Assembly (NCBI RefSeq): GCF_000219585.1
Contig: NC_015731.1
Location: 2,232,001-2,296,000, forward strand
DNA from: Nitrosomonas sp. Is79A3
Lineage (GTDB): Bacteria; Pseudomonadota; Gammaproteobacteria; Burkholderiales; Nitrosomonadaceae
DNA length: 64,000 bases
Direction: 5' to 3'
Below the pieces are notes generated by a model. It did not search any database. It was not told the origin of the DNA and saw only the letters and a list, made by a program, of their open reading frames with translations. The position numbers and the translations under genes are program-made. Below, piece by piece: positions 1 through 64,000 of the stretch. Within the stretch, counting starts at the first letter, position 1. Every line of letters starts with the position of its first letter.

Positions 1-185
1 ACGGTAAAACCAATCCGGTTAGCGGGAACCTGCAACAGGTACTCGAAAAACGCAATGCCCCAACTGATCAGCGCAGCAATTATCCATGGCTTGTGGTTTA
101 ATTCTTTTAAATGCGCATACCAGGCAAAGGTCATGAACACGTTACTCATAGTTAACAGGAGGACGGTTTGCCAAATCTCGCGCAT
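1..185 (-). CDS. DUF486 (DMT-like) membrane protein, partial
   Basis: Reading the minus strand from the ATG at 185 gives MREIWQTVLLLTMSNVFMTF and continues open to the window edge, so the C-terminus is missing. The stretch includes the SWGIAFFEYLLQVPANRIG block typical of the small DUF486 family, which are four-helix drug/metabolite-transporter-like proteins of about 115 residues with no established substrate. It starts 4 bases after the stop of the small membrane-protein gene at 190-429, so the two are probably cotranscribed. Family assignment is from memory of the conserved block; the function is unknown. Confidence 0.75.
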   Translation of the reverse strand, partial: MREIWQTVLLLTMSNVFMTFAWYAHLKELNHKPWIIAALISWGIAFFEYLLQVPANRIGFT

Positions 186-189
186 AGTA

Positions 190-429
190 CTAACCAAACC
201 CACCAATAAATTGCATTACTAAACCAATTGCTAACAAACCAAAACCTTTCAACTCAGTAAATGCCTGATTAGAAATTACATCTCTCAATCTTTCTGCGAG
301 ATCAGCTTCCCAAGAATCTGGAATATCTTTAATTTTATTTCTAGTTTTAAATGCAGATAATACAATGAGCAATGCACCAATGATTTCTAGAATTATCCCC
401 GTTTGATTGATGCACCAGAAGATATCCAT
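190..429 (-). CDS. small two-helix membrane protein
   Basis: This 79-residue ORF is preceded by an AAGGA ribosome-binding site. It has two hydrophobic segments, roughly residues 9-27 and 62-78 (the second ends in a Gly-rich QFIGGFG), separated by a charged stretch with KTRNKIKD and EADLAERLRD. That pattern fits a hairpin inner-membrane protein. The stop lies 4 bases before the start of the DUF486 gene, which suggests a two-gene operon. I recognise no family and assign no function. Confidence 0.6.
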   Translation of the reverse strand: MDIFWCINQTGIILEIIGALLIVLSAFKTRNKIKDIPDSWEADLAERLRDVISNQAFTELKGFGLLAIGLVMQFIGGFG

Positions 430-529
430 TATTTAATCCTTGAAATTAAAGTTTTCTTAGAAAACACTAAGTTCAGCTACCAGTGCCAAAGCTACTAAAC
501 TGAATCGGTTTTCAATGTTACAAAGCATC

Positions 530-1993
530 TTAGATTCCCAATCCCCCCCAAATCGTATCCACTCGTTTCTTAATCTCATCATCCATCACAATCGGCGTCC
601 CCCACTCCCGGTTCGTCTCGCCCGGAAATTTATTGGTTGCATCCAGCCCCATCTTGCCACCCAATCCTGAAATCGGACTGGCAAAATCCAGGTAATCGAT
701 CGGCGTGTTCTCAACAAGCAACGTATCCCGTACCGGATCAACCCGGGTGGTAATCGCCCAAATCACTTCTTTCCAGTCGCGTACGTTGATATCGTCGTCG
801 GTGACGATAATGAATTTGGTGTACATGAACTGACGCAGAAAGCTCCAGATACCGAACATCACGCGTTTGCTATGCCCGGCGTATTGTTTTTTCATGCTGA
901 CCACCGCCATGCGGTATGAACAGCCTTCCGGCGGCAGATAAAAATCGGTGATCTCCGGAAATTGCTTTTGCAGCAGCGGCACGAATACTTCATTCAACGC
1001 CACACCGAGAATCGCCGGTTCATCCGGTGGTTTACCGGTGTAAGTGGAATGATAAATCGGGTTGCGCCGCATGGTGATGCGGTCGATGGTGAATACCGGG
1101 AAAGTTTCCTGCTCATTATAGTAACCGGTATGGTCGCCATACGGGCCTTCCAGCGCGGTCTCATTGGGATGAATCGCGCCTTCCAGCACGATCTCTGCAC
1201 TGGCAGGAACTTGCAAGTCATTGCCGATACATTTGATCACTTCGGTTTTGGCGCCGCGCAACAAACCGGCAAATTGATATTCGCTCAACGTATCCGGCAC
1301 CGGCGTCACAGCACCCAAAATGGTCGCCGGATCAGCGCCTAAAGCAACCGCCAGCGGATACGGTTTGCCCGGATTAGCCAAACTAAACTCACGAAAATCC
1401 AATGCCCCGCCGCGGTGCGCCAGCCAACGCATGATGACTTTATTAGGACCGATGACTTGCTGGCGGTAAATGCCTAAATTCTGCCGGGTTTTGTTTGGAC
1501 CCCGGGTTACCGTCAACCCCCAAGTGATCAGCGGTGCAACATCACCGGGCCAGCAGGTTTGAATCGGAATCCGGCTCAGATCGACGTCATTGCCCTCCCA
1601 AACAATCTCCTGGCACGGCGCGCTGCTCAATTCCTTAGGTGCCATATTCAATACTTTTTTTAATACCGGCAGTTTATCCCAGGCGTCTTTCAGCCCTTTC
1701 GGCGGATCGGGTTCTTTCAGATAAGCCAGTAATTTACCGACTTCACGCAACGCCTCGACCGATTCCTGCCCCATGCCCAATGCCACCCGTTTTGGTGTCC
1801 CGAACAAATTACCCAGTACCGGCATGGAATGTCTTTTGGGATGTTCAAAGAGTAGCGCCGGGCCTTGCGCTTTCAGGACACGGTCACAGATTTCCGTCAT
1901 TTCCAATGCGGGATCAATTTCCGTTTGAATGCGCTTGAGTTCACCCATAGCTTCCAGTTGCGCGATGAAATCCCGCAGGTCTTTATATTGCAT
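530..1993 (-). CDS. ubiD: UbiD, 4-hydroxy-3-polyprenylbenzoate decarboxylase
   Basis: UbiD is a prenylated-FMN-dependent decarboxylase that removes the carboxyl group of 4-hydroxy-3-polyprenylbenzoate, the step after UbiA in ubiquinone synthesis. The 487-residue protein matches the usual length (about 490-500) and carries the family hallmark [11 protein letters not shown]. The open frame extends upstream to 2065, but the family start [20 protein letters not shown] begins at 1993; the extra 24 residues (poly-Gly, Cys-rich) are unlike any UbiD. It lies 11 bases downstream of ubiA in the order ubiC-ubiA-ubiD. The prFMN-making partner UbiX is not in this window. Confidence 0.95.
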
Positions 1994-2004
1994 TGATTGA
2001 ATCC

Positions 2005-2874
2005 TTAATGCGGAAAAATGAAGAAATCGAGCGCAATCCCGGCAAACACCACCACCCCCACCCAATTATTATGCAGGAATGCCTTAAAACACAGCGCCCG
2101 GTCGCGGTTACGGATCAGCGTATATTGATAGATGATAAGTCCCGTTGCCCCCATCAATCCGGCGTAATAAGCCAGATTCATCTGCTGCAACTGCCCGATA
2201 ATTAGCATGATCGCGATAAAACAGGCATGACACACCATCACGCCCAACACATCAAAACGCCCAAAAGTAATCGCGGAAGTTTGGATACCGATTTTCAAAT
2301 CGTCTGGCTTATCGACAATAGCATACGCCGTATCATACGCAATTACCCAGAACAGATTGGCCAGCATCAAAATCCAGATGATCGGCGGCAAATTATCAGT
2401 TTGCGCCGCGAAAGCCATCGGGATGCCAAAACTGAATGCAATCCCCAGATAGGCCTGCGGCATCGCGAAAAATCGCTTGGTGAATGGATACGTTCCGGCC
2501 AGGAATAATGCCGGTACCGAGAGCAGGATGGTCAATTGATTCAAAGGCAGAATCAGCAGAAATGCACAGATACTTAATCCGGCAGCCAGTAATAAAGCTT
2601 CTTTGGAACTGACTCGGCCTGCCGCCATCGGGCGATTCTTGGTGCGTTCGACATGCGGATCGATTTTACGGTCGGCATAATCATTGATGACACAACCCGC
2701 CGAGCGCATCAGTACCGTGCCCAGAACAAAAATGATTAAAATTTGCCAATCGGGCAATCCCTGCGCGGCAAACCACAAGCCCCACAGCATCGGCCACAAC
2801 AGCAGCAAAATGCCAATCGGTTTATCCAGCCGCATCAATTGCGCGTAAGTTTTAATTCGGTCTGCCATGTTCAT
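2005..2874 (-). CDS. ubiA: UbiA, 4-hydroxybenzoate polyprenyltransferase
   Basis: UbiA is an integral membrane prenyltransferase that attaches the polyprenyl tail to 4-hydroxybenzoate. The protein is almost wholly hydrophobic and has both Asp-rich prenyl-diphosphate/Mg motifs: NDYADRKID early and [18 protein letters not shown] in the second half. The open frame runs up to 2961, but the ATG at 2874 gives 289 residues (E. coli UbiA has 290) and overlaps the ubiC stop in an ATGA junction, which points to translational coupling. A second Met two codons downstream is possible. Confidence 0.95.
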
Positions 2875-3413
2875 AAGGGTAAATCCAGAATCGCCGGCAA
2901 AAATACTTCGGTCACTAAAATCGATTGTCCGTGCAACGTAAACAATGAGCGCCGCGCCCACAGACTCGCCGGTTTCTCAGGCAAGCGAGCGCAAGCACGA
3001 TCATAGAGGAAATGACCGCGACTGACCTTTTTAAATTCCAGCGGCGTACGTTTAATTCTGGGATTGGTAAACAAAACCGTCCCCAGCGATTTATTCCCCA
3101 GCCCGCTCAAACCCCGCCAGGCACCGCGTAAATTCTTGTGTGCCACCACCGAATGCGCGAACACCACCGGCGTATCACCGCAATACAGATACACTTCCCG
3201 CACCATGGCTAATTCATTAGCCCGCAGTCCCATCACATCCAATTCATCCCCGTAAACCCTACTCAGCGACTGAAATACGCGTTTTACGCAAAATTGATCA
3301 CAGCGATCTTGGATGCGGCGCGTCAAAGACCCGCGATCCTGTAACCAGTTACGTTGGCGATACGAAACAGATGTTAGCGCAGAATACCAGGCCAGCGGAT
3401 GCGCCTCGTTCAT
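2871..3413 (-). CDS. ubiC: UbiC, chorismate lyase
   Basis: Chorismate lyase cleaves chorismate to 4-hydroxybenzoate and pyruvate, the entry step of ubiquinone synthesis in many Proteobacteria. At 180 residues it has the family length and order: N-terminal WL.D.GSLT-type motif (WLQDRGSLTRRIQ), the central REVYL.C...P.VFAHSV block, and LG..LFTNP. It is first in the ubiC-ubiA-ubiD unit and overlaps ubiA by 4 bases. An acidic residue near LEFKKV, expected for the active site, is present. Confidence 0.92.
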   Translation of the reverse strand: MNEAHPLAWYSALTSVSYRQRNWLQDRGSLTRRIQDRCDQFCVKRVFQSLSRVYGDELDVMGLRANELAMVREVYLYCGDTPVVFAHSVVAHKNLRGAWRGLSGLGNKSLGTVLFTNPRIKRTPLEFKKVSRGHFLYDRACARLPEKPASLWARRSLFTLHGQSILVTEVFLPAILDLPL

Positions 3414-3686
3414 CGCGGAAAAGCTAAAAAATGGGATTGTTGCATGCTTGGAATTCTTATACTGAGATCCGGCAAAGTCATACTGAGAATTGTTGGAATG
3501 GAATTATACAGCAGTCTCAAAGCAGGGATTGCAAAACCCAAACAATATGAATTAATACAAATAAGATAAATAAACTTTGCTTATACACTCCAATTGCTAT
3601 TTGTTGAAGCAGAAGCCTTTTGCTTCAAATCGTAGTACTCATTTTTTGAGTCAGTAAATACATCTTATCGCAGAAGGCGACCATGA

Positions 3687-4187
3687 TCAGTTCTGAGATA
3701 CAGTGCATTCGTCTGTGCTATGGCTTAACTTATTGTTAATGTTATATTTATTTGAATCTATAATTGCCTTAATCTGAGATTCATTTATAGTAACTGCACC
3801 CTGAATCCCAACAGGAGTACTAATCTGTAAAATTGCGGTATAAGAAGAACAAATAATTGCGACTACTGAAATTATCATTGCGATACGAGAGCTTATATTG
3901 GCTTTGTGAGAAGATGCTCTACTCTCTTGAAGCTCACGAAACTCTAGCAATCTGAAATAATATTCTGCCTTTAGCACCCAAACAGATTCTGTAGTGCCTG
4001 AATTCAAAACAAACGATTCAAAAAATAAATCTCTAAGTAGATACTTCTGTTTTACGTGAGCTTGATCGAACACAGGAGGTAGCACACCTGAGCTTACGGC
4101 CCATTCCGTAACTGCATCAAAATCTGTTCCTACTAAACCAACTTGCTCACCAAACTCTAATAGTTTTATAAATACCGGCTTGTTCAC
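3687..4187 (-). CDS. hypothetical single-helix membrane protein
   Basis: This is a 166-residue protein with a GTG start preceded by an AGGGA site about 6 bases upstream. Residues 1-95 are soluble and mixed in charge. A single hydrophobic segment (about residues 99-120, IAMIISVVAIICSSYTAILQ) follows, then a polar tail with INESQIKAIIDSNKYNIN. The layout suggests a cytoplasmic domain anchored near the C-terminus. No family recognised. A+T-rich flanks (3414-3686 and 4188-4410) hold no gene I can support. Confidence 0.55.
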   Translation of the reverse strand: MNKPVFIKLLEFGEQVGLVGTDFDAVTEWAVSSGVLPPVFDQAHVKQKYLLRDLFFESFVLNSGTTESVWVLKAEYYFRLLEFRELQESRASSHKANISSRIAMIISVVAIICSSYTAILQISTPVGIQGAVTINESQIKAIIDSNKYNINNKLSHSTDECTVSQN

Positions 4188-4410
4188 TATTGAATCCCTA
4201 TCTAATAATTAAGTCCGCGAAATAATGTAATATTTGCGTCGAAGTTAACACCATTACAGAAATAATCACAATATCTTATTATTGATCCGGCCATTAAAAA
4301 GATTTATTAGAATCTCCATATTCCGGCCTTCTTTGCTATGAAAAATCGAACTGTTTGATTGCCGACTCTATAGTGTTCGCTCAGTTACTCGTTGATCCTG
4401 TCATTTGCAA

Positions 4411-5343
4411 TCACATCAAAATATCATCCACAGGCCTGAGAGGCTTTGGCCGATCGGGGTCGTCGATCAATTCCAGTAAGTTAATTTCGATATTTCTCGA
4501 AATTGCATTCAGCGGCAGGTCATTGGGTTGTAAACCAAAGGGGTCTTCGATTTCATCGCCGATGGCATCCAGCTCAAAAAACGCATAGGAAATCAGCAGT
4601 ACAACAATCGGTGTCAGCACGCCGGTTGTTTCAACCAACCCAAATGGCAGAGACAGGCAGTAGGAAGCCACGATGCGGTGGATCAATACGGAATAACTGA
4701 ACGGTATCGGGGTATTTTTAATCCGTTCACAAGCACCGAGGATATTGGTCAGTTCATTCAGCTGAGCATCCATAAACGGAAAACTATGTTCACTCAGCCA
4801 GCGCCGATCCCGTGCGACGGCCAAATCACGTCCCAATAGCTGCAGAATCGCAAGCGGCCGGTGTTTGGATTCAACAACGCTGGCCCTATCTTCCAGGGAT
4901 AGAAATTTTTTAATTTCTTCTGCGGGATCTTCATTACGCAAGTGACAGCGCAATGCATGCGCATACGCAATCAAGCGTTTGACAAAAACTTCCCGGAAAT
5001 GCTGCACTTCCTCGGCATCATGGGAAGAATCAATCACAAAACAAGCCTGACGTGTCAGGCTCCGTGACGTATTGACCAATGCCCCCCAGAGTTTACGCCC
5101 TTCCCAGAATTTATCGTAAGAGGCGTTGTTGCGAAAACCGAGGAAAATACCTAATGCAACGCCAACTAAAGTAAACGGCGTGGTTGTGAGGGTATATTCT
5201 TGGATGTGGTAATACAGTTCGACGTAAGTAACCACAACCGCGACAACCGTCACCGTGAGAATCCGTGGCCACGTTTCCATAAAACTACTGCCTCTGAAAT
5301 GAAACAGCAGCCGTACCCATGAAACTTTATCTTTAACAATCAC
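4411..5343 (-). CDS. bestrophin-family (UPF0187) channel
   Basis: Bacterial bestrophins are homopentameric membrane channels (for example KpBest) that pass cations or anions. The 310-residue length and landmarks fit: the N-terminal amphipathic WVRLLFHFRGSS, a first helix followed by P-F-TLVGVALGIFLGFRNNASYDKFWEGRK (the family's most conserved block), WGALVNTSRSL, a second helix pair around LPFGLVETTGVLTPIVVLLISY, and the C-terminal EIEDPFGLQPNDLPL. The transported ion cannot be told from sequence. It stands alone between recG and the hypothetical gene at 3687. Confidence 0.85.
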   Translation of the reverse strand: MIVKDKVSWVRLLFHFRGSSFMETWPRILTVTVVAVVVTYVELYYHIQEYTLTTTPFTLVGVALGIFLGFRNNASYDKFWEGRKLWGALVNTSRSLTRQACFVIDSSHDAEEVQHFREVFVKRLIAYAHALRCHLRNEDPAEEIKKFLSLEDRASVVESKHRPLAILQLLGRDLAVARDRRWLSEHSFPFMDAQLNELTNILGACERIKNTPIPFSYSVLIHRIVASYCLSLPFGLVETTGVLTPIVVLLISYAFFELDAIGDEIEDPFGLQPNDLPLNAISRNIEINLLELIDDPDRPKPLRPVDDILM

Positions 5344-5415
5344 GTCAGAAACAATTCCTTATTGTTGATTCATCGTATTCGTGCCCAGATCATCAGCCCT
5401 TGATTATCTGACGAT

Positions 5416-7455
5416 CTATACCCGCAAATACTCAGTTTTATCCCCCAGCCAGCGTTCGATATGCCGTTGTGCCAGGCCCGGATAGTCATTGAGCATTTCA
5501 TTCGCCGTGGCCTGTGCCGTTGCGAGCAATTCGCCATCTTGTTCCAGATCGGCAAATCGCAACATAGGCACGCCACTCTGACGCGCCCCCAGAAATTCAC
5601 CGGGGCCGCGCAATTGCAAATCTTGACGGGCGATCTCAAAACCATCGGTATGTTCAAAAATGATTTTGAGTCGTTTACGAGCAATTTCCGATAAAGGCTG
5701 CTGAAATAACAGAATACAAATGCTGGCCTCCGATCCGCGCCCGACACGGCCGCGCAATTGATGTAATTGCGACAACCCCATGCGTTCGGCATTCTCAATC
5801 ACCATCAGCGACGCATTCGGCACATCCACGCCCACTTCGATTACTGTCGTGGCGACTAATAATTGAATTTCTCCTTGCTTAAACGATGCCATCACTGCGG
5901 TTTTTTCCTGAGTGGCTAAACGCCCATGCACCAAACCGACGCTTAAATCCGGAAATATTTGGCTCAAGCTTTCATAGGTCTCCATCGCCGTTTGCAGTTG
6001 TAAGGTTTCCGATTCTTCGATCAGCGGACACACCCAATACACTTGTTTGCCCTGCTGACAGGCCTGTTGGATGCGTGCGATGATTTCGTCGCGGCGGTTG
6101 TCTGCGATTAATTTGGTCACGATCGGCGCCCTGCCCGGGGGCAGCTCATCAATGATCGACACATCCAGATCGGCAAAATAACTCATCGACAGCGTACGTG
6201 GAATCGGCGTGGCGCTCATCATTAATTGGTGCGGCACCGTATTGGATAGCGAGCCCTTCATACGTAGCGCCAGGCGTTGGTGCACACCAAACCGGTGCTG
6301 CTCATCAATGATCGCCAATCCCAGTTGATGAAATACCACTTGATCCTGGAACAAGGCATGCGTACCCACCGCAAGCTGCGCAGTCCCCAGCGCGATATCA
6401 TCCAACGCCGCCTGCTTTTGTTTCTTCTTCTGGCTTCCGGATAACCAGACAACTTGTATTCCTAATGGATCGAACCAGGCTGATAATTTTTGGAAATGCT
6501 GCTCGGCAAGGATTTCGGTCGGCGCCATCAGTGCCGCCTGAAAGCCATTCTCAATGGCCTGTAAGGCAGCCAATGCAGCCACGATTGTTTTGCCGCTGCC
6601 GACATCGCCTTGTAATAAGCGCTGCATGGGGTGGGCGGCGGCCAGATCCCGGCTAATTTCAGCGGATACTTTGATTTGTGCAGCCGTCAGTTCGAAAGCA
6701 AGCTGTTTGAGAAGCAACTTTGCCAGCTTATTTTTTTGCACCAGCACCGGAGCGGAATGGCTGCGCCGCTGCCGGTAGTGTAAGCGCATGGATAATTGCT
6801 GCGCCAGTAACTCATCAAACTTAATACGCCGCCATGCTGGATGCGTGCGTGCTTGCAAGGCTTCTATCGATACATCGGGAGGCGGATTATGCAAGCACAT
6901 CACACTCTCCTTGAGACCTGCCAGCCGGTATTTTTGGATGATTTTCTCAGGCAGAGTCTCAGTCAAAGCCTGCGTCTTTTGTGCATCCTGCAAAACTTGC
7001 CCGATCAGCTTACCTAAAATACTCTGTGTCAGACCCGCAGTGGTGGGATAAATGGGTGTCATCGACTCGGCCAAAGACTCACTCTTACGAATAATGCGGC
7101 ATTTGGGATGAACCATTTCCGCACCGAAAAAACCGCTGCGAATCTCGCCCAATAATCGCACACGCTTTCCCACTGCGTAGGTTTTTATCTGACTGCCATA
7201 GAAATTCAGAAAACGCATGACCAAGATGCCGCTGCTGTCTTCAATCTGGCAAACCAATTGCCGTCTGGGGCGCATTACCACTTCGTTATGAATAATCACA
7301 CCCTCGACCTGAACCACTTGCCCTGGCAGCGCGTCACTGATTGGAAACAGATGCGTCTCATCTTCATAACGAATCGGCAGGTGCAGAATCAAGTCCAGTT
7401 CTTTGCGAATACCTAGACGGGATAATTTTTCCTGCACATTGGCACTAACAATCAT
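5416..7455 (-). CDS. recG: RecG, ATP-dependent DNA helicase
   Basis: RecG reverses stalled replication forks and branch-migrates Holliday junctions. The 679-residue protein (E. coli 693) has an N-terminal wedge/OB domain (about residues 1-240), Walker A GDVGSGKT at 283-290, the DEQH box at 384-387 inside DEQHRFG, the SATPIPRT motif, and the C-terminal helicase block with QLRGRVGRG. The last residues show the FLGARQSG.P..R region expected in RecG. It is followed upstream by ridA, 42 bases away on the same strand. Confidence 0.96.
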   Translation of the reverse strand: MIVSANVQEKLSRLGIRKELDLILHLPIRYEDETHLFPISDALPGQVVQVEGVIIHNEVVMRPRRQLVCQIEDSSGILVMRFLNFYGSQIKTYAVGKRVRLLGEIRSGFFGAEMVHPKCRIIRKSESLAESMTPIYPTTAGLTQSILGKLIGQVLQDAQKTQALTETLPEKIIQKYRLAGLKESVMCLHNPPPDVSIEALQARTHPAWRRIKFDELLAQQLSMRLHYRQRRSHSAPVLVQKNKLAKLLLKQLAFELTAAQIKVSAEISRDLAAAHPMQRLLQGDVGSGKTIVAALAALQAIENGFQAALMAPTEILAEQHFQKLSAWFDPLGIQVVWLSGSQKKKQKQAALDDIALGTAQLAVGTHALFQDQVVFHQLGLAIIDEQHRFGVHQRLALRMKGSLSNTVPHQLMMSATPIPRTLSMSYFADLDVSIIDELPPGRAPIVTKLIADNRRDEIIARIQQACQQGKQVYWVCPLIEESETLQLQTAMETYESLSQIFPDLSVGLVHGRLATQEKTAVMASFKQGEIQLLVATTVIEVGVDVPNASLMVIENAERMGLSQLHQLRGRVGRGSEASICILLFQQPLSEIARKRLKIIFEHTDGFEIARQDLQLRGPGEFLGARQSGVPMLRFADLEQDGELLATAQATANEMLNDYPGLAQRHIERWLGDKTEYLRV

Positions 7456-7497
7456 TACGATATCGGGTCATGCGGTATCCGCAGATTGGTTCAAGAT

Positions 7498-7887
7498 CTA
7501 ACCCTGCAAAACCATCACCGCATCCATTTCCACCAAAGCACCGCGTGGCAGCGCTTTAACACCGACCGCGGCGCGTGCGGGATAAGGCTGAGTAAAATAA
7601 CCAGCCATAATTTCATTCACCAGTGCAAAATTATCCAGGTCCGTCAGGTATATATTTAATTTTACAATGTCATTCAAGCTACCGCCACTGGCCGTTGCCA
7701 CAGCTTTCAGGTTTAAAAATACCTGCTGAATTTGTGCATCAATCCCATTGACCATTTGCATGCTTACCGCATCCAACCCAATCTGACCGGATAAATAAAC
7801 CGTATCGCCGCCACTGACCCGAACTGCCTGTGAATAGGTACCGATTGCCTGCGGAGCATCTGCGGTTTGGATGATTTGCTTACTCAT
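7498..7887 (-). CDS. ridA: RidA-family reactive enamine/imine deaminase
   Basis: RidA proteins hydrolyse reactive 2-aminoacrylate-type enamines and imines released by PLP enzymes, protecting them from damage. The 129-residue length, the N-terminal [13 protein letters not shown], the [10 protein letters not shown] segment and the substrate-carboxylate Arg in [13 protein letters not shown] are hallmarks of the RidA subfamily. The C-terminal catalytic-site E in VEMDAV is present. A CAGGAG site precedes the ATG. It sits just upstream of recG on the same strand and is divergent from murA. Confidence 0.92.
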
Positions 7888-8065
7888 TTTTTCTCCTGAT
7901 GAATTTATTGAATACTTTTTTTGTTATAGTAGGTGCTTCTGAACAAAACCTTCAACGCTTTATTACGCTATGATGCAGTGAACTTGAGCGCATTTCAACC
8001 GGTTAATTCCTGTTTGTCTGCTTTGCATCCACTCGGACAAGCATTTTAATAAAACTTTTAATTGA

Positions 8066-9331
<1,266 letters not shown>

Positions 9332-9337
9332 AAAATC

Positions 9338-9370
9338 AAAAAGGCCTTTGTAGCTAACAAAGACCTTTTA
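9338..9370. terminator. bidirectional hairpin terminator after murA
   Basis: AAAAGGCCTTTG at 9339-9350 pairs with CAAAGACCTTTT at 9358-9369 with one G-T wobble; the loop is 7 bases. A/T runs on both sides give a U-tract in either direction, which suits the convergent murA and 9420-10034 genes. Confidence 0.75.
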
Positions 9371-9419
9371 ATGCGTTGACAGCGTTAAATCATCAATCGC
9401 GCCGATTGATCAAATTCCA

Positions 9420-10034
9420 TTAAAATTTCGGTTGCTTGTAGCTGACAACAACGGTAGCAATTTTCTTATTTAATCCCATTACCGGAACAACCAGAATTTT
9501 TTTGCCGTCGACATCGGATTTAACAGTTACCTTCTGGAGATTGAGAATTTCCTTCGGAAATAATTCCACGCCTTTTGTTTCTTCCAGTCTTTTATCTGTT
9601 GAAACCAGCAACTGGCCATCTTCACCAATCAACACAACTCTTTCGGTATCTTTCATTTTGACGATTTCACTCAAATATTGATCAATTTGATCAATATTGT
9701 GACGAATCAACTCGCCACGCACCGCCCAGGACAGAACCTGGCCAAAGCGCTCTTCTTCCTTAGTATATTGCTGATCAGCGTATTCGCGGGCTTGCTGTGT
9801 AATCAATACGCGTTCGCCCTCAAGTTTCTTGGCCATATCAGATTCCACTTTACTCACAGCAATGGTTTTCCAAACAAAAATTACCACTATGACGCCAACG
9901 AGCATCACAGCATACTTAGCCGGAAACTGCATGGTAGGAATTTTAGCCAAGATCTCGAATTTGGCGCTTAACATTGAAAAAAAAGTATTAACTGCGGATT
10001 GTTCATTCTGGTTTTGGTTGTTTCGATCCGTCAT
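9420..10034 (-). CDS. single-pass membrane protein with extracytoplasmic sensor-like domain
   Basis: This 204-residue protein has a polar N-terminus, one transmembrane helix at about residues 42-61 (YAVMLVGVIVVIFVWKTIAV), then a helical charged segment (EYADQQYTKEEERFGQVL), and a C-terminal part (about 115-204) with alternating strands such as ERVVLIGEDGQLLVSTD and GKKILVVPVMGLNKKIATVVV. That layout resembles a periplasmic Cache/PAS-like ligand domain without a signalling output, but I cannot name a family. A clear AAGGAG site precedes the start. It converges with murA. Confidence 0.7.
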   Translation of the reverse strand: MTDRNNQNQNEQSAVNTFFSMLSAKFEILAKIPTMQFPAKYAVMLVGVIVVIFVWKTIAVSKVESDMAKKLEGERVLITQQAREYADQQYTKEEERFGQVLSWAVRGELIRHNIDQIDQYLSEIVKMKDTERVVLIGEDGQLLVSTDKRLEETKGVELFPKEILNLQKVTVKSDVDGKKILVVPVMGLNKKIATVVVSYKQPKF

Positions 10035-10120
10035 GGATAACTCCTTGTGTATTTATGGATAGTAGGGGAAAGTTCAAATTATCCACTAATCCTTGAGGAA
10101 GGAAAAGTGGCGTACATCAA

Positions 10121-10238
10121 TTAAGGAATCTCTGAATAACTCACCTTTGTCATTCCGAACGTAGTGAGGAATCTTTGGCAATCAACAGTATAGGTTTCTC
10201 GCTATGCTCGAAATGACAGTTATTCAGAGGTTCCTTAA
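10121..10238. repeat. MITE-like palindromic repeat, copy A (full length)
   Basis: The termini TTAAGGAATCTCTGAATAAC (10121-10140) and GTTATTCAGAGGTTCCTTAA (10219-10238) are inverted repeats with 19 of 20 matching positions. Inside are two modules seen in the other copies: CATTCCGAACGTAGTGAGGA and TTTCTCGCTATGCTCGAAAT. It has no ORF. Related copies are at 44578, about 57790 and 58681. It fills much of the 388-base gap before argH. Confidence 0.85.
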
Positions 10239-10370
10239 ATTTACTGGCGGCCGCTGCTATCATGATTGTTGATCATTGTTCTTATGATTTAATAATTACA
10301 AACTTGGCAGATAACAGTCGCAATGCAAAAATATTGCAGTACCGCAAAATGAACGGCTGTGTGCATTTAT

Positions 10371-10410
10371 GTTTTATAATCGATGCTTCTCACGGCAGGA
10401 AATAAGGGAT
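10371..10410 (+). promoter_or_regulatory. likely argH promoter -10 and ribosome-binding region
   Basis: A perfect TATAAT lies at 10375-10380, 43 bases before the argH ATG, and a purine-rich AATAAGGGAT follows at 10401-10410. No good -35 match is visible. The -10 falls inside the longer open frame that begins at 10369, which supports the start at 10423. Confidence 0.5.
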
Positions 10411-10422
10411 TATAGCAACACA

Positions 10423-11829
10423 ATGGATAATAACTCAGCATTAGAACAAGAAAATAATAAAAAAACCTGGTCTGGACGGTTCAATGAACCGGTCTCAGCG
10501 CTTGTGGCGCGCTATACCGCTTCTGTTGGATTTGATCAGCGGCTTGCTGAATATGACATTCAGGGATCGCTGGCTCATGCACAGATGCTTGCAGAGCAAG
10601 GAATTATCAGCAAAGAAGATTTGGGAGATATCCAACAAGGTTTAAATCAAATTCGTGATGAAATCCGTAATCAGCAATTTACCTGGTTGCTGGAACTGGA
10701 GGATGTGCATTTAAATATTGAGAAACGTTTGACAGCTCTTGTCGGAGATGCAGGCAAACGATTACATACCGGCCGGTCGCGTAACGACCAAGTCGCTACC
10801 GATATTCGATTATTTTTGCGCACCGCGATCGATGAAATTATTGAGCTGATCCAAGCCATGCAGCACGCTTTGTTAAATCTGGCGGAGCAGCATATCCATA
10901 CCGTTATGCCAGGTTTTACACATCTCCAAGTTGCTCAGCCTGTTTCCTTCGGTCATCATCTGATGGCTTATTTCGAAATGTTGAAACGCGACATCGGACG
11001 ATTAACCGACTGCAGAAAACGCGTGAATCAATTACCGCTGGGAGCAGCAGCTCTGGCTGGCACCAGTTATCCGATCAATCGGGAACGAGTTGCAGAAATA
11101 CTGGGTTTTGATGGGATTTGCGAAAACTCATTGGATGCTGTTTCAGACCGGGATTTCGCCATCGAATTTACTGGCTGTGCAGCCCTGATCATGACCCATT
11201 TATCCCGCATGTCGGAAGAGTTTATTCTATGGATGAATCCGTCATTCGGTTTTATCCAATTGGCCGACCGGTTTTGCACCGGTTCTTCGATCATGCCGCA
11301 AAAAAAGAATCCGGATGTGCCTGAACTGGTACGTGGCAAAACCGGCCGTATCAATGGCCATCTGGTTGCCCTGCTGACATTGATGAAAGCCCAGCCGCTC
11401 GCCTATAATAAGGACAATCAGGAAGACAAAGAACCGCTTTTTGATACCGTCGATACATTGACCGATACTCTACGGATCTATGCCGATATGCTCACCGGTG
11501 TCCGCGTTAATCAAGATGCCATGCGCCGTTCGGCTCTGCGTGGCTACGCTACGGCCACTGACCTAGCCGATTATTTAACTAAAAAAGGCATTCCTTTCCG
11601 CGATGCACACGAGATTGTGGCAAAAGCGGTACAATTCGCAGAACAAAAAGGTTGCGATCTCAGCGATCTTGATCTGAATGCGTTACAGAAATTCTCGCAG
11701 CAAATCGAGTCCGATATTTTTGCTGTTTTGACGCTGGAAGGTTCTATGCAAAGCCGCAAACACTCTGGCGGAACAGCGCCCGAGCAAGTACAGAGAGCAA
11801 TTAACCAGGCCAGACAGTGGTTATCCTGA
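10423..11829 (+). CDS. argH: ArgH, argininosuccinate lyase
   Basis: ArgH splits argininosuccinate into arginine and fumarate, the last step of arginine synthesis. The 468-residue protein (E. coli 457) belongs to the fumarase/aspartase superfamily: TGRSRNDQ at about 116-123, GTSYPINR, and the flexible catalytic loop [11 protein letters not shown] at about 287-297 with its nucleophilic Ser. The open frame begins at 10369, but the ATG at 10423 is chosen because a TATAAT box lies between the two and because ArgH alignments begin near TWSGRF. No other arg gene is adjacent. Confidence 0.95.
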
Positions 11830-11865
11830 TTATGCGCTCAGGCTGCTTTTGACGGAACACACAAC

Positions 11866-12750
11866 ATGCATGCCTGGGATCAAATCGGCGAACAAATTTC
11901 CACAACCATTGGTAGTTACTTCAAAATAAAAGACACCCGTACAATTAGCGGGGGTTGTATTAATCAAACCTATTGTATTACTAATGGCGCACAACGCTAT
12001 TTTGTTAAATTAAATTCTCCCGGCCGTCTTGCTATGTTTGAAGCGGAAGCAGCCGGCTTAGTGGAAATCCATCAATCGCACACCGTGCGTGTTCCGCTAC
12101 CGGTCTGTTATGGACATGCTGATCACGCTGCCTGGCTGGTTCTGGAATATCTTGAAATTAATACTGGCGCCCGTGGCAAAGCATCCGATCTAGGCATACA
12201 ACTCGCCGCTATGCACCGCACTGCTGCCAAACAATTTGGCTGGATCCGGGATAATACCATCGGACAAAGCCCGCAAATAAATACCGCTTCTTCCGATTGG
12301 ATAGACTTCTGGAAAATGCATCGCTTGGGCTATCAATTAGATCTCGCCAAAACCAATGGATTTAACGGAAAACTGCAAAAATTGGGGGAGCACTTATTGA
12401 TTGATCTGGATGAGTTCTTTTCGGGTGTAACACCATCCCCTTCGCTTTTACATGGCGATCTCTGGAGTGGCAATTATGCCTATGATGAAATAGGAAATCC
12501 GGTACTGTTTGACCCTGCCGTGTATTACGGTGATCGTGAAGCGGATATTGCCATGACTGAGCTTTTTGGCGGCTTTCCAGCCGATTTTTATTCTGCTTAC
12601 CGATATGATTATCCGTTGGATTCCGGGTATAATGTTCGTAAAGTTGTGTATAACCTCTATCATATTCTCAATCATTTGAATCTTTTTGGCGGCAGTTACT
12701 GCCACCAAGCTGAACAAATGATGGATAGATTACTTGCTGAAATTCGCTAA
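11866..12750 (+). CDS. fructosamine/ketosamine-3-kinase family protein
   Basis: This family phosphorylates sugar adducts on proteins so that they fall off (protein deglycation). The 294-residue protein shows the aminoglycoside-phosphotransferase-like fold: a substrate/nucleotide loop ISGGCINQTY (28-37), the Lys in RYFVKLN, the catalytic Brenner motif HGDLWSGN at 196-203 and the Mg-binding FDPAVYYGDREADIAM at 215-230. It begins 36 bases after argH and may share its transcript. The exact substrate of bacterial members is poorly defined. Confidence 0.88.
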   Translation: MHAWDQIGEQISTTIGSYFKIKDTRTISGGCINQTYCITNGAQRYFVKLNSPGRLAMFEAEAAGLVEIHQSHTVRVPLPVCYGHADHAAWLVLEYLEINTGARGKASDLGIQLAAMHRTAAKQFGWIRDNTIGQSPQINTASSDWIDFWKMHRLGYQLDLAKTNGFNGKLQKLGEHLLIDLDEFFSGVTPSPSLLHGDLWSGNYAYDEIGNPVLFDPAVYYGDREADIAMTELFGGFPADFYSAYRYDYPLDSGYNVRKVVYNLYHILNHLNLFGGSYCHQAEQMMDRLLAEIR

Positions 12751-12833
12751 TAAATACTGGATAAAGTTTTGTCTGCTCAAAAACCATGCAAAAACACTCT
12801 CACAATTCCCCTCGATTATTCTAGTTACTATAA

Positions 12834-14516
<1,683 letters not shown>

Positions 14517-14566
14517 CAATAATAATATAGCAACAAAAAATATCAGAAATAATACCAATTCAATAA

Positions 14567-15864
<1,298 letters not shown>

Positions 15865-15865
<1 letters not shown>

Positions 15866-16158
15866 TGAAGCTTTTGAGTTTTATACTGTTGCTACTGATT
15901 GCTGCGATGCAGTATCCCTTATGGTACGGCAAAGCAAGCTGGCTTAAAGTCTGGCAGGTTGATCAAGATGTTGTTGCGGCGCGTGGAAACAATTTAATAC
16001 TGCAGAATCGCAACAACAAGCTTGAAGCCGAAGTGAATGATCTGAAGCAAGGCTTTGAAGCCATTGAAGAACGTGCCCGTAGCGACCTGGGCATGATCAA
16101 GGAAGGCGAAATACTTTTTCAGATTGTCAGAAATACACCATCCCAACCTTCCCAGTAA
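15865..16158 (+). CDS. ftsB: FtsB, divisome septum-formation initiator
   Basis: FtsB is a bitopic inner-membrane protein that forms the FtsQLB complex, which activates septal peptidoglycan synthesis. The 97-residue protein has a short N-terminus, one helix at about residues 4-19 (LLSFILLLLIAAMQYP), the LWYGK.S motif, a coiled coil with NNLILQNRNNKLEAEVNDLK, and the IEERARSDLGMIKEGE block typical of the family. It overlaps the eno stop by one base, the common eno-ftsB arrangement. Confidence 0.93.
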
Positions 16159-16402
16159 TCTCGTACTACTCAAACCGCCCAGTAGCGATCAAAAACGCTC
16201 TCCGGTGAACTCACTCGGTATTATTTCCGCACTTGCTCCCAGAAAATTCCGAGTTCATTTGAACGCTTCAAGAATTCCGGCACCTAAATTCTTAGCAGTC
16301 TAATCAGGCAAATTTAAATATAATCCGCTTGAAAAGTGACGATTTGATCACATATCCACACCAGCTTTGTTTTGGATTTTATTGACACTATGGAGTAAAG
16401 AA

Positions 16403-17284
16403 ATGAAAAGAATTATTCTTTTTTTAGCAACCAACCTAGCCATCATCGTCGTTCTAAGCATCACACTACGGCTGTTTGGGTTTGAAAAAATTTTAGATGC
16501 GCAAGGGACAGGATTGGATATCAATTCCCTGTTACTGTTCGCGTCGGTATTTGGATTTGGCGGCTCGTTTATGTCGCTTGCCTTGTCAAAATGGACTGCG
16601 AAACGATTTACCGGCGCACAAGTCATTGAGATGCCGCGTAACGCGCAGGAGCACTGGCTAGTCACCACTGTACAACGTCAAGCAAAAATAGCCGGTATTG
16701 GTATGCCGGAAGTAGCCATTTATAATGCACCGGATGTCAATGCTTTTGCCACGGGTATGTCAAAAAATGACGCGCTCGTCGCTGTCAGTACCGGGCTTTT
16801 AAATACCATGAGCCAGGATGAAGCTGAAGCCGTTTTGGCGCATGAAGTCAGTCATATCGCGAATGGAGATATGGTGACATTGGCGCTGATTCAGGGTGTC
16901 GTCAACACATTTGTGATCTTTTTGTCGCGTGTCATCGGCCATACGATCGATCGTGTTGTTTTCAAAACAGAAGAAGGTCACGGCCCTGCTTTCTGGGTTA
17001 CTACTATCATTGCCGAAATCGTGCTGGGTGTCTTGGCGAGTATTATCGTTATGTGGTTTAGCCGTCAGCGTGAATTCCGTGCCGATGCCGGTGGTGCCAG
17101 CCTGGCGGGCAGAAATAAAATGATCGCTGCATTGCGGCGCTTACAATTAACTCACGAACAGGCACATTTACCGGATCAGCTTGCTGCTTTTGGTATTTCC
17201 GGGGGTAGTAGCGGACTCATGCGTTTATTCATGTCACATCCGCCGCTGGAAGAAAGAATTGCAGCACTTGAGATGCAACGCTAG
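16403..17284 (+). CDS. htpX: HtpX, membrane zinc metalloprotease
   Basis: HtpX is an M48-family inner-membrane protease that removes misfolded membrane proteins. The 293-residue length equals E. coli HtpX. Residues 1-20 and 39-60 form the first two helices, HEVSH at 147-151 is the zinc motif, and another helix pair (about 165-220) precedes the third ligand in [12 protein letters not shown]. The start [14 protein letters not shown] at 16403 follows a GGAG site; the open frame also includes 12 upstream codons that do not look like HtpX. Confidence 0.95.
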
Positions 17285-17308
17285 TATCACTGCACTACGC
17301 TCTGTGAA

Positions 17309-17345
17309 AACGCCGTACCATCGCACGGGTACGGCGTTCTTATTT
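17309..17345. terminator. hairpin terminator after htpX
   Basis: AACGCCGTACC (17309-17319) and GGTACGGCGTT (17328-17338) form a perfect 11-bp stem with an 8-base loop, followed by CTTATTTT. The other strand has a TTTT tail as well, so it can serve the convergent gene at 17379. Confidence 0.85.
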
Positions 17346-17378
17346 TATGGGATCAGATAAAAAACGATAACAAACCGA

Positions 17379-17723
17379 TCAATAGGAAGTTTCCCTGGAG
17401 AAATCTTGCCAGATAAAAGGGGGATTAACCGATGGTTTGGTTGGAATAAAGAAAGTAGCTGCATCAAGCACACCCACCAAACTACGACCGACTGTATGCA
17501 TGATACCCATTGCCACGCCAATTGTGGCACCATAAATTGGCCCCTCTTTCTGGCTGGTTAAAATAACGTTCTTAGGTAACTCCACCCACCCAGTAACCGC
17601 ATTAGCAATACCACTTACAAATTTCTCGCTTGAGTTACCAAAATAACTGTCAGACGCAACAGCTTGAGACGAGAAAAGAAAAAATATAGAAAGCAGTAAA
17701 GATAATTTAGCAATTCTTCTCAT
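17379..17723 (-). CDS. exported protein, TIGR04073 (exosortase-associated) type
   Basis: The 114-residue protein has a signal peptide (MRRIAKLSLLLSIFFLFSSQ up to AVAS|D) and a mature part with GIANAVTGWVELPKNVI, GATIGVAMGIMHTVGRSLVG and PTKPSV. This W-ELPKN plus Gly-rich helix pattern matches my memory of the TIGR04073 family, found in species with exosortase/EPS systems. No exosortase gene is in the window. The ATG at 17723 has AAGGAG 8 bases upstream; a TTG one codon earlier is less likely. Confidence 0.65.
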   Translation of the reverse strand: MRRIAKLSLLLSIFFLFSSQAVASDSYFGNSSEKFVSGIANAVTGWVELPKNVILTSQKEGPIYGATIGVAMGIMHTVGRSLVGVLDAATFFIPTKPSVNPPFIWQDFSRETSY

Positions 17724-18045
17724 CAAAAAACTCCTTTATTCGATTTTAAAATAAGATCTCTGTTCTCAGTTAAGAAATGAGCAGAAATTTATCAGAAGTT
17801 TACCTCTTCATATCTAAACAAACAATTCATGATTACACAGGATTACATAGCGCAATTAACTTCTGTGTAAAATTTTTACGATCTTGAACTCAAACAGATC
17901 GAAATAAAAGTCATTTTTTACAATCTATTTACCAAACCTTCTCAAAGAAATCAATATAGATGTCGATATCCTTTCTCATATCGTAACAGGCCGGTTTTGT
18001 TGGCCACAACCAATCAGATTTATGTCATTGAGGGGGTATTAAAAT

Positions 18046-19329
18046 ATGGAAGGACTTATCGTTGAACCATCCAGAACGTATCAAAAACTTCTATCGTCTG
18101 CAATTGAATCTGGCGGACTTGAAACAAAGCAGGTTTCAACCGGCAACGAAGCCCTGACATTGCTTAAAAAACAGCCTTTTGATCTGGTATTTATTGCAAT
18201 GCATTTGCAGGATATGGATGGTCCAAAGTTTTCGTCGCATCTGCGTGCCGATTCCCGCACCCGGCAAATACCGCTGGTTATGGTTACTTCGAATGAAGAT
18301 AAAGAATTATTAGACGAGGCATTTTCAGCAGGCGTAACAGAAATATTTGCTAAACATGAACTGGACAAAATCACCAGTTATGCTGCTCAGTTTTCTAGAA
18401 AAAACGGCAGCAAAACCATGTCGGGGCACATCTTATATATTGAAGACAGTCCATCAGTTGTCAGCTTAACATCGGCGGTGTTAAGAGACAAAGGCTATAC
18501 CGTCGATCATTTCGCCACGGGTGAAGAGGGGTTACAAGCATTCCAGAAGAATGCCTACGATTTAGTGCTTACCGATATATTGCTCAAAGGCAAATTAAAC
18601 GGCCAGGGAACTGTTAAAGCACTACGGCACCTTGCTGAGGATAATAAAAAATATGTGCCCTTACTGGTATTCTCGGTGCTTGATGATACCGCACACAAAG
18701 TAGAATTGTTGCGCTTGGGAGCCAATGATTACGTTACAAAACCCCTAATCCAAGAAGAATTGCTTGCAAGAGTCAGCAATCTTATTACCAATAAGAAGTT
18801 ACTGGATAAGACAGTCACACAGCAGAATGTCATGCAAGAATTGGCGGTAAAGGACCCATTGACCGGTTTGTATAATCGCTACTTTATGATGGAAGCTGTT
18901 TCCTCAAGATTGCGCGAAGCAACCCGTCATAGTATTCCCTATAGCCTGATTATAGTGAATATCGATAAATTCAATCTAATCAATGAGAATTACGGTCACT
19001 TAACGGGTGATTTGGTATTGAAAGAAATAGCTTCCGAATTAGTCAAACCTACTCGCAAAGAAGATATTGTCGCGCGTTATGATGGAGAAGAGTTTGTTTT
19101 GTTACTGTCCCACTGCAATATCTCTAATGCGACGATCATTGCAGAAAAAATACGGCAAGCTATTGAAAATTTGCATCCATCAGACCTGAATGTAACCGCA
19201 AGCCTTGGCGTCGCAGAGATGCAACCGGATTCGACCGAAAGTTTCCCTGAATTATTTAAAGCCACCCACGATGCTATTAATCAAGCAAAATCAAATGGCG
19301 GTAATCAAGTCATCACACGCCACCTATAA
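18046..19329 (+). CDS. REC-REC-GGDEF response regulator
   Basis: The 427-residue protein has two receiver domains (about 1-115 and 126-250) and a diguanylate cyclase domain (about 263-427). The second receiver looks functional: E133-D134, phospho-Asp D177 in DLVLTDILL and K232. In the first the expected Asp is Ala51 (DLVFIAMHLQDMDG), so it probably cannot be phosphorylated. The cyclase motif is DGEEF at 346-350, an unusual first residue, and an inhibitory-site RKED lies five residues before it. GAGGGGG precedes the ATG. The 319-base A+T-rich upstream gap holds no gene I can see. Confidence 0.9.
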   Translation: MEGLIVEPSRTYQKLLSSAIESGGLETKQVSTGNEALTLLKKQPFDLVFIAMHLQDMDGPKFSSHLRADSRTRQIPLVMVTSNEDKELLDEAFSAGVTEIFAKHELDKITSYAAQFSRKNGSKTMSGHILYIEDSPSVVSLTSAVLRDKGYTVDHFATGEEGLQAFQKNAYDLVLTDILLKGKLNGQGTVKALRHLAEDNKKYVPLLVFSVLDDTAHKVELLRLGANDYVTKPLIQEELLARVSNLITNKKLLDKTVTQQNVMQELAVKDPLTGLYNRYFMMEAVSSRLREATRHSIPYSLIIVNIDKFNLINENYGHLTGDLVLKEIASELVKPTRKEDIVARYDGEEFVLLLSHCNISNATIIAEKIRQAIENLHPSDLNVTASLGVAEMQPDSTESFPELFKATHDAINQAKSNGGNQVITRHL

Positions 19330-19354
19330 AAATTCCCGGATGTTCAAAGCTTCA

Positions 19355-21112
19355 CTATGCGGAGTTCAGATTCTGCATGACCATTGCATGGCTCTCAATA
19401 TAGCGTTGTTTTTTCTTTTCTTTAATGGTATCGATATGCACCAGAATCAACGCATCGACACAGTTAGAAAAGGTTGGATCGATATTAAACCCCAGAAATT
19501 CGCAACCTCCCGGCTGGCATAGTTCCACATATTGCTTATAGAGTATCGGAACCTTCACGCCAAATTCATCCATTTTTTCTTTCAGAATCGTATAGGCTTG
19601 TTTGTATTCAACCTCATCCGCAACCTTCTTGAATGGCGCGAAATCCTCTACTTGCTCAAATTCAAACGGCAATCTGGGTTTAGCAAGTAGCTCGTCTTTA
19701 CCGAAAAGTTCTGTATAAAAACCTGCAATCACTTTTTGCGCAGATTCAGGTAAGGAAGTACTCAGCGACACCGGTCCAACCATATAGCGTATCTCCGGGT
19801 GTTGATACAGATACGCGCCAATCCCGTACCAGAGATAATCCAGACTGCGTTTCCCCTGGTATCGCGGTTGAATGAAGCTGCGTCCCAATTCAATCGCATG
19901 TTCAAGATAAGGCTTAAACGCTGAATCAAACTCGAATAAGCTATGGGTGTACAGCCCCGCTTCCCCGTGTTCCTTAAGAATTTTTTCAGCTTCTCCGATG
20001 CGATAGGAGCCGATAATTTCCAGTTCGTCTTCGTCCCACAGAATCAAGTGCCGGTAATAGCGATCATAACTGTCGATATCCAACGCGTTGCCGGTGCCTT
20101 CCTGCACCTGCCGGAAAGATAATTCGCGCAACCGGCCAATCTCACGCATTACACTGGAGTTCGGCATATAGTCAAACAGATAAATATGCTTGCCGTCCTG
20201 GGTTTTGCCGATCAGTTGCGACGCTTTCAGCTCCTTGCGGATTAATTTGGTGCGGACGGGGTGGATAATATTTTCAATCGGCTTAAACAGTTCTTTTTTC
20301 TTCTTTTTGCCTAATAAATAGACCTGCTTGCGCATCAATTTTGCCACGGCTTTTTTGGATAAATCCATAGCCGCGATGGATTCCCATGGGATCGGTTTAC
20401 CAATCCGGAATGAAATTTCACTGCCCTTCTGGTTGAACATCTCATTCACCAGCATCATCGTGCCCAGCGGTTTGTAGAGGCTCGAAAGTCCGTAGAAAAG
20501 TGTTGAATTTTTGCCGCCAATATAAACCGGAACAATCGGTGCTTTGGTTTTCTTGGCCAGCGATATAAAACCGGTTTTCCACTTGCCGTCACGAACACCC
20601 AACGGGCAAATACGCGACACTTCTCCGGTCGGAAATAGAATAACAGCCTGCTCCGCTTCCAATGCTTCAACAATCTGGTTCAAATTGTCACGATGATTCG
20701 CGGATTCCGCTAAATTATCCACCGAGAGAAACAAGCTTTGCAGCGGATCAATACAGTTCAACAAGGTCGTTGCGACAATTTTCACGTCGGCTCTGATCTC
20801 CGATACCATCTTAAGTAGCGCCAGCCCGTCTAGAGAACCGAGCGGATGATTCGCGACAATCAGCACCCGGCGCTGATCAGGGATACGCGCGCGGTCTTTG
20901 CTAGAAACCTGAAAGGTAAAATTAAAATGTTCCAGCACCGCATCGTTGAACTCCAACCCTTCCAAATGCCGGTGAGTTTCAATGAATGCGTTGATTTCTT
21001 TCTGATGAAAAAGCTTCTTTAAGACCGAAGAAGCAGCCTTCATCAGCGGCTTGTCATGGCCCTCATCCGTATTCTGAAAATAATCTTTCAGTAAGATATC
21101 CACATCAAGCAT
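19355..21112 (-). CDS. olsF: OlsF-like bifunctional acyltransferase (ornithine lipid synthesis)
   Basis: Two acyltransferase domains are fused in 585 residues. The N-terminal half (about 60-260) is PlsC-like with NHPLGSLDGL (H89, D95) and FPTGEVSR. The C-terminal half (about 310-520) is a GNAT-type OlsB domain with LRELSFRQVQEGTGNALDID, DYLWYGIGAYL and a VGPVSLS block. This is the architecture of OlsF, where the C-terminal domain N-acylates ornithine and the N-terminal domain O-acylates the product to give phosphorus-free ornithine lipid. A Pho-box-like element lies about 50 bases upstream. The substrate is inferred; it could also be a hemolysin-like acyltransferase of unknown role. Confidence 0.75.
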   Translation of the reverse strand: MLDVDILLKDYFQNTDEGHDKPLMKAASSVLKKLFHQKEINAFIETHRHLEGLEFNDAVLEHFNFTFQVSSKDRARIPDQRRVLIVANHPLGSLDGLALLKMVSEIRADVKIVATTLLNCIDPLQSLFLSVDNLAESANHRDNLNQIVEALEAEQAVILFPTGEVSRICPLGVRDGKWKTGFISLAKKTKAPIVPVYIGGKNSTLFYGLSSLYKPLGTMMLVNEMFNQKGSEISFRIGKPIPWESIAAMDLSKKAVAKLMRKQVYLLGKKKKKELFKPIENIIHPVRTKLIRKELKASQLIGKTQDGKHIYLFDYMPNSSVMREIGRLRELSFRQVQEGTGNALDIDSYDRYYRHLILWDEDELEIIGSYRIGEAEKILKEHGEAGLYTHSLFEFDSAFKPYLEHAIELGRSFIQPRYQGKRSLDYLWYGIGAYLYQHPEIRYMVGPVSLSTSLPESAQKVIAGFYTELFGKDELLAKPRLPFEFEQVEDFAPFKKVADEVEYKQAYTILKEKMDEFGVKVPILYKQYVELCQPGGCEFLGFNIDPTFSNCVDALILVHIDTIKEKKKQRYIESHAMVMQNLNSA

Positions 21113-21161
21113 AAAACAGACTCCATGTCAGAAATTGATGTTGGATAAGATAGAAGATCAA

Positions 21162-21180
21162 TGTGACAAAGGAATGACGT
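21162..21180 (-). promoter_or_regulatory. Pho-box-like direct repeat upstream of olsF
   Basis: On the minus strand ACGTCATTCCTTTGTCAC contains GTCAT and GTCAC half-sites exactly 11 bases apart, the spacing of PhoB half-sites. It matches the E. coli Pho-box consensus at 12 of 18 positions by hand count. It lies about 50 bases before the olsF start. Confidence 0.4.
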
Positions 21181-21368
21181 TCAATTTTTTTACTGATTTA
21201 TTGGTCTTATCTCTGTGGGGCTTGCAAAGTTTGGTATGATCAAAGTTAACTCAACTAACCGCCATAAAACACAAGGAAACATCATAAGGCTTACTGTATT
21301 GGAACTCATTTCTGACGAGATAATTTTTAATTATTTCTGAAGTTTAATTTTTGTTAAGGCAGCAAATC

Positions 21369-21662
21369 ATGGAACCTCCATTCAAAGTAATCGACTTCCT
21401 GCCGAGTACTTCGGCTAAATGGGCAGCGTGGCTATTTTTATTCCTCTCAGGATCGCTTTATGCTCTCCTTGAGTGGTTGCAAATTGATAAGCTCTTGCCG
21501 CTAGAATTGGCGCAGAAATTATCAATATTGCTGCTGCCAGTAGTAGTCCTATTAATTGGTGCAATTATTGTTCTTTTCTTTGTAGTTTATACGTACAAAA
21601 AACAAATCGAAGAAATTCAGAAAAAACCCAAAATTTCTCTTACTAACTGGAAACGTGGATAG
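21369..21662 (+). CDS. small two-helix membrane protein
   Basis: A 97-residue protein with two hydrophobic stretches (about residues 19-36, AAWLFLFLSGSLYALLEWLQ, and 51-78, SILLLPVVVLLIGAIIVLFF) and a basic cytoplasmic tail with KKQIEEIQKKPK. The ATG at 21369 has AAGGC 8 bases upstream; a TTG at 21351 is possible. It resembles the superinfection-exclusion-like small membrane proteins of phage and plasmid origin in layout only. Function unknown. It lies upstream of hicAB. Confidence 0.5.
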   Translation: MEPPFKVIDFLPSTSAKWAAWLFLFLSGSLYALLEWLQIDKLLPLELAQKLSILLLPVVVLLIGAIIVLFFVVYTYKKQIEEIQKKPKISLTNWKRG

Positions 21663-21882
21663 ATCTGACGTAACACTCAATCTAATCCTTCTCGATATCA
21701 CTGAGCAGGAGCAAGGATCGAATCTTGCAATCAAACATAATAACCAGCAGATGGTAATCAAAGACACGTATCATCTGGTAACAGTTGTACCGTTCTGTCG
21801 TTGACCCTGGATTGGTCAACTGTGTACTTACGATCACATTAGGAATTATGGAAAAATTATTGTAATCCACCATCCTACTTAC

Positions 21883-22071
21883 ATGAAAGTTAATGAAATA
21901 TTGAGAATGCTGAAACAAGATGGCTGGTATCTTGTCACAATGCGAGGAAGCCATCGACAATTCAAGCATCCAATCAAAAGCGGCCGCGTAACTGTATCTG
22001 GGAAACCTGGCGATGATTTAGCACCGGGCACTTTGAATAGCATACTCAAGCAAGCAAAACTAAAGGAGTAA
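21883..22071 (+). CDS. hicA: HicA toxin (mRNA interferase)
   Basis: HicA is a small double-stranded-RNA-binding-fold ribonuclease that cleaves mRNA when not bound by HicB. The 62-residue protein has the family sequence order GWYLVTMRGSHRQFKHP with the catalytic His24, then VTVSGKPGDDLAPGTLNSILKQA. It is followed 3 bases later by hicB, the usual toxin-first order. No strong ribosome-binding site is visible, in keeping with low toxin translation. Confidence 0.92.
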   Translation: MKVNEILRMLKQDGWYLVTMRGSHRQFKHPIKSGRVTVSGKPGDDLAPGTLNSILKQAKLKE

Positions 22072-22074
22072 TTC

Positions 22075-22287
22075 ATGCGTTATGCAATCGTTGTCGAAAA
22101 AACAGAAAATAACTACTCAGCCTATGTGCCCGATTTGCCTGGTTGCATCGCGACCGGCTCTACGATTGAAGAAACAGAGCGGGAAATTCGTGAAGCAATT
22201 GGACTGCATATCGAAGGAATGATCGAAGATGGTTTGCCTGTACCACAACCTACAAGTATCGTTCAGTATATTGAAGTTGCTGCCTGA
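22075..22287 (+). CDS. hicB: HicB antitoxin
   Basis: HicB neutralises HicA. The 70-residue protein consists of the partial RNase H-like fold only: Y-IVVEKTENNYSAYVPDLPGC, then a helix with EETEREIREAIGLHIEGM and the C-terminal VPQPTS. The helix-turn-helix or ribbon-helix-helix DNA-binding domain present in longer HicB proteins is absent, so autorepression may work differently or not at all. AGGAG of the hicA end serves as its ribosome-binding site. Confidence 0.92.
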   Translation: MRYAIVVEKTENNYSAYVPDLPGCIATGSTIEETEREIREAIGLHIEGMIEDGLPVPQPTSIVQYIEVAA

Positions 22288-22364
22288 ATTATTGCTCAAT
22301 AGTGCAGAGCATAATAAAATCACATTACACTCAGCCGGAATATGGTTGGCTCTTCGGCTGCAAC

Positions 22365-23117
22365 TTAAACACCAGTCTGCAGATCAAACCACTGCTTCAT
22401 GACATGCACCAACCACTCCGGCTCATCCAGCGGCAAATCATGACCGGCCGTCTCATGTTGCATATAGCTGGTTTGCCAAGTTTCCGCCAATTTCAGACTA
22501 CAACGATAATCCACCAAACGATCAGCCCGACTGGTTACAACGAGTATGGGTTGCTGCGGTTTGGCTGTAACGGAAAATTTTGCGGCGGCCAGAAATTGGT
22601 TTCTGGCGCTGGCCTTTGATACCGGATTTTGTTGTTGCCACTGCTGCCAGGACTCCAGTAGCTTGTTGTCATGCGGGTGACGATTTGAAGTCAAACTCAG
22701 GATATCCGCTTCCTTTTGTGCAGCCGAATCGGAAATCATCTTGAGAACTTGGAGATAAACCGTCCAGCGTAAGCGATGGTAAAACGGCGATATCGGTCTT
22801 GCGCTGGTGTTGATGAGAATTGCCGCTTCTATTTCATCCGGATACCGCGTCATCCAATCCATCGCGATCATCCCGCCCATGGAAAGTGCGATCAATCGGA
22901 GTGGCTGGGTTGTATTGATTTGCTCGCGTAATGCTTCGGTCATTTCCGCAATGGTTTGGGGACTGGTGGCCTGATGCAATTGGCCATTTCCCGGAATATC
23001 CGGTGTACTGATCGTGGCGTGGGGGAATTGCTGTTGCAGACTTCCGGTAAACTCTCCCCAATGTCGTGCCTCACGCAATAATCCCCGAATCAGCACGAAA
23101 TGCTCGTTATCCCTCAT
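22365..23117 (-). CDS. alpha/beta hydrolase
   Basis: A 250-residue alpha/beta-hydrolase with nucleophile Ser79 in ALSMGG, acid Asp in VVTSRADRLVDY, and His in ETAGHDLPLDEPEWL, all in the proper order. The oxyanion region RGLLREARHWGEF is at the start. It is related to carboxylesterase/BioH-like enzymes; the substrate is unknown. The ATG at 23117 overlaps the stop of the upstream peptidase gene in an ATGA junction, so the pair is probably coupled. Confidence 0.85.
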   Translation of the reverse strand: MRDNEHFVLIRGLLREARHWGEFTGSLQQQFPHATISTPDIPGNGQLHQATSPQTIAEMTEALREQINTTQPLRLIALSMGGMIAMDWMTRYPDEIEAAILINTSARPISPFYHRLRWTVYLQVLKMISDSAAQKEADILSLTSNRHPHDNKLLESWQQWQQQNPVSKASARNQFLAAAKFSVTAKPQQPILVVTSRADRLVDYRCSLKLAETWQTSYMQHETAGHDLPLDEPEWLVHVMKQWFDLQTGV

Positions 23118-24142
23118 GAATACCACAGTGCCCGTGCTTGTTGTTCCAATCCCGGCATCTCACTTAGATTAAGCCAGTTTTGATACGATAAGGTCGCGTG
23201 CAACAAAAACTCCATCAGGATTAAATGGCTTCTCAGCACGCGATTCAGCCGGTGTGGTTTGACCGGGTGATACAGGCCCTGCAATCGGCGCAACTGCAGC
23301 GGATTTTTGCGAATCCACCGCCACGAGCCCATTTCAAGCGTTAATGGCAAGAAAACATTGTTGCTCGCCAACGATTGCTGATAAAGAAAATCCCAAAGAT
23401 CACCATGGGTCAGATAATGCTGTGATTGCGGCTCAAACAAATAATCCTGATGCGGATATGTCTGCATAAAGAGTTGGCGCAAGTAGTAAACTTCTTTGAG
23501 ATGTTTAATCGGCTCAAGCCGACTTTTGGCATAAGGAAACCAGATTTGGTTACGAAAACCAAAACCTGAATGACAATCCAGGACCAAGCTAAACGGCGCA
23601 GGCAAGACTTCCTTCTTAATAAAGTCACACAGTGCTTGGGCTTCCGGTTGCATGACGTCACCGGACTTTCCCCGATACCACGGCAACACCGATGAAATCC
23701 GGTGCCCTCCAGCCAGCCAAATGGTTTTTTCGTGGCTATCCACCGGCGCATTGCGCATGAGATCGATCCCCTGCCCATTTGAGCGCGTAGCGTTCAGCAT
23801 GCCAACCGGATTGATGATGGGTAAAATATTGATCCGCACCCGTTGCAAGATATCAGCCAGGACCCGGTCCCATTTAAGGCGTTCGAGCAAACCTTCCAGA
23901 AAAGCAATGACTACTTGTGTACCAATGCGTTCCAGGCCATGGATACCGGCAACATAGGTCACACACGGAATATCTTGCGCGGTATTCCCGAGCGTCAGCG
24001 CGTAAATTGGCAGTAGATCATCATCGCAAGGCGCATGACAAAGCACCTTACTGTGCAGATGTACATTATTATCCTCCTGAATAATCGCTTCAACTTGTTG
24101 CAATTCAGGTAATGATCGCTTCAGGGTGGGTGTGGCGTGCAT
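23114..24142 (-). CDS. M14-family zinc carboxypeptidase-like protein
   Basis: A 342-residue enzyme of the M14 metallopeptidase superfamily. Visible zinc ligands: H68 and E71 in VAGIHGLERIG, and the His of VLDCHSGFGFRN. The catalytic Glu is in LTLEMGSWRW. NPVGMLNATRSNGQGIDLMRN is the substrate-carboxylate region. Related proteins include M14 carboxypeptidases and aspartoacylase-type deacylases; which one applies is unclear. The gene is coupled to the downstream hydrolase, which suggests sequential processing of one substrate. Confidence 0.82.
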   Translation of the reverse strand: MHATPTLKRSLPELQQVEAIIQEDNNVHLHSKVLCHAPCDDDLLPIYALTLGNTAQDIPCVTYVAGIHGLERIGTQVVIAFLEGLLERLKWDRVLADILQRVRINILPIINPVGMLNATRSNGQGIDLMRNAPVDSHEKTIWLAGGHRISSVLPWYRGKSGDVMQPEAQALCDFIKKEVLPAPFSLVLDCHSGFGFRNQIWFPYAKSRLEPIKHLKEVYYLRQLFMQTYPHQDYLFEPQSQHYLTHGDLWDFLYQQSLASNNVFLPLTLEMGSWRWIRKNPLQLRRLQGLYHPVKPHRLNRVLRSHLILMEFLLHATLSYQNWLNLSEMPGLEQQARALWYS

Positions 24143-24252
24143 TGTGTATTAAAGTACTGCTACCGTAAAAGTAATTACTGTAAAAAATGGATCTTACTGG
24201 AATATGCTCATACGCATCAAAGAATCATTGCAAAACTCCCCCTACTCTCTTT

Positions 24253-24305
24253 TTTAATAAATACTTCATGAATATTTAACAAATACTTCAAAGAAGCTTA
24301 ACAAA
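24253..24305 (+). promoter_or_regulatory. 22-bp tandem direct repeat upstream of plcP
   Basis: TACTTCATGAATATTTAAC-AAA (24262-24283) is followed directly by TACTTCAAAGAAGCTTAAC-AAA (24284-24305), 16 of 22 positions alike, and preceded by TTTAATAAA as a third half unit. Each unit splits into two 11-base halves, the PhoB periodicity. A TATGCT hexamer at 24313-24318 and an exact CTGTCAT at 24317-24323 follow. It lies 48 bases before the start codon. Confidence 0.45.
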
Positions 24306-24352
24306 TGCGCTTTATGCTGTCATGCCATCACTAATCCAATTAAAAGGCATGT

Positions 24353-25162
24353 ATGGTGACAAATAAAGCCCCTATCAAAGTAAGAAGCGTTTGGATTTCA
24401 GATGTTCACCTCGGATTTCGCGGTTGTCAGGCAGATGCACTGTTGCATTTCCTGCATTCGATTGAAACCGATTATCTTTTCCTGGTTGGCGATATTGTCG
24501 ATTTCTGGAGTATCAAAAAGAGTCCTTACTGGCCGCAAGAGCATACCAACGTGGTCCGGTCTATTTTAGGCAAAGCCAAGCATGGCACTAAAGTGATTTA
24601 CATACCGGGGAATCATGATGAAGGGATGCGGGATTGCATCGGCCATGTATTCGGTAATGTTGAGATTCATCAAGATTATGTGCACACCACTACCGAAGGT
24701 AAAAAGCTGTTGATAATGCATGGCGATGAGTTTGATGTCATCGTCAAGAACAGCCGTTGGCTAGCAAAACTGGGAAATGTTGCTTATGACACGCTGCTGG
24801 ATCTAAATCATTATATCAATGGCATGCGCAAGTTCTTCGGGTTTTCTTATTGGTCACTTGCGGCCTACTTAAAATTGCGCGTTAAAAATGCGGTCAGCTA
24901 CATCAGCAGTTTTGAGGATGCATTGGCACATCTGGCAAAAGATCGCGGTGTCGATGGTGTCGTCTGTGGCCACATTCACCATGCTGAATTAAGAGAAATC
25001 AATTCGATCCTTTACTGCAATGACGGCGATTGGGTAGAAAGCTGTTCTACTTTGCTGGAACATAACGATGGATCGTTGGAATTGGTTTTCTGGTCTGAGC
25101 GGTTTGAGCAATATAAAAACCTTTTGCAAGAAGAATTATTGGCCAGTAAAAGGGCAGCTTAA
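24353..25162 (+). CDS. plcP: PlcP-like metallophosphoesterase (phospholipase C-type)
   Basis: A 269-residue calcineurin-fold phosphoesterase with all metal motifs: SDVHLG (D17, H19), VGDIVD (about 46-50), PGNHDE (85-90), IMHGDEFD, and VVCGHIHHAE. It is related to LpxH but has the sequence style of the PlcP group (GCQADALLHFL, DYLFLVGDIVDFW, YWPQEHTNVV, GDWVESCSTLLEH), which cleaves phosphatidylcholine/ethanolamine to diacylglycerol under phosphate starvation. LpxH activity cannot be excluded. AAAAGG precedes the ATG. Patatin, glycosyltransferase and lipid-kinase genes follow on the same strand, which favours the lipid-remodelling role. Confidence 0.72.
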   Translation: MVTNKAPIKVRSVWISDVHLGFRGCQADALLHFLHSIETDYLFLVGDIVDFWSIKKSPYWPQEHTNVVRSILGKAKHGTKVIYIPGNHDEGMRDCIGHVFGNVEIHQDYVHTTTEGKKLLIMHGDEFDVIVKNSRWLAKLGNVAYDTLLDLNHYINGMRKFFGFSYWSLAAYLKLRVKNAVSYISSFEDALAHLAKDRGVDGVVCGHIHHAELREINSILYCNDGDWVESCSTLLEHNDGSLELVFWSERFEQYKNLLQEELLASKRAA

Positions 25163-25168
25163 AACAAT

Positions 25169-26092
25169 TTGAAACATTCACTGTTACCCAAAACGGTTTT
25201 AAGCCTGGACGGCGGCGGCAGCCATCTGTTGATTCAATTGAGCGTGTTGGCCTGTCTGGAAGAGGATACTGGCGCTTCAACTTATGATTTATTTGACCTG
25301 ATCGCCGGTTCTTCATCGGGCGGATTAATCACCTGCTTGATCTTGGGACGGCGTTTGAGCGCAAAAGAAATCATTCAAAAGGTTTTACAAGAGAGATTGC
25401 TGGAAAAAATGATGGCGGAGCACTGGTTGCGCCGGTTATTCAGTAAGCTGCAAATTCATCCCAAATTCAAAGGTGACTCGAAAAACCTAGCCTTACAAAC
25501 AGAATTAGAGAATCTCAGGCTTTCTTCACTCAACAAACGGATATTTATTCCTTGTTTCAATCTGGATCAGGATCAACTGGAAGTTTTCACCAATGACAGT
25601 CAAACGGATTTTTTGTTAAGCGAGATAGCCGATGCCTGCACCGCTGCACCATCGTTCTACCCGCCCGTGCAAATGCAAGATGGCGACTGGCGAATCGATG
25701 GCGGTGTTGGCATGAATAATCCCGGCTTAAGCGCTTATCTTCATGCCAAGCAATACTGGAAAGATTATGAAATAAAAATGCTCTCCATCGGATCGGGCTG
25801 GCGCAGCTTTGCAGTAAGCGGTGCCAAAGCCTGCGGATATGGCGGTGTGCAATGGTCGGCGAAAGGTATCGCTTCGATCATTCTCAGAGAGAAAATGATG
25901 GCGAATGTCAGAATGACCGAAGAAGTTTTGGGCAATCGTGTTCTGTATATCAATCATTATCTGAAAAACTACGATATGCCCGGCAACATGGATTCCGCCA
26001 ATAATCCGGCACTCCAACAAAAAGCATTGGATATCGGCAAGCTATGGTATGCCAATCAACGCGAACAAATCCAGCACTGGATACAAAACTGA
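25169..26092 (+). CDS. patatin-like phospholipase
   Basis: A 307-residue patatin with the oxyanion DGGG at 14-17, nucleophile Ser49 in AGSSSGG and catalytic Asp177 in RIDGGVGMNNP, so the Ser-Asp dyad is intact. Such enzymes release fatty acids from membrane phospholipids. The start is a TTG only 6 bases after the stop of the PlcP gene, with AGGG of that gene's end as the likely ribosome-binding site. The two are therefore probably one transcript. The central DQLEVFTNDSQTDF is typical of bacterial patatins close to the CapV/FabD-like group, but no cyclase partner is nearby. Confidence 0.85.
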   Translation: MKHSLLPKTVLSLDGGGSHLLIQLSVLACLEEDTGASTYDLFDLIAGSSSGGLITCLILGRRLSAKEIIQKVLQERLLEKMMAEHWLRRLFSKLQIHPKFKGDSKNLALQTELENLRLSSLNKRIFIPCFNLDQDQLEVFTNDSQTDFLLSEIADACTAAPSFYPPVQMQDGDWRIDGGVGMNNPGLSAYLHAKQYWKDYEIKMLSIGSGWRSFAVSGAKACGYGGVQWSAKGIASIILREKMMANVRMTEEVLGNRVLYINHYLKNYDMPGNMDSANNPALQQKALDIGKLWYANQREQIQHWIQN

Positions 26093-26137
26093 CGTTGGCG
26101 TTTTTTCTCCCGTTTAGCTGCATGCGCATTAATAAAA

Positions 26138-26181
26138 CTGTCACATAAAAGCAAAATATCGGTCATTTTCTTGTCATATCA
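26138..26181 (+). promoter_or_regulatory. tandem Pho-box-like half-sites
   Basis: Four consecutive 11-mers begin at 26138: CTGTCACATAA, AAGCAAAATAT, CGGTCATTTTC, TTGTCATATCA. Three carry a GTCA[C/T] core in exact 11-base phase, as PhoB half-sites do. A TAAACT hexamer at 26188-26193 could be the -10. The site precedes the short ORF at 26224 and the glycosyltransferase gene. Confidence 0.5.
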
Positions 26182-26223
26182 AATCACTAAACTGCTCTGG
26201 TTTCAATCAATAAAGTTGAGATT

Positions 26224-26385
26224 ATGAAGCCACAGAAAAACGCTCATCAAAATAATTTAACGCTATTTCAAGGATCAATTGATACACGGCCGCAATTAAT
26301 CCCACAAAGCTTCCATAACGTAATCCAATCTTTTGATTCTGACATCAGTGTCGTACTAATCCGTTTAGGAGCCGTAATGAAATGA
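26224..26385 (+). CDS. possible 53-residue upstream ORF coupled to glycosyltransferase
   Basis: ATG AAG CCA CAG opens a 53-codon frame (MKPQKNAHQNNLTLFQ... ending GAVMK) whose TGA overlaps the glycosyltransferase ATG in an ATGA junction. The product is soluble, rich in Gln/Asn at the start, and matches no family I know. The ribosome-binding site is weak (TTGAGATT). It could be a real small protein, a leader peptide that couples translation, or chance. Confidence 0.35.
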   Translation: MKPQKNAHQNNLTLFQGSIDTRPQLIPQSFHNVIQSFDSDISVVLIRLGAVMK

Positions 26386-27425
26386 AAATATTTTATGGTA
26401 TCCAAGGAACGGGCAATGGTCATATCACGCGCGGCCGGATTATGGCCAAGGAATTTAAGGCTGCAAATCTTGAGGTTACCTACCAGTTTACCGGCAGGCC
26501 GCAAGATAAATTTTTTGATATGGAAGTCTTTAATGGCTATCAATGGCGCGATGGTCTGACTTTCAGTACAAAGAACGGCAAACTCAGTCCTGTCAAAACA
26601 GTACTGCAATCCAAACCATTAAATTTTCTTAGAGACATCAAGCAACTGGATCTGAGTAGTTACGATCTGGTCATTTGCGATTACGAGCCCGTAACCGCAT
26701 GGGCAGCACGCCGACAAAATAAGAAAACCATCGGCATCAATCATCAGTATGCATTCCACCATAACATACCGCGCGCAGGCAATGATCCGCTTTCTGAAGC
26801 AGTTATGAGAAATTTTGCTCCGGTCGATATCGGTATTGGTCTGCACTGGCATCATTTCGATCAGCCCATATTGCCGCCGGTTATTGAAACCCCCATCATT
26901 TCCCAGCAAATACAAAAAAATAAAATTATTGTCTATCTGCCATTCGAGGATCAACTTCGTATGGCAGCACTGCTAGCGCCATTTAAAGAATTTGAATTTT
27001 TTATGTATTCTCCAGAGGTTATATCCTCATCTTATGCGCACGTGCATTGCAAACCGTTATCCCTGCAAGGTTTCCAGAAAGACCTATCGGATTGCGCCGG
27101 TATTATTTGCAATGCCGGCTTTGAACTGGCCAGTGAATCCTTACAATTAGGTAAGAAAATCCTGGTGAAACCGCTACATGCGCAGATGGAACAAATTTCA
27201 AATGCAGCAGCTTTGCAAACGTTAGGCTATGGAAAAATGATGCACAAAATCGATGCAAGAGTTATTGAGCAATGGCTGTATGAAACCAAAGCCATCCGTG
27301 TTACCTATCCCAACACCGCCAAATATCTGGTGCAATGGATAAAGGAAGGCATGCCGCCGATTGATCAGTCTTGGTGTAATCAGATCTGGGCGGATGTCAA
27401 AGTAATACCGGTCGAGTGGTCTTAA
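26382..27425 (+). CDS. glycosyltransferase, MJ1255/VC2487 family
   Basis: A 347-residue GT-B-type glycosyltransferase. The N-terminus MKIFYGIQGTGNGHITRGR is the hallmark of the MJ1255/VC2487 family (TIGR00661). The C-terminal sugar-nucleotide region has CNAGFELASESLQLGKKILV followed by KPLHAQMEQISNA, as in MurG/MGDG-synthase-like enzymes. It lies downstream of the PlcP-like enzyme (a diacylglycerol source) and upstream of a diacylglycerol-kinase-like gene, so the acceptor may be diacylglycerol; that is an inference from context. TTAGGA lies 12 bases upstream of the ATG. Confidence 0.8.
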   Translation: MKIFYGIQGTGNGHITRGRIMAKEFKAANLEVTYQFTGRPQDKFFDMEVFNGYQWRDGLTFSTKNGKLSPVKTVLQSKPLNFLRDIKQLDLSSYDLVICDYEPVTAWAARRQNKKTIGINHQYAFHHNIPRAGNDPLSEAVMRNFAPVDIGIGLHWHHFDQPILPPVIETPIISQQIQKNKIIVYLPFEDQLRMAALLAPFKEFEFFMYSPEVISSSYAHVHCKPLSLQGFQKDLSDCAGIICNAGFELASESLQLGKKILVKPLHAQMEQISNAAALQTLGYGKMMHKIDARVIEQWLYETKAIRVTYPNTAKYLVQWIKEGMPPIDQSWCNQIWADVKVIPVEWS

Positions 27426-27495
27426 TCCTAACAATCATGCGCTTACTAAAAATTGCCGGTTTAATCTATGATTCTAAAGGCACTCAACACTCTCC

Positions 27496-28500
27496 ATGAA
27501 AGACGATCTCTTATTTCAAACCAATCAATTGGTTATTAAAATACCCTCGCCGGAAAAAATATTAATTATTTTTAACCCGATATCCAGCGCAGGAAACACG
27601 GAAACACTCGCCTGTCAGCTGGAAATGGAACTGACTCTCCATGGGAAAAATGTTGAAGTATGTGCATCTGAGAAAAAGATGAAAGGGTATACACGCCTTT
27701 CAGATAACATCGCCGCAAGTGACCTCGTTGTCGTAGTCGGCGGAGATGGAACGATAAGAAAATTGTTAGATGCCATCAACAAAACAGACACACCGATTTA
27801 TGCTATCCCGGGCGGAAATGAATCGCTGTTTGCACGTTCCTATGAAATGAGTATCCATGCCGACGATTTACTCCGCGCTATAGCCTCGGGAACATGCCTG
27901 CAGCAATTTTATGGCCTGATCAGCGGTAAAGGCATTAAAGGGGAGAAACCTTTCTTCCATATGGCGTCGATGGGTTTGGATTCGCTCACCGTCAAAAATA
28001 TTGGCAAAAGAAAAGGCCCGCTCAATGACTCGATCTATATTTGGCACGGATTAAAAGCTTTATGCTCGTTACATCACCCTACTGTTTCCGTCAGTGTGGA
28101 TGGCGAACAAGTCATTGATCATGGATCCGGCTATATCATCGTAGCCAACAATTCGGCGTATGCAAGAAATCTGCAGCTTGTTCCTGCGGCTAATCCATCC
28201 AAAAACGAACTTGTTGTTGGTTTCTTACCAGGAGCCCGGCATCAGCACGAGTTGGTCAAAGCCATGAGAATTCTGCAACGCAAACCAGCTAACCTGCCCA
28301 TGCAGTATTTTTCCGGCAAAAACATTGCATGTACATTACATGACCGGGCTTATCCACTTCAAGTCGATGGTGATTATTTCCGCAATCGTGATATTGAAGC
28401 AGAAAGCACGGTCGATTTTAGCATCAGCCCGAGACCAATCCGTGTATTGATTCCATCCTGTCTGAATACAAATAATACATTACAAGCTGCAGGCAGTTGA
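27496..28500 (+). CDS. diacylglycerol kinase-family lipid kinase
   Basis: A 334-residue member of the DAGK/sphingosine-kinase/YegS superfamily. IIFNPISSAGN at the start and the nucleotide loop VVVVGGDGTIRKLLDAI (about 76-92) are canonical. PGGNESLFAR replaces the more usual P-GT-N--A loop. The C-terminal VDGDY block of the family is present (PLQVDGDYFRN). It would phosphorylate diacylglycerol or a related lipid at the membrane. The gene is 70 bases after the glycosyltransferase, on the same strand. Confidence 0.82.
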   Translation: MKDDLLFQTNQLVIKIPSPEKILIIFNPISSAGNTETLACQLEMELTLHGKNVEVCASEKKMKGYTRLSDNIAASDLVVVVGGDGTIRKLLDAINKTDTPIYAIPGGNESLFARSYEMSIHADDLLRAIASGTCLQQFYGLISGKGIKGEKPFFHMASMGLDSLTVKNIGKRKGPLNDSIYIWHGLKALCSLHHPTVSVSVDGEQVIDHGSGYIIVANNSAYARNLQLVPAANPSKNELVVGFLPGARHQHELVKAMRILQRKPANLPMQYFSGKNIACTLHDRAYPLQVDGDYFRNRDIEAESTVDFSISPRPIRVLIPSCLNTNNTLQAAGS

Positions 28501-28883
28501 TCCTATAGCGCTCCGTATTGGCGTAGATCAGGAGAAATAAGATCTGATTCAATATACTCGCTCATCTTATATATTTGAGGATGAGCGCGCTTTCCATGCA
28601 GACAAACTCATCTTGCGCGGTCAGTAATGCCAGAAGACGGATAGATGATAGATTCCCGCACTTTCTCTGCGCATATATCGCCGTCTGCCACGAGTTCTGT
28701 GCAGACGCGAAAATTAAAGCAACACAGTCAAACGTTATTGATTAAATGTATCGTATTGGTTGCCGTATTCTTTGATTTAATATGAAATAATAGTGTCATC
28801 ATTCTTGCTGATTATCTTAATAAGATGACGTATTATTGCAAGCCTTAATTTTTTACCCCCATCATTTGAAATTTGGAGATTAT
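28501..28883. other. 383-base gap with hairpin after lipid kinase
   Basis: CGCTCATC (28559-28566) pairs with GATGAGCG (28580-28587) around a 13-base loop, then CGCTTTCC, so it may be a weak terminator. A 54-codon frame at 28581-28745 has no recognisable content. A TAATATGAAATAATAG A+T-rich stretch around 28780 could hold the promoter of the next gene. Nothing else seen. Confidence 0.4.
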
Positions 28884-29708
28884 ATGCATAAGAATCATAT
28901 CGTTTTTATTGTAATGGATAGTTGCCGGTATGACTCGTTTTTAGCTGCTAAAACACCGAATATCGATCGTATTGGTGAAGCTGAAAAACGATACTCGTAT
29001 GCTTCATGGACTGCCCCATCGCACTATGCATTTACCATGGGGATGATGCCGCACTCTAGTCCGACCAATGTTTTTGCTTCCGAAGTATACAAAGAAGAAT
29101 TCCTGCAATGGAAAACTAGAATTGGTTCTGAAGATGTCTCTTTTAAGGATTTTATACCGGAGATATCGTTACCGAAAGTGTTGAAAAATTTTGGCTATCA
29201 CACAGTCGCCAAAGTATCGATGCCGGTACTTAACAAGCATACGCTAATTAGTCAACACTTTGATGAATATAAGCTTATGAGTCACCACAATGATTTTTCC
29301 GGCATGGTTTCTGAGATCGAATTCCCAGACGATACACCCTGTTATTATTTTCTGAATCTTGGCGAAACGCATTATCCGTATATGCTATCCGGTGATAATT
29401 TACCGCATGTTTCCGGGGTTCATGGCGTATTAAAAGATATCGGTAAAGATGCGGTTGATAATAAACCGGAACAAGATCAGTCTTTCAGCATGGAACAAAT
29501 GAAAATGCTGCATAAACAACAAATAACTTGTGTAGAGTATGTTGATGGATATATTGGCAAACTGATGGAGAAAGCGCCATCAAATACTTATTTCATTGTC
29601 ACAGCAGACCATGGCGAGCTTTTCGGTGAAGACGGATATTTTGGGCATGGGCCGATAATGCACGAGAAATGCTTTGAAATTCCGTTTGTTGAAGGATTTG
29701 CTAAGTAG
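28884..29708 (+). CDS. alkaline phosphatase superfamily (sulfatase-like) enzyme
   Basis: A 274-residue metalloenzyme with the superfamily pattern: N-terminal IVFIVMDSCRYDSF (D12 metal ligand), nucleophile region SWTAPSHYAFTMGMMPH and C-terminal TADHGELFGEDGYFGHG. The nucleophile position has Thr43 (TAPSH) where sulfatases have the Cys converted to formylglycine, so it is more like phosphoglycerol-transferase or phosphodiesterase members. It is short for the superfamily and has no signal peptide, so cytoplasmic action is likely. GGAG lies 5 bases upstream of the ATG at 28884. The sulfotransferase gene starts 11 bases after its stop. Confidence 0.78.
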   Translation: MHKNHIVFIVMDSCRYDSFLAAKTPNIDRIGEAEKRYSYASWTAPSHYAFTMGMMPHSSPTNVFASEVYKEEFLQWKTRIGSEDVSFKDFIPEISLPKVLKNFGYHTVAKVSMPVLNKHTLISQHFDEYKLMSHHNDFSGMVSEIEFPDDTPCYYFLNLGETHYPYMLSGDNLPHVSGVHGVLKDIGKDAVDNKPEQDQSFSMEQMKMLHKQQITCVEYVDGYIGKLMEKAPSNTYFIVTADHGELFGEDGYFGHGPIMHEKCFEIPFVEGFAK

Positions 29709-29719
29709 GTTATTGCGTT

Positions 29720-30634
29720 ATGGCCGCTCCACTATTTCTTTTAGCTCCCCCCAGATCCTATACCTCGCTAGTCAACGCTATGATTGGCCAACATCCACAG
29801 GCGTTTGGTTTGCCCGAATTGTGCATGTTTGTCGTTGATAAATTGAAAGAAATGTGGATGCCCCCTACCGATCCCAGAATCGAATCACAACCCACTTGGG
29901 CTATCCATGGTTTTCTTAGAGCAGTGGCTGAGATTTATGCGGGAGAACAAAGTGCTGCGGCTATCACTATGGCTCATCACTGGGCTATCGCGCGCGAGGA
30001 AAGATCTATTGCGTCCGTATACCAAGAGTTAGTAGCGAAGATTGATCCCTTGATCTCGGTAGAAAAGAGTCCTATTTATACAACATCGTTGAAATGCATG
30101 CTCTCAATACGGGAAGCTTTTCCAGATGCGCGTTTTCTTCACTTAGTCCGGCATCCCATTTCACAATGCAAATCGGTAATGAGCCTTAATGAAGGAACAT
30201 TTGCAAAGTATGTAAATTCTATTGAATTTACAGATAACCGGGCTATCATAGAACCGCAAATAGCCTGGCATGACCTTAATATCAATATACTCAATTTTCT
30301 TGATACTGTACCGAAAGAACAACAGCTGCGTATGCGAGGCGAAGATATTATTGAGAATCCCAGACATTACTTGCCAATAATTTGCCGTTGGCTTGGAATT
30401 CGCGATGACGATGAGGCGATTGAAGAAATGATACATACCGAGCGATCTCCATTTGCATGTTTTGGCCCGTTTAACGCGCTTTTTGGTAACGATCCTGCTT
30501 TCCTGAAGGGCCCTACCTTCCGCCCGCACAAGGTTAAAATACCATCGTTAGATATGCCAGTTCCTTGGAGAAAGGATAAAAAAGGATTGCGCCCGGAAGT
30601 GGTTGCAATGGCACAGGAATTTGGCTATAAATAA
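29720..30634 (+). CDS. sulfotransferase family protein
   Basis: A 304-residue PAPS-dependent sulfotransferase fold protein. The 5'-phosphosulfate loop is LAPPRSYTSLV (8-18) and the 3'-phosphate binding site is LVRHPISQCKS (about 140-150). RGEDIIENPRHYLPIICRWL is the second conserved family block. The acceptor is unknown. The overlapping context with the sulfatase-like gene upstream and a coiled-coil protein downstream suggests one functional unit, possibly sulfation and desulfation or phosphoryl handling of a lipid or polysaccharide. Confidence 0.82.
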   Translation: MAAPLFLLAPPRSYTSLVNAMIGQHPQAFGLPELCMFVVDKLKEMWMPPTDPRIESQPTWAIHGFLRAVAEIYAGEQSAAAITMAHHWAIAREERSIASVYQELVAKIDPLISVEKSPIYTTSLKCMLSIREAFPDARFLHLVRHPISQCKSVMSLNEGTFAKYVNSIEFTDNRAIIEPQIAWHDLNINILNFLDTVPKEQQLRMRGEDIIENPRHYLPIICRWLGIRDDDEAIEEMIHTERSPFACFGPFNALFGNDPAFLKGPTFRPHKVKIPSLDMPVPWRKDKKGLRPEVVAMAQEFGYK

Positions 30635-30664
30635 ACGAAACGAATCTGGACAGAGAATTACATT

Positions 30665-31075
30665 ATGAGTGATTTAATCAATGAAATTAAAACTACACGG
30701 AAAAAAATAGGCATTTCCGGTAGCGATGAACGGATTGCCGATCTGAGCAAATTAACCCCTTTCCAGCAATCGCTCCGCCTTGCGACACTCCGGGAATTTC
30801 AAGCAAAGAAAATAAAAAAGTATGTAAAAAAGCAGGTAACTCAACTCAATACGAAACGCAAAATCGCTGAAGAAATTAAATTTCTTTTTGATGAACATGG
30901 GCAGCCTTCAGCCAATATGCCCATAGAAGATGTCGTTGAAGAACGCAGACAAATAGAAAATCAAATCAGGTGGTTTGAAGCGATAACTACCGAACTTCGC
31001 AATAGACTTATTAAGATAAAAGAAATCGAAGATTATGCGCTTGACTTAATTGGTCAAGAAAAATCTGATGGTTAA
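30665..31075 (+). CDS. coiled-coil protein of unknown function
   Basis: A 136-residue soluble protein, highly charged (Lys/Glu/Arg/Ile-rich), with no signal peptide. Residues about 48-80 and 90-120 (VEERRQIENQIRWFEAITTE) are predicted helical with heptad-like spacing. It begins 30 bases after the sulfotransferase stop on the same strand, so cotranscription is likely. No family recognised; a scaffold or subunit role in the sulfatase/sulfotransferase unit is a guess. Confidence 0.65.
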   Translation: MSDLINEIKTTRKKIGISGSDERIADLSKLTPFQQSLRLATLREFQAKKIKKYVKKQVTQLNTKRKIAEEIKFLFDEHGQPSANMPIEDVVEERRQIENQIRWFEAITTELRNRLIKIKEIEDYALDLIGQEKSDG

Positions 31076-31193
31076 ATAATAGGTAAAAACGACGCCAGCT
31101 GACAGCTTTGATAAGTTAAATTGCGATACCCTCCTCAATTGATCAAGCTTATTTTTTTATCTAAATAATTTATACAAAATTAATTTAATGCAA

Positions 31194-31213
31194 GGTTACG
31201 GCACGTAACATGC
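31194..31213 (+). promoter_or_regulatory. GTTACG-GCA-CGTAAC palindrome upstream of small lipoprotein
   Basis: GGTTACG (31194-31200) and CGTAACA (31204-31210) are inverted around GCA. The palindrome ends 70 bases before the lipoprotein start at 31280. It shares GTTAC/GTAAC cores with, but is not the same as, the TGTKCGGTAACGMACA palindromes in the 42-49 kb region. Confidence 0.35.
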
Positions 31214-31279
31214 TATAGTTTCATTGTGACAAAGAAAAACTAGTGATACTTTTTATAAATTTTAAGGATGTCCCCATAA

Positions 31280-31438
31280 ATGAAAATTTCAGCATTTTTA
31301 GTTGCAACATTTTTTGCATTAACATTAGTAGCTTGTGGCAAACCAACAGCACCGGAAGGCGCAAATTCTGAAGGTTACGGAACAACGCATGAAGGTAAAC
31401 CAGCGGAAGGCCGCAATGAACTTCCACCAGCTAAGTAA
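31280..31438 (+). CDS. small lipoprotein (52 residues)
   Basis: This frame is short but has all features of a lipoprotein: MKISAFLVATFFALTLVACG with the lipobox LVAC (Cys19), then a 34-residue mature part rich in Gly, Pro, Glu and Lys (two GKPAEG/EGANSEG-like repeats) and no hydrophobic segment. AAGGATG, 12-15 bases upstream, may be the ribosome-binding site. Function unknown; very small lipoproteins of this kind are often stress-induced. Confidence 0.7.
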   Translation: MKISAFLVATFFALTLVACGKPTAPEGANSEGYGTTHEGKPAEGRNELPPAK

Positions 31439-31501
31439 TAGTAGTTTAAAGCAATAGATACAATTTATCGTTCAATGTCGTGTAATTGACCTAGATGATA
31501 C

Positions 31502-31529
31502 CCTGTAGGATCTGTATTTTTCCTACAGG
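31502..31529. terminator. hairpin downstream of small lipoprotein
   Basis: CCTGTAGGA (31502-31510) and TCCTACAGG (31521-31529) form a perfect 9-bp stem with a 10-base loop; the tail CGCTTT is only weakly U-rich. It lies between the lipoprotein and the convergent MFS gene. Confidence 0.5.
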
Positions 31530-31594
31530 CGCTTTAAACAATAAGCAAATCGCAATAACAAATTTGATCTTGTTTTTAATTGAGAGAAAGCCAC

Positions 31595-32896
31595 TTAATA
31601 TTCGATTTTAGCCATTTCCCGCCCTCTCTTCTCATTCACAGTCGCAAGAAACACAAGACCGAAGATAAAAAACACCAGTGTGCTGAGTATCGCTATCCGG
31701 TGATCCCCTTCAAAAATAACAATCATTCCGCCATAAGTAAGCGGGCCGATGATCGCCGACAATTTTGTAGCCAATCCCCACAAACCGAAGAATTCCCCTT
31801 GACGCCCTGGCGGCGTAAACTGCCCTACCAATGCCCTACCCGCTGATTGTGCGCCACCGAGTGCAGTGCCAATTAAATTAGCCGCAATCCAGAACAAACT
31901 CTCATCCGTGGCAAAATAAGCGCAAATAATCGCCGCAATCCAGATCAACAAAGTAATGGCAATACATCGACTGGAGCCGATCCGGTCCTGTAGATGACCA
32001 AACAGAAAGGCGCCGATAGCCGCCGTTACATTCACTACCATAATCAGGATAATCGTATCCTGGGTTTTAAATCCCATCACTTCTTGCGCATACACTGCCG
32101 CCAGCACAATAACGATATGGATACCAGAATAATAGGTAGTCAATGCGATTAAAAAACGGAACAAATCAGTGTGCCGGCTGGCGTCGCGCAGCGTAACTTT
32201 TAGCCGTTCAAACCCCTTGCGTATCACATGTGTAGCTTGGATTGAATTTGAGATACCACTGCGTTCACGCAACCACAGCAACGTCGGTAACGCGGCGATA
32301 CCAAATAAGGCAGCGACAATTAGCGTGGAAACCGGCACGTAATGTGTAGCATCCAATCCTTGATTTTCGGCATACGTCACATAAGCCAGACATAACACCA
32401 AAGCAAGCAAGCCACCCAAATAACCCAGCGCCCAACCATACCCGGAAAGCCGCCCCATCGTCTCAGGCGTGCTGATTTCAGGTAAAAATGCCGCGATCAG
32501 ATTCTCACCGCTGGCAAACATAAAAGTTGCAAGGATGACTAAAATGATCGCTAAGGTAATATCGCCGGGACCGACCAAGCTCAATAATGCGGTAAACAGC
32601 ACGCAGCCCACTGTCGTAACAACCAGAAAACGTTTTTTTGCACCGGAATAATCGGCGATAGCCCCTACCACCGGCGCACTGAGCAAAACCAGCGCATTGG
32701 CGCAAGCCATGGTCAATGTCCATAGTAATGTGGCATGGCCATTCCCGCTCTCAGCGGCTACCACGCCGACAAAATAGGCATTGAAGATGGCGGTCAGTAT
32801 GACGGTGGTGTAACCCGAATTGGCAAAATCGTACATACACCACGCAAAACGTTCACGCCGGGTAGCTGGATCGGGCTTTTTGCTGGTTGATGACAT
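31595..32896 (-). CDS. MFS transporter, UMF1/Atg22-like
   Basis: A 433-residue, 12-helix major-facilitator protein. WCMYDFANSGYTTVILTAIF near the N-terminus is the hallmark of the UMF1 (Atg22-like) family, and GYGWALGYLGGLLAL is its second motif. Atg22 exports amino acids from yeast vacuoles; bacterial substrates are not known. The start MSSTSKKPDP at 32896 is preferred to an 8-residue longer frame. It follows fumC by 34 bases on the same strand. Confidence 0.85.
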   Translation of the reverse strand: MSSTSKKPDPATRRERFAWCMYDFANSGYTTVILTAIFNAYFVGVVAAESGNGHATLLWTLTMACANALVLLSAPVVGAIADYSGAKKRFLVVTTVGCVLFTALLSLVGPGDITLAIILVILATFMFASGENLIAAFLPEISTPETMGRLSGYGWALGYLGGLLALVLCLAYVTYAENQGLDATHYVPVSTLIVAALFGIAALPTLLWLRERSGISNSIQATHVIRKGFERLKVTLRDASRHTDLFRFLIALTTYYSGIHIVIVLAAVYAQEVMGFKTQDTIILIMVVNVTAAIGAFLFGHLQDRIGSSRCIAITLLIWIAAIICAYFATDESLFWIAANLIGTALGGAQSAGRALVGQFTPPGRQGEFFGLWGLATKLSAIIGPLTYGGMIVIFEGDHRIAILSTLVFFIFGLVFLATVNEKRGREMAKIEY

Positions 32897-32930
32897 GGTG
32901 TGTACCGTAAAGCAGGGCAATTAAACCGCC

Positions 32931-34316
32931 CTACTTTCCTACCATTTTCTCTGGAATAACCCAGGATTCAAATTGCTCTGAAGTGACATACCCGGTTGCA
33001 ATCGCAGCCGCTTTGAGCGTGATGCCTTCGCGATGCGCCTTTTTTGCAATCTCGGCGGCTTTGTCGTAACCGATATGCGGATTGAGCGCGGTTACCAGCA
33101 TGAGTGAGTGATGCATCAGCCTATCGATACGCTCAATATTGGCCTCGATGCCGGCGGCGCAGTGCTCGTTGAAACTGACCATGGCATCGGCGAGCAGCCG
33201 CACGCTTTGCAGGAAATTATGAATAATCAGCGGCTTCATCACATTCAATTCGAAATTCCCCAGCGCCCCGCCCATATTGATGGCGACATCATTGCCCATG
33301 ACCTGACAGCACACCATCGTCATGGCTTCCGATTGCGTCGGATTGACTTTGCCCGGCATGATCGAACTACCCGGTTCGTTTTCGGGGATGCGTAATTCAC
33401 CGATGCCGCAACGTGGCCCCGATGCCAACCAGCGAATATCGTTAGCAATTTTCATCAGTGACGCCGCCAGAGTTTTCAACGCGCCGTGCGCATGCACCAG
33501 AGCATCGTTACTCGCCAGCGCCTCGAATTTATTTGGCGCGGTGACAAACGGCAAACTGGTCAAACGCGATAATTCGGCGGCGACGCGCACGGCGAATTCC
33601 GGGTGTGCGTTCAGCCCGGTGCCGACCGCCGTGCCACCCAGCGCCAGTTCGCACACATGCGCCATCGCGGCTTCAACATGGCGCAGGCCATGATCCAGTT
33701 GCGCCACGTAGCCGGAAAATTCCTGTCCCAGCGTCAACGGCGTGGCATCCTGTAAATGCGTACGGCCGATTTTGACAATGCTGTCGAACGCCTGCGATTT
33801 ACCCGCCAACGTGTCACGCAATTGCTGAATCGCCGGAATCAGCCGTTGCTGCAATTCCTGCACCGCAGCAACATGCATCGCAGTGGGAAACACATCATTC
33901 GATGATTGACCCTTGTTGACCTCGTCGTTGGGATGCACGATCCGGCTGGCGCCGCGCCCGCCGCCGAGAATTTCTGACGCCCGGTTCGCCAGCACCTCGT
34001 TCACGTTCATGTTGGTTTGCGTACCGGAACCGGTTTGCCATACCACCAACGGGAATTGATCGTCGAAATGACCGGCGATCACCTCATCGGCGGCTTCAAT
34101 GATCGCCGCAGTGCTGGCCGCATTGAGCAACCCCAAATCGTGATTGACCTTGGCGGCTGCGCGTTTGACCTTGGCCAGCGCATGAATCAACGCAACCGGC
34201 ATACGCTCGCTTGAAATCTTGAAATTCTGCAACGAGCGCTGCGTTTGCGCGCCCCACAATGCTTCGGCGGGCACTTCAACCACGCCCATAGTGTCGCGTT
34301 CTTCACGGGTTTGCAT
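32931..34316 (-). CDS. fumC: FumC, class II fumarate hydratase
   Basis: FumC hydrates fumarate to malate in the TCA cycle without an iron-sulfur cluster. The 461-residue protein is full length (E. coli 467) with [10 protein letters not shown], the general-acid region [12 protein letters not shown]-like [13 protein letters not shown], and the loop [11 protein letters not shown]. Its first 33 codons and about 35 bases upstream are duplicated at 35047-35178, beyond the toxin-antitoxin pair, so the original promoter may have been separated from the gene. Confidence 0.96.
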
Positions 34317-34398
34317 GGGTAGCTACCTCACTAAATGGAATGAATTGGAGGAATTAGTTGACCGGGATTGAGATTTTGTTTAGCACCAAACACGCCCT

Positions 34399-34731
34399 TC
34401 AATACGCGAGCTGATCCAAGGTAATACCCATAGCCGCTGCGGCTTTCTCAAGTGTTGCCTTGCGCGGGCGTTTGGCAGCTTCTATCTGTGCGTAACCGGC
34501 TTGCGTAATCCCCATGCGTTTAGCCATTTCCTCTTGCGTCAGCATCAGGTATTCGCGCCAGGCGGCGAGCATACTGACTTCATTCATGATGCGCTTACCG
34601 ACAACCTCGTTGGGAATCATGCCCGGGCGTACTACGCCGGGAAGTTTGACAAACTCAGCATAAGGCACGACGACAAAAGCCGGTTTTCCGTTGCTATCCA
34701 GGATGGTTTGGTAATTAATAAGTGCGCTCAT
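34399..34731 (-). CDS. Xre-family antitoxin
   Basis: A 110-residue protein. Residues 1-55 hold a beta-rich antitoxin-like part with GKPAFVVVPYAEFVKL. Residues 56-108 are a Cro/C1-type helix-turn-helix: LTQEEMAKRMGITQAGYAQIE followed by ATLEKAAAAMGITLDQL. The start overlaps the toxin gene by 17 bases, the toxin-first order typical of HigBA/RelE-Xre modules. It would bind the toxin and repress the pair's promoter. It lies between fumC and a duplicate of fumC's 5' end. Confidence 0.85.
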   Translation of the reverse strand: MSALINYQTILDSNGKPAFVVVPYAEFVKLPGVVRPGMIPNEVVGKRIMNEVSMLAAWREYLMLTQEEMAKRMGITQAGYAQIEAAKRPRKATLEKAAAAMGITLDQLAY

Positions 34732-34972
34732 CGCGTTTTTTCACCTCTTCAATATCAATAACATGCACGCTACCGTCAAACTCGAAAAATACCCGATAGT
34801 CACCAACCCGCAGCCGGTAGCTATACGTATGATTGGCGAGTTTCTTGACACCTTGGCAATCAGGAAAATCAGCCAACGACTGAACTTCTGTAAAAATTCT
34901 TTTGCGCACGGCAGCAGCCTTGATTTTCTCAACCTGCTTAAGCGCTTTGGGTTTCCAGTCAATATCATTCAC
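34715..34972 (-). CDS. RelE/ParE-family toxin
   Basis: An 85-residue RelE-superfamily toxin: MNDIDWKPKALKQVEKI, then CQGVKKLANHTYSYRLRVGD and YRVFFEFDGSVHVIDIEEVKKR. The Arg residues of YRLRVGDYRVFF are the catalytic/ribosome-contact region of RelE toxins. It overlaps the downstream Xre antitoxin. RelE types cleave mRNA in the ribosome; ParE types poison gyrase, and the two cannot be told apart with certainty here. Confidence 0.85.
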   Translation of the reverse strand: MNDIDWKPKALKQVEKIKAAAVRKRIFTEVQSLADFPDCQGVKKLANHTYSYRLRVGDYRVFFEFDGSVHVIDIEEVKKRDERTY

Positions 34973-35046
34973 ACTTATTATTATAAGCCTAAAATAAGTG
35001 TTTTAACAAAAATTATAAGAATTCAGGTCTCTGTGAAGCTTTATTT

Positions 35047-35145
35047 CTTGAAATTCCGTAACGAGCGCTACGTTTGCGCGCCCCATAATGCTTCGGTGGG
35101 CACCTCGACCACGCCCATAGTGTCGCGTTCTTCACGGGTTTGCAT
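35047..35145 (-). pseudogene. fumC: duplicated fumC 5' fragment
   Basis: The first 33 codons of fumC are present again, offset by exactly 829 bases with no gap, starting at the ATG 35145. Codon 26 (CAG in fumC) is TAG here, so it is dead. The similarity continues into the upstream leader to about 35178. It is the far side of the duplication that brackets the toxin-antitoxin pair. Confidence 0.85.
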
Positions 35146-35213
35146 GGGTAGTTACCTCACTATGTGGATAAATTGGGGTACTGGTTTACTAAAAAGTCGC
35201 TGAATTATTCTAA

Positions 35214-35285
35214 ACTTGTCATTCCGGCGAAGGCCGGAATCCAGAAAAACCAACGAACTGGACACCGGCTTTCGCCGGTGTGACG
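35214..35285. repeat. two-hairpin intergenic repeat
   Basis: CATTCCGGCGAAGGCCGGAAT and ACACCGGCTTTCGCCGGTGT are two short perfect hairpins separated by a spacer. This CATTCC...GGAATCC style is a widespread intergenic element in Proteobacteria. It holds no ORF. Confidence 0.7.
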
Positions 35286-35478
35286 AATAATTTAGTGTTC
35301 TCATAAAATTCCGGTTTAGCGTTTCATTCATTGCATATATGACGTTTTCTGTCCGAGTTGACACGACTGCTAAACGTTTTATCCGATTACAAGGCTCCTC
35401 GCGATTGCAACCAACATTATGAGCGGAATATAAAACCCCCATACTGCCGCCGAGCACCGCATCATCTTCAATGGCAAC

Positions 35479-35565
35479 AACCCGTAGGTTGGGTTGAATG
35501 AAATGAAGCCCAACGATTGGCGACCTTGTTGATGTTGGGGTTCGTGCCTCACCCCAACCTACGAG
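35479..35565. repeat. inverted intergenic repeat (GTAGGTTGGG type)
   Basis: CGTAGGTTGGG at the left end and CCCCAACCTACG at the right form an inverted pair with internal AAGCCCAAC/GTTGGGGTT arms. This is a recognisable repeat family of Proteobacteria genomes. It lies between the fumC fragment and the small gene at 35578. Confidence 0.7.
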
Positions 35566-35577
35566 CTCGGTTTTTTA

Positions 35578-35763
35578 TTACTTACGACGATCATCTTTTT
35601 CTTTTGCAACACCTTTGAACGGAGTTCCATCGGATTTCTGATCCATAAACTTTCCTGTGTTGGTATCACGCTTCACCCAGGAATCTGTTTTTGGATTGTG
35701 AGTCTGGGTTCTATCCGTTACCGAACCTTTGCGAAATTCATTACCTGTATTTTTTGCCATCAT
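35578..35763 (-). CDS. small conserved basic protein
   Basis: A 61-residue, very polar protein (Lys, Asp, Thr, Arg-rich) with no hydrophobic segment: EFRKGSVTDRTQTHNP, SWVKRDTNTGKFMDQKSDG and a KEKDDRRK tail. I have seen this kind of short RTQ-NP-T--WVKRD-TTG-F protein in many bacteria without known function. GGGAG precedes tandem ATG codons at 35763 and 35760; the second has the better spacing. Confidence 0.7.
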   Translation of the reverse strand: MMAKNTGNEFRKGSVTDRTQTHNPKTDSWVKRDTNTGKFMDQKSDGTPFKGVAKEKDDRRK

Positions 35764-35867
35764 TAGCTCCCGTAGTAAGTAGGAATTGTAGTGAAAAATT
35801 TAGCTTCCAACAGTTGCAACAATAAACCTCCATCTTAACCGGCACCAGAAGGCATCTGGCTGAACAA

Positions 35868-36545
35868 CTAGCTAGCCTTTCTGTCTCGCCTCTCAACTGC
35901 CTCAAGTGCACCAGCCGGGAGATTTGAATAGAATCCTTCAATTTCTCTTGGTTCGGTAATCATCTTACTTGCAATGAAGTTGATCAATTCAAAGAGTTTC
36001 GTCACACGTTCTGGCTCTTCAGAAAGATTAATTTCACCTGGGTGAACCGCATTGTTTCCTGTGATCCTAAGAGCATCAAGGGACTTCTGAACTAAAGGAT
36101 TTAATCCTTTTGCTACGAGACTCTTGATGTCTTCGTTGATGTTTTCGCCTTTTTCATTCAGTTGAATACACAGTTTTTGCAAGGCCAACCTGAGTAGCGC
36201 TGCTGCAGCCCGTGGAGACTCAGCGAGAATGTTGGCTGCTTCCAGATAATCGTTTTTTATTTCTTCATCCAGATCTGGGTTTGGGGGAGGTGCAATGAGC
36301 TTCTTCGGATAGATCATGTTCATGCCGTGCCAAAGGGCAACACCCTGGCAGTGTTGGCATTTTGTCACGACCCAGACCTCAGGCAGGGACTCCTCAAATT
36401 TTGATTGCTTATCAACAATGCTCGTCCAACCGAAATTGGCTAAAGAATGTATGTGTCCGTAAAATTGCTTTGCATATACATTGCAGTGAGGGCAGTTGTA
36501 CTCGCCATTACCGAGTACCGGTGGGAAATAATTAGTTGTCTGCAT
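35868..36545 (-). CDS. DUF4145-domain protein
   Basis: A 225-residue soluble protein. The N-terminus has two CxxC pairs, NCPHC (about 17-21) and CQHC (about 63-66), likely one zinc ribbon. The helical second half has YLEAANILAESPRAAAALLRLALQKLC and NAVHPGE, the pattern of DUF4145, a family often found alone or fused to restriction and other defence enzymes. Here no nuclease is adjacent. The function is unknown. Confidence 0.8.
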   Translation of the reverse strand: MQTTNYFPPVLGNGEYNCPHCNVYAKQFYGHIHSLANFGWTSIVDKQSKFEESLPEVWVVTKCQHCQGVALWHGMNMIYPKKLIAPPPNPDLDEEIKNDYLEAANILAESPRAAAALLRLALQKLCIQLNEKGENINEDIKSLVAKGLNPLVQKSLDALRITGNNAVHPGEINLSEEPERVTKLFELINFIASKMITEPREIEGFYSNLPAGALEAVERRDRKAS

Positions 36546-36628
36546 TTATTATTTCGTCTCTTTGAAGGCTAACGACAAAAAATGTTGCATATACCAAATC
36601 GGTATCGATTGCGACTATTCAACAACCA

Positions 36629-37825
36629 TCAATCCCAACTCAGCGCACCCCCCGTTTGATACTCGGTCACCCGCGTTTCGAAGAAATTCTTTTCTTTCTT
36701 CAGGTCAATCATTTCCGACATCCAGGGGAATGGATTATTGGCATTCGGATAAAGGATATCCAAACCAATTTGCTGGCAACGGCGATTCGCGATATAGCGT
36801 AAATATTCCTTGAACATCGGCGCGTTCATGCCGAGCACGCCGCGGGGCATGGTGTCTTCGGCATAACGATACTCCAGCGCAACGGCTTTATGCATCAATT
36901 CATTGATTTCATCGCGGAATGCTTTGGTCCATAGGTGCGGATTTTCCATTTTAATCTGGTTGATCACATCAATACCGAAGTTACAATGCATCGATTCATC
37001 CCGCAAAATATACTGATATTGCTCAGCGGCGCCGGTCATCTTATTTTGCCGGCCGAGCGCGAGTATCTGCGTGAAACCGACATAGAAGAATAATCCTTCC
37101 ATAATGCAGGCGAAAACAATCAGGCTCTTGAGTAATTGCTGATCGGTTTCTTGCGTCCCGGTCTTGAAATGCGGATCTGTCAGCGTATCAATAAATGGAA
37201 TCAGGAATTCGTCCTTATCGCGGATAGAAGCCACTTCATGATAGGCATTGAAGATTTCACCTTCATCCAGGCCCAGCGATTCGACAATATACTGATATGC
37301 ATGCGTATGAATGGCTTCCTCAAATGCCTGGCGCAACAAATATTGGCGACACTCCGGATTGGTAATATGCCGGTAAGTGCCCAGCACGATATTATTCGCT
37401 GCCAATGAATCCGCCGTCACAAAGAAGCCCAGGTTGCGTTTGATCAGGCGGCGCTCATCCTCGGTCAGGCCATTGGGATCTTTCCACAATGAAATATCCC
37501 GGCTCATGCTGATTTCCTGCGGCATCCAATGATTGGCGCACGCGCCCAGATATTTATCCCACGCCCATTTATATTTAAACGGCACGAGTTGATTGACGTC
37601 GGCATTGCAATTGATGATCTGCTTGTCCTCAACCGAGACGCGCCGGTTGGCGCTCCCTGCTACGGCTTCATCCGCAGTTGCTGCGTTGGCGCCTACAGAA
37701 GCATTGCCCTGTCCCTGCAACGGCGTTTGCGGCCGTAAATCAAAATCCTGTTTGCCTGTTTGAAACAATGGATCAATGGGTAATGGTGCTTGCGCTTTAA
37801 CGGGTTCATCTTCAAATGTCAGCAT
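36629..37825 (-). CDS. nrdB: NrdB, class Ia ribonucleotide reductase beta subunit
   Basis: The beta subunit holds the diiron-tyrosyl radical that starts ribonucleotide reduction. The 398-residue protein has the metal ligands in [12 protein letters not shown] (with the radical Tyr in HAYQYI) and [10 protein letters not shown]. The first 75 residues are an extension rich in Ala/Gln/Pro before the catalytic core, which starts near [11 protein letters not shown]. It lies 34 bases downstream of nrdA. Confidence 0.95.
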
Positions 37826-37859
37826 GTTTTACTCCTTTTATTCTTATCTATTCAATAGG

Positions 37860-40724
37860 TTATTGGCACGATTCGCAACTTTCATCATCGATCGCGCAGT
37901 ATTTGATTTCGACAGCCGATACTTCCATCGCCACTTTCGCCATACCGCCATCGGCAGGCACTGCATTGAGCGAACCCGCACGCACAGTCGATTTCTCAGC
38001 GGCTGTCGCTCCCATCGAACGCAAATAATAAGTGGTCTTTAGACCACGAAGCCAAGCCAATTTATAAGTGTCATCCAGTTTTTTACCAGAGACGCCCGCC
38101 ATATAAATATTCAGCGATTGCGATTGATCAATCCATTTTTGCCGCCGCGCACCGGCTTCGATCAGCCAACACGGTTCCATTTCGAATGCGGTGGCATATA
38201 GCGTGCGGATACTCTCCGGAATACGGTCTATTTTGCTGATGGCACCGTCAAAATATTTCAGATCCGCAATCATGACCTCATCCCACAGATTGAGTTTCTT
38301 CAAATCATCAACCAAGGATCGATTGGTGATCGTGAATTCACCGGACAGATTGGATTTGACATACAAATTCTGATAAGTCGGCTCAATGCTGGCTGAAACG
38401 CCAATAATATTGGATATGGTTGCGGTAGGCGCAATCGCCAGGCAATTGGAATTACGCATGCCATGATTTTTGATGCGTTGACGTAGCGCATCCCAATCCA
38501 GCGTTGTGGACAAATCCGCTTCGACAAAACCGCCACGCTCTTTTCGCAGTATTTCGAGCGTGTCATGCGGAAGAATGCCGCGATCCCACAAGCTGCCTTT
38601 GTACGAACTATAGCAACCGCGTTCTTCCGCCAGTTCGGTGGAAGCCCAATAAGCCTGATACGCCACCGCTTCCATCGAACGATCGGCAAATTCCACTGCG
38701 GCATCGGAACTATACGGAATACCTAGTTGATGCAGGCAATCCTGAAATCCCATAATGCCTAATCCGACCGGCCGGTGCTTGAGGTTGGCATTCCTGGCTT
38801 TGGCGACTGCGTAGAAATTGATATCGATGACATTGTCGAGCATACGCATGGCAATACTCACAGTGCGTTTCAGTTTGTCCAGATCCAGCGCGCCGTCTTT
38901 CAAATGCGCCACCAGATTCACCGAACCGAGATTGCACACGGCAATTTCCTTGTCATTGGTATTCAAGGTGATTTCCGTGCATAAATTCGAGCTGTGCACC
39001 ACCCCGATATGATTCTGCGGCGAGCGGATATTGCACGGATCTTTAAAAGTAATCCAGGGGTGCCCTGTTTCAAACAGCATGCTCAACATCTTGCGCCACA
39101 ATTGCACCGCCGGGATTTTTTTGTACAGCTCCAGCTCGCCGCGCTCGATTTTGGCTTCGTACGCTAAATACGCTTGTTCAAACTGCTGGCCGAATTTTTC
39201 GTGTAAATCCGGCACATCGGAAGGCGAGAACAAGGTCCAGTCGCTACCGTCCATCACCCGTTTCATGAACAAATCGGGAATCCAGGTGGCGGTATTCATG
39301 TCATGCGTGCGACGGCGGTCGTCGCCGGTATTTTTACGCAATTCGAGAAATTCCTCGATATCCAGATGCCAGCATTCCAGGTACGCGCATACCGCACCTT
39401 TGCGTTTGCCGCCTTGATTCACCGCAACCGCCGTATCCGATACCACTTTAAGGAAAGGCACAACACCCTGCGATTTGCCATTAGTGCCTTTAATGCGTGC
39501 ACCCATGGCGCGCACCGCGGTCCAGTCATTGCCCAATCCACCCGCATACTTGGCCAGTAAGGCGTTTTCCTTGATGGCTTCGTAAATGCCGTCCAGATCG
39601 TCCGGCACTGTGGTCAGATAGCACGATGACAATTGCGAACGGCAAGTGCCGGAATTGAACAAAGTCGGCGTCGAGCTCATGAAATCAAAACTGGATAGCA
39701 CGTGATAAAACTCAATCGCGCGCGCTTCGCGGTCGATTTCATTCAGTGCCAGCCCCATCGCCACGCGCATAAAAAATGCTTGCGGCAATTCAATACGGTT
39801 TTCTTTGATGTGCAGGAAATACCGGTCATACAGGGTTTGCAATCCCAAATAATCAAATTGCAAATCACGCGCCGCATCGAGTACTTCGGCCAGACGCGTC
39901 AAATCAAACTGCGCCAGTCGCTCATCCAGAAGATCGGCCTCAATGCCGCGTTTGATGAAAGCCGGAAAGTAATCCTTGTATTGCGCTTGCATCATTTGCT
40001 GGGAAACTTCTTCGCCCAGCACTTCATAGCGCATGTTATTCAACAATAAACGTGCAGTGACATAACTATATGCGGGGTCTTTTTCGATCAAAACGCGCGC
40101 GGACAGAATCACGGATTTTCTGACTTCATCAAGCGGCACGCCGTCATACAAATCTTTGATTGTGGCTTTCAGAATCAGCGAAGCATCGACGGTATTTCCC
40201 AACCCGCTGCAGGAAGATTCGATCAATGCAGATAATCGGGCCATATCCAATGGCACCCTCTGCCCGTTATCCACAACATACAGTGTTTCTGCTGCCACTT
40301 CGGCGGCGGATTTCTGTTTGAGCTTGGCTCTTTCACGCGCACGGTCTTCACGATACAGCACATAAGCACGCGCCACATCGTGTTCGCCCGAGCGCATCAA
40401 AGCCAGCTCAACCTGATCCTGAATATCCTCGATATGAAAAGTACCGCTATCCGGCTGGCGGCGCAGTAATGCGCCCACGACATCATTGGTCAACCCCGCG
40501 ACCACCTCGCGCACCCTGACCGACGCCGCACCCTGACCGCCATCGACCGCGATGAACGCCTTGGTCATCGCAACTGTAATTTTACCCGGCTCAAATGCCA
40601 CCACCGCGCCATTACGGCGGATGACTCGATATTGGGAAAAACGGGAATTTTGGTTACTGGAATCGGCAAAACTTTGACTTCCGGAAACAGGTTTGAGGTT
40701 GGTATGTTCTGTCGTAAGCTGCAT
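37860..40724 (-). CDS. nrdA: NrdA, class Ia ribonucleotide reductase alpha subunit
   Basis: The alpha subunit reduces all four ribonucleoside diphosphates. It is 954 residues, longer than E. coli NrdA (761), with an N-terminal ATP-cone region (about 32-130, YRVIRRNGAVVAFEPGKI) plus further helical sequence to about 220. Catalytic residues are visible: SSCYL, NLCTEI (Cys and Glu of the active site), CNLGSVNL, and the redox pair at the end, CESCQ. Twin NrdR-like boxes lie 83-130 bases upstream. nrdB follows on the same strand. Confidence 0.96.
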   Translation of the reverse strand: MQLTTEHTNLKPVSGSQSFADSSNQNSRFSQYRVIRRNGAVVAFEPGKITVAMTKAFIAVDGGQGAASVRVREVVAGLTNDVVGALLRRQPDSGTFHIEDIQDQVELALMRSGEHDVARAYVLYREDRARERAKLKQKSAAEVAAETLYVVDNGQRVPLDMARLSALIESSCSGLGNTVDASLILKATIKDLYDGVPLDEVRKSVILSARVLIEKDPAYSYVTARLLLNNMRYEVLGEEVSQQMMQAQYKDYFPAFIKRGIEADLLDERLAQFDLTRLAEVLDAARDLQFDYLGLQTLYDRYFLHIKENRIELPQAFFMRVAMGLALNEIDREARAIEFYHVLSSFDFMSSTPTLFNSGTCRSQLSSCYLTTVPDDLDGIYEAIKENALLAKYAGGLGNDWTAVRAMGARIKGTNGKSQGVVPFLKVVSDTAVAVNQGGKRKGAVCAYLECWHLDIEEFLELRKNTGDDRRRTHDMNTATWIPDLFMKRVMDGSDWTLFSPSDVPDLHEKFGQQFEQAYLAYEAKIERGELELYKKIPAVQLWRKMLSMLFETGHPWITFKDPCNIRSPQNHIGVVHSSNLCTEITLNTNDKEIAVCNLGSVNLVAHLKDGALDLDKLKRTVSIAMRMLDNVIDINFYAVAKARNANLKHRPVGLGIMGFQDCLHQLGIPYSSDAAVEFADRSMEAVAYQAYWASTELAEERGCYSSYKGSLWDRGILPHDTLEILRKERGGFVEADLSTTLDWDALRQRIKNHGMRNSNCLAIAPTATISNIIGVSASIEPTYQNLYVKSNLSGEFTITNRSLVDDLKKLNLWDEVMIADLKYFDGAISKIDRIPESIRTLYATAFEMEPCWLIEAGARRQKWIDQSQSLNIYMAGVSGKKLDDTYKLAWLRGLKTTYYLRSMGATAAEKSTVRAGSLNAVPADGGMAKVAMEVSAVEIKYCAIDDESCESCQ

Positions 40725-40806
40725 CGATGATCCCTCCTGACTGATTATTCACGTGAGAAAAAATAAATTTCCATTGATTCAATGAACTATCATTTTTCTC
40801 TCAATA

Positions 40807-40853
40807 CCACTATATATAGTGTCTAACACAAATAACTACGGCACAAATAGTAC
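40807..40853 (-). promoter_or_regulatory. NrdR boxes upstream of nrdA
   Basis: CCACTATATATAGTGT (40807-40822) matches the NrdR palindrome consensus almost perfectly. A weaker match, ACGGCACAAATAGTAC (40838-40853), starts 31 bases away, the typical three-turn spacing. NrdR represses ribonucleotide reductase operons when dATP/ATP is bound. Confidence 0.8.
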
Positions 40854-40898
40854 ACCACAAATTATGACAAAGCTGCAAATTTTTGCAAATTTTTCCGC

Positions 40899-41234
40899 GT
40901 GTGTAATAATTTTTACAACAGTATTTGGATAACCGATTGGTATCAGGCGGTTGGGATATGGGCGCTGGCTATGCACAGGATTTTTGGAATTCGTAGTGCA
41001 TTTGTTATCTCAGGCGCGCTTCAATTCCGGCATCATCAGTGCGGCTATCATAAAGATAACGAAGTGTATGTTGCAGAGGGGGACATTGGCAGTATATTGA
41101 TCGAATCCACGCAAATAGTATTCAATTCAAGGCCGCATCTGCTGAAAGATGGTCAGAGATATCAATATTGCTCTGACCAAAATCAAATTTCTTATTTATT
41201 TTTCAAAAAGGATAGGGTAGTGAAAATTATATAA
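40899..41234 (+). CDS. uncharacterised ORF, doubtful
   Basis: A 111-codon frame with a GTG start and no good ribosome-binding site; internal ATG starts exist. The product is not hydrophobic overall and matches nothing I recognise (a GDIGSILIESTQIVFNSRP block is its most protein-like part). It is divergent from nrdA. A hairpin at 41256-41293 follows. It may be real but weakly supported. Confidence 0.3.
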   Translation: MCNNFYNSIWITDWYQAVGIWALAMHRIFGIRSAFVISGALQFRHHQCGYHKDNEVYVAEGDIGSILIESTQIVFNSRPHLLKDGQRYQYCSDQNQISYLFFKKDRVVKII

Positions 41235-41382
41235 ACAAGAGAGTTTGTATTTTTTATCCTTCCCCGATTCCGAGACTTCAACCGGGGAAGGATCACTTAC
41301 ATTATTAGCAGAACAATAACATTAACTCGTCAAGAAATCTGCGATATTCCCTCATATCGCAATGGTGACAAGCTTAAAAAGA

Positions 41383-42174
41383 TTAATTTTTTGACGATAT
41401 AACTCGTCCATTTAGAGCTTGGGGTGTTCTCGCATTATTAGAGTAGAACCCCTTAAGTTGATCAAGTTGCGCTGATGATATCGTGACAACTTCTGACAAA
41501 AGATACCACTGCACCCCTTCGCTACAAGGTGGCGTAGTCAACGAACCCGCTAATGAATAAAAATTCAAATCTTGATGATTAATAGGAGGAAGTATGGATA
41601 AAGGATCGACTTGGATACCTGAAGTTGAATTTTGCGCTCCTGCGGAGTGAGGAGTATTATCCAAGATAGTTTGGAATGTTGCATTGGCTTCCCCCACATT
41701 AACAGCAACAGCCAAAACTACAATTTTTCCATCTTCTCCAATATGAACAAAATGTAATTCAGCTGGGAATTTTTTATCGCCGATTACATGCTCACTTGGT
41801 TCATGAAAATGAAACTGAATTAATGGATAAGATTCTTCTCCGATTTTAAACTCACCCGCATAACCAGACGAAGTATTTACCTGTACCGCGTGACCGCTAT
41901 TGAAAAATGTTGGCTTATCGATGTCATACCATATTTCTAATTTATTGAGCGCTTTTGCATTATTTACTGGCGCTGCAGCAAAATCAATCGGAGATTGGTG
42001 CTTGCCTATACTGCATTCCGCATAAGGGTAATTTAGAGGCACTACTGTTTGAGATGTATCTTGAATCGCACCCCACGTTGATTGCTCGGCATGAGTCCAT
42101 TCCGGACTAGCAATAACGATATTAGGCATAAGAATAGACACCACACTTACTAAAGCAAATTTAATTATCTTCAT
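41383..42174 (-). CDS. periplasmic alpha-carbonic anhydrase, copy 1
   Basis: Alpha-class carbonic anhydrase interconverts CO2 and bicarbonate. The 263-residue protein has a signal peptide (about 1-22, cleavage near VIA|S), zinc ligands H122, H124 (QFHFHEPSEH) and H141 (ELHFVH), the stabilising disulfide Cys54 and Cys217, and SPID and SLTTPPCSEG family motifs. It should act in the periplasm, supplying bicarbonate to this autotroph-like organism. It is preceded by a small Ser-rich CX4C protein gene 39 bases upstream. A second copy is at 51802. Confidence 0.93.
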   Translation of the reverse strand: MKIIKFALVSVVSILMPNIVIASPEWTHAEQSTWGAIQDTSQTVVPLNYPYAECSIGKHQSPIDFAAAPVNNAKALNKLEIWYDIDKPTFFNSGHAVQVNTSSGYAGEFKIGEESYPLIQFHFHEPSEHVIGDKKFPAELHFVHIGEDGKIVVLAVAVNVGEANATFQTILDNTPHSAGAQNSTSGIQVDPLSILPPINHQDLNFYSLAGSLTTPPCSEGVQWYLLSEVVTISSAQLDQLKGFYSNNARTPQALNGRVISSKN

Positions 42175-42213
42175 TGATATACCTCTCTATGTTATTAAGT
42201 CTTAATACCAAGC

Positions 42214-42450
42214 TTAGCAAGTATTCTTTTGGCAATAATCAACCATTGGTGGTTTCTTATCCGTCTTAGAATCTTGAGTGGGTTGAGAACTTTCTTTTGT
42301 AGTTGAAGGATCAGATGTCGATGAACCAGATTGCGATGATTGGGTTTGCTGATTTGAATCAGAGGATGATTTGGATTTATCTCCTCCTGGTTCAGCAAAA
42401 CATGAAACGCTTAAACTCAATGCGGCAGCCAAAAATATTTTTATAAGCAT
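42214..42450 (-). CDS. small exported Ser-rich CX4C protein, copy 1
   Basis: A 78-residue protein with a signal peptide (MLIKIFLAAALSLSVSCFA), a low-complexity linker rich in Ser, Thr, Gln and Lys, and a conserved C-terminal MVDYCQKNTC ending in a CX4C pair. The paralogue at 52619 keeps the signal peptide and C-terminus but not the linker, so the C-terminal motif is probably the functional part. It is upstream of the carbonic anhydrase gene in both places. A role as partner, metal donor or anchor is a guess. Confidence 0.75.
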   Translation of the reverse strand: MLIKIFLAAALSLSVSCFAEPGGDKSKSSSDSNQQTQSSQSGSSTSDPSTTKESSQPTQDSKTDKKPPMVDYCQKNTC

Positions 42451-42510
42451 GATTTCCTCACTAATAAAGAAGGATTAGTCGAGCCCTTATGATTTAAACA
42501 GCGTCTAGCC

Positions 42511-42525
42511 TGTTCGGCACGAATT
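42511..42525 (-). promoter_or_regulatory. degenerate GTAA-type palindrome upstream of CA module copy 1
   Basis: TGTTCG-GCA-CGAAT resembles the smbP-type palindrome with one base missing from the centre. It ends 61 bases before the start at 42450. The surrounding 85 bases are also similar to the leader of the second module. Confidence 0.45.
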
Positions 42526-42602
42526 TTAGCGAAAAATAATAAAGATGATATACGAGCAAGCACGTATATCAGTTAAATTACCTCCGGCAAAGCCGGAAGC
42601 TA

Positions 42603-43775
42603 TTAGATGTAGTAATCTTTCAACGGCGGGAAGCCGTTGAACTCCACTGAGCTGTATGTTGTCGTGTAGGCGCCGGTCGATAGCCAATACAGCCGATCGC
42701 CGGTTGCGAGATTCAACGGCAATCCGTACTTATAGTTCTCATACATGATATCTGCGCTGTCGCACGTCGGTCCGGCGATGATCGCATTTTCGAGCTCGCC
42801 ATTCTTCTCGGTGTAGATCGGATACTTGATCGATTCGTCAAGCGTCTCAATCAATCCGGTGAACTTTCCGACATCGGTGTACACCCAGCGATGCAACGCC
42901 GTACGAGATTTTCGCGAGATCAGCACGACTTCGCTCACAAGTACTCCGGCATTCGATACCATTGATCGGCCCGGTTCGATGATGATCTCCGGCATTTCAT
43001 CCAGGAAATCTTCGTGCAGGAATCGCGTAATCTCCTCGGCGTAAATCGCGAGTTCGTTCGTACGTTGCAAATAGTTGGCGGGAAATCCGCCGCCCATGTT
43101 GATCATCTTCAGTTTGATGCGATCTTCTTCCCACAAGCGATTGAAGATCACTTTCACCTTGCCGAGTGCCGCATCCCAAGCACCGATTTCACGCTGTTGC
43201 GAGCCGACGTGGAACGATACGCCGTATGGCTCGAGACCGAGATCGCGCGCGAGGATCAATAGATCCATAGCCATGTCACTTTCGCAGCCGAACTTGCGCG
43301 ACAGCGGCCAGTCGGCGGTCAATGTGCCTTCTGTTAAGATGCGGGCGTAGATACGCGCGCCGGGTGCAGCCTTTGCAATGTTGCGCAGATCCGCCTCGGA
43401 ATCGGTCGCGAACATGCGCACACCCTTCTGGTAGAAGGTGCGGATGTCCTTGGCTTTCTTGATCGTATTGCCAAAGCTGATGCGATCGGGCGTCACGCCG
43501 AGCGCAAGCACCTTGTCAAGTTCGTACGTCGACGCGATGTCGAAGCACGCGCCTTTGTCTCTGAGCAGTGTCAGGACTTCCGATGCCGGATTGGCTTTGA
43601 CCGCGTAGTAAGTGCGCGCGTACGGAAAATGCCGCAACATCTCATCATATTGGCGATCGATCGTTGCGAGATCGACAACTAGGAACGGTGTTTCGTGCGT
43701 GTCGGAGAAGGCTTTAATCCGTCCCCAGGTGGTCTCATCGAAATAATCGTAAACTGTAACCGCTGTGTCGGACAT
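42603..43775 (-). CDS. ornithine/lysine decarboxylase, fold type III
   Basis: A 390-residue PLP enzyme of the eukaryotic-type ornithine decarboxylase family, probably making putrescine. PLP Lys60 is in YYAVKANP; the phosphate-binding GGGFP, the family EPGRSMV and the catalytic Cys/Asp in GPTCDSADIMYEN are all present. Compared with its neighbours it uses more G+C-rich codons by eye, which suggests transfer. The downstream neighbour on the same strand is the small CX4C protein, 150 bases on. Confidence 0.9.
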   Translation of the reverse strand: MSDTAVTVYDYFDETTWGRIKAFSDTHETPFLVVDLATIDRQYDEMLRHFPYARTYYAVKANPASEVLTLLRDKGACFDIASTYELDKVLALGVTPDRISFGNTIKKAKDIRTFYQKGVRMFATDSEADLRNIAKAAPGARIYARILTEGTLTADWPLSRKFGCESDMAMDLLILARDLGLEPYGVSFHVGSQQREIGAWDAALGKVKVIFNRLWEEDRIKLKMINMGGGFPANYLQRTNELAIYAEEITRFLHEDFLDEMPEIIIEPGRSMVSNAGVLVSEVVLISRKSRTALHRWVYTDVGKFTGLIETLDESIKYPIYTEKNGELENAIIAGPTCDSADIMYENYKYGLPLNLATGDRLYWLSTGAYTTTYSSVEFNGFPPLKDYYI

Positions 43776-43908
43776 TGGCTGATGGGTTCTCCAAGTAGGG
43801 TGTTCGGGCGCGCGTCATGGGGTACAGCGCGGATGATCTTACAGGGTATCTGGCTGTTATTGCAATTGGAAATTCTGGTAATTTTAAGGACTATCGGTAG
43901 AAGAATAT

Positions 43909-43940
43909 AAAAAACAGTGGATTGTTAGCCACTGTTTTTT
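43909..43940 (-). terminator. terminator of smbP-like gene
   Basis: AAAAAACAGTGG (43909-43920) and CCACTGTTTTTT (43929-43940) form a perfect 12-bp stem with an 8-base loop and a U-run on either strand. Confidence 0.92.
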
Positions 43941-43960
43941 ATATTTCGGAGCTTATTGGA

Positions 43961-44293
43961 TTATTTTACAGCTTGTTTAAAATGATTCACAGCATCCGTC
44001 GCCTCTTTCTTAGCTGCATCTAAATTTCCCTCATTACCTTCTTTAATCGCAGCATCTAAACATTTAATCCCTTCATCCACGTGCTTGGCATCGGTTTTAT
44101 CGTTTTTGGCGGCTTTCGCGTGGGTTTTAGCCTCTTGTGCATGTTTGGCCAAAGCTTTTCCATCGGCTGATGTGACCGCAGCCTCAGCGTGCTGAATTGC
44201 TTCATCTAAATGACTTTGCCCCGCAACTGCGCCAAATGAGAAAAGGGCCATGATGAGAATGCTTGCATAGATGATAATAGTTTTCTTGTTCAT
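43961..44293 (-). CDS. smbP: SmbP-like small metal-binding protein
   Basis: SmbP of Nitrosomonas europaea is a periplasmic four-helix-bundle protein that binds copper and other divalent metals through His-rich heptads. This 110-residue protein has a signal peptide to about residue 24 (GAVA|GQ) and repeats of the SmbP style: HLDEAIQHAEAAV, LAKHAQEAKTHAKAA, HVDEGIKCLDAAIKEGNEG and KEATDAVNHFKQAV. It has only 6 His plus one Cys, fewer than the N. europaea protein as I recall it. The match in style supports a Nitrosomonas origin. Confidence 0.85.
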   Translation of the reverse strand: MNKKTIIIYASILIMALFSFGAVAGQSHLDEAIQHAEAAVTSADGKALAKHAQEAKTHAKAAKNDKTDAKHVDEGIKCLDAAIKEGNEGNLDAAKKEATDAVNHFKQAVK

Positions 44294-44391
44294 TTATTAC
44301 TCCAGTGATGTTTAATTTAAACGATGGTCAGAACAGCGAATAATGTCTCCAATCGCCATTTATAGATATATATGCGTAAGCACGGCCAGTC

Positions 44392-44407
44392 TGTTCGGTA
44401 ACGAACA
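44392..44407 (-). promoter_or_regulatory. TGTTCG-GTAA-CGAACA palindrome upstream of smbP
   Basis: The arms TGTTCG and CGAACA are perfectly inverted around GTAA. A TATAAA box on the minus strand is 28 bases downstream (44364-44359), and the smbP start is 99 bases away. This is the best example of the local motif. Confidence 0.65.
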
Positions 44408-44577
44408 CTGAAAATAACTGGGTACTGGGTAGTATGCCGCCCCTTGCGGTAGCCGGTTGCGCGACTTAAGCGCGTTCAGAACACCGGAAATATAATAAGT
44501 AAATATGAATCAATTTCTTACTTATTTTAACTATTGGCAGAGTGAGGCCAGATAATCCTCCAGAAACAGTCGATTAA

Positions 44578-44652
44578 TTAAGGAACCTCTGAATAACCGT
44601 CATTTCGAGCAGAGCGAGAAATCTATACTGTTGATTGCCAAAGATTCCTTAA
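44578..44652. repeat. MITE-like repeat, copy B (internally deleted)
   Basis: TTAAGGAACCTCTGAATAAC at the left end equals the terminal repeat of copy A. The element runs through CGTCATTTCGAGCAGAGCGA to AAAGATTCCTTAA, which looks like a join between the internal and terminal ATTCCT, removing about 43 bases. Confidence 0.8.
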
Positions 44653-44719
44653 TATCTGATGCATCAGCCACCCACACTAGCTTCATGCAAGTTTTTGTTG
44701 GCTAGATATATTAATTAAA

Positions 44720-44735
44720 TGTGCGGTAACGCACC
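44720..44735 (+). promoter_or_regulatory. TGTGCG-GTAA-CGCACC palindrome
   Basis: Arms TGTGCG and CGCACC (five of six positions paired) flank GTAA. A TATAAA box follows at 44760-44765 and the exported protein starts at 44796, 60 bases after the palindrome. Confidence 0.6.
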
Positions 44736-44795
44736 GATCAAGTATGTAAATTTTGGGATTATAAAAATCTACATTAAACGCATTTAAGGAGAATA

Positions 44796-45089
44796 ATGAT
44801 GATTCTTAGCAAAATCTTAACGATAGCGATTATTATTTGTACAGTTTTTTTTGCAGGCAGTGCATCTGCTTTCGATAAAGCTTTTCATCCAAACCATCAA
44901 TTTGTCGATAGAGAAAGTATTGGTCCAAATTTTAAAACCGGTTTTGTAATCGACAAAGAGAAAGCAGCAAAAGTAAAAACTTCAGAAGAAGAAATGCAGC
45001 TTCCATCTGGAGTAAATCCAAGCGATCCTTCGCCAAAGAATTCAAATATCCCTGCTGGAGCGGCTCGTAGGTTAATTCCGTCCTTGTAA
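44796..45089 (+). CDS. small exported protein
   Basis: A 97-residue protein with a signal peptide (MMILSKILTIAIIICTVFFA to SASA|F), then a polar mature part of about 73 residues with FHPNHQFVDRESIGPNFKTG and a Pro/Asn-rich end (VNPSDPSPKNSNIPAG). No Cys and no repeats. AAGGAG precedes tandem ATG codons. No family recognised. The upstream palindrome links it to smbP. Confidence 0.7.
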   Translation: MMILSKILTIAIIICTVFFAGSASAFDKAFHPNHQFVDRESIGPNFKTGFVIDKEKAAKVKTSEEEMQLPSGVNPSDPSPKNSNIPAGAARRLIPSL

Positions 45090-45738
45090 TGGCGTTTTAT
45101 CGCTTGTTTTAAGCCTTCTGGTAAATTTGCCGGGGAACACTCAATCTCTCATAGGCATTTAGATGCATCTCAGCCTTATAGGTTATTGGCTAGAGTGACG
45201 CAGAAGCGGTGCAGAGGTGATTAATGTACCGGGGTCAAAGTTGAAATTTGCACTTTGACTCCGGCACAAGCAGCACAAAGCCTAACATATCACGCAAATC
45301 AGTAATAAACACAAACTTTCATTATTGTAATAAACGATCCAGCTGCTCAGGTTTTTCTGTAAGAATTCCAGTGAATTCAAGGCAAAGGTGAAGCTGGCCG
45401 CAATACCGGGTTCCCCAACTGGCAGCTCGTTATGGGATTCATCCCACACAGATCAATAACTGAAAACGACAGCTCACCACGGACGATTTCCACCGTGTCA
45501 TAGGACAACTGACGATTAAACGCGAATTTTTAGTCAGAAAGCTCGATCATTAAGCGCAACGGAACGAAAGATGGACGAGCAAAACCAAAAAACACCATAA
45601 TAGGGTTCACGCAACTACGCCACGTGGTTTTTGAGTCAGGGAATTCTACCTAGGATCTTCTAGATGTATAACTTACCAGGGAAGGGATATGATTTGCTGT
45701 GGTGAAAAATACATTTGGTCCATTTATTCAGCATTTTT
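45090..45738. other. 649-base gap with hairpin and transposase remnant
   Basis: CCGGGGTCAAAGT (45229-45241) and ACTTTGACTCCGG (45252-45264) form a hairpin with one mismatch. At 45464-45553 a 29-codon stretch reads KRQLTTDDFHRVIGQLTIKR and then EFLVRKLDH before a stop, resembling the IS3-type OrfA C-terminus (IGxL-x-FLxxKL). No intact gene is visible. Confidence 0.5.
45464..45553 (+). pseudogene. possible IS3-family OrfA remnant
   Basis: The frame contains RVIGQLTIKREFLVRKL, like the IGxLxxExxFLxxKL helix at the end of IS3-type OrfA. It is stop-bounded on both sides and has no OrfB continuation. The call is tentative. Confidence 0.35.
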
Positions 45739-47124
45739 CTAGAACATGCGCCCCCACAATCGAGCCGTCCATTCTTTCAGCCTGAGCAGTAGCGGCCTAC
45801 GCTCCCATTCTTCGAGTTCGATCGCATTCGAATTCGCAATATCCCTAAAGTAGGCTGCCTGCATTTGCTGCGCAAAGTCACGCCCCAGAATGACCGCATT
45901 GATTTCATCATTGTCCAGCGCGCTGCGCCAATCCAGATTGCTGGATCCAACGCAGGACCAGACACTGTCTACAATCGCGGTTTTTACATGCAGTAGTGCA
46001 CCTTGCCGTTCGTAAATTTTAACGCCTCCCTTCAGCAATTCAGAATAGTGTGAACGTCCCGCATGAAATGCCACTACCGAATCGGAATAACTCGGTAGGA
46101 TCAGCCTGACATCTACGCCACGACCAGCAGCATCAAGCAGGGCATTGAGAAGCTGCGGATCAGGCACAAAATAGGCATTTGTGATATATACCTGTTTTTC
46201 CGCGTTGGTGATCGCGGCTATGAGCGTCAGATAGATCAGGCTGTAAGGATCATCCGGCGTACTGCCAATCGCACGAATTATTTCCTTACCTTGTGGTGCG
46301 ATAAGCGGAAAGTAGTTTCTTTGTGCCAGCGTCTTGCCATGCTGCTTGTTCCAGGTCTGCAGGAACAATTTTTGAAATTCGGCAACTACCGGCCCCTCGA
46401 TTTGAATGTCAGTATCGCGCCATCCGCGTGTTTGGTCGACCGGTTCTTCTTTCCTCCTGATGGAGGATCCGGTCGAATAAGCGTTGCTGATATTGATGCC
46501 GCCAAGAAATGCCGTATGTCCATCCACTACGAGCAGCTTGCGGTGATCACGATTATTGGGTGTCCATGACTTCTTTATTAATAATGGATTAATCGGATTG
46601 AATTCAAGTACCTGAATGCCGGCTTGTGCGAGACGATCGAAGAACGTTCTTGCTGTGCCTATTGTGCCGTAGCTGTCATAAATCAGGTTGACTTGGACGC
46701 CTTGTGCTTGCCGCTCGATCAAGAGATCCGCGAACTGTTGACCGACGTCATTATCTTCGATGGTGAAGGATTCCAAATTGATATGATCTTGGGCTTTACG
46801 GATAGCGGCGAACATAGCCTGGTACGTTGCTGGGCCGTCCTGCAGCAATATGACCTTATTGCCTACCACGAGTGGACTGCCGACGATTTCCTGTTCGAGC
46901 GCAATCTGTTTATCCAAGATATCGATGTCGCCGGACTTTTGCTTGAGTTTCTCCACGATGGCAGCACTTCTTTTTGCCGAAATCGAACCCCATGCGTCTT
47001 TGAAATGCGCTGCTTGTGCAATGTAACGCTCTGACAGGAACTGCGTATCCGGCAGCGTCGCGCAACCGGTCGCGATGAATAAGCAGTAGGTCGCTGCAGC
47101 AGCGAACTTAAATGCGATTATCAT
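45739..47124 (-). CDS. lipoprotein phospholipase D/cardiolipin synthase-like protein
   Basis: A 461-residue PLD-superfamily protein with two HKD motifs: HRKLLVVDGHTAFLGGIN and HVKTAIVDSVWSCVGSSNLD. The organisation is that of the ClsB/ClsC-type cardiolipin synthases, which condense phosphatidylglycerol. Unlike E. coli ClsA it begins with a lipoprotein signal (MIIAFKFAAAATYCLFIATGC, Cys21), so it is probably tethered to a membrane on the periplasmic side. ATG 47124 is chosen because of AAGGA upstream and the lipobox; longer frames start at 47160 and 47205. Confidence 0.82.
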   Translation of the reverse strand: MIIAFKFAAAATYCLFIATGCATLPDTQFLSERYIAQAAHFKDAWGSISAKRSAAIVEKLKQKSGDIDILDKQIALEQEIVGSPLVVGNKVILLQDGPATYQAMFAAIRKAQDHINLESFTIEDNDVGQQFADLLIERQAQGVQVNLIYDSYGTIGTARTFFDRLAQAGIQVLEFNPINPLLIKKSWTPNNRDHRKLLVVDGHTAFLGGINISNAYSTGSSIRRKEEPVDQTRGWRDTDIQIEGPVVAEFQKLFLQTWNKQHGKTLAQRNYFPLIAPQGKEIIRAIGSTPDDPYSLIYLTLIAAITNAEKQVYITNAYFVPDPQLLNALLDAAGRGVDVRLILPSYSDSVVAFHAGRSHYSELLKGGVKIYERQGALLHVKTAIVDSVWSCVGSSNLDWRSALDNDEINAVILGRDFAQQMQAAYFRDIANSNAIELEEWERRPLLLRLKEWTARLWGRMF

Positions 47125-47352
47125 CACATTATTCCTTATCTGAGCTATGCTGATTTTCATGGAATTGATAGTTTCATACAATGAAGAAATGAAAGTAGAG
47201 AACAAGGATAAAGCAATAAACTGACAGTGAAAGCGAGAAGATGAAGGCTATTGATTGCCAAATGAATATACTTGGGCAATGTGATGCAAATCTAGTTGCG
47301 GTTTAACACGATATTTTCTATATTTGACAGCACATACATCACAATGCGTCTA

Positions 47353-47368
47353 TGTGCGTTACTGCACA
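47353..47368 (-). promoter_or_regulatory. TGTGCA-GTAA-CGCACA palindrome
   Basis: On the minus strand TGTGCA-GTAA-CGCACA; arms pair at five of six positions. It lies 190 bases before the exported protein at 47559 and 229 bases from the phospholipase gene start, so the target is unclear. Confidence 0.5.
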
Positions 47369-47558
47369 GAACTGGTTCAAAGATAATTGTAATGTGTTTC
47401 TTTTATTTTGTGGAATAAGCAAGTCGTGCTTTGGTCGCAACAATTTCGTTATGACTATAAAACTGTCGGCAGGTGAATCCAGATGGATCTGTTGCATAGC
47501 GATATAAAGCGCGATGAAATTCTTTTTAAATGAACACTTATCAAGATTCGAAGCCAAT

Positions 47559-47996
47559 ATGAAAATTAAAATCAGTCAAATAATTATAGCGCTAACCGGG
47601 ATTTTTTCAATTGCAAGTTTTGCTGAAGTAACGTCATCACTTCCACTCGTTAAATTGCAAGGGCAAACGCAATTTATTTCTGGAGGCATAGGCAAAGATG
47701 AATCGGAAGCAATATTGCAGGCAGGAAAAGCATGGGCATTGATGCTTGAATTATCACAAGAAACCGGCTCCAAAGCCCAATACATCAGTGATGTCCACGT
47801 ATTAATTAAAGACAAGGCAGGCAATACTGTTCTTGATACCACCACTGAAGGCCCCTACCTGTTGGTAAACCTTGCCCCAGGAAACTATTCCCTTAATGCC
47901 ACCTACGAGTTAACTACCCTCCATCGCGATCTAAATATTCAAGAAAAGCATGGGAAAATAATTACATTAACCTGGCCAGCCGCCAAAAAAGATTAA
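47559..47996 (+). CDS. exported carboxypeptidase-regulatory-like beta-domain protein
   Basis: A 145-residue protein with a signal peptide (MKIKISQIIIALTGIFSIAS to FA|EV). The mature part reads as a beta sandwich: VHVLIKDKAGNTVLDTTTEG, PYLLVNLAPGNYSLNATYEL and HGKIITLTW, the carboxypeptidase-regulatory-like/transthyretin-like pattern. Probably a periplasmic binding or structural domain; no ligand is evident. The frame opens at 47514, but the ATG at 47559 gives the signal peptide. Confidence 0.7.
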   Translation: MKIKISQIIIALTGIFSIASFAEVTSSLPLVKLQGQTQFISGGIGKDESEAILQAGKAWALMLELSQETGSKAQYISDVHVLIKDKAGNTVLDTTTEGPYLLVNLAPGNYSLNATYELTTLHRDLNIQEKHGKIITLTWPAAKKD

Positions 47997-48483
47997 CCCT
48001 GAGTACAGTTGTTGAAAAAGTTAGTAGCATGGGGATCTCAACAAACCTAGTGTTTACCGTGAATTACTCGGGCAGTATGATTGCTCGCGCAGCATTATCA
48101 CCCCACTGCAGAATGAGCTCAATTCCCCTAACAGGCAGTTGAGAAACTATCTGCGGTGTTAAAAACAGACTCAAGATGCTCATTTATTAAGCATAAACTG
48201 CGCTTCTTCGCCTGTTTTTGCCTTGCATCGGCTGCCTCGCAAACGTTTTTCAACGACCTGTAGATCTGGATCAAGTTTAATGCTTCCAACCGTTTGTCTC
48301 TACAGTTCCTGATAACGATAAAAAGTATCTCTGGACATACCCATTATCTTGTAGGCTTTTGCGACATTCTGCAGCGTTTCGGCCAGATTGAGTAATCTCG
48401 CCTTATGCGACACATGTTCAAAACCACGCACTGGCTTTTCGCACTGGCTTTTCGCATCGGCTAACCGCCAGAAAATCCCTTGC
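47997..48483. other. 487-base gap with transposase remnant
   Basis: It holds a decayed transposase at 48300-48422 on the minus strand. The rest (47997-48180) has no ORF or structure I can support. Confidence 0.5.
48300..48422 (-). pseudogene. decayed IS481-type transposase N-terminus
   Basis: The frame reads FEHVSHKARLLNLAET, then LQNVAKAYKIMGMSRDTFYR and YQEL before a stop. This is the N-terminal helix-turn-helix of IS481-type transposases (ARLxxLxxxxxVxxAcKxMGxSRDTFYRY). Beyond the stop the sequence continues with frame changes for about 90 bases, so no active copy remains. Confidence 0.65.
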
Positions 48484-48681
48484 TTAGTATGATTTCGCTG
48501 GTACCACGATAACCTTTTCGTCAGTTCTCTCTGGAACCACGATAATCTTTTCATTGGTTCCGGATGGCCCTTGGTTACCCTGCGGCCCTTGTGGACCAGG
48601 CGTTCCAGAACCAAACGACAAGCAACCGCTTGTTCCCGCGACAATCATCGCTACCACTGTAAACAATTTTAAGATTTTCAT
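48484..48681 (-). CDS. small collagen-like lipoprotein
   Basis: A 65-residue lipoprotein: signal MKILKLFTVVAMIVAGTSGC with lipobox Cys20, then GTPGPQGPQGNQGPSG, five Gly-X-Y triplets in collagen style, and two near-identical tails NEKIIVVPERT and DEKVIVVPAKS (also repeated in the DNA). AAGGAG precedes the start. Likely a cell-surface spacer protein; the function is unknown. A GTAA palindrome lies 67 bases upstream. Confidence 0.75.
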   Translation of the reverse strand: MKILKLFTVVAMIVAGTSGCLSFGSGTPGPQGPQGNQGPSGTNEKIIVVPERTDEKVIVVPAKSY

Positions 48682-48747
48682 TCGATTCTCCTTTTCATTA
48701 CAGATTTATATTCTAAGAGCAGCATAATTTATTGCCGGAATTATGTC

Positions 48748-48763
48748 TGTCTGTTACCGCACA
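48748..48763 (-). promoter_or_regulatory. GTAA-type palindrome upstream of collagen-like lipoprotein
   Basis: Minus-strand TGTGCG-GTAA-CAGACA; the right arm matches CGCACA at four of six positions. The half TGTGCGGTAAC is identical to that at 44720. It ends 67 bases before the start at 48681. A TATAAA box follows at about 48708. Confidence 0.5.
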
Positions 48764-48930
48764 TAGCCTATTAAGATCTGATCAGGAATTTTCAGCTAGC
48801 CATCGGGCAATTCGTATCCGCATACATGATCATTTGTCAGCTGCAGTTCTCTAAGAAATTAAATTTTATAAATATCGAGCAACAGGTCACATTCATACAG
48901 AGCAATTACCGGAAATTTCCAGGCCGATGT

Positions 48931-50706
48931 TCAGACGCCTTGCGCAATTTTTTCGAAACCCTCAACAGGTAAAGGTTGGCTGAAAAAATAACCCTGATAA
49001 GCATGACAACCCGAGACGGCCAAAAAATTCCGTTGCGCTTCTGTTTCGACACCTTCTGCGATTACTCCCAATCCAAGGCTCTGACCCAGAGCCACGATAG
49101 TCCTGGCAATCGCGGCGTCGTTGGGATCGGTGAGTATGTCGCGTACAAACGACCGATCAATCTTCAACTGATCCAGCGGCAAACGTTTCAAGTACGACAA
49201 GGATGAGTATCCTGTCCCGAAATCATCCAGTGAAAAACATATCCCCTTTGCCTTCAATGCGAACATTTTTTCGACTGTATCCTCGACGTCATGTATCAGC
49301 AGGCTCTCTGTCAGCTCAAGCTTCAGTCGACTGGGATTGGCGCCCGTGTTCTTCAGTATTTTTAATATTTGATCGACGAAGTCAGGTTGGCGAAATTGGT
49401 TCGCACTGACATTCACCGCAATCGTGAGATCCGCCATCTCAAGCTGGTCGGCCCAGACAACCAAACGAGCACAAGCAGTTTCCAGAACCCATTTTCCCAG
49501 AAGCTGGATCAGCCCGGTTTCTTCGGCCAATGAAATGAATTCGGCGGGAGGTACCATGCCACGCTGGGGATGCTGCCAGCGCAACAGGACTTCGGCACCC
49601 GTGATGCGGTTCTCACCTGTTATCTGAGCCTGATAGTGAAGTACGAACTGCTTCTCCTCGATAGCGCGCCGCAAATCGTTTTCCATCCCAGCGCGCTTCA
49701 TTACGGCCAACTCCATGTTCGGATCAAAAAAACGTAGTGTATTGCGCCCGGCTTCCTTGGATTTGTACATGGCAAGATCAGCCTGCTTCATCAGATCATC
49801 ACTGTTAATCAGATCGTCCTTAAAAAGCGTTACACCCATGCTTGCCGTGCTATTATGCAACGCACCGCCAATTTGGTATGGCTGGTTAAGCGCGACGTTC
49901 ATCTTTCTGACAACGGTTTTGACGCCCTTGGCCGCCTCCGCTTTATCTGCATTCAATCCGGCAAGCACGACTACGAATTCATCACCGCCCAATCGGGCAA
50001 CGGTGTCGCCTTCACGCACACACAAAGTCAGACGCTGCCCGATTTGTTTGAGCAGCGCATCGCCCTTGTCATGACCCAGGGTGTCGTTAAGATTCTTGAA
50101 ATTATCCATATCCATGAACAACAGCGCACAAAATATACCGCTGCGTGAGCTGGCGAACATAGCCTGCTTCAGCCGATCCTGCAAGAGTAACCGGTTGGGC
50201 AAACCGGTAAGTTGATCAAAGAATGCCAGTTCTTTGATCCTTTCGTCCGTCTTCTTTCTCTCAGTGATGTTGCGGATGTTGCACTGAATTACGTTCGTCC
50301 CTTCACAGTCGTAACTATTACTGACAAACTCAACCGCTATTAATGCACCTGCTTTTGTCCTGAGCGGAAGATCTCCGTAACGTACATAGCCTTCTGCTTG
50401 TATCTTAGAAAACATTTTCTGGCTTTCAGCAATGTCGGTAAACGTACCAACTTCCCACAACTTTTTTCCTAGAAACTCCGCATGCGTATAACCCAACATC
50501 TCGATCAAATAAGGGTTAACATCTTCAATCTGCCCAGTATCGGCATTGAGAAGCAGAATCCCATCGCGAGCGGATTCAAACAGCCGACGGTAGCGGCTTT
50601 CCGATACCAGTAACGCTTTCAGAGCAAGATCGCTCATCGATTTGGAGGTAGGTGTCTGCGCTGGCACCGAAGGAGAAGTTCGCAAGGTATTTTTTGGATT
50701 GCGCAT
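48931..50706 (-). CDS. PAS-GGDEF-EAL c-di-GMP protein
   Basis: A 591-residue cytoplasmic protein. A PAS domain (about 35-150) precedes a GGDEF domain with the intact GGDEF at 240-244 and inhibitory REGD at 231-234, and an EAL domain (about 340-580) that has EVL at 372-374 and intact DDFGTGYSS, KIDRSF and AEGVE motifs. EVL is a known functional variant of the EAL box. Both activities could be present; net output is unknown. No transmembrane or partner sensor gene is adjacent. Confidence 0.93.
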   Translation of the reverse strand: MRNPKNTLRTSPSVPAQTPTSKSMSDLALKALLVSESRYRRLFESARDGILLLNADTGQIEDVNPYLIEMLGYTHAEFLGKKLWEVGTFTDIAESQKMFSKIQAEGYVRYGDLPLRTKAGALIAVEFVSNSYDCEGTNVIQCNIRNITERKKTDERIKELAFFDQLTGLPNRLLLQDRLKQAMFASSRSGIFCALLFMDMDNFKNLNDTLGHDKGDALLKQIGQRLTLCVREGDTVARLGGDEFVVVLAGLNADKAEAAKGVKTVVRKMNVALNQPYQIGGALHNSTASMGVTLFKDDLINSDDLMKQADLAMYKSKEAGRNTLRFFDPNMELAVMKRAGMENDLRRAIEEKQFVLHYQAQITGENRITGAEVLLRWQHPQRGMVPPAEFISLAEETGLIQLLGKWVLETACARLVVWADQLEMADLTIAVNVSANQFRQPDFVDQILKILKNTGANPSRLKLELTESLLIHDVEDTVEKMFALKAKGICFSLDDFGTGYSSLSYLKRLPLDQLKIDRSFVRDILTDPNDAAIARTIVALGQSLGLGVIAEGVETEAQRNFLAVSGCHAYQGYFFSQPLPVEGFEKIAQGV

Positions 50707-51033
50707 AGCTTATTTAATGAAGAGTGTTAAACGATCGGCAATATCCTGTGCTAACACAACGGCAACTTAAGATTTCAACCTTTTACTTCTTAAATATACC
50801 GTAAATAATTATATATTTAACCTTCCGTACGCGAGTTGTCTGTGCGATAAGCAACATAAACCAACCGCCGGCCAATTATCGGCTGCCGGTATTCATAGCC
50901 TAATCCTGTTATTTTTAATGATCTGGGGCCTGTTAGCAGAAAATAGATTGCCTACTTTTGTTCGCATTGAATTTATACATTCAGTACGTTAGTAAACTTT
51001 GATAAAGTGTACGTTTTCACTTCGAGAAAAGTG
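50707..51033. other. 327-base intergenic gap
   Basis: A+T-rich region between the divergent PAS-GGDEF-EAL gene and the ABC-ATPase remnant. No ORF, clear promoter or repeat seen. Confidence 0.6.
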
Positions 51034-51390
51034 ATGACACTACTTGAAATACGCAATGTAACCAAGCGATTAGGAAAGTTCACCGCCGTAGATAATTTTA
51101 GTATCGAGATCAAAGCCGGTGAATTCTTCACGCTGCTGGGTCCATCCGGTTGTGGCAAGACGACGTTATTACGCATGATCGCCGGTTTTGATGCGCCCGA
51201 CGGCGGGCAAATTTTGCTCGATGGTGAAGATATTGTCGGCTTTCCTCCGGAGAAACGTCCCTTTCATACCGTTTTCCAGAGCTATGCGCCATTTCCGCAT
51301 ATGACAGTAACCGACAATATCGGATCCTCGCTGAAAATGTCGGGCAAAACGCGCGAAGAAATTAAAATCCGCGTTGCCGAAACACTGGCA
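51034..51390 (+). pseudogene. truncated PotA/PotG-type ABC transporter ATPase
   Basis: The start MTLLEIRNVTKRLGKFTAVD and Walker A GPSGCGKTTLL are intact, and the Q-loop FQSYAPFPHMTV is present. The frame leaves the family after RVAETLA (51390), before the signature LSGGQ, Walker B and H-loop, so it cannot hydrolyse ATP. The frame continues as unrelated sequence to 51513. An IS5-type remnant follows directly. Spermidine/putrescine uptake ATPases are the closest group. Confidence 0.8.
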
Positions 51391-51463
51391 GACAAAACAA
51401 ATAGGTGTCCAGAATCAAGAATATCTAATCGTACAGAGCTCTTGAAAGAAGGTATTCTGGCAG

Positions 51464-51589
51464 CTGATTGGCAGCAGCGGTTTCAACGGCTATCAACAAA
51501 TCGTTGTTATTGATTAAGGTGTACTGCTTATAGCCAAAAACTGACTTGCCGCCTTTCTTAACCAGCGTACACCTGCAGTTGCTAATATC
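51464..51589 (-). pseudogene. IS5-family transposase remnant
   Basis: Minus-strand reading gives KKGGKSVFGYKQYTLINNND and then LLIAVETAAAN, the conserved KKGGKxxFGYKxH....D..G.......T.AN block of IS5-type transposases. It lacks the rest of the protein and is bounded by other sequence on both sides. Confidence 0.7.
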
Positions 51590-51597
51590 CTTATACA

Positions 51598-51674
51598 AGC
51601 AGCATGGAGAGATAGATGAACAAAGCCTTATCCACCAATGGAAAAAAATAACGGAAGAGTATAAAGAAAAACCC
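51598..51674. repeat. 75-bp repeat, copy 1
   Basis: The segment with GATGAACAAAGCCTTATCCA followed by CCAATGGAAAAA and ACGGAAGAGTATAAA is repeated at 60869-60947 with about 85% identity by eye. It adjoins the IS5 remnant, so it is probably part of that element or its flank. Confidence 0.65.
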
Positions 51675-51735
51675 AGAGAATGCTGTGGCAATCGGCACAC
51701 AACCGCGCCATAGAAACACTGAGCAGTTTACTGGA

Positions 51736-51769
51736 ATAAAAAGGGATTCAAATCAAACTTTGAATCCCT
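51736..51769 (-). terminator. terminator of carbonic anhydrase copy 2
   Basis: AGGGATTCAAA (51742-51752) and TTTGAATCCCT (51759-51769) form a perfect 11-bp stem with a 6-base loop. On the minus strand it is followed by TTTTTATT. Confidence 0.9.
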
Positions 51770-51801
51770 CCGGAACTACTGATTACAGCGAGAGAAGAAG
51801 C

Positions 51802-52587
51802 TTAGTGATTTATCCTTTGTGAAACAGAGCGGCCGTTCAGTTCTTGCTTATTCCTGGCATTATCGGAATAAATGCTTTTCAATTGTGCAAGCTGCTCTTG
51901 CGAAATGGTGATCGGTTCTGACAAAACCAGCCAGTTAACGCCTTCACTACACGGTGGCGTTGTGAGAGAGCCTGCCAGAGAATAATGATCCATTTGATTT
52001 TTAGGCAATAATGATCCCGGATTCAGCCGGATACCGGATTGATCGTTTTGTTCGCCACTGGTAGCCGGCACATTGTCCAAAATAGTCTGGAATACCGGAT
52101 TGCTCTCGCCTTCTTCTATCAAGACGCTGACAACAGCAATTTTTCCATCGTCTTTAATATGTACATAATGCAATTCCGCAGGAAACTTTTTTTCTCCAAT
52201 GACATGTTCACTGGGTTCATGGAAATGAAATTGTATTAATGGATAAGATTCTTCACCAATAACCGCGTGACCTTGGTAATCATCCGATGTATTGACCTGC
52301 GCCGCATGGCCGGTATTATAAAAAACCGGTTTATCGGTAGGATATCTAAACTTTAATCTATCCAGCCGTTCTTCGTGGCTTAATGCTGTCAAATCTATGG
52401 GGGATTGATGTTTACCAATGCCACAAGTGGCATATGGATACATCAACGGCACTTCTGACTGGGTATCATCTTTAATCGCACCCCATTGCGATTGTTCATC
52501 ATAACCCCAGTGCGGACTGGAAATCGCAACGGTTGCGTAGCCTATAAAAATTGTAGAAGCCAGGTTTCTCAATATTTTTGTACTCAT
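51802..52587 (-). CDS. periplasmic alpha-carbonic anhydrase, copy 2
   Basis: A 261-residue alpha-carbonic anhydrase with signal peptide (cleavage near AIS|S), zinc ligands H121, H123 and H140, disulfide Cys55 and the Cys of TTPPCSEG. It is a clear paralogue of the protein at 41383 and shares long identical stretches such as IGEESYPLIQFHFHEPSEHV. It follows the small CX4C protein gene at 52619-52840 by 31 bases. Having two periplasmic carbonic anhydrases suggests dosage or separate control. Confidence 0.93.
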   Translation of the reverse strand: MSTKILRNLASTIFIGYATVAISSPHWGYDEQSQWGAIKDDTQSEVPLMYPYATCGIGKHQSPIDLTALSHEERLDRLKFRYPTDKPVFYNTGHAAQVNTSDDYQGHAVIGEESYPLIQFHFHEPSEHVIGEKKFPAELHYVHIKDDGKIAVVSVLIEEGESNPVFQTILDNVPATSGEQNDQSGIRLNPGSLLPKNQMDHYSLAGSLTTPPCSEGVNWLVLSEPITISQEQLAQLKSIYSDNARNKQELNGRSVSQRINH

Positions 52588-52618
52588 TGGTTAACTCCGA
52601 TTTCAGATAGTCATTGGA

Positions 52619-52840
52619 TTAGCAGGTACTCTTTTTGCAAAATTCAACCATGGCTGGTTTCTTGGTCTGCTTCGAATCCTGAGGGGATTGAGAATTTTCT
52701 TTGGTGGTTGACGAATCTGATGGTGACGTCTGCTTTTGTTGATCCGAGTCAGAGGATAATTTGGATTTATCTCCCGCTGATTCAGCAAAACATGAAGTAC
52801 TAAAAGTCAATGCAGCAACCAGAAATATTTTTATAAGCAT
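52619..52840 (-). CDS. small exported Ser-rich CX4C protein, copy 2
   Basis: A 73-residue paralogue of the protein at 42214: signal peptide MLIKIFLVAALTFSTSCFA, a shorter Ser/Gln/Lys linker, and the C-terminal MVEFCKKSTC. The linker has diverged and shortened while both ends are kept. About 85 bases upstream of the ATG are also similar to copy 1. Confidence 0.75.
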   Translation of the reverse strand: MLIKIFLVAALTFSTSCFAESAGDKSKLSSDSDQQKQTSPSDSSTTKENSQSPQDSKQTKKPAMVEFCKKSTC

Positions 52841-52900
52841 AAATTCCTCATTATTAAAAAAGGATTAGTCGAGCTCTTATCATTCAAACAGCGTCCAACC

Positions 52901-52914
52901 TGTTCAGTAGAAAT
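52901..52914 (-). promoter_or_regulatory. degenerate GTAA-type palindrome upstream of CA module copy 2
   Basis: CTGTTCAGTAGAAATT corresponds position by position to the element at 42511 and lies 61 bases before the start at 52840. Taken alone it would not be called. Confidence 0.3.
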
Positions 52915-52983
52915 TGTAGCGAAAAATAATTAAGATGAAATACGTGTGAACACCTATAGCAATTAGCGCGCAAACTTGTTTAG

Positions 52984-53240
52984 CTAAATAATTTTTTCAA
53001 GATATTCGATCGTTAACCCGGGAACTTTGGGCACACCGATACCCAGATGCAATGGATAAGTTTCAATCCTGCCGGTGCGCGAGTACCCTCTGCGTTGATA
53101 AAATGCGATTAATTCCGGGCGCTGTGATATCACAAACATGACAAACTTGTGCACGCGCAGAGTGCTGAATGCAATACTTTCTGTCTGCTCAAGCACATAC
53201 TTGCCGAGCCTTTTTCTTTGCAAATTGAGGTCAGAACACA
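52984..53240 (-). pseudogene. truncated GNAT acetyltransferase copy
   Basis: The last 84 codons match the C-terminal half of the intact GNAT gene at 60987-61505 in order: LGKYVLEQTESIAFSTLRVH, ISQRPELIAFYQRRGYSRTG and YPLHLGIGVPKVPGLTIEYL. The N-terminal half is missing and sequence upstream of 53240 is unrelated. The acetyl-CoA loop QGKGLG is here QRKRLG, so it is not a functional enzyme. Confidence 0.85.
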
Positions 53241-53411
53241 GACTGGATCCCATATTATAGATTCGACCATTTTAAGTAATGAAGTCTCAAACTAAGAATA
53301 TAGCCGATGGCATAACGATAATTTTTATTTCGTGACCTTGTGGGATGTCTATTGACTTGCATTGGATCCGCGACAAAGTACCTTCCCCCCAGTATTGCCG
53401 TAGCTTTGAGT

Positions 53412-56400
53412 TTATTTCCGTGGAAGCGCGCAATCAATTACACAAATCCGAATACGATGCATTTCTTCTGATGTCAGTGTCTGTTTCAAACGATTCTCCA
53501 ATTCAGGAGCAGTAGTGGGTTTCTTACCGCCATCGACAGGAGAGGGCATCCCTTCCCCATCAAACCAAAACACCAAATAAATTCCATACCCATCCGTACC
53601 CGGATCGCGAACATATTTGGCAATCAATTGCTCACGAATCGCACGCCAAAGATCAGCATGACTGTCTTTCTTGATTTCGATGGGAATGTTGAATCCATTG
53701 GCGCCGTCAAATGAAACCCTGATGTCAGCACGCTTGTCGTCCGCGTAACTGCCCTCCCTTTCGGCATTAATACTGAGCTTCCCAAGCCGCTCCCGCAGAT
53801 CGGACAGCAAAGCATCGCGGCAATCGTTCTCAGGTTTGGGTTTTTCCAGTTTTTTATTATTTGCGTCGTAGCTCCAATATTGCCGGTAATCGTTGGTACT
53901 GCCATCACGAATTTTCCGCGCGATACCGCGCAAATGATCAAAAGTCAAAGCAGCCAGATCGGCAGCACTAGCTGGTTGAAGGTTAGCCAGCGTGCGACCA
54001 ATTTCCGTGATGCTTAAGCGTTTGAACGACACCTTGCGTCGAATAATACGCTGAGAATGCAAAGCGTTGCGCAAATGACTCTGCCAAGACTTAAGCTCAG
54101 GTAGATTCTGTAAACGTTCAAGTTCACAGGCAGCTCCTTCCGTAGGGTAATTACTTAGTTTATTGATAAAGGAGCGTACCAAGTCGGCTGCGTTCATGGA
54201 TAAGCTAACCGTATAAGCCCCAATTACACGTTCGGGAGAACAATCCGGTGCCAGCAATTCGATCAGACGGCCAAGCGCAGTTTCGGAAATTAACACCCAA
54301 TCGGGCAAATGGCGTTCGACGTGGTCGTGATAGAAAAAATTTACCAAGCATCCCTTCCGCACAGCGTTCGCTCCAATATGCTGAAACAATCGGGTTTCAT
54401 AAATATCCGGGGCAATCAGCAAACCACAACTTAACCAGTACACTCGCTGCGTAGCATTCATACTTTTTAGTTCAAGTTTTCGAGCGACCAATGTTGTAAA
54501 TACTTCCCGGTCAAGGTAACGCAATGCACCTTTTAGCAGCAGAACAAGTGTGTTCGGTAACTGAATTCTTCGGGCGCGTAACGAAAATTCTTCCAGAAGT
54601 TTCGGTAGCACCGCGCGTGCAACCTCACTATACGCATCGTCACACACCAAGGAACTCAGCCCGGAAACATGCTCTTTCCCCGCACGCAACATGGCCAGGA
54701 GGTAAACTAGCAGTACTTCCGCCACCAACGCAGGACGTTGCCGTACAAGTGCCTTAAACCATTCCGAATCATTGTAATTGCCATAAGTAAGCTGGAACGC
54801 TATTAAGCGTGACAACACAGCATCTTCAAGCCGTAACGCATTGATTGGATCATTCTGAAATAATTCATCCATACCAACCAAGCAAACCAAACGAATATGA
54901 TCCCATTCTGACCTAATTTCCAAATCAACAATTTCACTCACACTCGGCAAATCGTTACGATTAAGCGCTTGGCGAAAACCTGAATAAGCCGCTTCGATCA
55001 GTTCCTCATCGTCATTCAGAAAATTCACAAGACGTTCGCGAGATGTTTCCCCCCAGGTCTCGTCACTTAATCCCTCATATGCCAAAGCAAGTTCATCCAA
55101 TATCTTTGGATGCGCACTGCCATCCCGAATAACTGCAATATGTTGACGAAAAGATTTAATCCAGCCTTTTTTCTGCTCTTCCTGCCCGATTCTGCGTTGC
55201 CGATCTTCGAGGGCGAATTTATGTTGCCAATCTCCGATGGGACAAGATATAACTTGTTCAAACTGGACTTGAAAATTGGGATGTGCCGCAATCCATATTT
55301 CAAGAAACTCCAACATCGAGAGAGTCAATTCCTGCTGTTCTCCTCGCTGCTTTAGCTGCCGAATAGCTTGATCAAAATAAAATTCCGCTAATTCGCGATA
55401 TTGTTCCGTTGCCGCTTTCTCCAGATACCACATTTCAATTCCGTTTGGAGGCCGTGACCGGTACAGGTGATTTTCACAGCGATACATGCAAGCCCGAGTA
55501 TTCTCATGATTGGCGCATCGTGCAGCACCCAGTTCAATCATGGCTTTATAACGTTCAGGCCGATCAGCAAACCATGCTGCAATAAATTCAGCGCTTTCTC
55601 GATCAAGCCTAGGGCCGCCATGCTCGTTAAGACCAATGCCTAACCAGTCATAGAGCTGTTCATTGGCAATTGTATCGCCGAACTCCTTTAATCCGCGCAC
55701 CAGCAGATTTCCCGCCATACGGTTTTGATGATGCTCTTTCAGAATATGATCGATATCCGGTTTTACTTGTATGAATCTATCAAGCACAGCCAACAAGCTT
55801 TCTTTGGAAGATTTTTCCGGAAGATAGTGAATCCAAAAAACACGATAACTGCCAATCAAACTTTCAATTCTTGGAACATGCAAGTAATCAAATATTCTGT
55901 CAGGCGGAATAAGCTGCGGATAAAGCTCTTTTAGAATAATACCGAGTATTTCATCATCACAGTCTTCGACAATACCAGCGCGAATATCCACCGCGAATTT
56001 CAGCAACGTTACACAATCATCCAGAGCATTACGAACCCACGTTTTTATCGCACTTGTTCTAACGAATCGGTGGTAGCTGCTATCGCGCGCAATAACTTCG
56101 AGTAAATCATTAAGATTTGATAGTGGTTCGCCATAACGGATCGCTTCCAGCGCGCAATTTAATATCTCCTGATCCGTTTGCTCGCGAGAAGGCGAAATCA
56201 ATATTTCACGCAATAGCGGCTCAATATCCTTCGTGCCCAATGCGCCAAAAGGTGAGGAAGAAAAATCTTCCGAACGAAACCACGGATTGCGTTGCGCTTC
56301 ATTTTTTAAAGCGGCAAAAACAAATTTTTTATCCGCCAATGGGAAATGCCGCACATCGCCATATAGCACCACACCCAATGGGTCGCGTTCGATTAAGAGG

Positions 56401-57488
56401 CGGCGCGACTCATTAAGACAATGAACCGAAAGCCATGCGGCAAATCCGCGCAGATCGGTGACTACGCCGCCATCCGCACCTGTCATCAATGCAAGCACGC
56501 GGGCAAACGGCAAACCATCATCCTTGATACGTAAAGCAAGATGGCGCGCCCCGAGAAATTCAGCAATGCTGCGATGCACCGGGACGCGCAATTCTTCACC
56601 ATCACCCTGAAACAAATTGGTTTTCAGTGCAGCAAACAGTGGAAGATTAGACTCTATCAATTCCTTCCAGGAAGGATGCTGATCATCTACCCATTCTTCA
56701 TCGAGCGAAAAACCAGCCACACCCGATAACAACTGAATGGCACACAAATATCCTACAGCATCCAGCAGTATATCTTCGGAAAATGGCTGTTCCCGTTTTG
56801 CTTGACGGTGCTCGCGATTTTCTTCTTTTATGAGCTTTTTGCAAGCCATTTCATAAACCTGCATACGGCTTTGCGGCCATTCGTTTCCGCCTACTGCATT
56901 GACCAGCAAATTCAATGTTTGCGGATTGCGAAGTAGTTCATCCACCCGATGGATCCGCGCCTGGCGCATGAATTTAGCCGGATCGGAAACGGCGGGTTTA
57001 TGCCGGAGAATTTCGGCGATGTCATTATCATTCAAGGGATCAAGATGCAACGCGATGATTTCGCTATCCGGCGATACCCACTTCAAGGCTTCGCTGTCAC
57101 TCGCGCCCAGCCAATCCGCTTCGCGGCATGACAGACGGAATCGTGGACGGCCGAGTCTTGCCAGATGTTTACGAATGTCATCAAGTAGTATTCTGCTATC
57201 ACCACCACCGACACGCATCTCGTCCAATCCGTCAATGAACAGGGTTTTGCCTTGGTACTCCACTCCAGGTTCGAAAGTGGCAAAGTCTCGCGCGCTAATA
57301 TACTTGTCGCCGGATTCTTCCGCTTCTTGCTTAAAGGATGTAGTTTTACCCAATCCCGGATCGCCCAGTAACACGTATGCAGCTTGATCACGAAAGGATT
57401 CCAAAGAAAAACTTCTTCGCTCTTGCACTTTATCCGATCTGCGCGTGCAGGTACGCTGCACATGGAAAGGCTCTTCTTCCTTATTCAA
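53412..57488 (-). CDS. NACHT/STAND-type NTPase with C-terminal PD-(D/E)XK nuclease motif
   Basis: A 1358-residue cytoplasmic protein. The NTPase module is at the N-terminus: Walker A GDPGLGKTT (42-50), Walker B FIDGLDE (84-90, the NACHT signature) and a sensor region SCREADWL (about 119-126). A long helical middle (about 250-1200) looks like degenerate repeats and may be the sensor. The C-terminal region has D1255 (RADIRV), E1271 and K1273 (IEIKK) and Q1287, the PD-(D/E)XK nuclease set. STAND NTPase plus nuclease is the logic of antiviral Avs-like proteins, but here the nuclease is C-terminal. The start is TTG 57488 or a later GTG. Phage defence is the likeliest role, not shown. Confidence 0.8.
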   Translation of the reverse strand: MNKEEEPFHVQRTCTRRSDKVQERRSFSLESFRDQAAYVLLGDPGLGKTTSFKQEAEESGDKYISARDFATFEPGVEYQGKTLFIDGLDEMRVGGGDSRILLDDIRKHLARLGRPRFRLSCREADWLGASDSEALKWVSPDSEIIALHLDPLNDNDIAEILRHKPAVSDPAKFMRQARIHRVDELLRNPQTLNLLVNAVGGNEWPQSRMQVYEMACKKLIKEENREHRQAKREQPFSEDILLDAVGYLCAIQLLSGVAGFSLDEEWVDDQHPSWKELIESNLPLFAALKTNLFQGDGEELRVPVHRSIAEFLGARHLALRIKDDGLPFARVLALMTGADGGVVTDLRGFAAWLSVHCLNESRRLLIERDPLGVVLYGDVRHFPLADKKFVFAALKNEAQRNPWFRSEDFSSSPFGALGTKDIEPLLREILISPSREQTDQEILNCALEAIRYGEPLSNLNDLLEVIARDSSYHRFVRTSAIKTWVRNALDDCVTLLKFAVDIRAGIVEDCDDEILGIILKELYPQLIPPDRIFDYLHVPRIESLIGSYRVFWIHYLPEKSSKESLLAVLDRFIQVKPDIDHILKEHHQNRMAGNLLVRGLKEFGDTIANEQLYDWLGIGLNEHGGPRLDRESAEFIAAWFADRPERYKAMIELGAARCANHENTRACMYRCENHLYRSRPPNGIEMWYLEKAATEQYRELAEFYFDQAIRQLKQRGEQQELTLSMLEFLEIWIAAHPNFQVQFEQVISCPIGDWQHKFALEDRQRRIGQEEQKKGWIKSFRQHIAVIRDGSAHPKILDELALAYEGLSDETWGETSRERLVNFLNDDEELIEAAYSGFRQALNRNDLPSVSEIVDLEIRSEWDHIRLVCLVGMDELFQNDPINALRLEDAVLSRLIAFQLTYGNYNDSEWFKALVRQRPALVAEVLLVYLLAMLRAGKEHVSGLSSLVCDDAYSEVARAVLPKLLEEFSLRARRIQLPNTLVLLLKGALRYLDREVFTTLVARKLELKSMNATQRVYWLSCGLLIAPDIYETRLFQHIGANAVRKGCLVNFFYHDHVERHLPDWVLISETALGRLIELLAPDCSPERVIGAYTVSLSMNAADLVRSFINKLSNYPTEGAACELERLQNLPELKSWQSHLRNALHSQRIIRRKVSFKRLSITEIGRTLANLQPASAADLAALTFDHLRGIARKIRDGSTNDYRQYWSYDANNKKLEKPKPENDCRDALLSDLRERLGKLSINAEREGSYADDKRADIRVSFDGANGFNIPIEIKKDSHADLWRAIREQLIAKYVRDPGTDGYGIYLVFWFDGEGMPSPVDGGKKPTTAPELENRLKQTLTSEEMHRIRICVIDCALPRK

Positions 57489-57689
57489 GGCCTATGCTCT
57501 ACGAAAGAAAGAGACTTCAGAAATCGAAGCATATTTCAGGGTTGTACTGTGCGATTGACATTAAAATGTTATTGTTTGTATTAATCTGTACCAAGTTTAA
57601 ATGCATTCGCGATAAATTCGACATCGAGAGAATCCATTATCGCAAGTCTTTGGGGTCACACAAATCCAAATCTTTGGGATCAGGTACAG

Positions 57690-57897
57690 AATCAAGAATC
57701 CAATACCGGCAACGCACCCAACAAGATCACAAATCAAAAATCAAACTTAATTCATCGGCTATATTCTCAGTTCTGGACCTGGCTCCATGCTTCAATAACT
57801 GTCTTTTCGAGCATAGCGAGAAATCTATGCTATTGTTCCCCAAAGATTCCTCACTTCATTCGGAATGACAAGGTGGTTTATTCAGAGACTCCTCAAC
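57690..57897 (+). repeat. composite repeat E + MITE copy C
   Basis: A 100-bp segment containing AATCCAATACCGGCAACGCAC and TTAATTCATCGG is followed by MITE copy C (ending near 57897). The same pair in the same orientation is at 58576-58793. The two flank the exported-protein gene at 57958-58548. Confidence 0.75.
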
Positions 57898-57957
57898 CAG
57901 GATGGTGAGATAATGCCGCCTGGTGAGCATGCCCATTAATGTTTCTACGAGAGGTTT

Positions 57958-58548
57958 ATGATGCGCTTTATTTCTTCGTCGAATTGGCATAAAAGTTCTT
58001 TAGTACTCCGATTTTTGTTGTTAGGGGTAGCGACGACAATCAGTTTCTCAATTTCGGCCAGTCAGACTACCGGCACGGAGAAACACCCATTGGAAACAAT
58101 TGAGATCGCAGGTATTTCGTTAAATACACCGCCGGAAACGATAACGAAAATTCTGCAAGCGCAAGATTACATCCCAGTCAATGAAACCCTCTATACCAAG
58201 CAGGAACCGGCACAAAACGGGCGCAGCACCGTCTACCGCGTAGAAATCGAGGATACGGCAACATCCCGCCAGTTGAGTTATTTCAGAAGTTTAACCGGCG
58301 GACGAAATAAAAGTCCTGCGGCACGCGATGCGGCTATTCCTGCAGCCGAAATAACCACAGCGCAACAACTTTATGATTTCGTTTGTGTCGTTCCGCAAGC
58401 ACTACAAACGGAAAGAGCCTGCATGCCACAGACACCGGCAAATATTATTTTCGGCCATGGGCAATTGATTGCCATCGATGCGCATTACTCGGCATTACTG
58501 AAGGCATCGGACTCAAGTACATCAATGATTATCAAGTACATTGAGTGA
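57958..58548 (+). CDS. exported protein of unknown function
   Basis: A 196-residue protein with an N-terminal hydrophobic signal (about 15-34, VLRFLLLGVATTISFSIS to SAS|Q). The mature part has a helix-rich block TPPETITKILQAQDYIPVNE followed by TLYTKQEPAQNGRSTVYRVEIED and two Cys (VCVVP and RACMP) that could pair. No family recognised. It is flanked by ~210-bp direct repeats on both sides. GAGAGG precedes tandem ATG codons. Confidence 0.65.
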   Translation: MMRFISSSNWHKSSLVLRFLLLGVATTISFSISASQTTGTEKHPLETIEIAGISLNTPPETITKILQAQDYIPVNETLYTKQEPAQNGRSTVYRVEIEDTATSRQLSYFRSLTGGRNKSPAARDAAIPAAEITTAQQLYDFVCVVPQALQTERACMPQTPANIIFGHGQLIAIDAHYSALLKASDSSTSMIIKYIE

Positions 58549-58575
58549 TTTTTTACAATATGCCTACCAAGCACC

Positions 58576-58793
58576 GAATCTCGAATCCAATACTGGCAAC
58601 GCACACACCACCAAGTCACAAAACAGAAATCAGACTTAATCCGTCGGATATATTCTCGATTCGCGTATCTGACCCCGTGCTTCCCTGAATAACCGATATT
58701 TGTCATTCCAAACGTAGTGAGGAATCTTTGAGAATCAATTGCATAGATTTCTCGCTCTGCTCGAAATGACGGTTATCCAGAGTCTCCTTAAAA
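58576..58793 (+). repeat. composite repeat E + MITE copy D
   Basis: AATCCAATACTGGCAACGCAC opens the copy of repeat E, and MITE copy D follows (58681-58793) with CATTCCAAACGTAGTGAGGA and TTTCTCGCTCTGCTCGAAAT modules. It is the partner of 57690-57897. Confidence 0.75.
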
Positions 58794-59266
58794 AATATAG
58801 TATTGCCCCTATTTATTGACCTTCAACAGCTCCTTGGCCAAATCAATCGCTTGACTGGCCGGATTTTGCACTTGCCTGCCAAAATTCAGGTGATCGGGAG
58901 AGAAATTATCAATCAAGGTGGTGAATTCGGTCTCGCCGGGTTGTTTCAATTCCAACACATCGGCACGGCTGTCATAAAATGCGGCAAGACGCATGCTATA
59001 GCGGTAAAGATTGGACAGGATACTGATGAAATAGATGACAAAACCAATCACACCCACGCGGGTAAAATTCAACGTCATGGTCGCATTGGTCGAAAGCTGA
59101 TTGAGCGGATCAAAAAATTCATTAATGGTTTGCTCCGGTTCTTTCTTATCTGTCTCTGTTCGGTTAGCTGGTTTTTTTAAACGTGCAATTTTGTCATCGA
59201 TGCCCTTCAATTTCTCTGTCAGTCTGCTTATTTCCTGTTGATCTGTTTTTACAATGGTTTGAAATA

Positions 59267-60318
59267 GGCTCTGTAGCAATTAATTGTTGAATTGCTAGTC
59301 AAATATGCATCGGAATGTAAAAGAGGGGTTATGCATCATGAAAGCAGCTGAATTCAAAGATTGGATAAAATCGATTGAGAGGATGAGCCGCGGTCAGCGA
59401 GACAAGCTTCGAGAAAGATTAGAAAGAAAAGCCGGTGCTGATACGATCATAGAATTGATTGAGCAAGGGCAGAATGAAGAACGAATTTGTTCCCTATTGT
59501 CAGGGAACAAAGCTGTATCGGTGGGGTAAAGCCAGTGAGTTACAACGCTACCGATGCCGCCACTGCAATCACACATTTAATGCCCTGACAGGCACGGCAT
59601 TGGCCCGATTACGCCACAAAGACAAATGGTTTGATTATGAGCAAGCGATGGTTCAAGGGGTAAGTGTACGTAAAGCAGCGGTCAGCTGCGGAGTAACCAC
59701 GAACACGAGCTTTAAATGGCGTCACCGTTTTTTGCGAACGCCTGCACTCCATCAATCTCCCAAAATGATTGGCATTGTTGAAGCTGACGAAATGTATTTT
59801 CTGGAATCTTTTAAGGGACAACATCATTTACCGAGAGCCGCACGCAAACGAGGCGGCAAAGCTGCCAAGCGCGGCACATCAAAAGAACAGATACCTGTGC
59901 TAGTGGTGCGCGATCGTTATGGTGAAACTGATGACCGTATACTGCATGACACAAGCGCAGAGCAAATCGGAACAGTGCTTATCCCTTTGTTAAGCAAAGA
60001 TGTCATTCTCTGCACAGATGGAATGCCCGCCTACAGACAGATCACCAGGAATGCAAGAATTGTTCATCGTCCAGTCAACATTGCTGCAGGTCAACGAGTT
60101 ATCAACGATGTTTACCACATTCAGAATGTTAATGCTTATGGCAGCCGACTCAGACAATGGATGGCGAAGTTCCATGGTGTGGCAACACGCTATCTTGCAA
60201 GTTATCTGGGGTGGCATAGAATGATTGACCGTCTCGGTCAGAACGTTACACCAACCCTTTGTTTCCTAATGTCACTTGGGAAAACAAGACAATTTCAACA
60301 GTTAATTACTACATAGCC
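59267..60318 (+). mobile_element. IS1595-like insertion sequence (1052 bp) with 8-bp TSD
   Basis: Ends GGCTCTGTAGCAATTAATTG (59267) and, inverted at 60318, GGCTATGTAGTAATTAACTG are imperfect terminal inverted repeats of about 28 bp. The same 8 bases, TTGAAATA, lie at 59259-59266 and 60319-60326, an exact target-site duplication. It carries one transposase gene. Confidence 0.93.
59338..60316 (+). pseudogene. IS1595-family transposase, frameshifted
   Basis: The N-terminal part (59338-59490) reads MKAAEFKDWIKSIERMSRGQ and ends with NEERIC in one frame. The zinc-ribbon continues as PYCQGTKLYRWGK in the next frame, so an extra T near 59491 (TTTGTTCCC) disrupts the gene. The second frame holds the catalytic core: VEADEMYFLESFKGQ, ILCTDGMPAYRQ and the HIQNVNAY block of the ISXO2-like DDE transposases. 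Either the element is dead or a frameshift allows expression. Confidence 0.85.
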
Positions 60319-60868
60319 TTGAAATACTTTTAAGTCAATTTTATTTTCATTTGAAAGCGTGTCCAATGCCTGGCCAAATTCATCCAATGTTTTTGCATTC
60401 ATTAACAATGCATCATCAAGAATGATCAATTTATAAATACTGCCCATTTCACCCACAGCCCAGCCCGTTTGCGCAGTGATAAAACTCACCGAAGAGAGAT
60501 TGTTAAAACCAGATTTAGTGATGACAAATCCGTTCCTTAAAACGGCAGCCCGTGCATCATCGTATTGATTCTTCCATCGAGAGAATGCAAATTCTCTGGA
60601 AGCTTCCAATGTGCCCTTTTCAACCGAAAGTTGTTGCACTTGACCGAGCATTTGTTCCTGCCCTGCCAGAATCTGAGGCAACCAATAAAATAAAAAACCA
60701 CCGCCACCCAACGCTACCAGAATTAAAACCAAATATAGCGTCGAAATATACTTCAACCGCTTCGCGCGTTGACGTAATGCCGCAACCAGCGGAGGCAGAG
60801 AAAGTTGTTCATTTGCCATCGCTTTCTTCGATATGTCTTGCTCAGTCATCCTGTTATTCCTTGCACAA

Positions 60869-60947
60869 GCGGCGGAGTTGGATGGATGAACAAAGCCTCA
60901 TCCACCAATGGAAAAATAATTACGGAAAAGTATAAAGGAAAAACTGG
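60869..60947. repeat. 75-bp repeat, copy 2
   Basis: Same segment as 51598-51674 (GATGAACAAAGCCTCATCCA plus CCAATGGAAAAA). It lies directly upstream of the interrupted membrane-protein gene, in its presumed promoter region. Confidence 0.65.
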
Positions 60948-60986
60948 ACAGTACTGCAATAATTACATTGATTCAACAGCCTTGAA

Positions 60987-61505
60987 TTAAATGATCTTCT
61001 CTAGATATTCAATCGTTAACCCGGGAACCTTGGGCACACCGATACCCAGATGCAATGGATAAGTTTCAATCTTGCCGGTGCGCGAGTAGCCTCTGCGTTG
61101 ATAAAATGCGATTAATTCCGGGCGTTGCGATACCACGAACATGACAAGCTTGTGCACACCCAGAGTGCGCAGCGCAAAGGTTTCCGCCTGTTCGAGCATA
61201 TACTTGCCGAGCCCTTTTCCTTGCAGATTGGGGTGAACTGAGAAAAAACCGATATACGCAGAATCGTGTTCTTTAGCGACATAGATACAGGAAGCCAGGT
61301 TTTCCGGTTGATTGATGACAAAGAACCGTGCGCCGGGATTGGACATGGCCGTTTCCACTTCCTGCTGGTTGGTTCTATCACCCTGGATAATATGCGTTTC
61401 CCGGGTCCAGCCGGTTTCACCGCGATAGGTCAGATTAACCAGATCAGCTATCGCCTGCGCTTGATCCCGACTGGCTTTTTCAAGACAAAAATGCGAGAAA
61501 TCCAT
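60987..61505 (-). CDS. GNAT-family N-acetyltransferase
   Basis: A 172-residue GNAT protein. The acetyl-CoA pyrophosphate loop is QGKGLGKYMLEQAE (about 94-107) in the expected SVHP-LQGKGLG context, and the C-terminal MFVVSQRPELIAFYQRRGY is the typical last strand-helix. N-terminal substrate part: LVNLTYRGETGWTRET. The substrate is unknown. The C-terminal half is duplicated at 52984-53240. Confidence 0.88.
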   Translation of the reverse strand: MDFSHFCLEKASRDQAQAIADLVNLTYRGETGWTRETHIIQGDRTNQQEVETAMSNPGARFFVINQPENLASCIYVAKEHDSAYIGFFSVHPNLQGKGLGKYMLEQAETFALRTLGVHKLVMFVVSQRPELIAFYQRRGYSRTGKIETYPLHLGIGVPKVPGLTIEYLEKII

Positions 61506-61554
61506 CGGTTTTTAGGGTGTTTTGCAGGATAAAACAGTCTTGCCGGTTTTAGGA

Positions 61555-61935
61555 TCAGAGGCCTAACACCGGGCTTTTGGTCAGAGCAACCAGTACGATA
61601 TAAATAAACACACACTGCGCCGCAATCCAAGCGGTGATTTTTGTTCTCCGGGTTTTACCGAAGCGGATTGCTATCATGCCAAGACCGATATAGAGCAACA
61701 AACCGGTTACTTTGGCAGTTAACCAGGAATTATCGAGCGGATTTTGCTGAATGGTCATTGCCAATACAATGGCACTGGTCAGTAGAATGGTATCCACGAT
61801 ATGTGGCAAGATTCTTATCCACCGTTGGCGTAATTTCTCCGAATCTTGCATCAACCAGACGCCGCGCAAGAAGAACAACGCATAACTCACGATAACGCTA
61901 CCCACATGAATCAGTTTTAGTACTGCGTAACTCAT
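61555..61935 (-). CDS. SirB2-family membrane protein
   Basis: A 126-residue, four-helix protein with the SirB2 pattern: LIHVGSVIVSYALFFLRGVW, RILPHIVDTILLTSAIVLA, and WLTAKVTGLLLYIGLGMIAI. SirB2 was named for an invasion-gene regulator but is a widespread membrane protein of unknown role. It begins 2 bases after the stop of the CopD-like gene, so the pair is cotranscribed. Confidence 0.85.
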   Translation of the reverse strand: MSYAVLKLIHVGSVIVSYALFFLRGVWLMQDSEKLRQRWIRILPHIVDTILLTSAIVLAMTIQQNPLDNSWLTAKVTGLLLYIGLGMIAIRFGKTRRTKITAWIAAQCVFIYIVLVALTKSPVLGL

Positions 61936-61937
61936 GC

Positions 61938-62423
61938 TCAGCTCCCGGCAATCAACCAGCCATGACTGCCTGCCACGGCACCGGCAATGGTGATCAAGCT
62001 CAGAATTAATAAAAACAGATGCTTACGCTGAATTTTAACAAATGTTTCTGCCGAAACATTTGTTTGCACCGGCGCAGTAGCTTGCTGACGCCGACCACGC
62101 GGTTCCATGACAAACAACATCACGCTAAACAACAACCAGATCAAAACCATCGTGTGCATCCACCAATATTGCCATTGCGTGAAACGCTGCCAGGCATCCA
62201 GTACATACACCATGTAAAAACCGCTCAGACCAACGATTAATGTGGAAACACGGGCTTGTGCGGCAAATCGTTGTCTGAATCGAACAAAAAATTCCACCGC
62301 TTCCGCAGGTGATTGCATGCGCGCCAGAGTCGGCAACAGTACGGTAGTCACCATAGCGACACCGCTGATCCAAAGCACCACGCCCAGAACATGCAATACT
62401 CTGGCAAAAACAAACTCATCCAT
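61938..62423 (-). CDS. four-helix membrane protein (CopD-like)
   Basis: A 161-residue protein with four hydrophobic segments (about 6-30, 60-78, 85-108 and 133-155). ARVLHVLGVVLWISGVAMVT at the start and WWMHTMVLIWLLFSVMLFV resemble the CopD/copper-resistance or DUF2269-like fold, with paired His on helices. The basic loop EPRGRRQQAT separates helices 3 and 4. Metal or haem binding is possible but not shown. It is upstream of the SirB2-like gene on the same strand. Confidence 0.65.
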   Translation of the reverse strand: MDEFVFARVLHVLGVVLWISGVAMVTTVLLPTLARMQSPAEAVEFFVRFRQRFAAQARVSTLIVGLSGFYMVYVLDAWQRFTQWQYWWMHTMVLIWLLFSVMLFVMEPRGRRQQATAPVQTNVSAETFVKIQRKHLFLLILSLITIAGAVAGSHGWLIAGS

Positions 62424-62539
62424 GCGATTTCTTCTTACCGGTTAACATTTTTGAAAATGACCGAATTATCGAACCCGAATGTGCTGTAGCTAAGGTGTAA
62501 TACTTTGATACAGCGCATCTGGCGATTATGCTCAGCACA

Positions 62540-62896
62540 TCAACTATCTGTGCTGTCAGATGCCCATTCCTCGGCTTCTTCATAGTTATGGAACACCACT
62601 ACGTTCGCATTGGTAAATAGATTAGAAACCCAGGCGCCCCACGCTTGCCATTCGTCATCAGTGACAATGGCCACCTTATTAAACTCACTGCCGTGATCAC
62701 GCATGAATTTGATTTCTTCCCAGGCCACATCGACGGTGTAATCCAGCATGTCGCGCCAATCAAATAAAAGGTTTGCTTTGCCTTCAAAGTGCGACTGGTA
62801 AAGCACCTGCTGTTCAAATTCGTTATAGTCCGCTAACGTAAACTCTCCAATAATTGCAACAATAACGAGATTGCCTTTCTTTTGAATAGTAATCAT
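62540..62896 (-). CDS. STAS/SpoIIAA-like protein
   Basis: A 118-residue single-domain protein: MITIQKKGNLVIVAIIGEFT, then a helix-turn with LLFDWRDMLDYTVDVAWEE and IVTDDEWQAWGAWVSNLF. This is the SpoIIAA-like/SEC14-type (STAS/DUF3478) pattern, often binding lipids or acting in regulation. The C-terminal EEAEEWASDS is acidic. No partner anti-sigma gene is adjacent. Confidence 0.8.
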   Translation of the reverse strand: MITIQKKGNLVIVAIIGEFTLADYNEFEQQVLYQSHFEGKANLLFDWRDMLDYTVDVAWEEIKFMRDHGSEFNKVAIVTDDEWQAWGAWVSNLFTNANVVVFHNYEEAEEWASDSTDS

Positions 62897-62981
62897 GACC
62901 CCACCTCAAATGATAACAAGCCCATCATAGGCAATTAAACGGGATGGTGCAAATTTTGCTACCGGGAAATCGGTTGCGAAG

Positions 62982-63842
62982 TCACTTTTGTGCAACAGCA
63001 GGAGTCAGCTTAACACTCAAAAACCCGCTGAGCGATCCGCCGAGAATAATCAATCCCATACCCAGCCAAGCAATGGGCGGCAATAGCTCGTTCCATAGCA
63101 GGATGCCCCAAAGGCTGGCAAACAATACCGTACTATAACCCAGCGAAGTAACGACTAGCGTTACACCTTTGTGATAAGCACGCGTCATGGCAAGTTGTGC
63201 CAGAGTCGCTGTCAAGCCGGTGCCCAACAGCAGCAACAATCCGTGCCAGGTAATCGGATTGAACGCGGTAAACAGCAGCCATACCCCGGTAATCAGCGTA
63301 CTGATCAATGTAAAATAAAACACCACGAGCCATTCCGTTTCGCCCAGATTGCCCAGTTGCTTGACATTGACATATGCAATCGCCGCAAAAAAACCAGAAG
63401 CCATACCCATCAGACTGGCAACCCAGTGATCTTCAGGTAAAGTAGGCCGCATCAGCAGAATAACACCAGCAAAGCCAAGCAAAATTGTGCAGATTAACGG
63501 CCAATGGATATGTTCTTTGAGAATCAGCGTGGAAAATAGCGCCACAAAAAGCGGCCAGGTGTAATTCAACGAAATGGCCGTTGCTAATGGCAATTGCGTC
63601 AGGCAATAAAAGAACATCAACAAACTGACCAGACCGGAGATCCCCCGCCAGCAGTGAATCCGCCAATGCGGGGTGCGCACCGGGAGGCGATAGTAACGGA
63701 GGATCAAATAAGTCATCCAGACACCAAATAACGAGCGGTAAAATACCAGCTCGGTACTGGAAAAATAAGCGGCACCCAGTTTGACCAGCACACCCATGCA
63801 AGCAAACATAAATGCAGCCACCAGCATCCACAGCGAGCGCAC
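62982..63842 (-). CDS. EamA/DMT-family transporter
   Basis: A 286-residue protein with 10 hydrophobic segments in two EamA repeats: repeat 1 MLVAAFMFACMGVLVKLGAA through FAGVILLMRP and repeat 2 SLMGMASGFFAAIAYVNVKQ through IAWLGMGLIILGGSLSG. These drug/metabolite exporters often export amino acids or small metabolites. The substrate is unknown. No obvious partner gene. Confidence 0.88.
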   Translation of the reverse strand: MRSLWMLVAAFMFACMGVLVKLGAAYFSSTELVFYRSLFGVWMTYLILRYYRLPVRTPHWRIHCWRGISGLVSLLMFFYCLTQLPLATAISLNYTWPLFVALFSTLILKEHIHWPLICTILLGFAGVILLMRPTLPEDHWVASLMGMASGFFAAIAYVNVKQLGNLGETEWLVVFYFTLISTLITGVWLLFTAFNPITWHGLLLLLGTGLTATLAQLAMTRAYHKGVTLVVTSLGYSTVLFASLWGILLWNELLPPIAWLGMGLIILGGSLSGFLSVKLTPAVAQK

Positions 63843-63886
63843 TCGTTGGCCCTTCCTAGAATACAGAAATTGCGGTTAAGCGATGA

Positions 63887-64000
63887 TCAAACATGCGGCC
63901 CGATTTCTCTTTGCAAGAATTGATGAAAATGCTCCATCCCCGCTTCCATAGGGATTTGGTACGGTCCCGTTTCATTGCGGTTCTGTTCGTATAACGCACG
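63887..64000 (-). CDS. C-terminal end of an unidentified protein, partial
   Basis: Minus-strand reading gives 37 residues to a stop: RALYEQNRNETGPYQIPMEA, then GMEHFHQFLQREIGPHV. The upstream part lies outside the window. The end resembles C-termini of aromatic-ring or Rieske-type oxygenase alpha subunits, but that is a weak impression and I do not assign it. Confidence 0.55.
   Translation of the reverse strand, partial: RALYEQNRNETGPYQIPMEAGMEHFHQFLQREIGPHV

What the first reader, a model, noticed from the sequence alone, without database searches (positions are those of the whole stretch)
53412..57488. Lone giant NACHT-like NTPase with a C-terminal PD-(D/E)XK nuclease motif: possible unnamed defence protein
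Seen: Walker A at 42-50, FIDGLDE at 84-90, and D1255, E1271-x-K1273, Q1287 near the C-terminus of one 1358-residue chain. Known: STAND/NACHT NTPases of the Avs and bNACHT groups sense phage proteins and trigger an effector. Here the effector-like domain is C-terminal and no partner gene is present. It sits in a repeat- and IS-rich island between two copies of a GNAT gene. Inference: a stand-alone sensor-nuclease of a clade I cannot match to a named system.
Basis: partly seen in the sequence, partly recalled or inferred. Interest (0 to 1): 0.8.

Follow-up and report, generated by a model that had tools for sequence, protein, structure and literature searches.

The report
EruA-like bacterial immune sensor-nuclease
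The gene encodes a large bacterial relative of animal NLR immune receptors with a predicted DNA-cutting domain at its tail, very close to a family already named as an anti-virus protein (EruA), and it seems to descend from a two-gene version whose second gene was lost here.

Summary
In detail: one intact 1358-aa ORF (53412-57488, minus) with every residue named. Models give an NLR-type NACHT fold (NLRP3 Z 19.8), a helical middle and a C-terminal PD-(D/E)XK fold; the catalytic set is invariant in 32 of 32 aligned C-terminal domains (2 of 34 homologues left out). 'Unnamed' is wrong: NCBIfam NF058535, 'NACHT domain-containing antiphage protein EruA', covers it end to end (E 3e-294), at 979.8 bits against a cut-off of 1000; a 59%-identical relative scores 1008. 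'Lone' is true here but looks derived: four close relatives carry a 418-aa AAA_14/DUF4143 protein (PADLOC candidate PDC-S01) directly upstream, a fifth keeps only its last 30 residues, and the window shows at most a short, weak trace. The gene remains under purifying selection (dN/dS 0.18-0.24), so it probably works alone. Likely mechanism: a phage-derived trigger engages the helical arm, the ATP-bound NACHT parts assemble, and the C-terminal nucleases cut DNA; trigger, assembly and cutting are inferred. The window gene is a new member of a known kind; the two-gene variant in its relatives is the most novel part.

The parts
53412..57488 (-). EruA-like CDS, 1358 aa, TTG start
   Evidence: dN/dS 0.18-0.24 among three Nitrosomonas copies
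56499..57401 (-). NACHT (STAND) NTPase part, residues 30-330: Walker A 42-50, Walker B-like FIDGLDE 84-90, SCR-x3-W 120-126, HRSIAE motif with H305 and E310 (34/34 rows)
   Evidence: PDB profile match to NLRC4 E 1.6e-4; model matches NLRP3 NACHT Z 19.8 over 357 residues
54039..56471 (-). all-helical middle, residues 340-1150, presumed sensor arm
   Evidence: secondary structure of the model, mean pLDDT 76.6, pTM 0.63, with a poor stretch at about 678-758; sensor role is inference
53415..54038 (-). C-terminal PD-(D/E)XK nuclease domain, residues 1151-1358: E1220, E1245, D1255, E1271-x-K1273, Q1287
   Evidence: model pLDDT 86.8, pTM 0.84; VIA-align rows 1-14 all restriction endonucleases or Can2, Z 8.6 to 7.2; Foldseek alone weak, best E 3.2e-3 PspGI
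57489..57533 (-). possible trace of the 3' end of a lost upstream partner gene (AAA_14/DUF4143); the eruA TTG lies where relatives have a TTGA start/stop overlap
   Evidence: weak: reaches or beats 2000 shuffles in 3 and 5 cases against L011 and L010, 224 against L009, 1957 against L008, 30-nt comparison; clear 30-aa remnant only in relative L010, E 3.5e-9
52982..58279 (.). block shared at 94% with a Nitrosomonas MAG (L087 = L002 contig): truncated GNAT, eruA-like gene and upstream stretch
52984..53253 (-). truncated GNAT copy, 89 aa
60987..61505 (-). full-length GNAT gene, 172 aa
59459..60316 (+). IS1595-family transposase
   Evidence: PF12762 E 9.1e-12

Best explanation
An EruA-like, NLR-type anti-phage protein in a single chain. 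The N-terminal NACHT NTPase (about residues 30-330) is the switch, the helical middle (about 340-1150) the presumed sensor, and the C-terminal PD-(D/E)XK domain (1151-1358) the effector, so the order is the reverse of Avs and bNACHT proteins, whose effector is N-terminal. Proposed steps: a phage protein, or a host protein disturbed by infection, binds the helical arm; ADP/ATP exchange and NACHT assembly follow; the C-terminal nucleases are brought together and cut DNA, which ends the infection, with or without the cell. Shown here: intact gene, folds (predicted), catalytic residues conserved, purifying selection. Inferred: trigger, assembly, DNA as substrate, outcome. In this lineage it works without the AAA_14/DUF4143 partner that its relatives carry upstream.
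For: NF058535 EruA E 3.1e-294, residues 12-1353 on profile 1-1317 of 1318. NACHT: NLRP3 Z 19.8, NLRC4 and Avs3 among the first Foldseek rows. Nuclease. Patchy distribution: intact in 3 of 85 genomes of the genus, E <= 1e-20 in 12 of 300 of the order, E <= 1e-50 in 9 of 369 of the class and 25 of 398 of the phylum; relatives on 29 plasmid records and 13 distinct viral contigs. Neighbours of 18 relatives match 74 PADLOC models against 13 for control stretches of the same genomes. dN/dS Q-L002 0.235, Q-L047 0.188, L002-L047 0.181.
Against: It misses the curated EruA cut-off by 20 bits. No experiment here, and I found no paper on this EruA, so the antiphage claim rests on NCBI's family name. The window's own surroundings show no convincing defence gene (18 ORFs tested). 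Foldseek alone gives no nuclease match under E 1e-3, and VIA-align Z of 8-9 is middling by the tool's own note. The enrichment counts models, several per gene, not genes.
Confidence: 0.65

Rival explanations
1. It is the remaining half of a two-gene system. The AAA_14/DUF4143 protein upstream (with its own D..E-V-K motif) is needed for sensing or cutting, and the window gene is a non-functional or altered leftover.
For: Directly upstream, same strand, in G187, G071, G008 and G702, also in the fragmentary loci of G891 and G457 and in viral contig L052. A TTGA stop/start overlap is seen in L008, L009, L011 and in the remnant of L010; the pattern was not found in L032. In the order and phylum samples the 5 places at 66% identity or more all lie beside eruA, and the 18 at 56% or less lie in genomes without an eruA hit.
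Against: Most EruA relatives, including all the highest-scoring ones, show no such gene in the loci read. The Nitrosomonas copies stay intact and under purifying selection after the loss, which predates the split of the window and L002, since both have the same upstream sequence. The identity tiers are relative to a linked query, and linked partners in G457 and L052 are only 52-59% identical. The tree label test is not significant: 4 changes, shuffled mean 4.8, 75 of 500 as low.
Confidence: 0.15
2. A NACHT-nuclease that acts on something other than phage: plasmid or mobile-element control, or regulation of cell death by host cues.
For: Trigger unknown; relatives sit on plasmids and in viral contigs, so competition between elements is possible.
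Against: NCBI's name for the family is antiphage; defence-like neighbours of relatives.
Confidence: 0.13
3. A housekeeping or degenerate NTPase whose PD-(D/E)XK-like residues are coincidental.
For: Foldseek alone is weak for the C-terminal model; no Pfam nuclease match in any useful number of 32 members.
Against: Six catalytic-type residues invariant in 32 of 32, fold matches dominated by PD-(D/E)XK enzymes, absence from most genomes of the genus.
Confidence: 0.07

Closest known systems
NCBIfam NF058535, NACHT domain-containing antiphage protein EruA
   Same: End-to-end match, residues 12-1353 on positions 1-1317 of 1318, E 3.1e-294; same length and, in members over the cut-off, the same C-terminal catalytic set.
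   Different: 979.8 bits against a cut-off of 1000; the window's clade contains relatives with an upstream AAA_14/DUF4143 gene.
NCBIfam NF058534, HyoA
   Same: Partial match, E 3e-45, same general order.
   Different: 154.4 bits against a cut-off of 1200.
bNACHT clade 6 (bNACHT25, bNACHT32)
   Same: NACHT plus PD-(D/E)XK nuclease in one chain; nuclease needed for defence and DNA degraded on infection (passages of PMC12169576).
   Different: There the nuclease is N-terminal and the C-terminus is the sensor; here the nuclease is C-terminal.
Avs (AVAST) STAND proteins
   Same: STAND NTPase; Avs3 is the first Foldseek row for the N-terminal model, E 1.2e-5.
   Different: Avs2 is described with a C-terminal sensor and N-terminal effector (passages of PMC12724215); PADLOC gives no match at E <= 1 for the window protein.
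PADLOC candidate PDC-S01 (AAA_14-DUF4143)
   Same: The upstream gene of four close relatives matches PDLC04791 at E 4.6e-161 to 1.1e-170.
   Different: Absent from the window and not found in its genome.

Membership tests
EruA (NF058535, equivalog) | Whole-protein score at or above the curated cut-off of 1000 bits | tested here: not met
   979.8 bits, 979.5; clade relatives 1067.6, 1017.7, 1008, 997.1, 980.5
EruA (NF058535, equivalog) | Full-length coverage of the model | tested here: met
   1-1317 of 1318
EruA (NF058535, equivalog) | Anti-phage activity | not testable with these tools
   Needs a phage challenge
HyoA (NF058534, equivalog) | Whole-protein score at or above 1200 bits | tested here: not met
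   154.4 bits
NACHT/STAND NTPases | P-loop, acidic Walker B, winged-helix part with conserved His; NACHT fold | tested here: met
   Motifs 33/34 or better, H305 34/34; NLRP3 Z 19.8; Pfam NACHT in 19 of 33 members at E <= 0.1, not in the window protein itself. That the His is the winged-helix His is recalled
PD-(D/E)XK nucleases | Fold plus D, E-x-K (and helix E) | tested here: met
   activity not tested
bNACHT / Avs architecture | N-terminal effector, C-terminal sensor | tested here: not met
   Walker A begins at residue 42, leaving no room for an N-terminal effector; nuclease at 1151-1358
PDC-S01 two-gene arrangement | AAA_14/DUF4143 gene directly upstream | tested here: not met
   No tblastn match in the window and none in the genome at E <= 1e-3; the same query rings in relatives

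The most novel reading that the evidence does not exclude
A branch of the EruA family is a coupled two-gene immune system: an AAA_14/DUF4143 ATPase-nuclease followed by a NACHT-nuclease with overlapping stop and start. The Nitrosomonas lineage dropped the first gene and kept a working one-gene form, a natural experiment on how a two-nuclease system turns into a stand-alone receptor.
Probability: 0.4. Interest if true: 0.6.

Novelty: new member of a known kind. Interest (0 to 1): 0.42.

Why it matters
It adds an EruA-like receptor in an ammonia oxidiser, shows an NLR-like bacterial protein with the effector at the other end from Avs and the bNACHT proteins described in the passages read, and gives matched natural variants (with partner, remnant, without) that make the role of the AAA_14/DUF4143 gene directly testable.

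Tried and rejected
Whole-protein searches in Pfam (two weak rows), PADLOC 2023 (none at E <= 1) and PDB by phmmer (P-loop only) did not name it. Pfam scan of 32 C-terminal domains gave only scattered chance-like rows, at most 2 members each, and the PDB profile search with them gave nothing below E 0.095; the nuclease rests on motif conservation and the model. Tox-WTIP (E 0.083 whole protein, 0.0078 on the domain) was judged chance: 2 of 32 members. Foldseek for the C-terminal model: no match under 1e-3.

Origin of the name EruA: searches found no paper on an antiphage EruA or HyoA in the held library; PMC12839154 (listing and abstract start only) uses EruA for an unrelated E. coli regulator. 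DefensePredictor (passages) does not use either name. One search found no listed paper with DUF4143 among its 15 rows.

Pseudogene after partner loss: disfavoured by an intact ORF and dN/dS 0.18-0.24. GNAT-flanked composite element: not established; the truncated GNAT is shared with L087 next to the gene, but homology to G1081 covers only 53422-57492. No empty-site comparison was made. The partner trace in the window is weak and is not used as proof.

The PADLOC neighbourhood test used MAFFT alignments A6 and A7 only as containers for unrelated proteins; one control protein (L111:15317-19801) was dropped to stay under the residue limit; 18 of the 27 fetched relative neighbourhoods that hold a relative were used, those with a control stretch; only 25 of 74 models are listed for the test set, and gene-level counts were not obtained.
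Full report
OBSERVATION. The ORF is at the stated place, 1358 aa, TTG start, minus strand, once in a 3.78-Mb genome. The genome belongs to the genus of a MAG titled Nitrosomonas sp. (L002 contig).

WHAT IT IS. NCBIfam names it at once: NF058535 antiphage_EruA, E 3.1e-294, 979.8 bits, cut-off 1000, full length; HyoA is a distant second at 154.4 bits. By NCBI's own rule it is therefore not called EruA, but the cut-off runs through its clade: relatives score 1067.6 (L008), 1017.7 (L009), 1008 (L010), 997.1 (L032), 980.5 (L011) and 979.5 (window). I call it EruA-like.

ANATOMY. The N-terminal 1159 residues model at pLDDT 76.6 and pTM 0.63; the first 430 match NLRP3 NACHT at Z 19.8, rmsd 3.4, 357 residues, and Foldseek ranks Avs3 and NLRC4 first. 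The rest is helical, with a poor stretch at about 678-758. The last 208 residues model at pLDDT 86.8 and pTM 0.84. VIA-align rows 1-14 are all restriction endonucleases (PaqCI 8.6, BamHI 8.3, BstYI 7.4) or Can2 (8.3); Hachiman HamA (6.6) and McrBC (6.5) follow. Unrelated rows also appear (Z 5.8 at rank 49), Foldseek alone is weak, and Z near 8 is middling; the invariant E1220, E1245, D1255, E1271, K1273, Q1287 carry the nuclease claim together with the fold.

DISTRIBUTION. With the EruA model: 12 of 300 genomes of the order at E <= 1e-20 (7 over cut-off), 9 of 369 of the class and 25 of 398 of the phylum at E <= 1e-50 (2 and 9 over cut-off) (the samples overlap). In the genus, 5 of 85 genomes match, 3 of them with the full gene (window, G1061 92%, G1081 81%), one with an internal deletion (G1058) and one with a short broken fragment (G015). 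Relatives occur on 29 of 72,556 plasmid records, all under 60% identity, in 1 of 50,697 phage records, and on 13 distinct viral contigs; I did not test which of these are prophage. Homology to G1081 stops at the gene's ends (53422-57492), so the gene has moved between sites.

A LOST PARTNER. In the close relatives G187, G071, G008 and G702 a 417-419 aa ORF lies directly upstream on the same strand; the two tested (L073, L085) are AAA_14 plus DUF4143, and all four match PADLOC candidate PDC-S01. The same gene is found upstream in fragmentary loci of G891 and G457 and in viral contig L052. Five linked partners aligned keep D..E-V-K, as do the 12 unlinked ones aligned; 8 of 25 names gave no ORF by that script's filter. 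Stop and start overlap as TTGA in L008, L009 and L011 (pattern not found in L032), and in L010, which keeps only the last 30 residues of the partner at 80% identity, E 3.5e-9. In the window a similar trace of 30-45 nt is weak: good against L010 and L011, not against L008. In the tree of 43, all 5 partner-bearing rows fall in one clade of 12 (support 100); by hand, 792/962598 or about 8e-4 by chance, but relatedness is ignored there, and the program's own label test is not significant (4 changes, shuffled mean 4.8, 75 of 500 as low). In the 8-row clade of the window, 4 have the gene, 1 the remnant, and the 3 Nitrosomonas rows neither. In the order and phylum samples, places at 66-100% identity to the G008 partner (5) all lie beside eruA; places at 43-56% (18) lie in genomes without an eruA hit. 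The window's genome has no such gene at E <= 1e-3.

STILL FUNCTIONAL. dN/dS is 0.235 (window-L002), 0.188 (window-L047) and 0.181 (L002-L047), and below 0.26 in NTPase, middle and nuclease parts. Window and L002 share the upstream sequence that replaces the partner, so selection continued after the loss at least on that branch.

NEIGHBOURHOODS. For 18 relatives, 143 neighbouring ORFs match 74 PADLOC models at E <= 1e-15 (DrmD, SIR2, HerA, type II methyltransferase, PD-T7-4, NERD-UvrD, and PDC-S01 from 3 of the partner genes), against 13 models for 140 ORFs of control stretches in the same genomes. Models overlap on genes, so this is a sign, not a count of systems. The window itself has carbonic anhydrase, GNAT, IS1595 and EamA genes nearby and no convincing defence gene among 18 ORFs tested.

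MECHANISM. See Best explanation. Literature seen: passages of PMC12169576 state that bNACHT proteins have a C-terminal sensor and N-terminal effector and that the N-terminal PD-(D/E)XK domain of bNACHT25/32 is needed for defence and degrades DNA; passages of PMC12724215 describe the same order for Avs2. The present protein reverses the order. No paper on EruA was found in the held library.

VERDICT. A real, well-conserved NACHT-nuclease; already a named kind; a member just under the curated line; with an apparently ancestral partner gene lost here.

Noticed in passing
L088:7595-8476 (G1058): A Nitrosomonas relative carries a 293-aa in-frame deletion form that joins the first ~125 residues (Walker A and B kept) directly to the nuclease domain from ~1162 on.
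   Followed up: partly
window 57686-57896, 58573-58792, 10121-10239, 44578-44649: A short repeat family in both orientations (83-96% identical), possibly a MITE, lies just upstream of the eruA-like gene and elsewhere in the window.
   Followed up: partly
window 41721-42575 and 52137-52965: Two stretches 70% identical over 867 bp; the second overlaps a carbonic anhydrase gene (51802-52587), the first an ORF at 41383-42174.
   Followed up: no
window 34209-34348 and 35038-35176: Direct repeat, 89% identical over 140 bp.
   Followed up: no
window 51007-51513: ABC-transporter ATPase ORF that ends after 168 aa, apparently truncated.
   Followed up: no
window 45739-47205: 488-aa ORF with a DrmC-like match (PADLOC, E 9e-17) over residues 332-448 only; probably a phospholipase-D-type protein rather than DISARM.
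   Followed up: no
L003:584-3689: A short contig in a MAG labelled Cytophagales carries an 89%-identical copy whose open frame breaks off; possibly a binning error.
   Followed up: no
L049 (G015:C1:18322-18525): A short remnant of the N-terminus with two stop codons in another Nitrosomonas.
   Followed up: no
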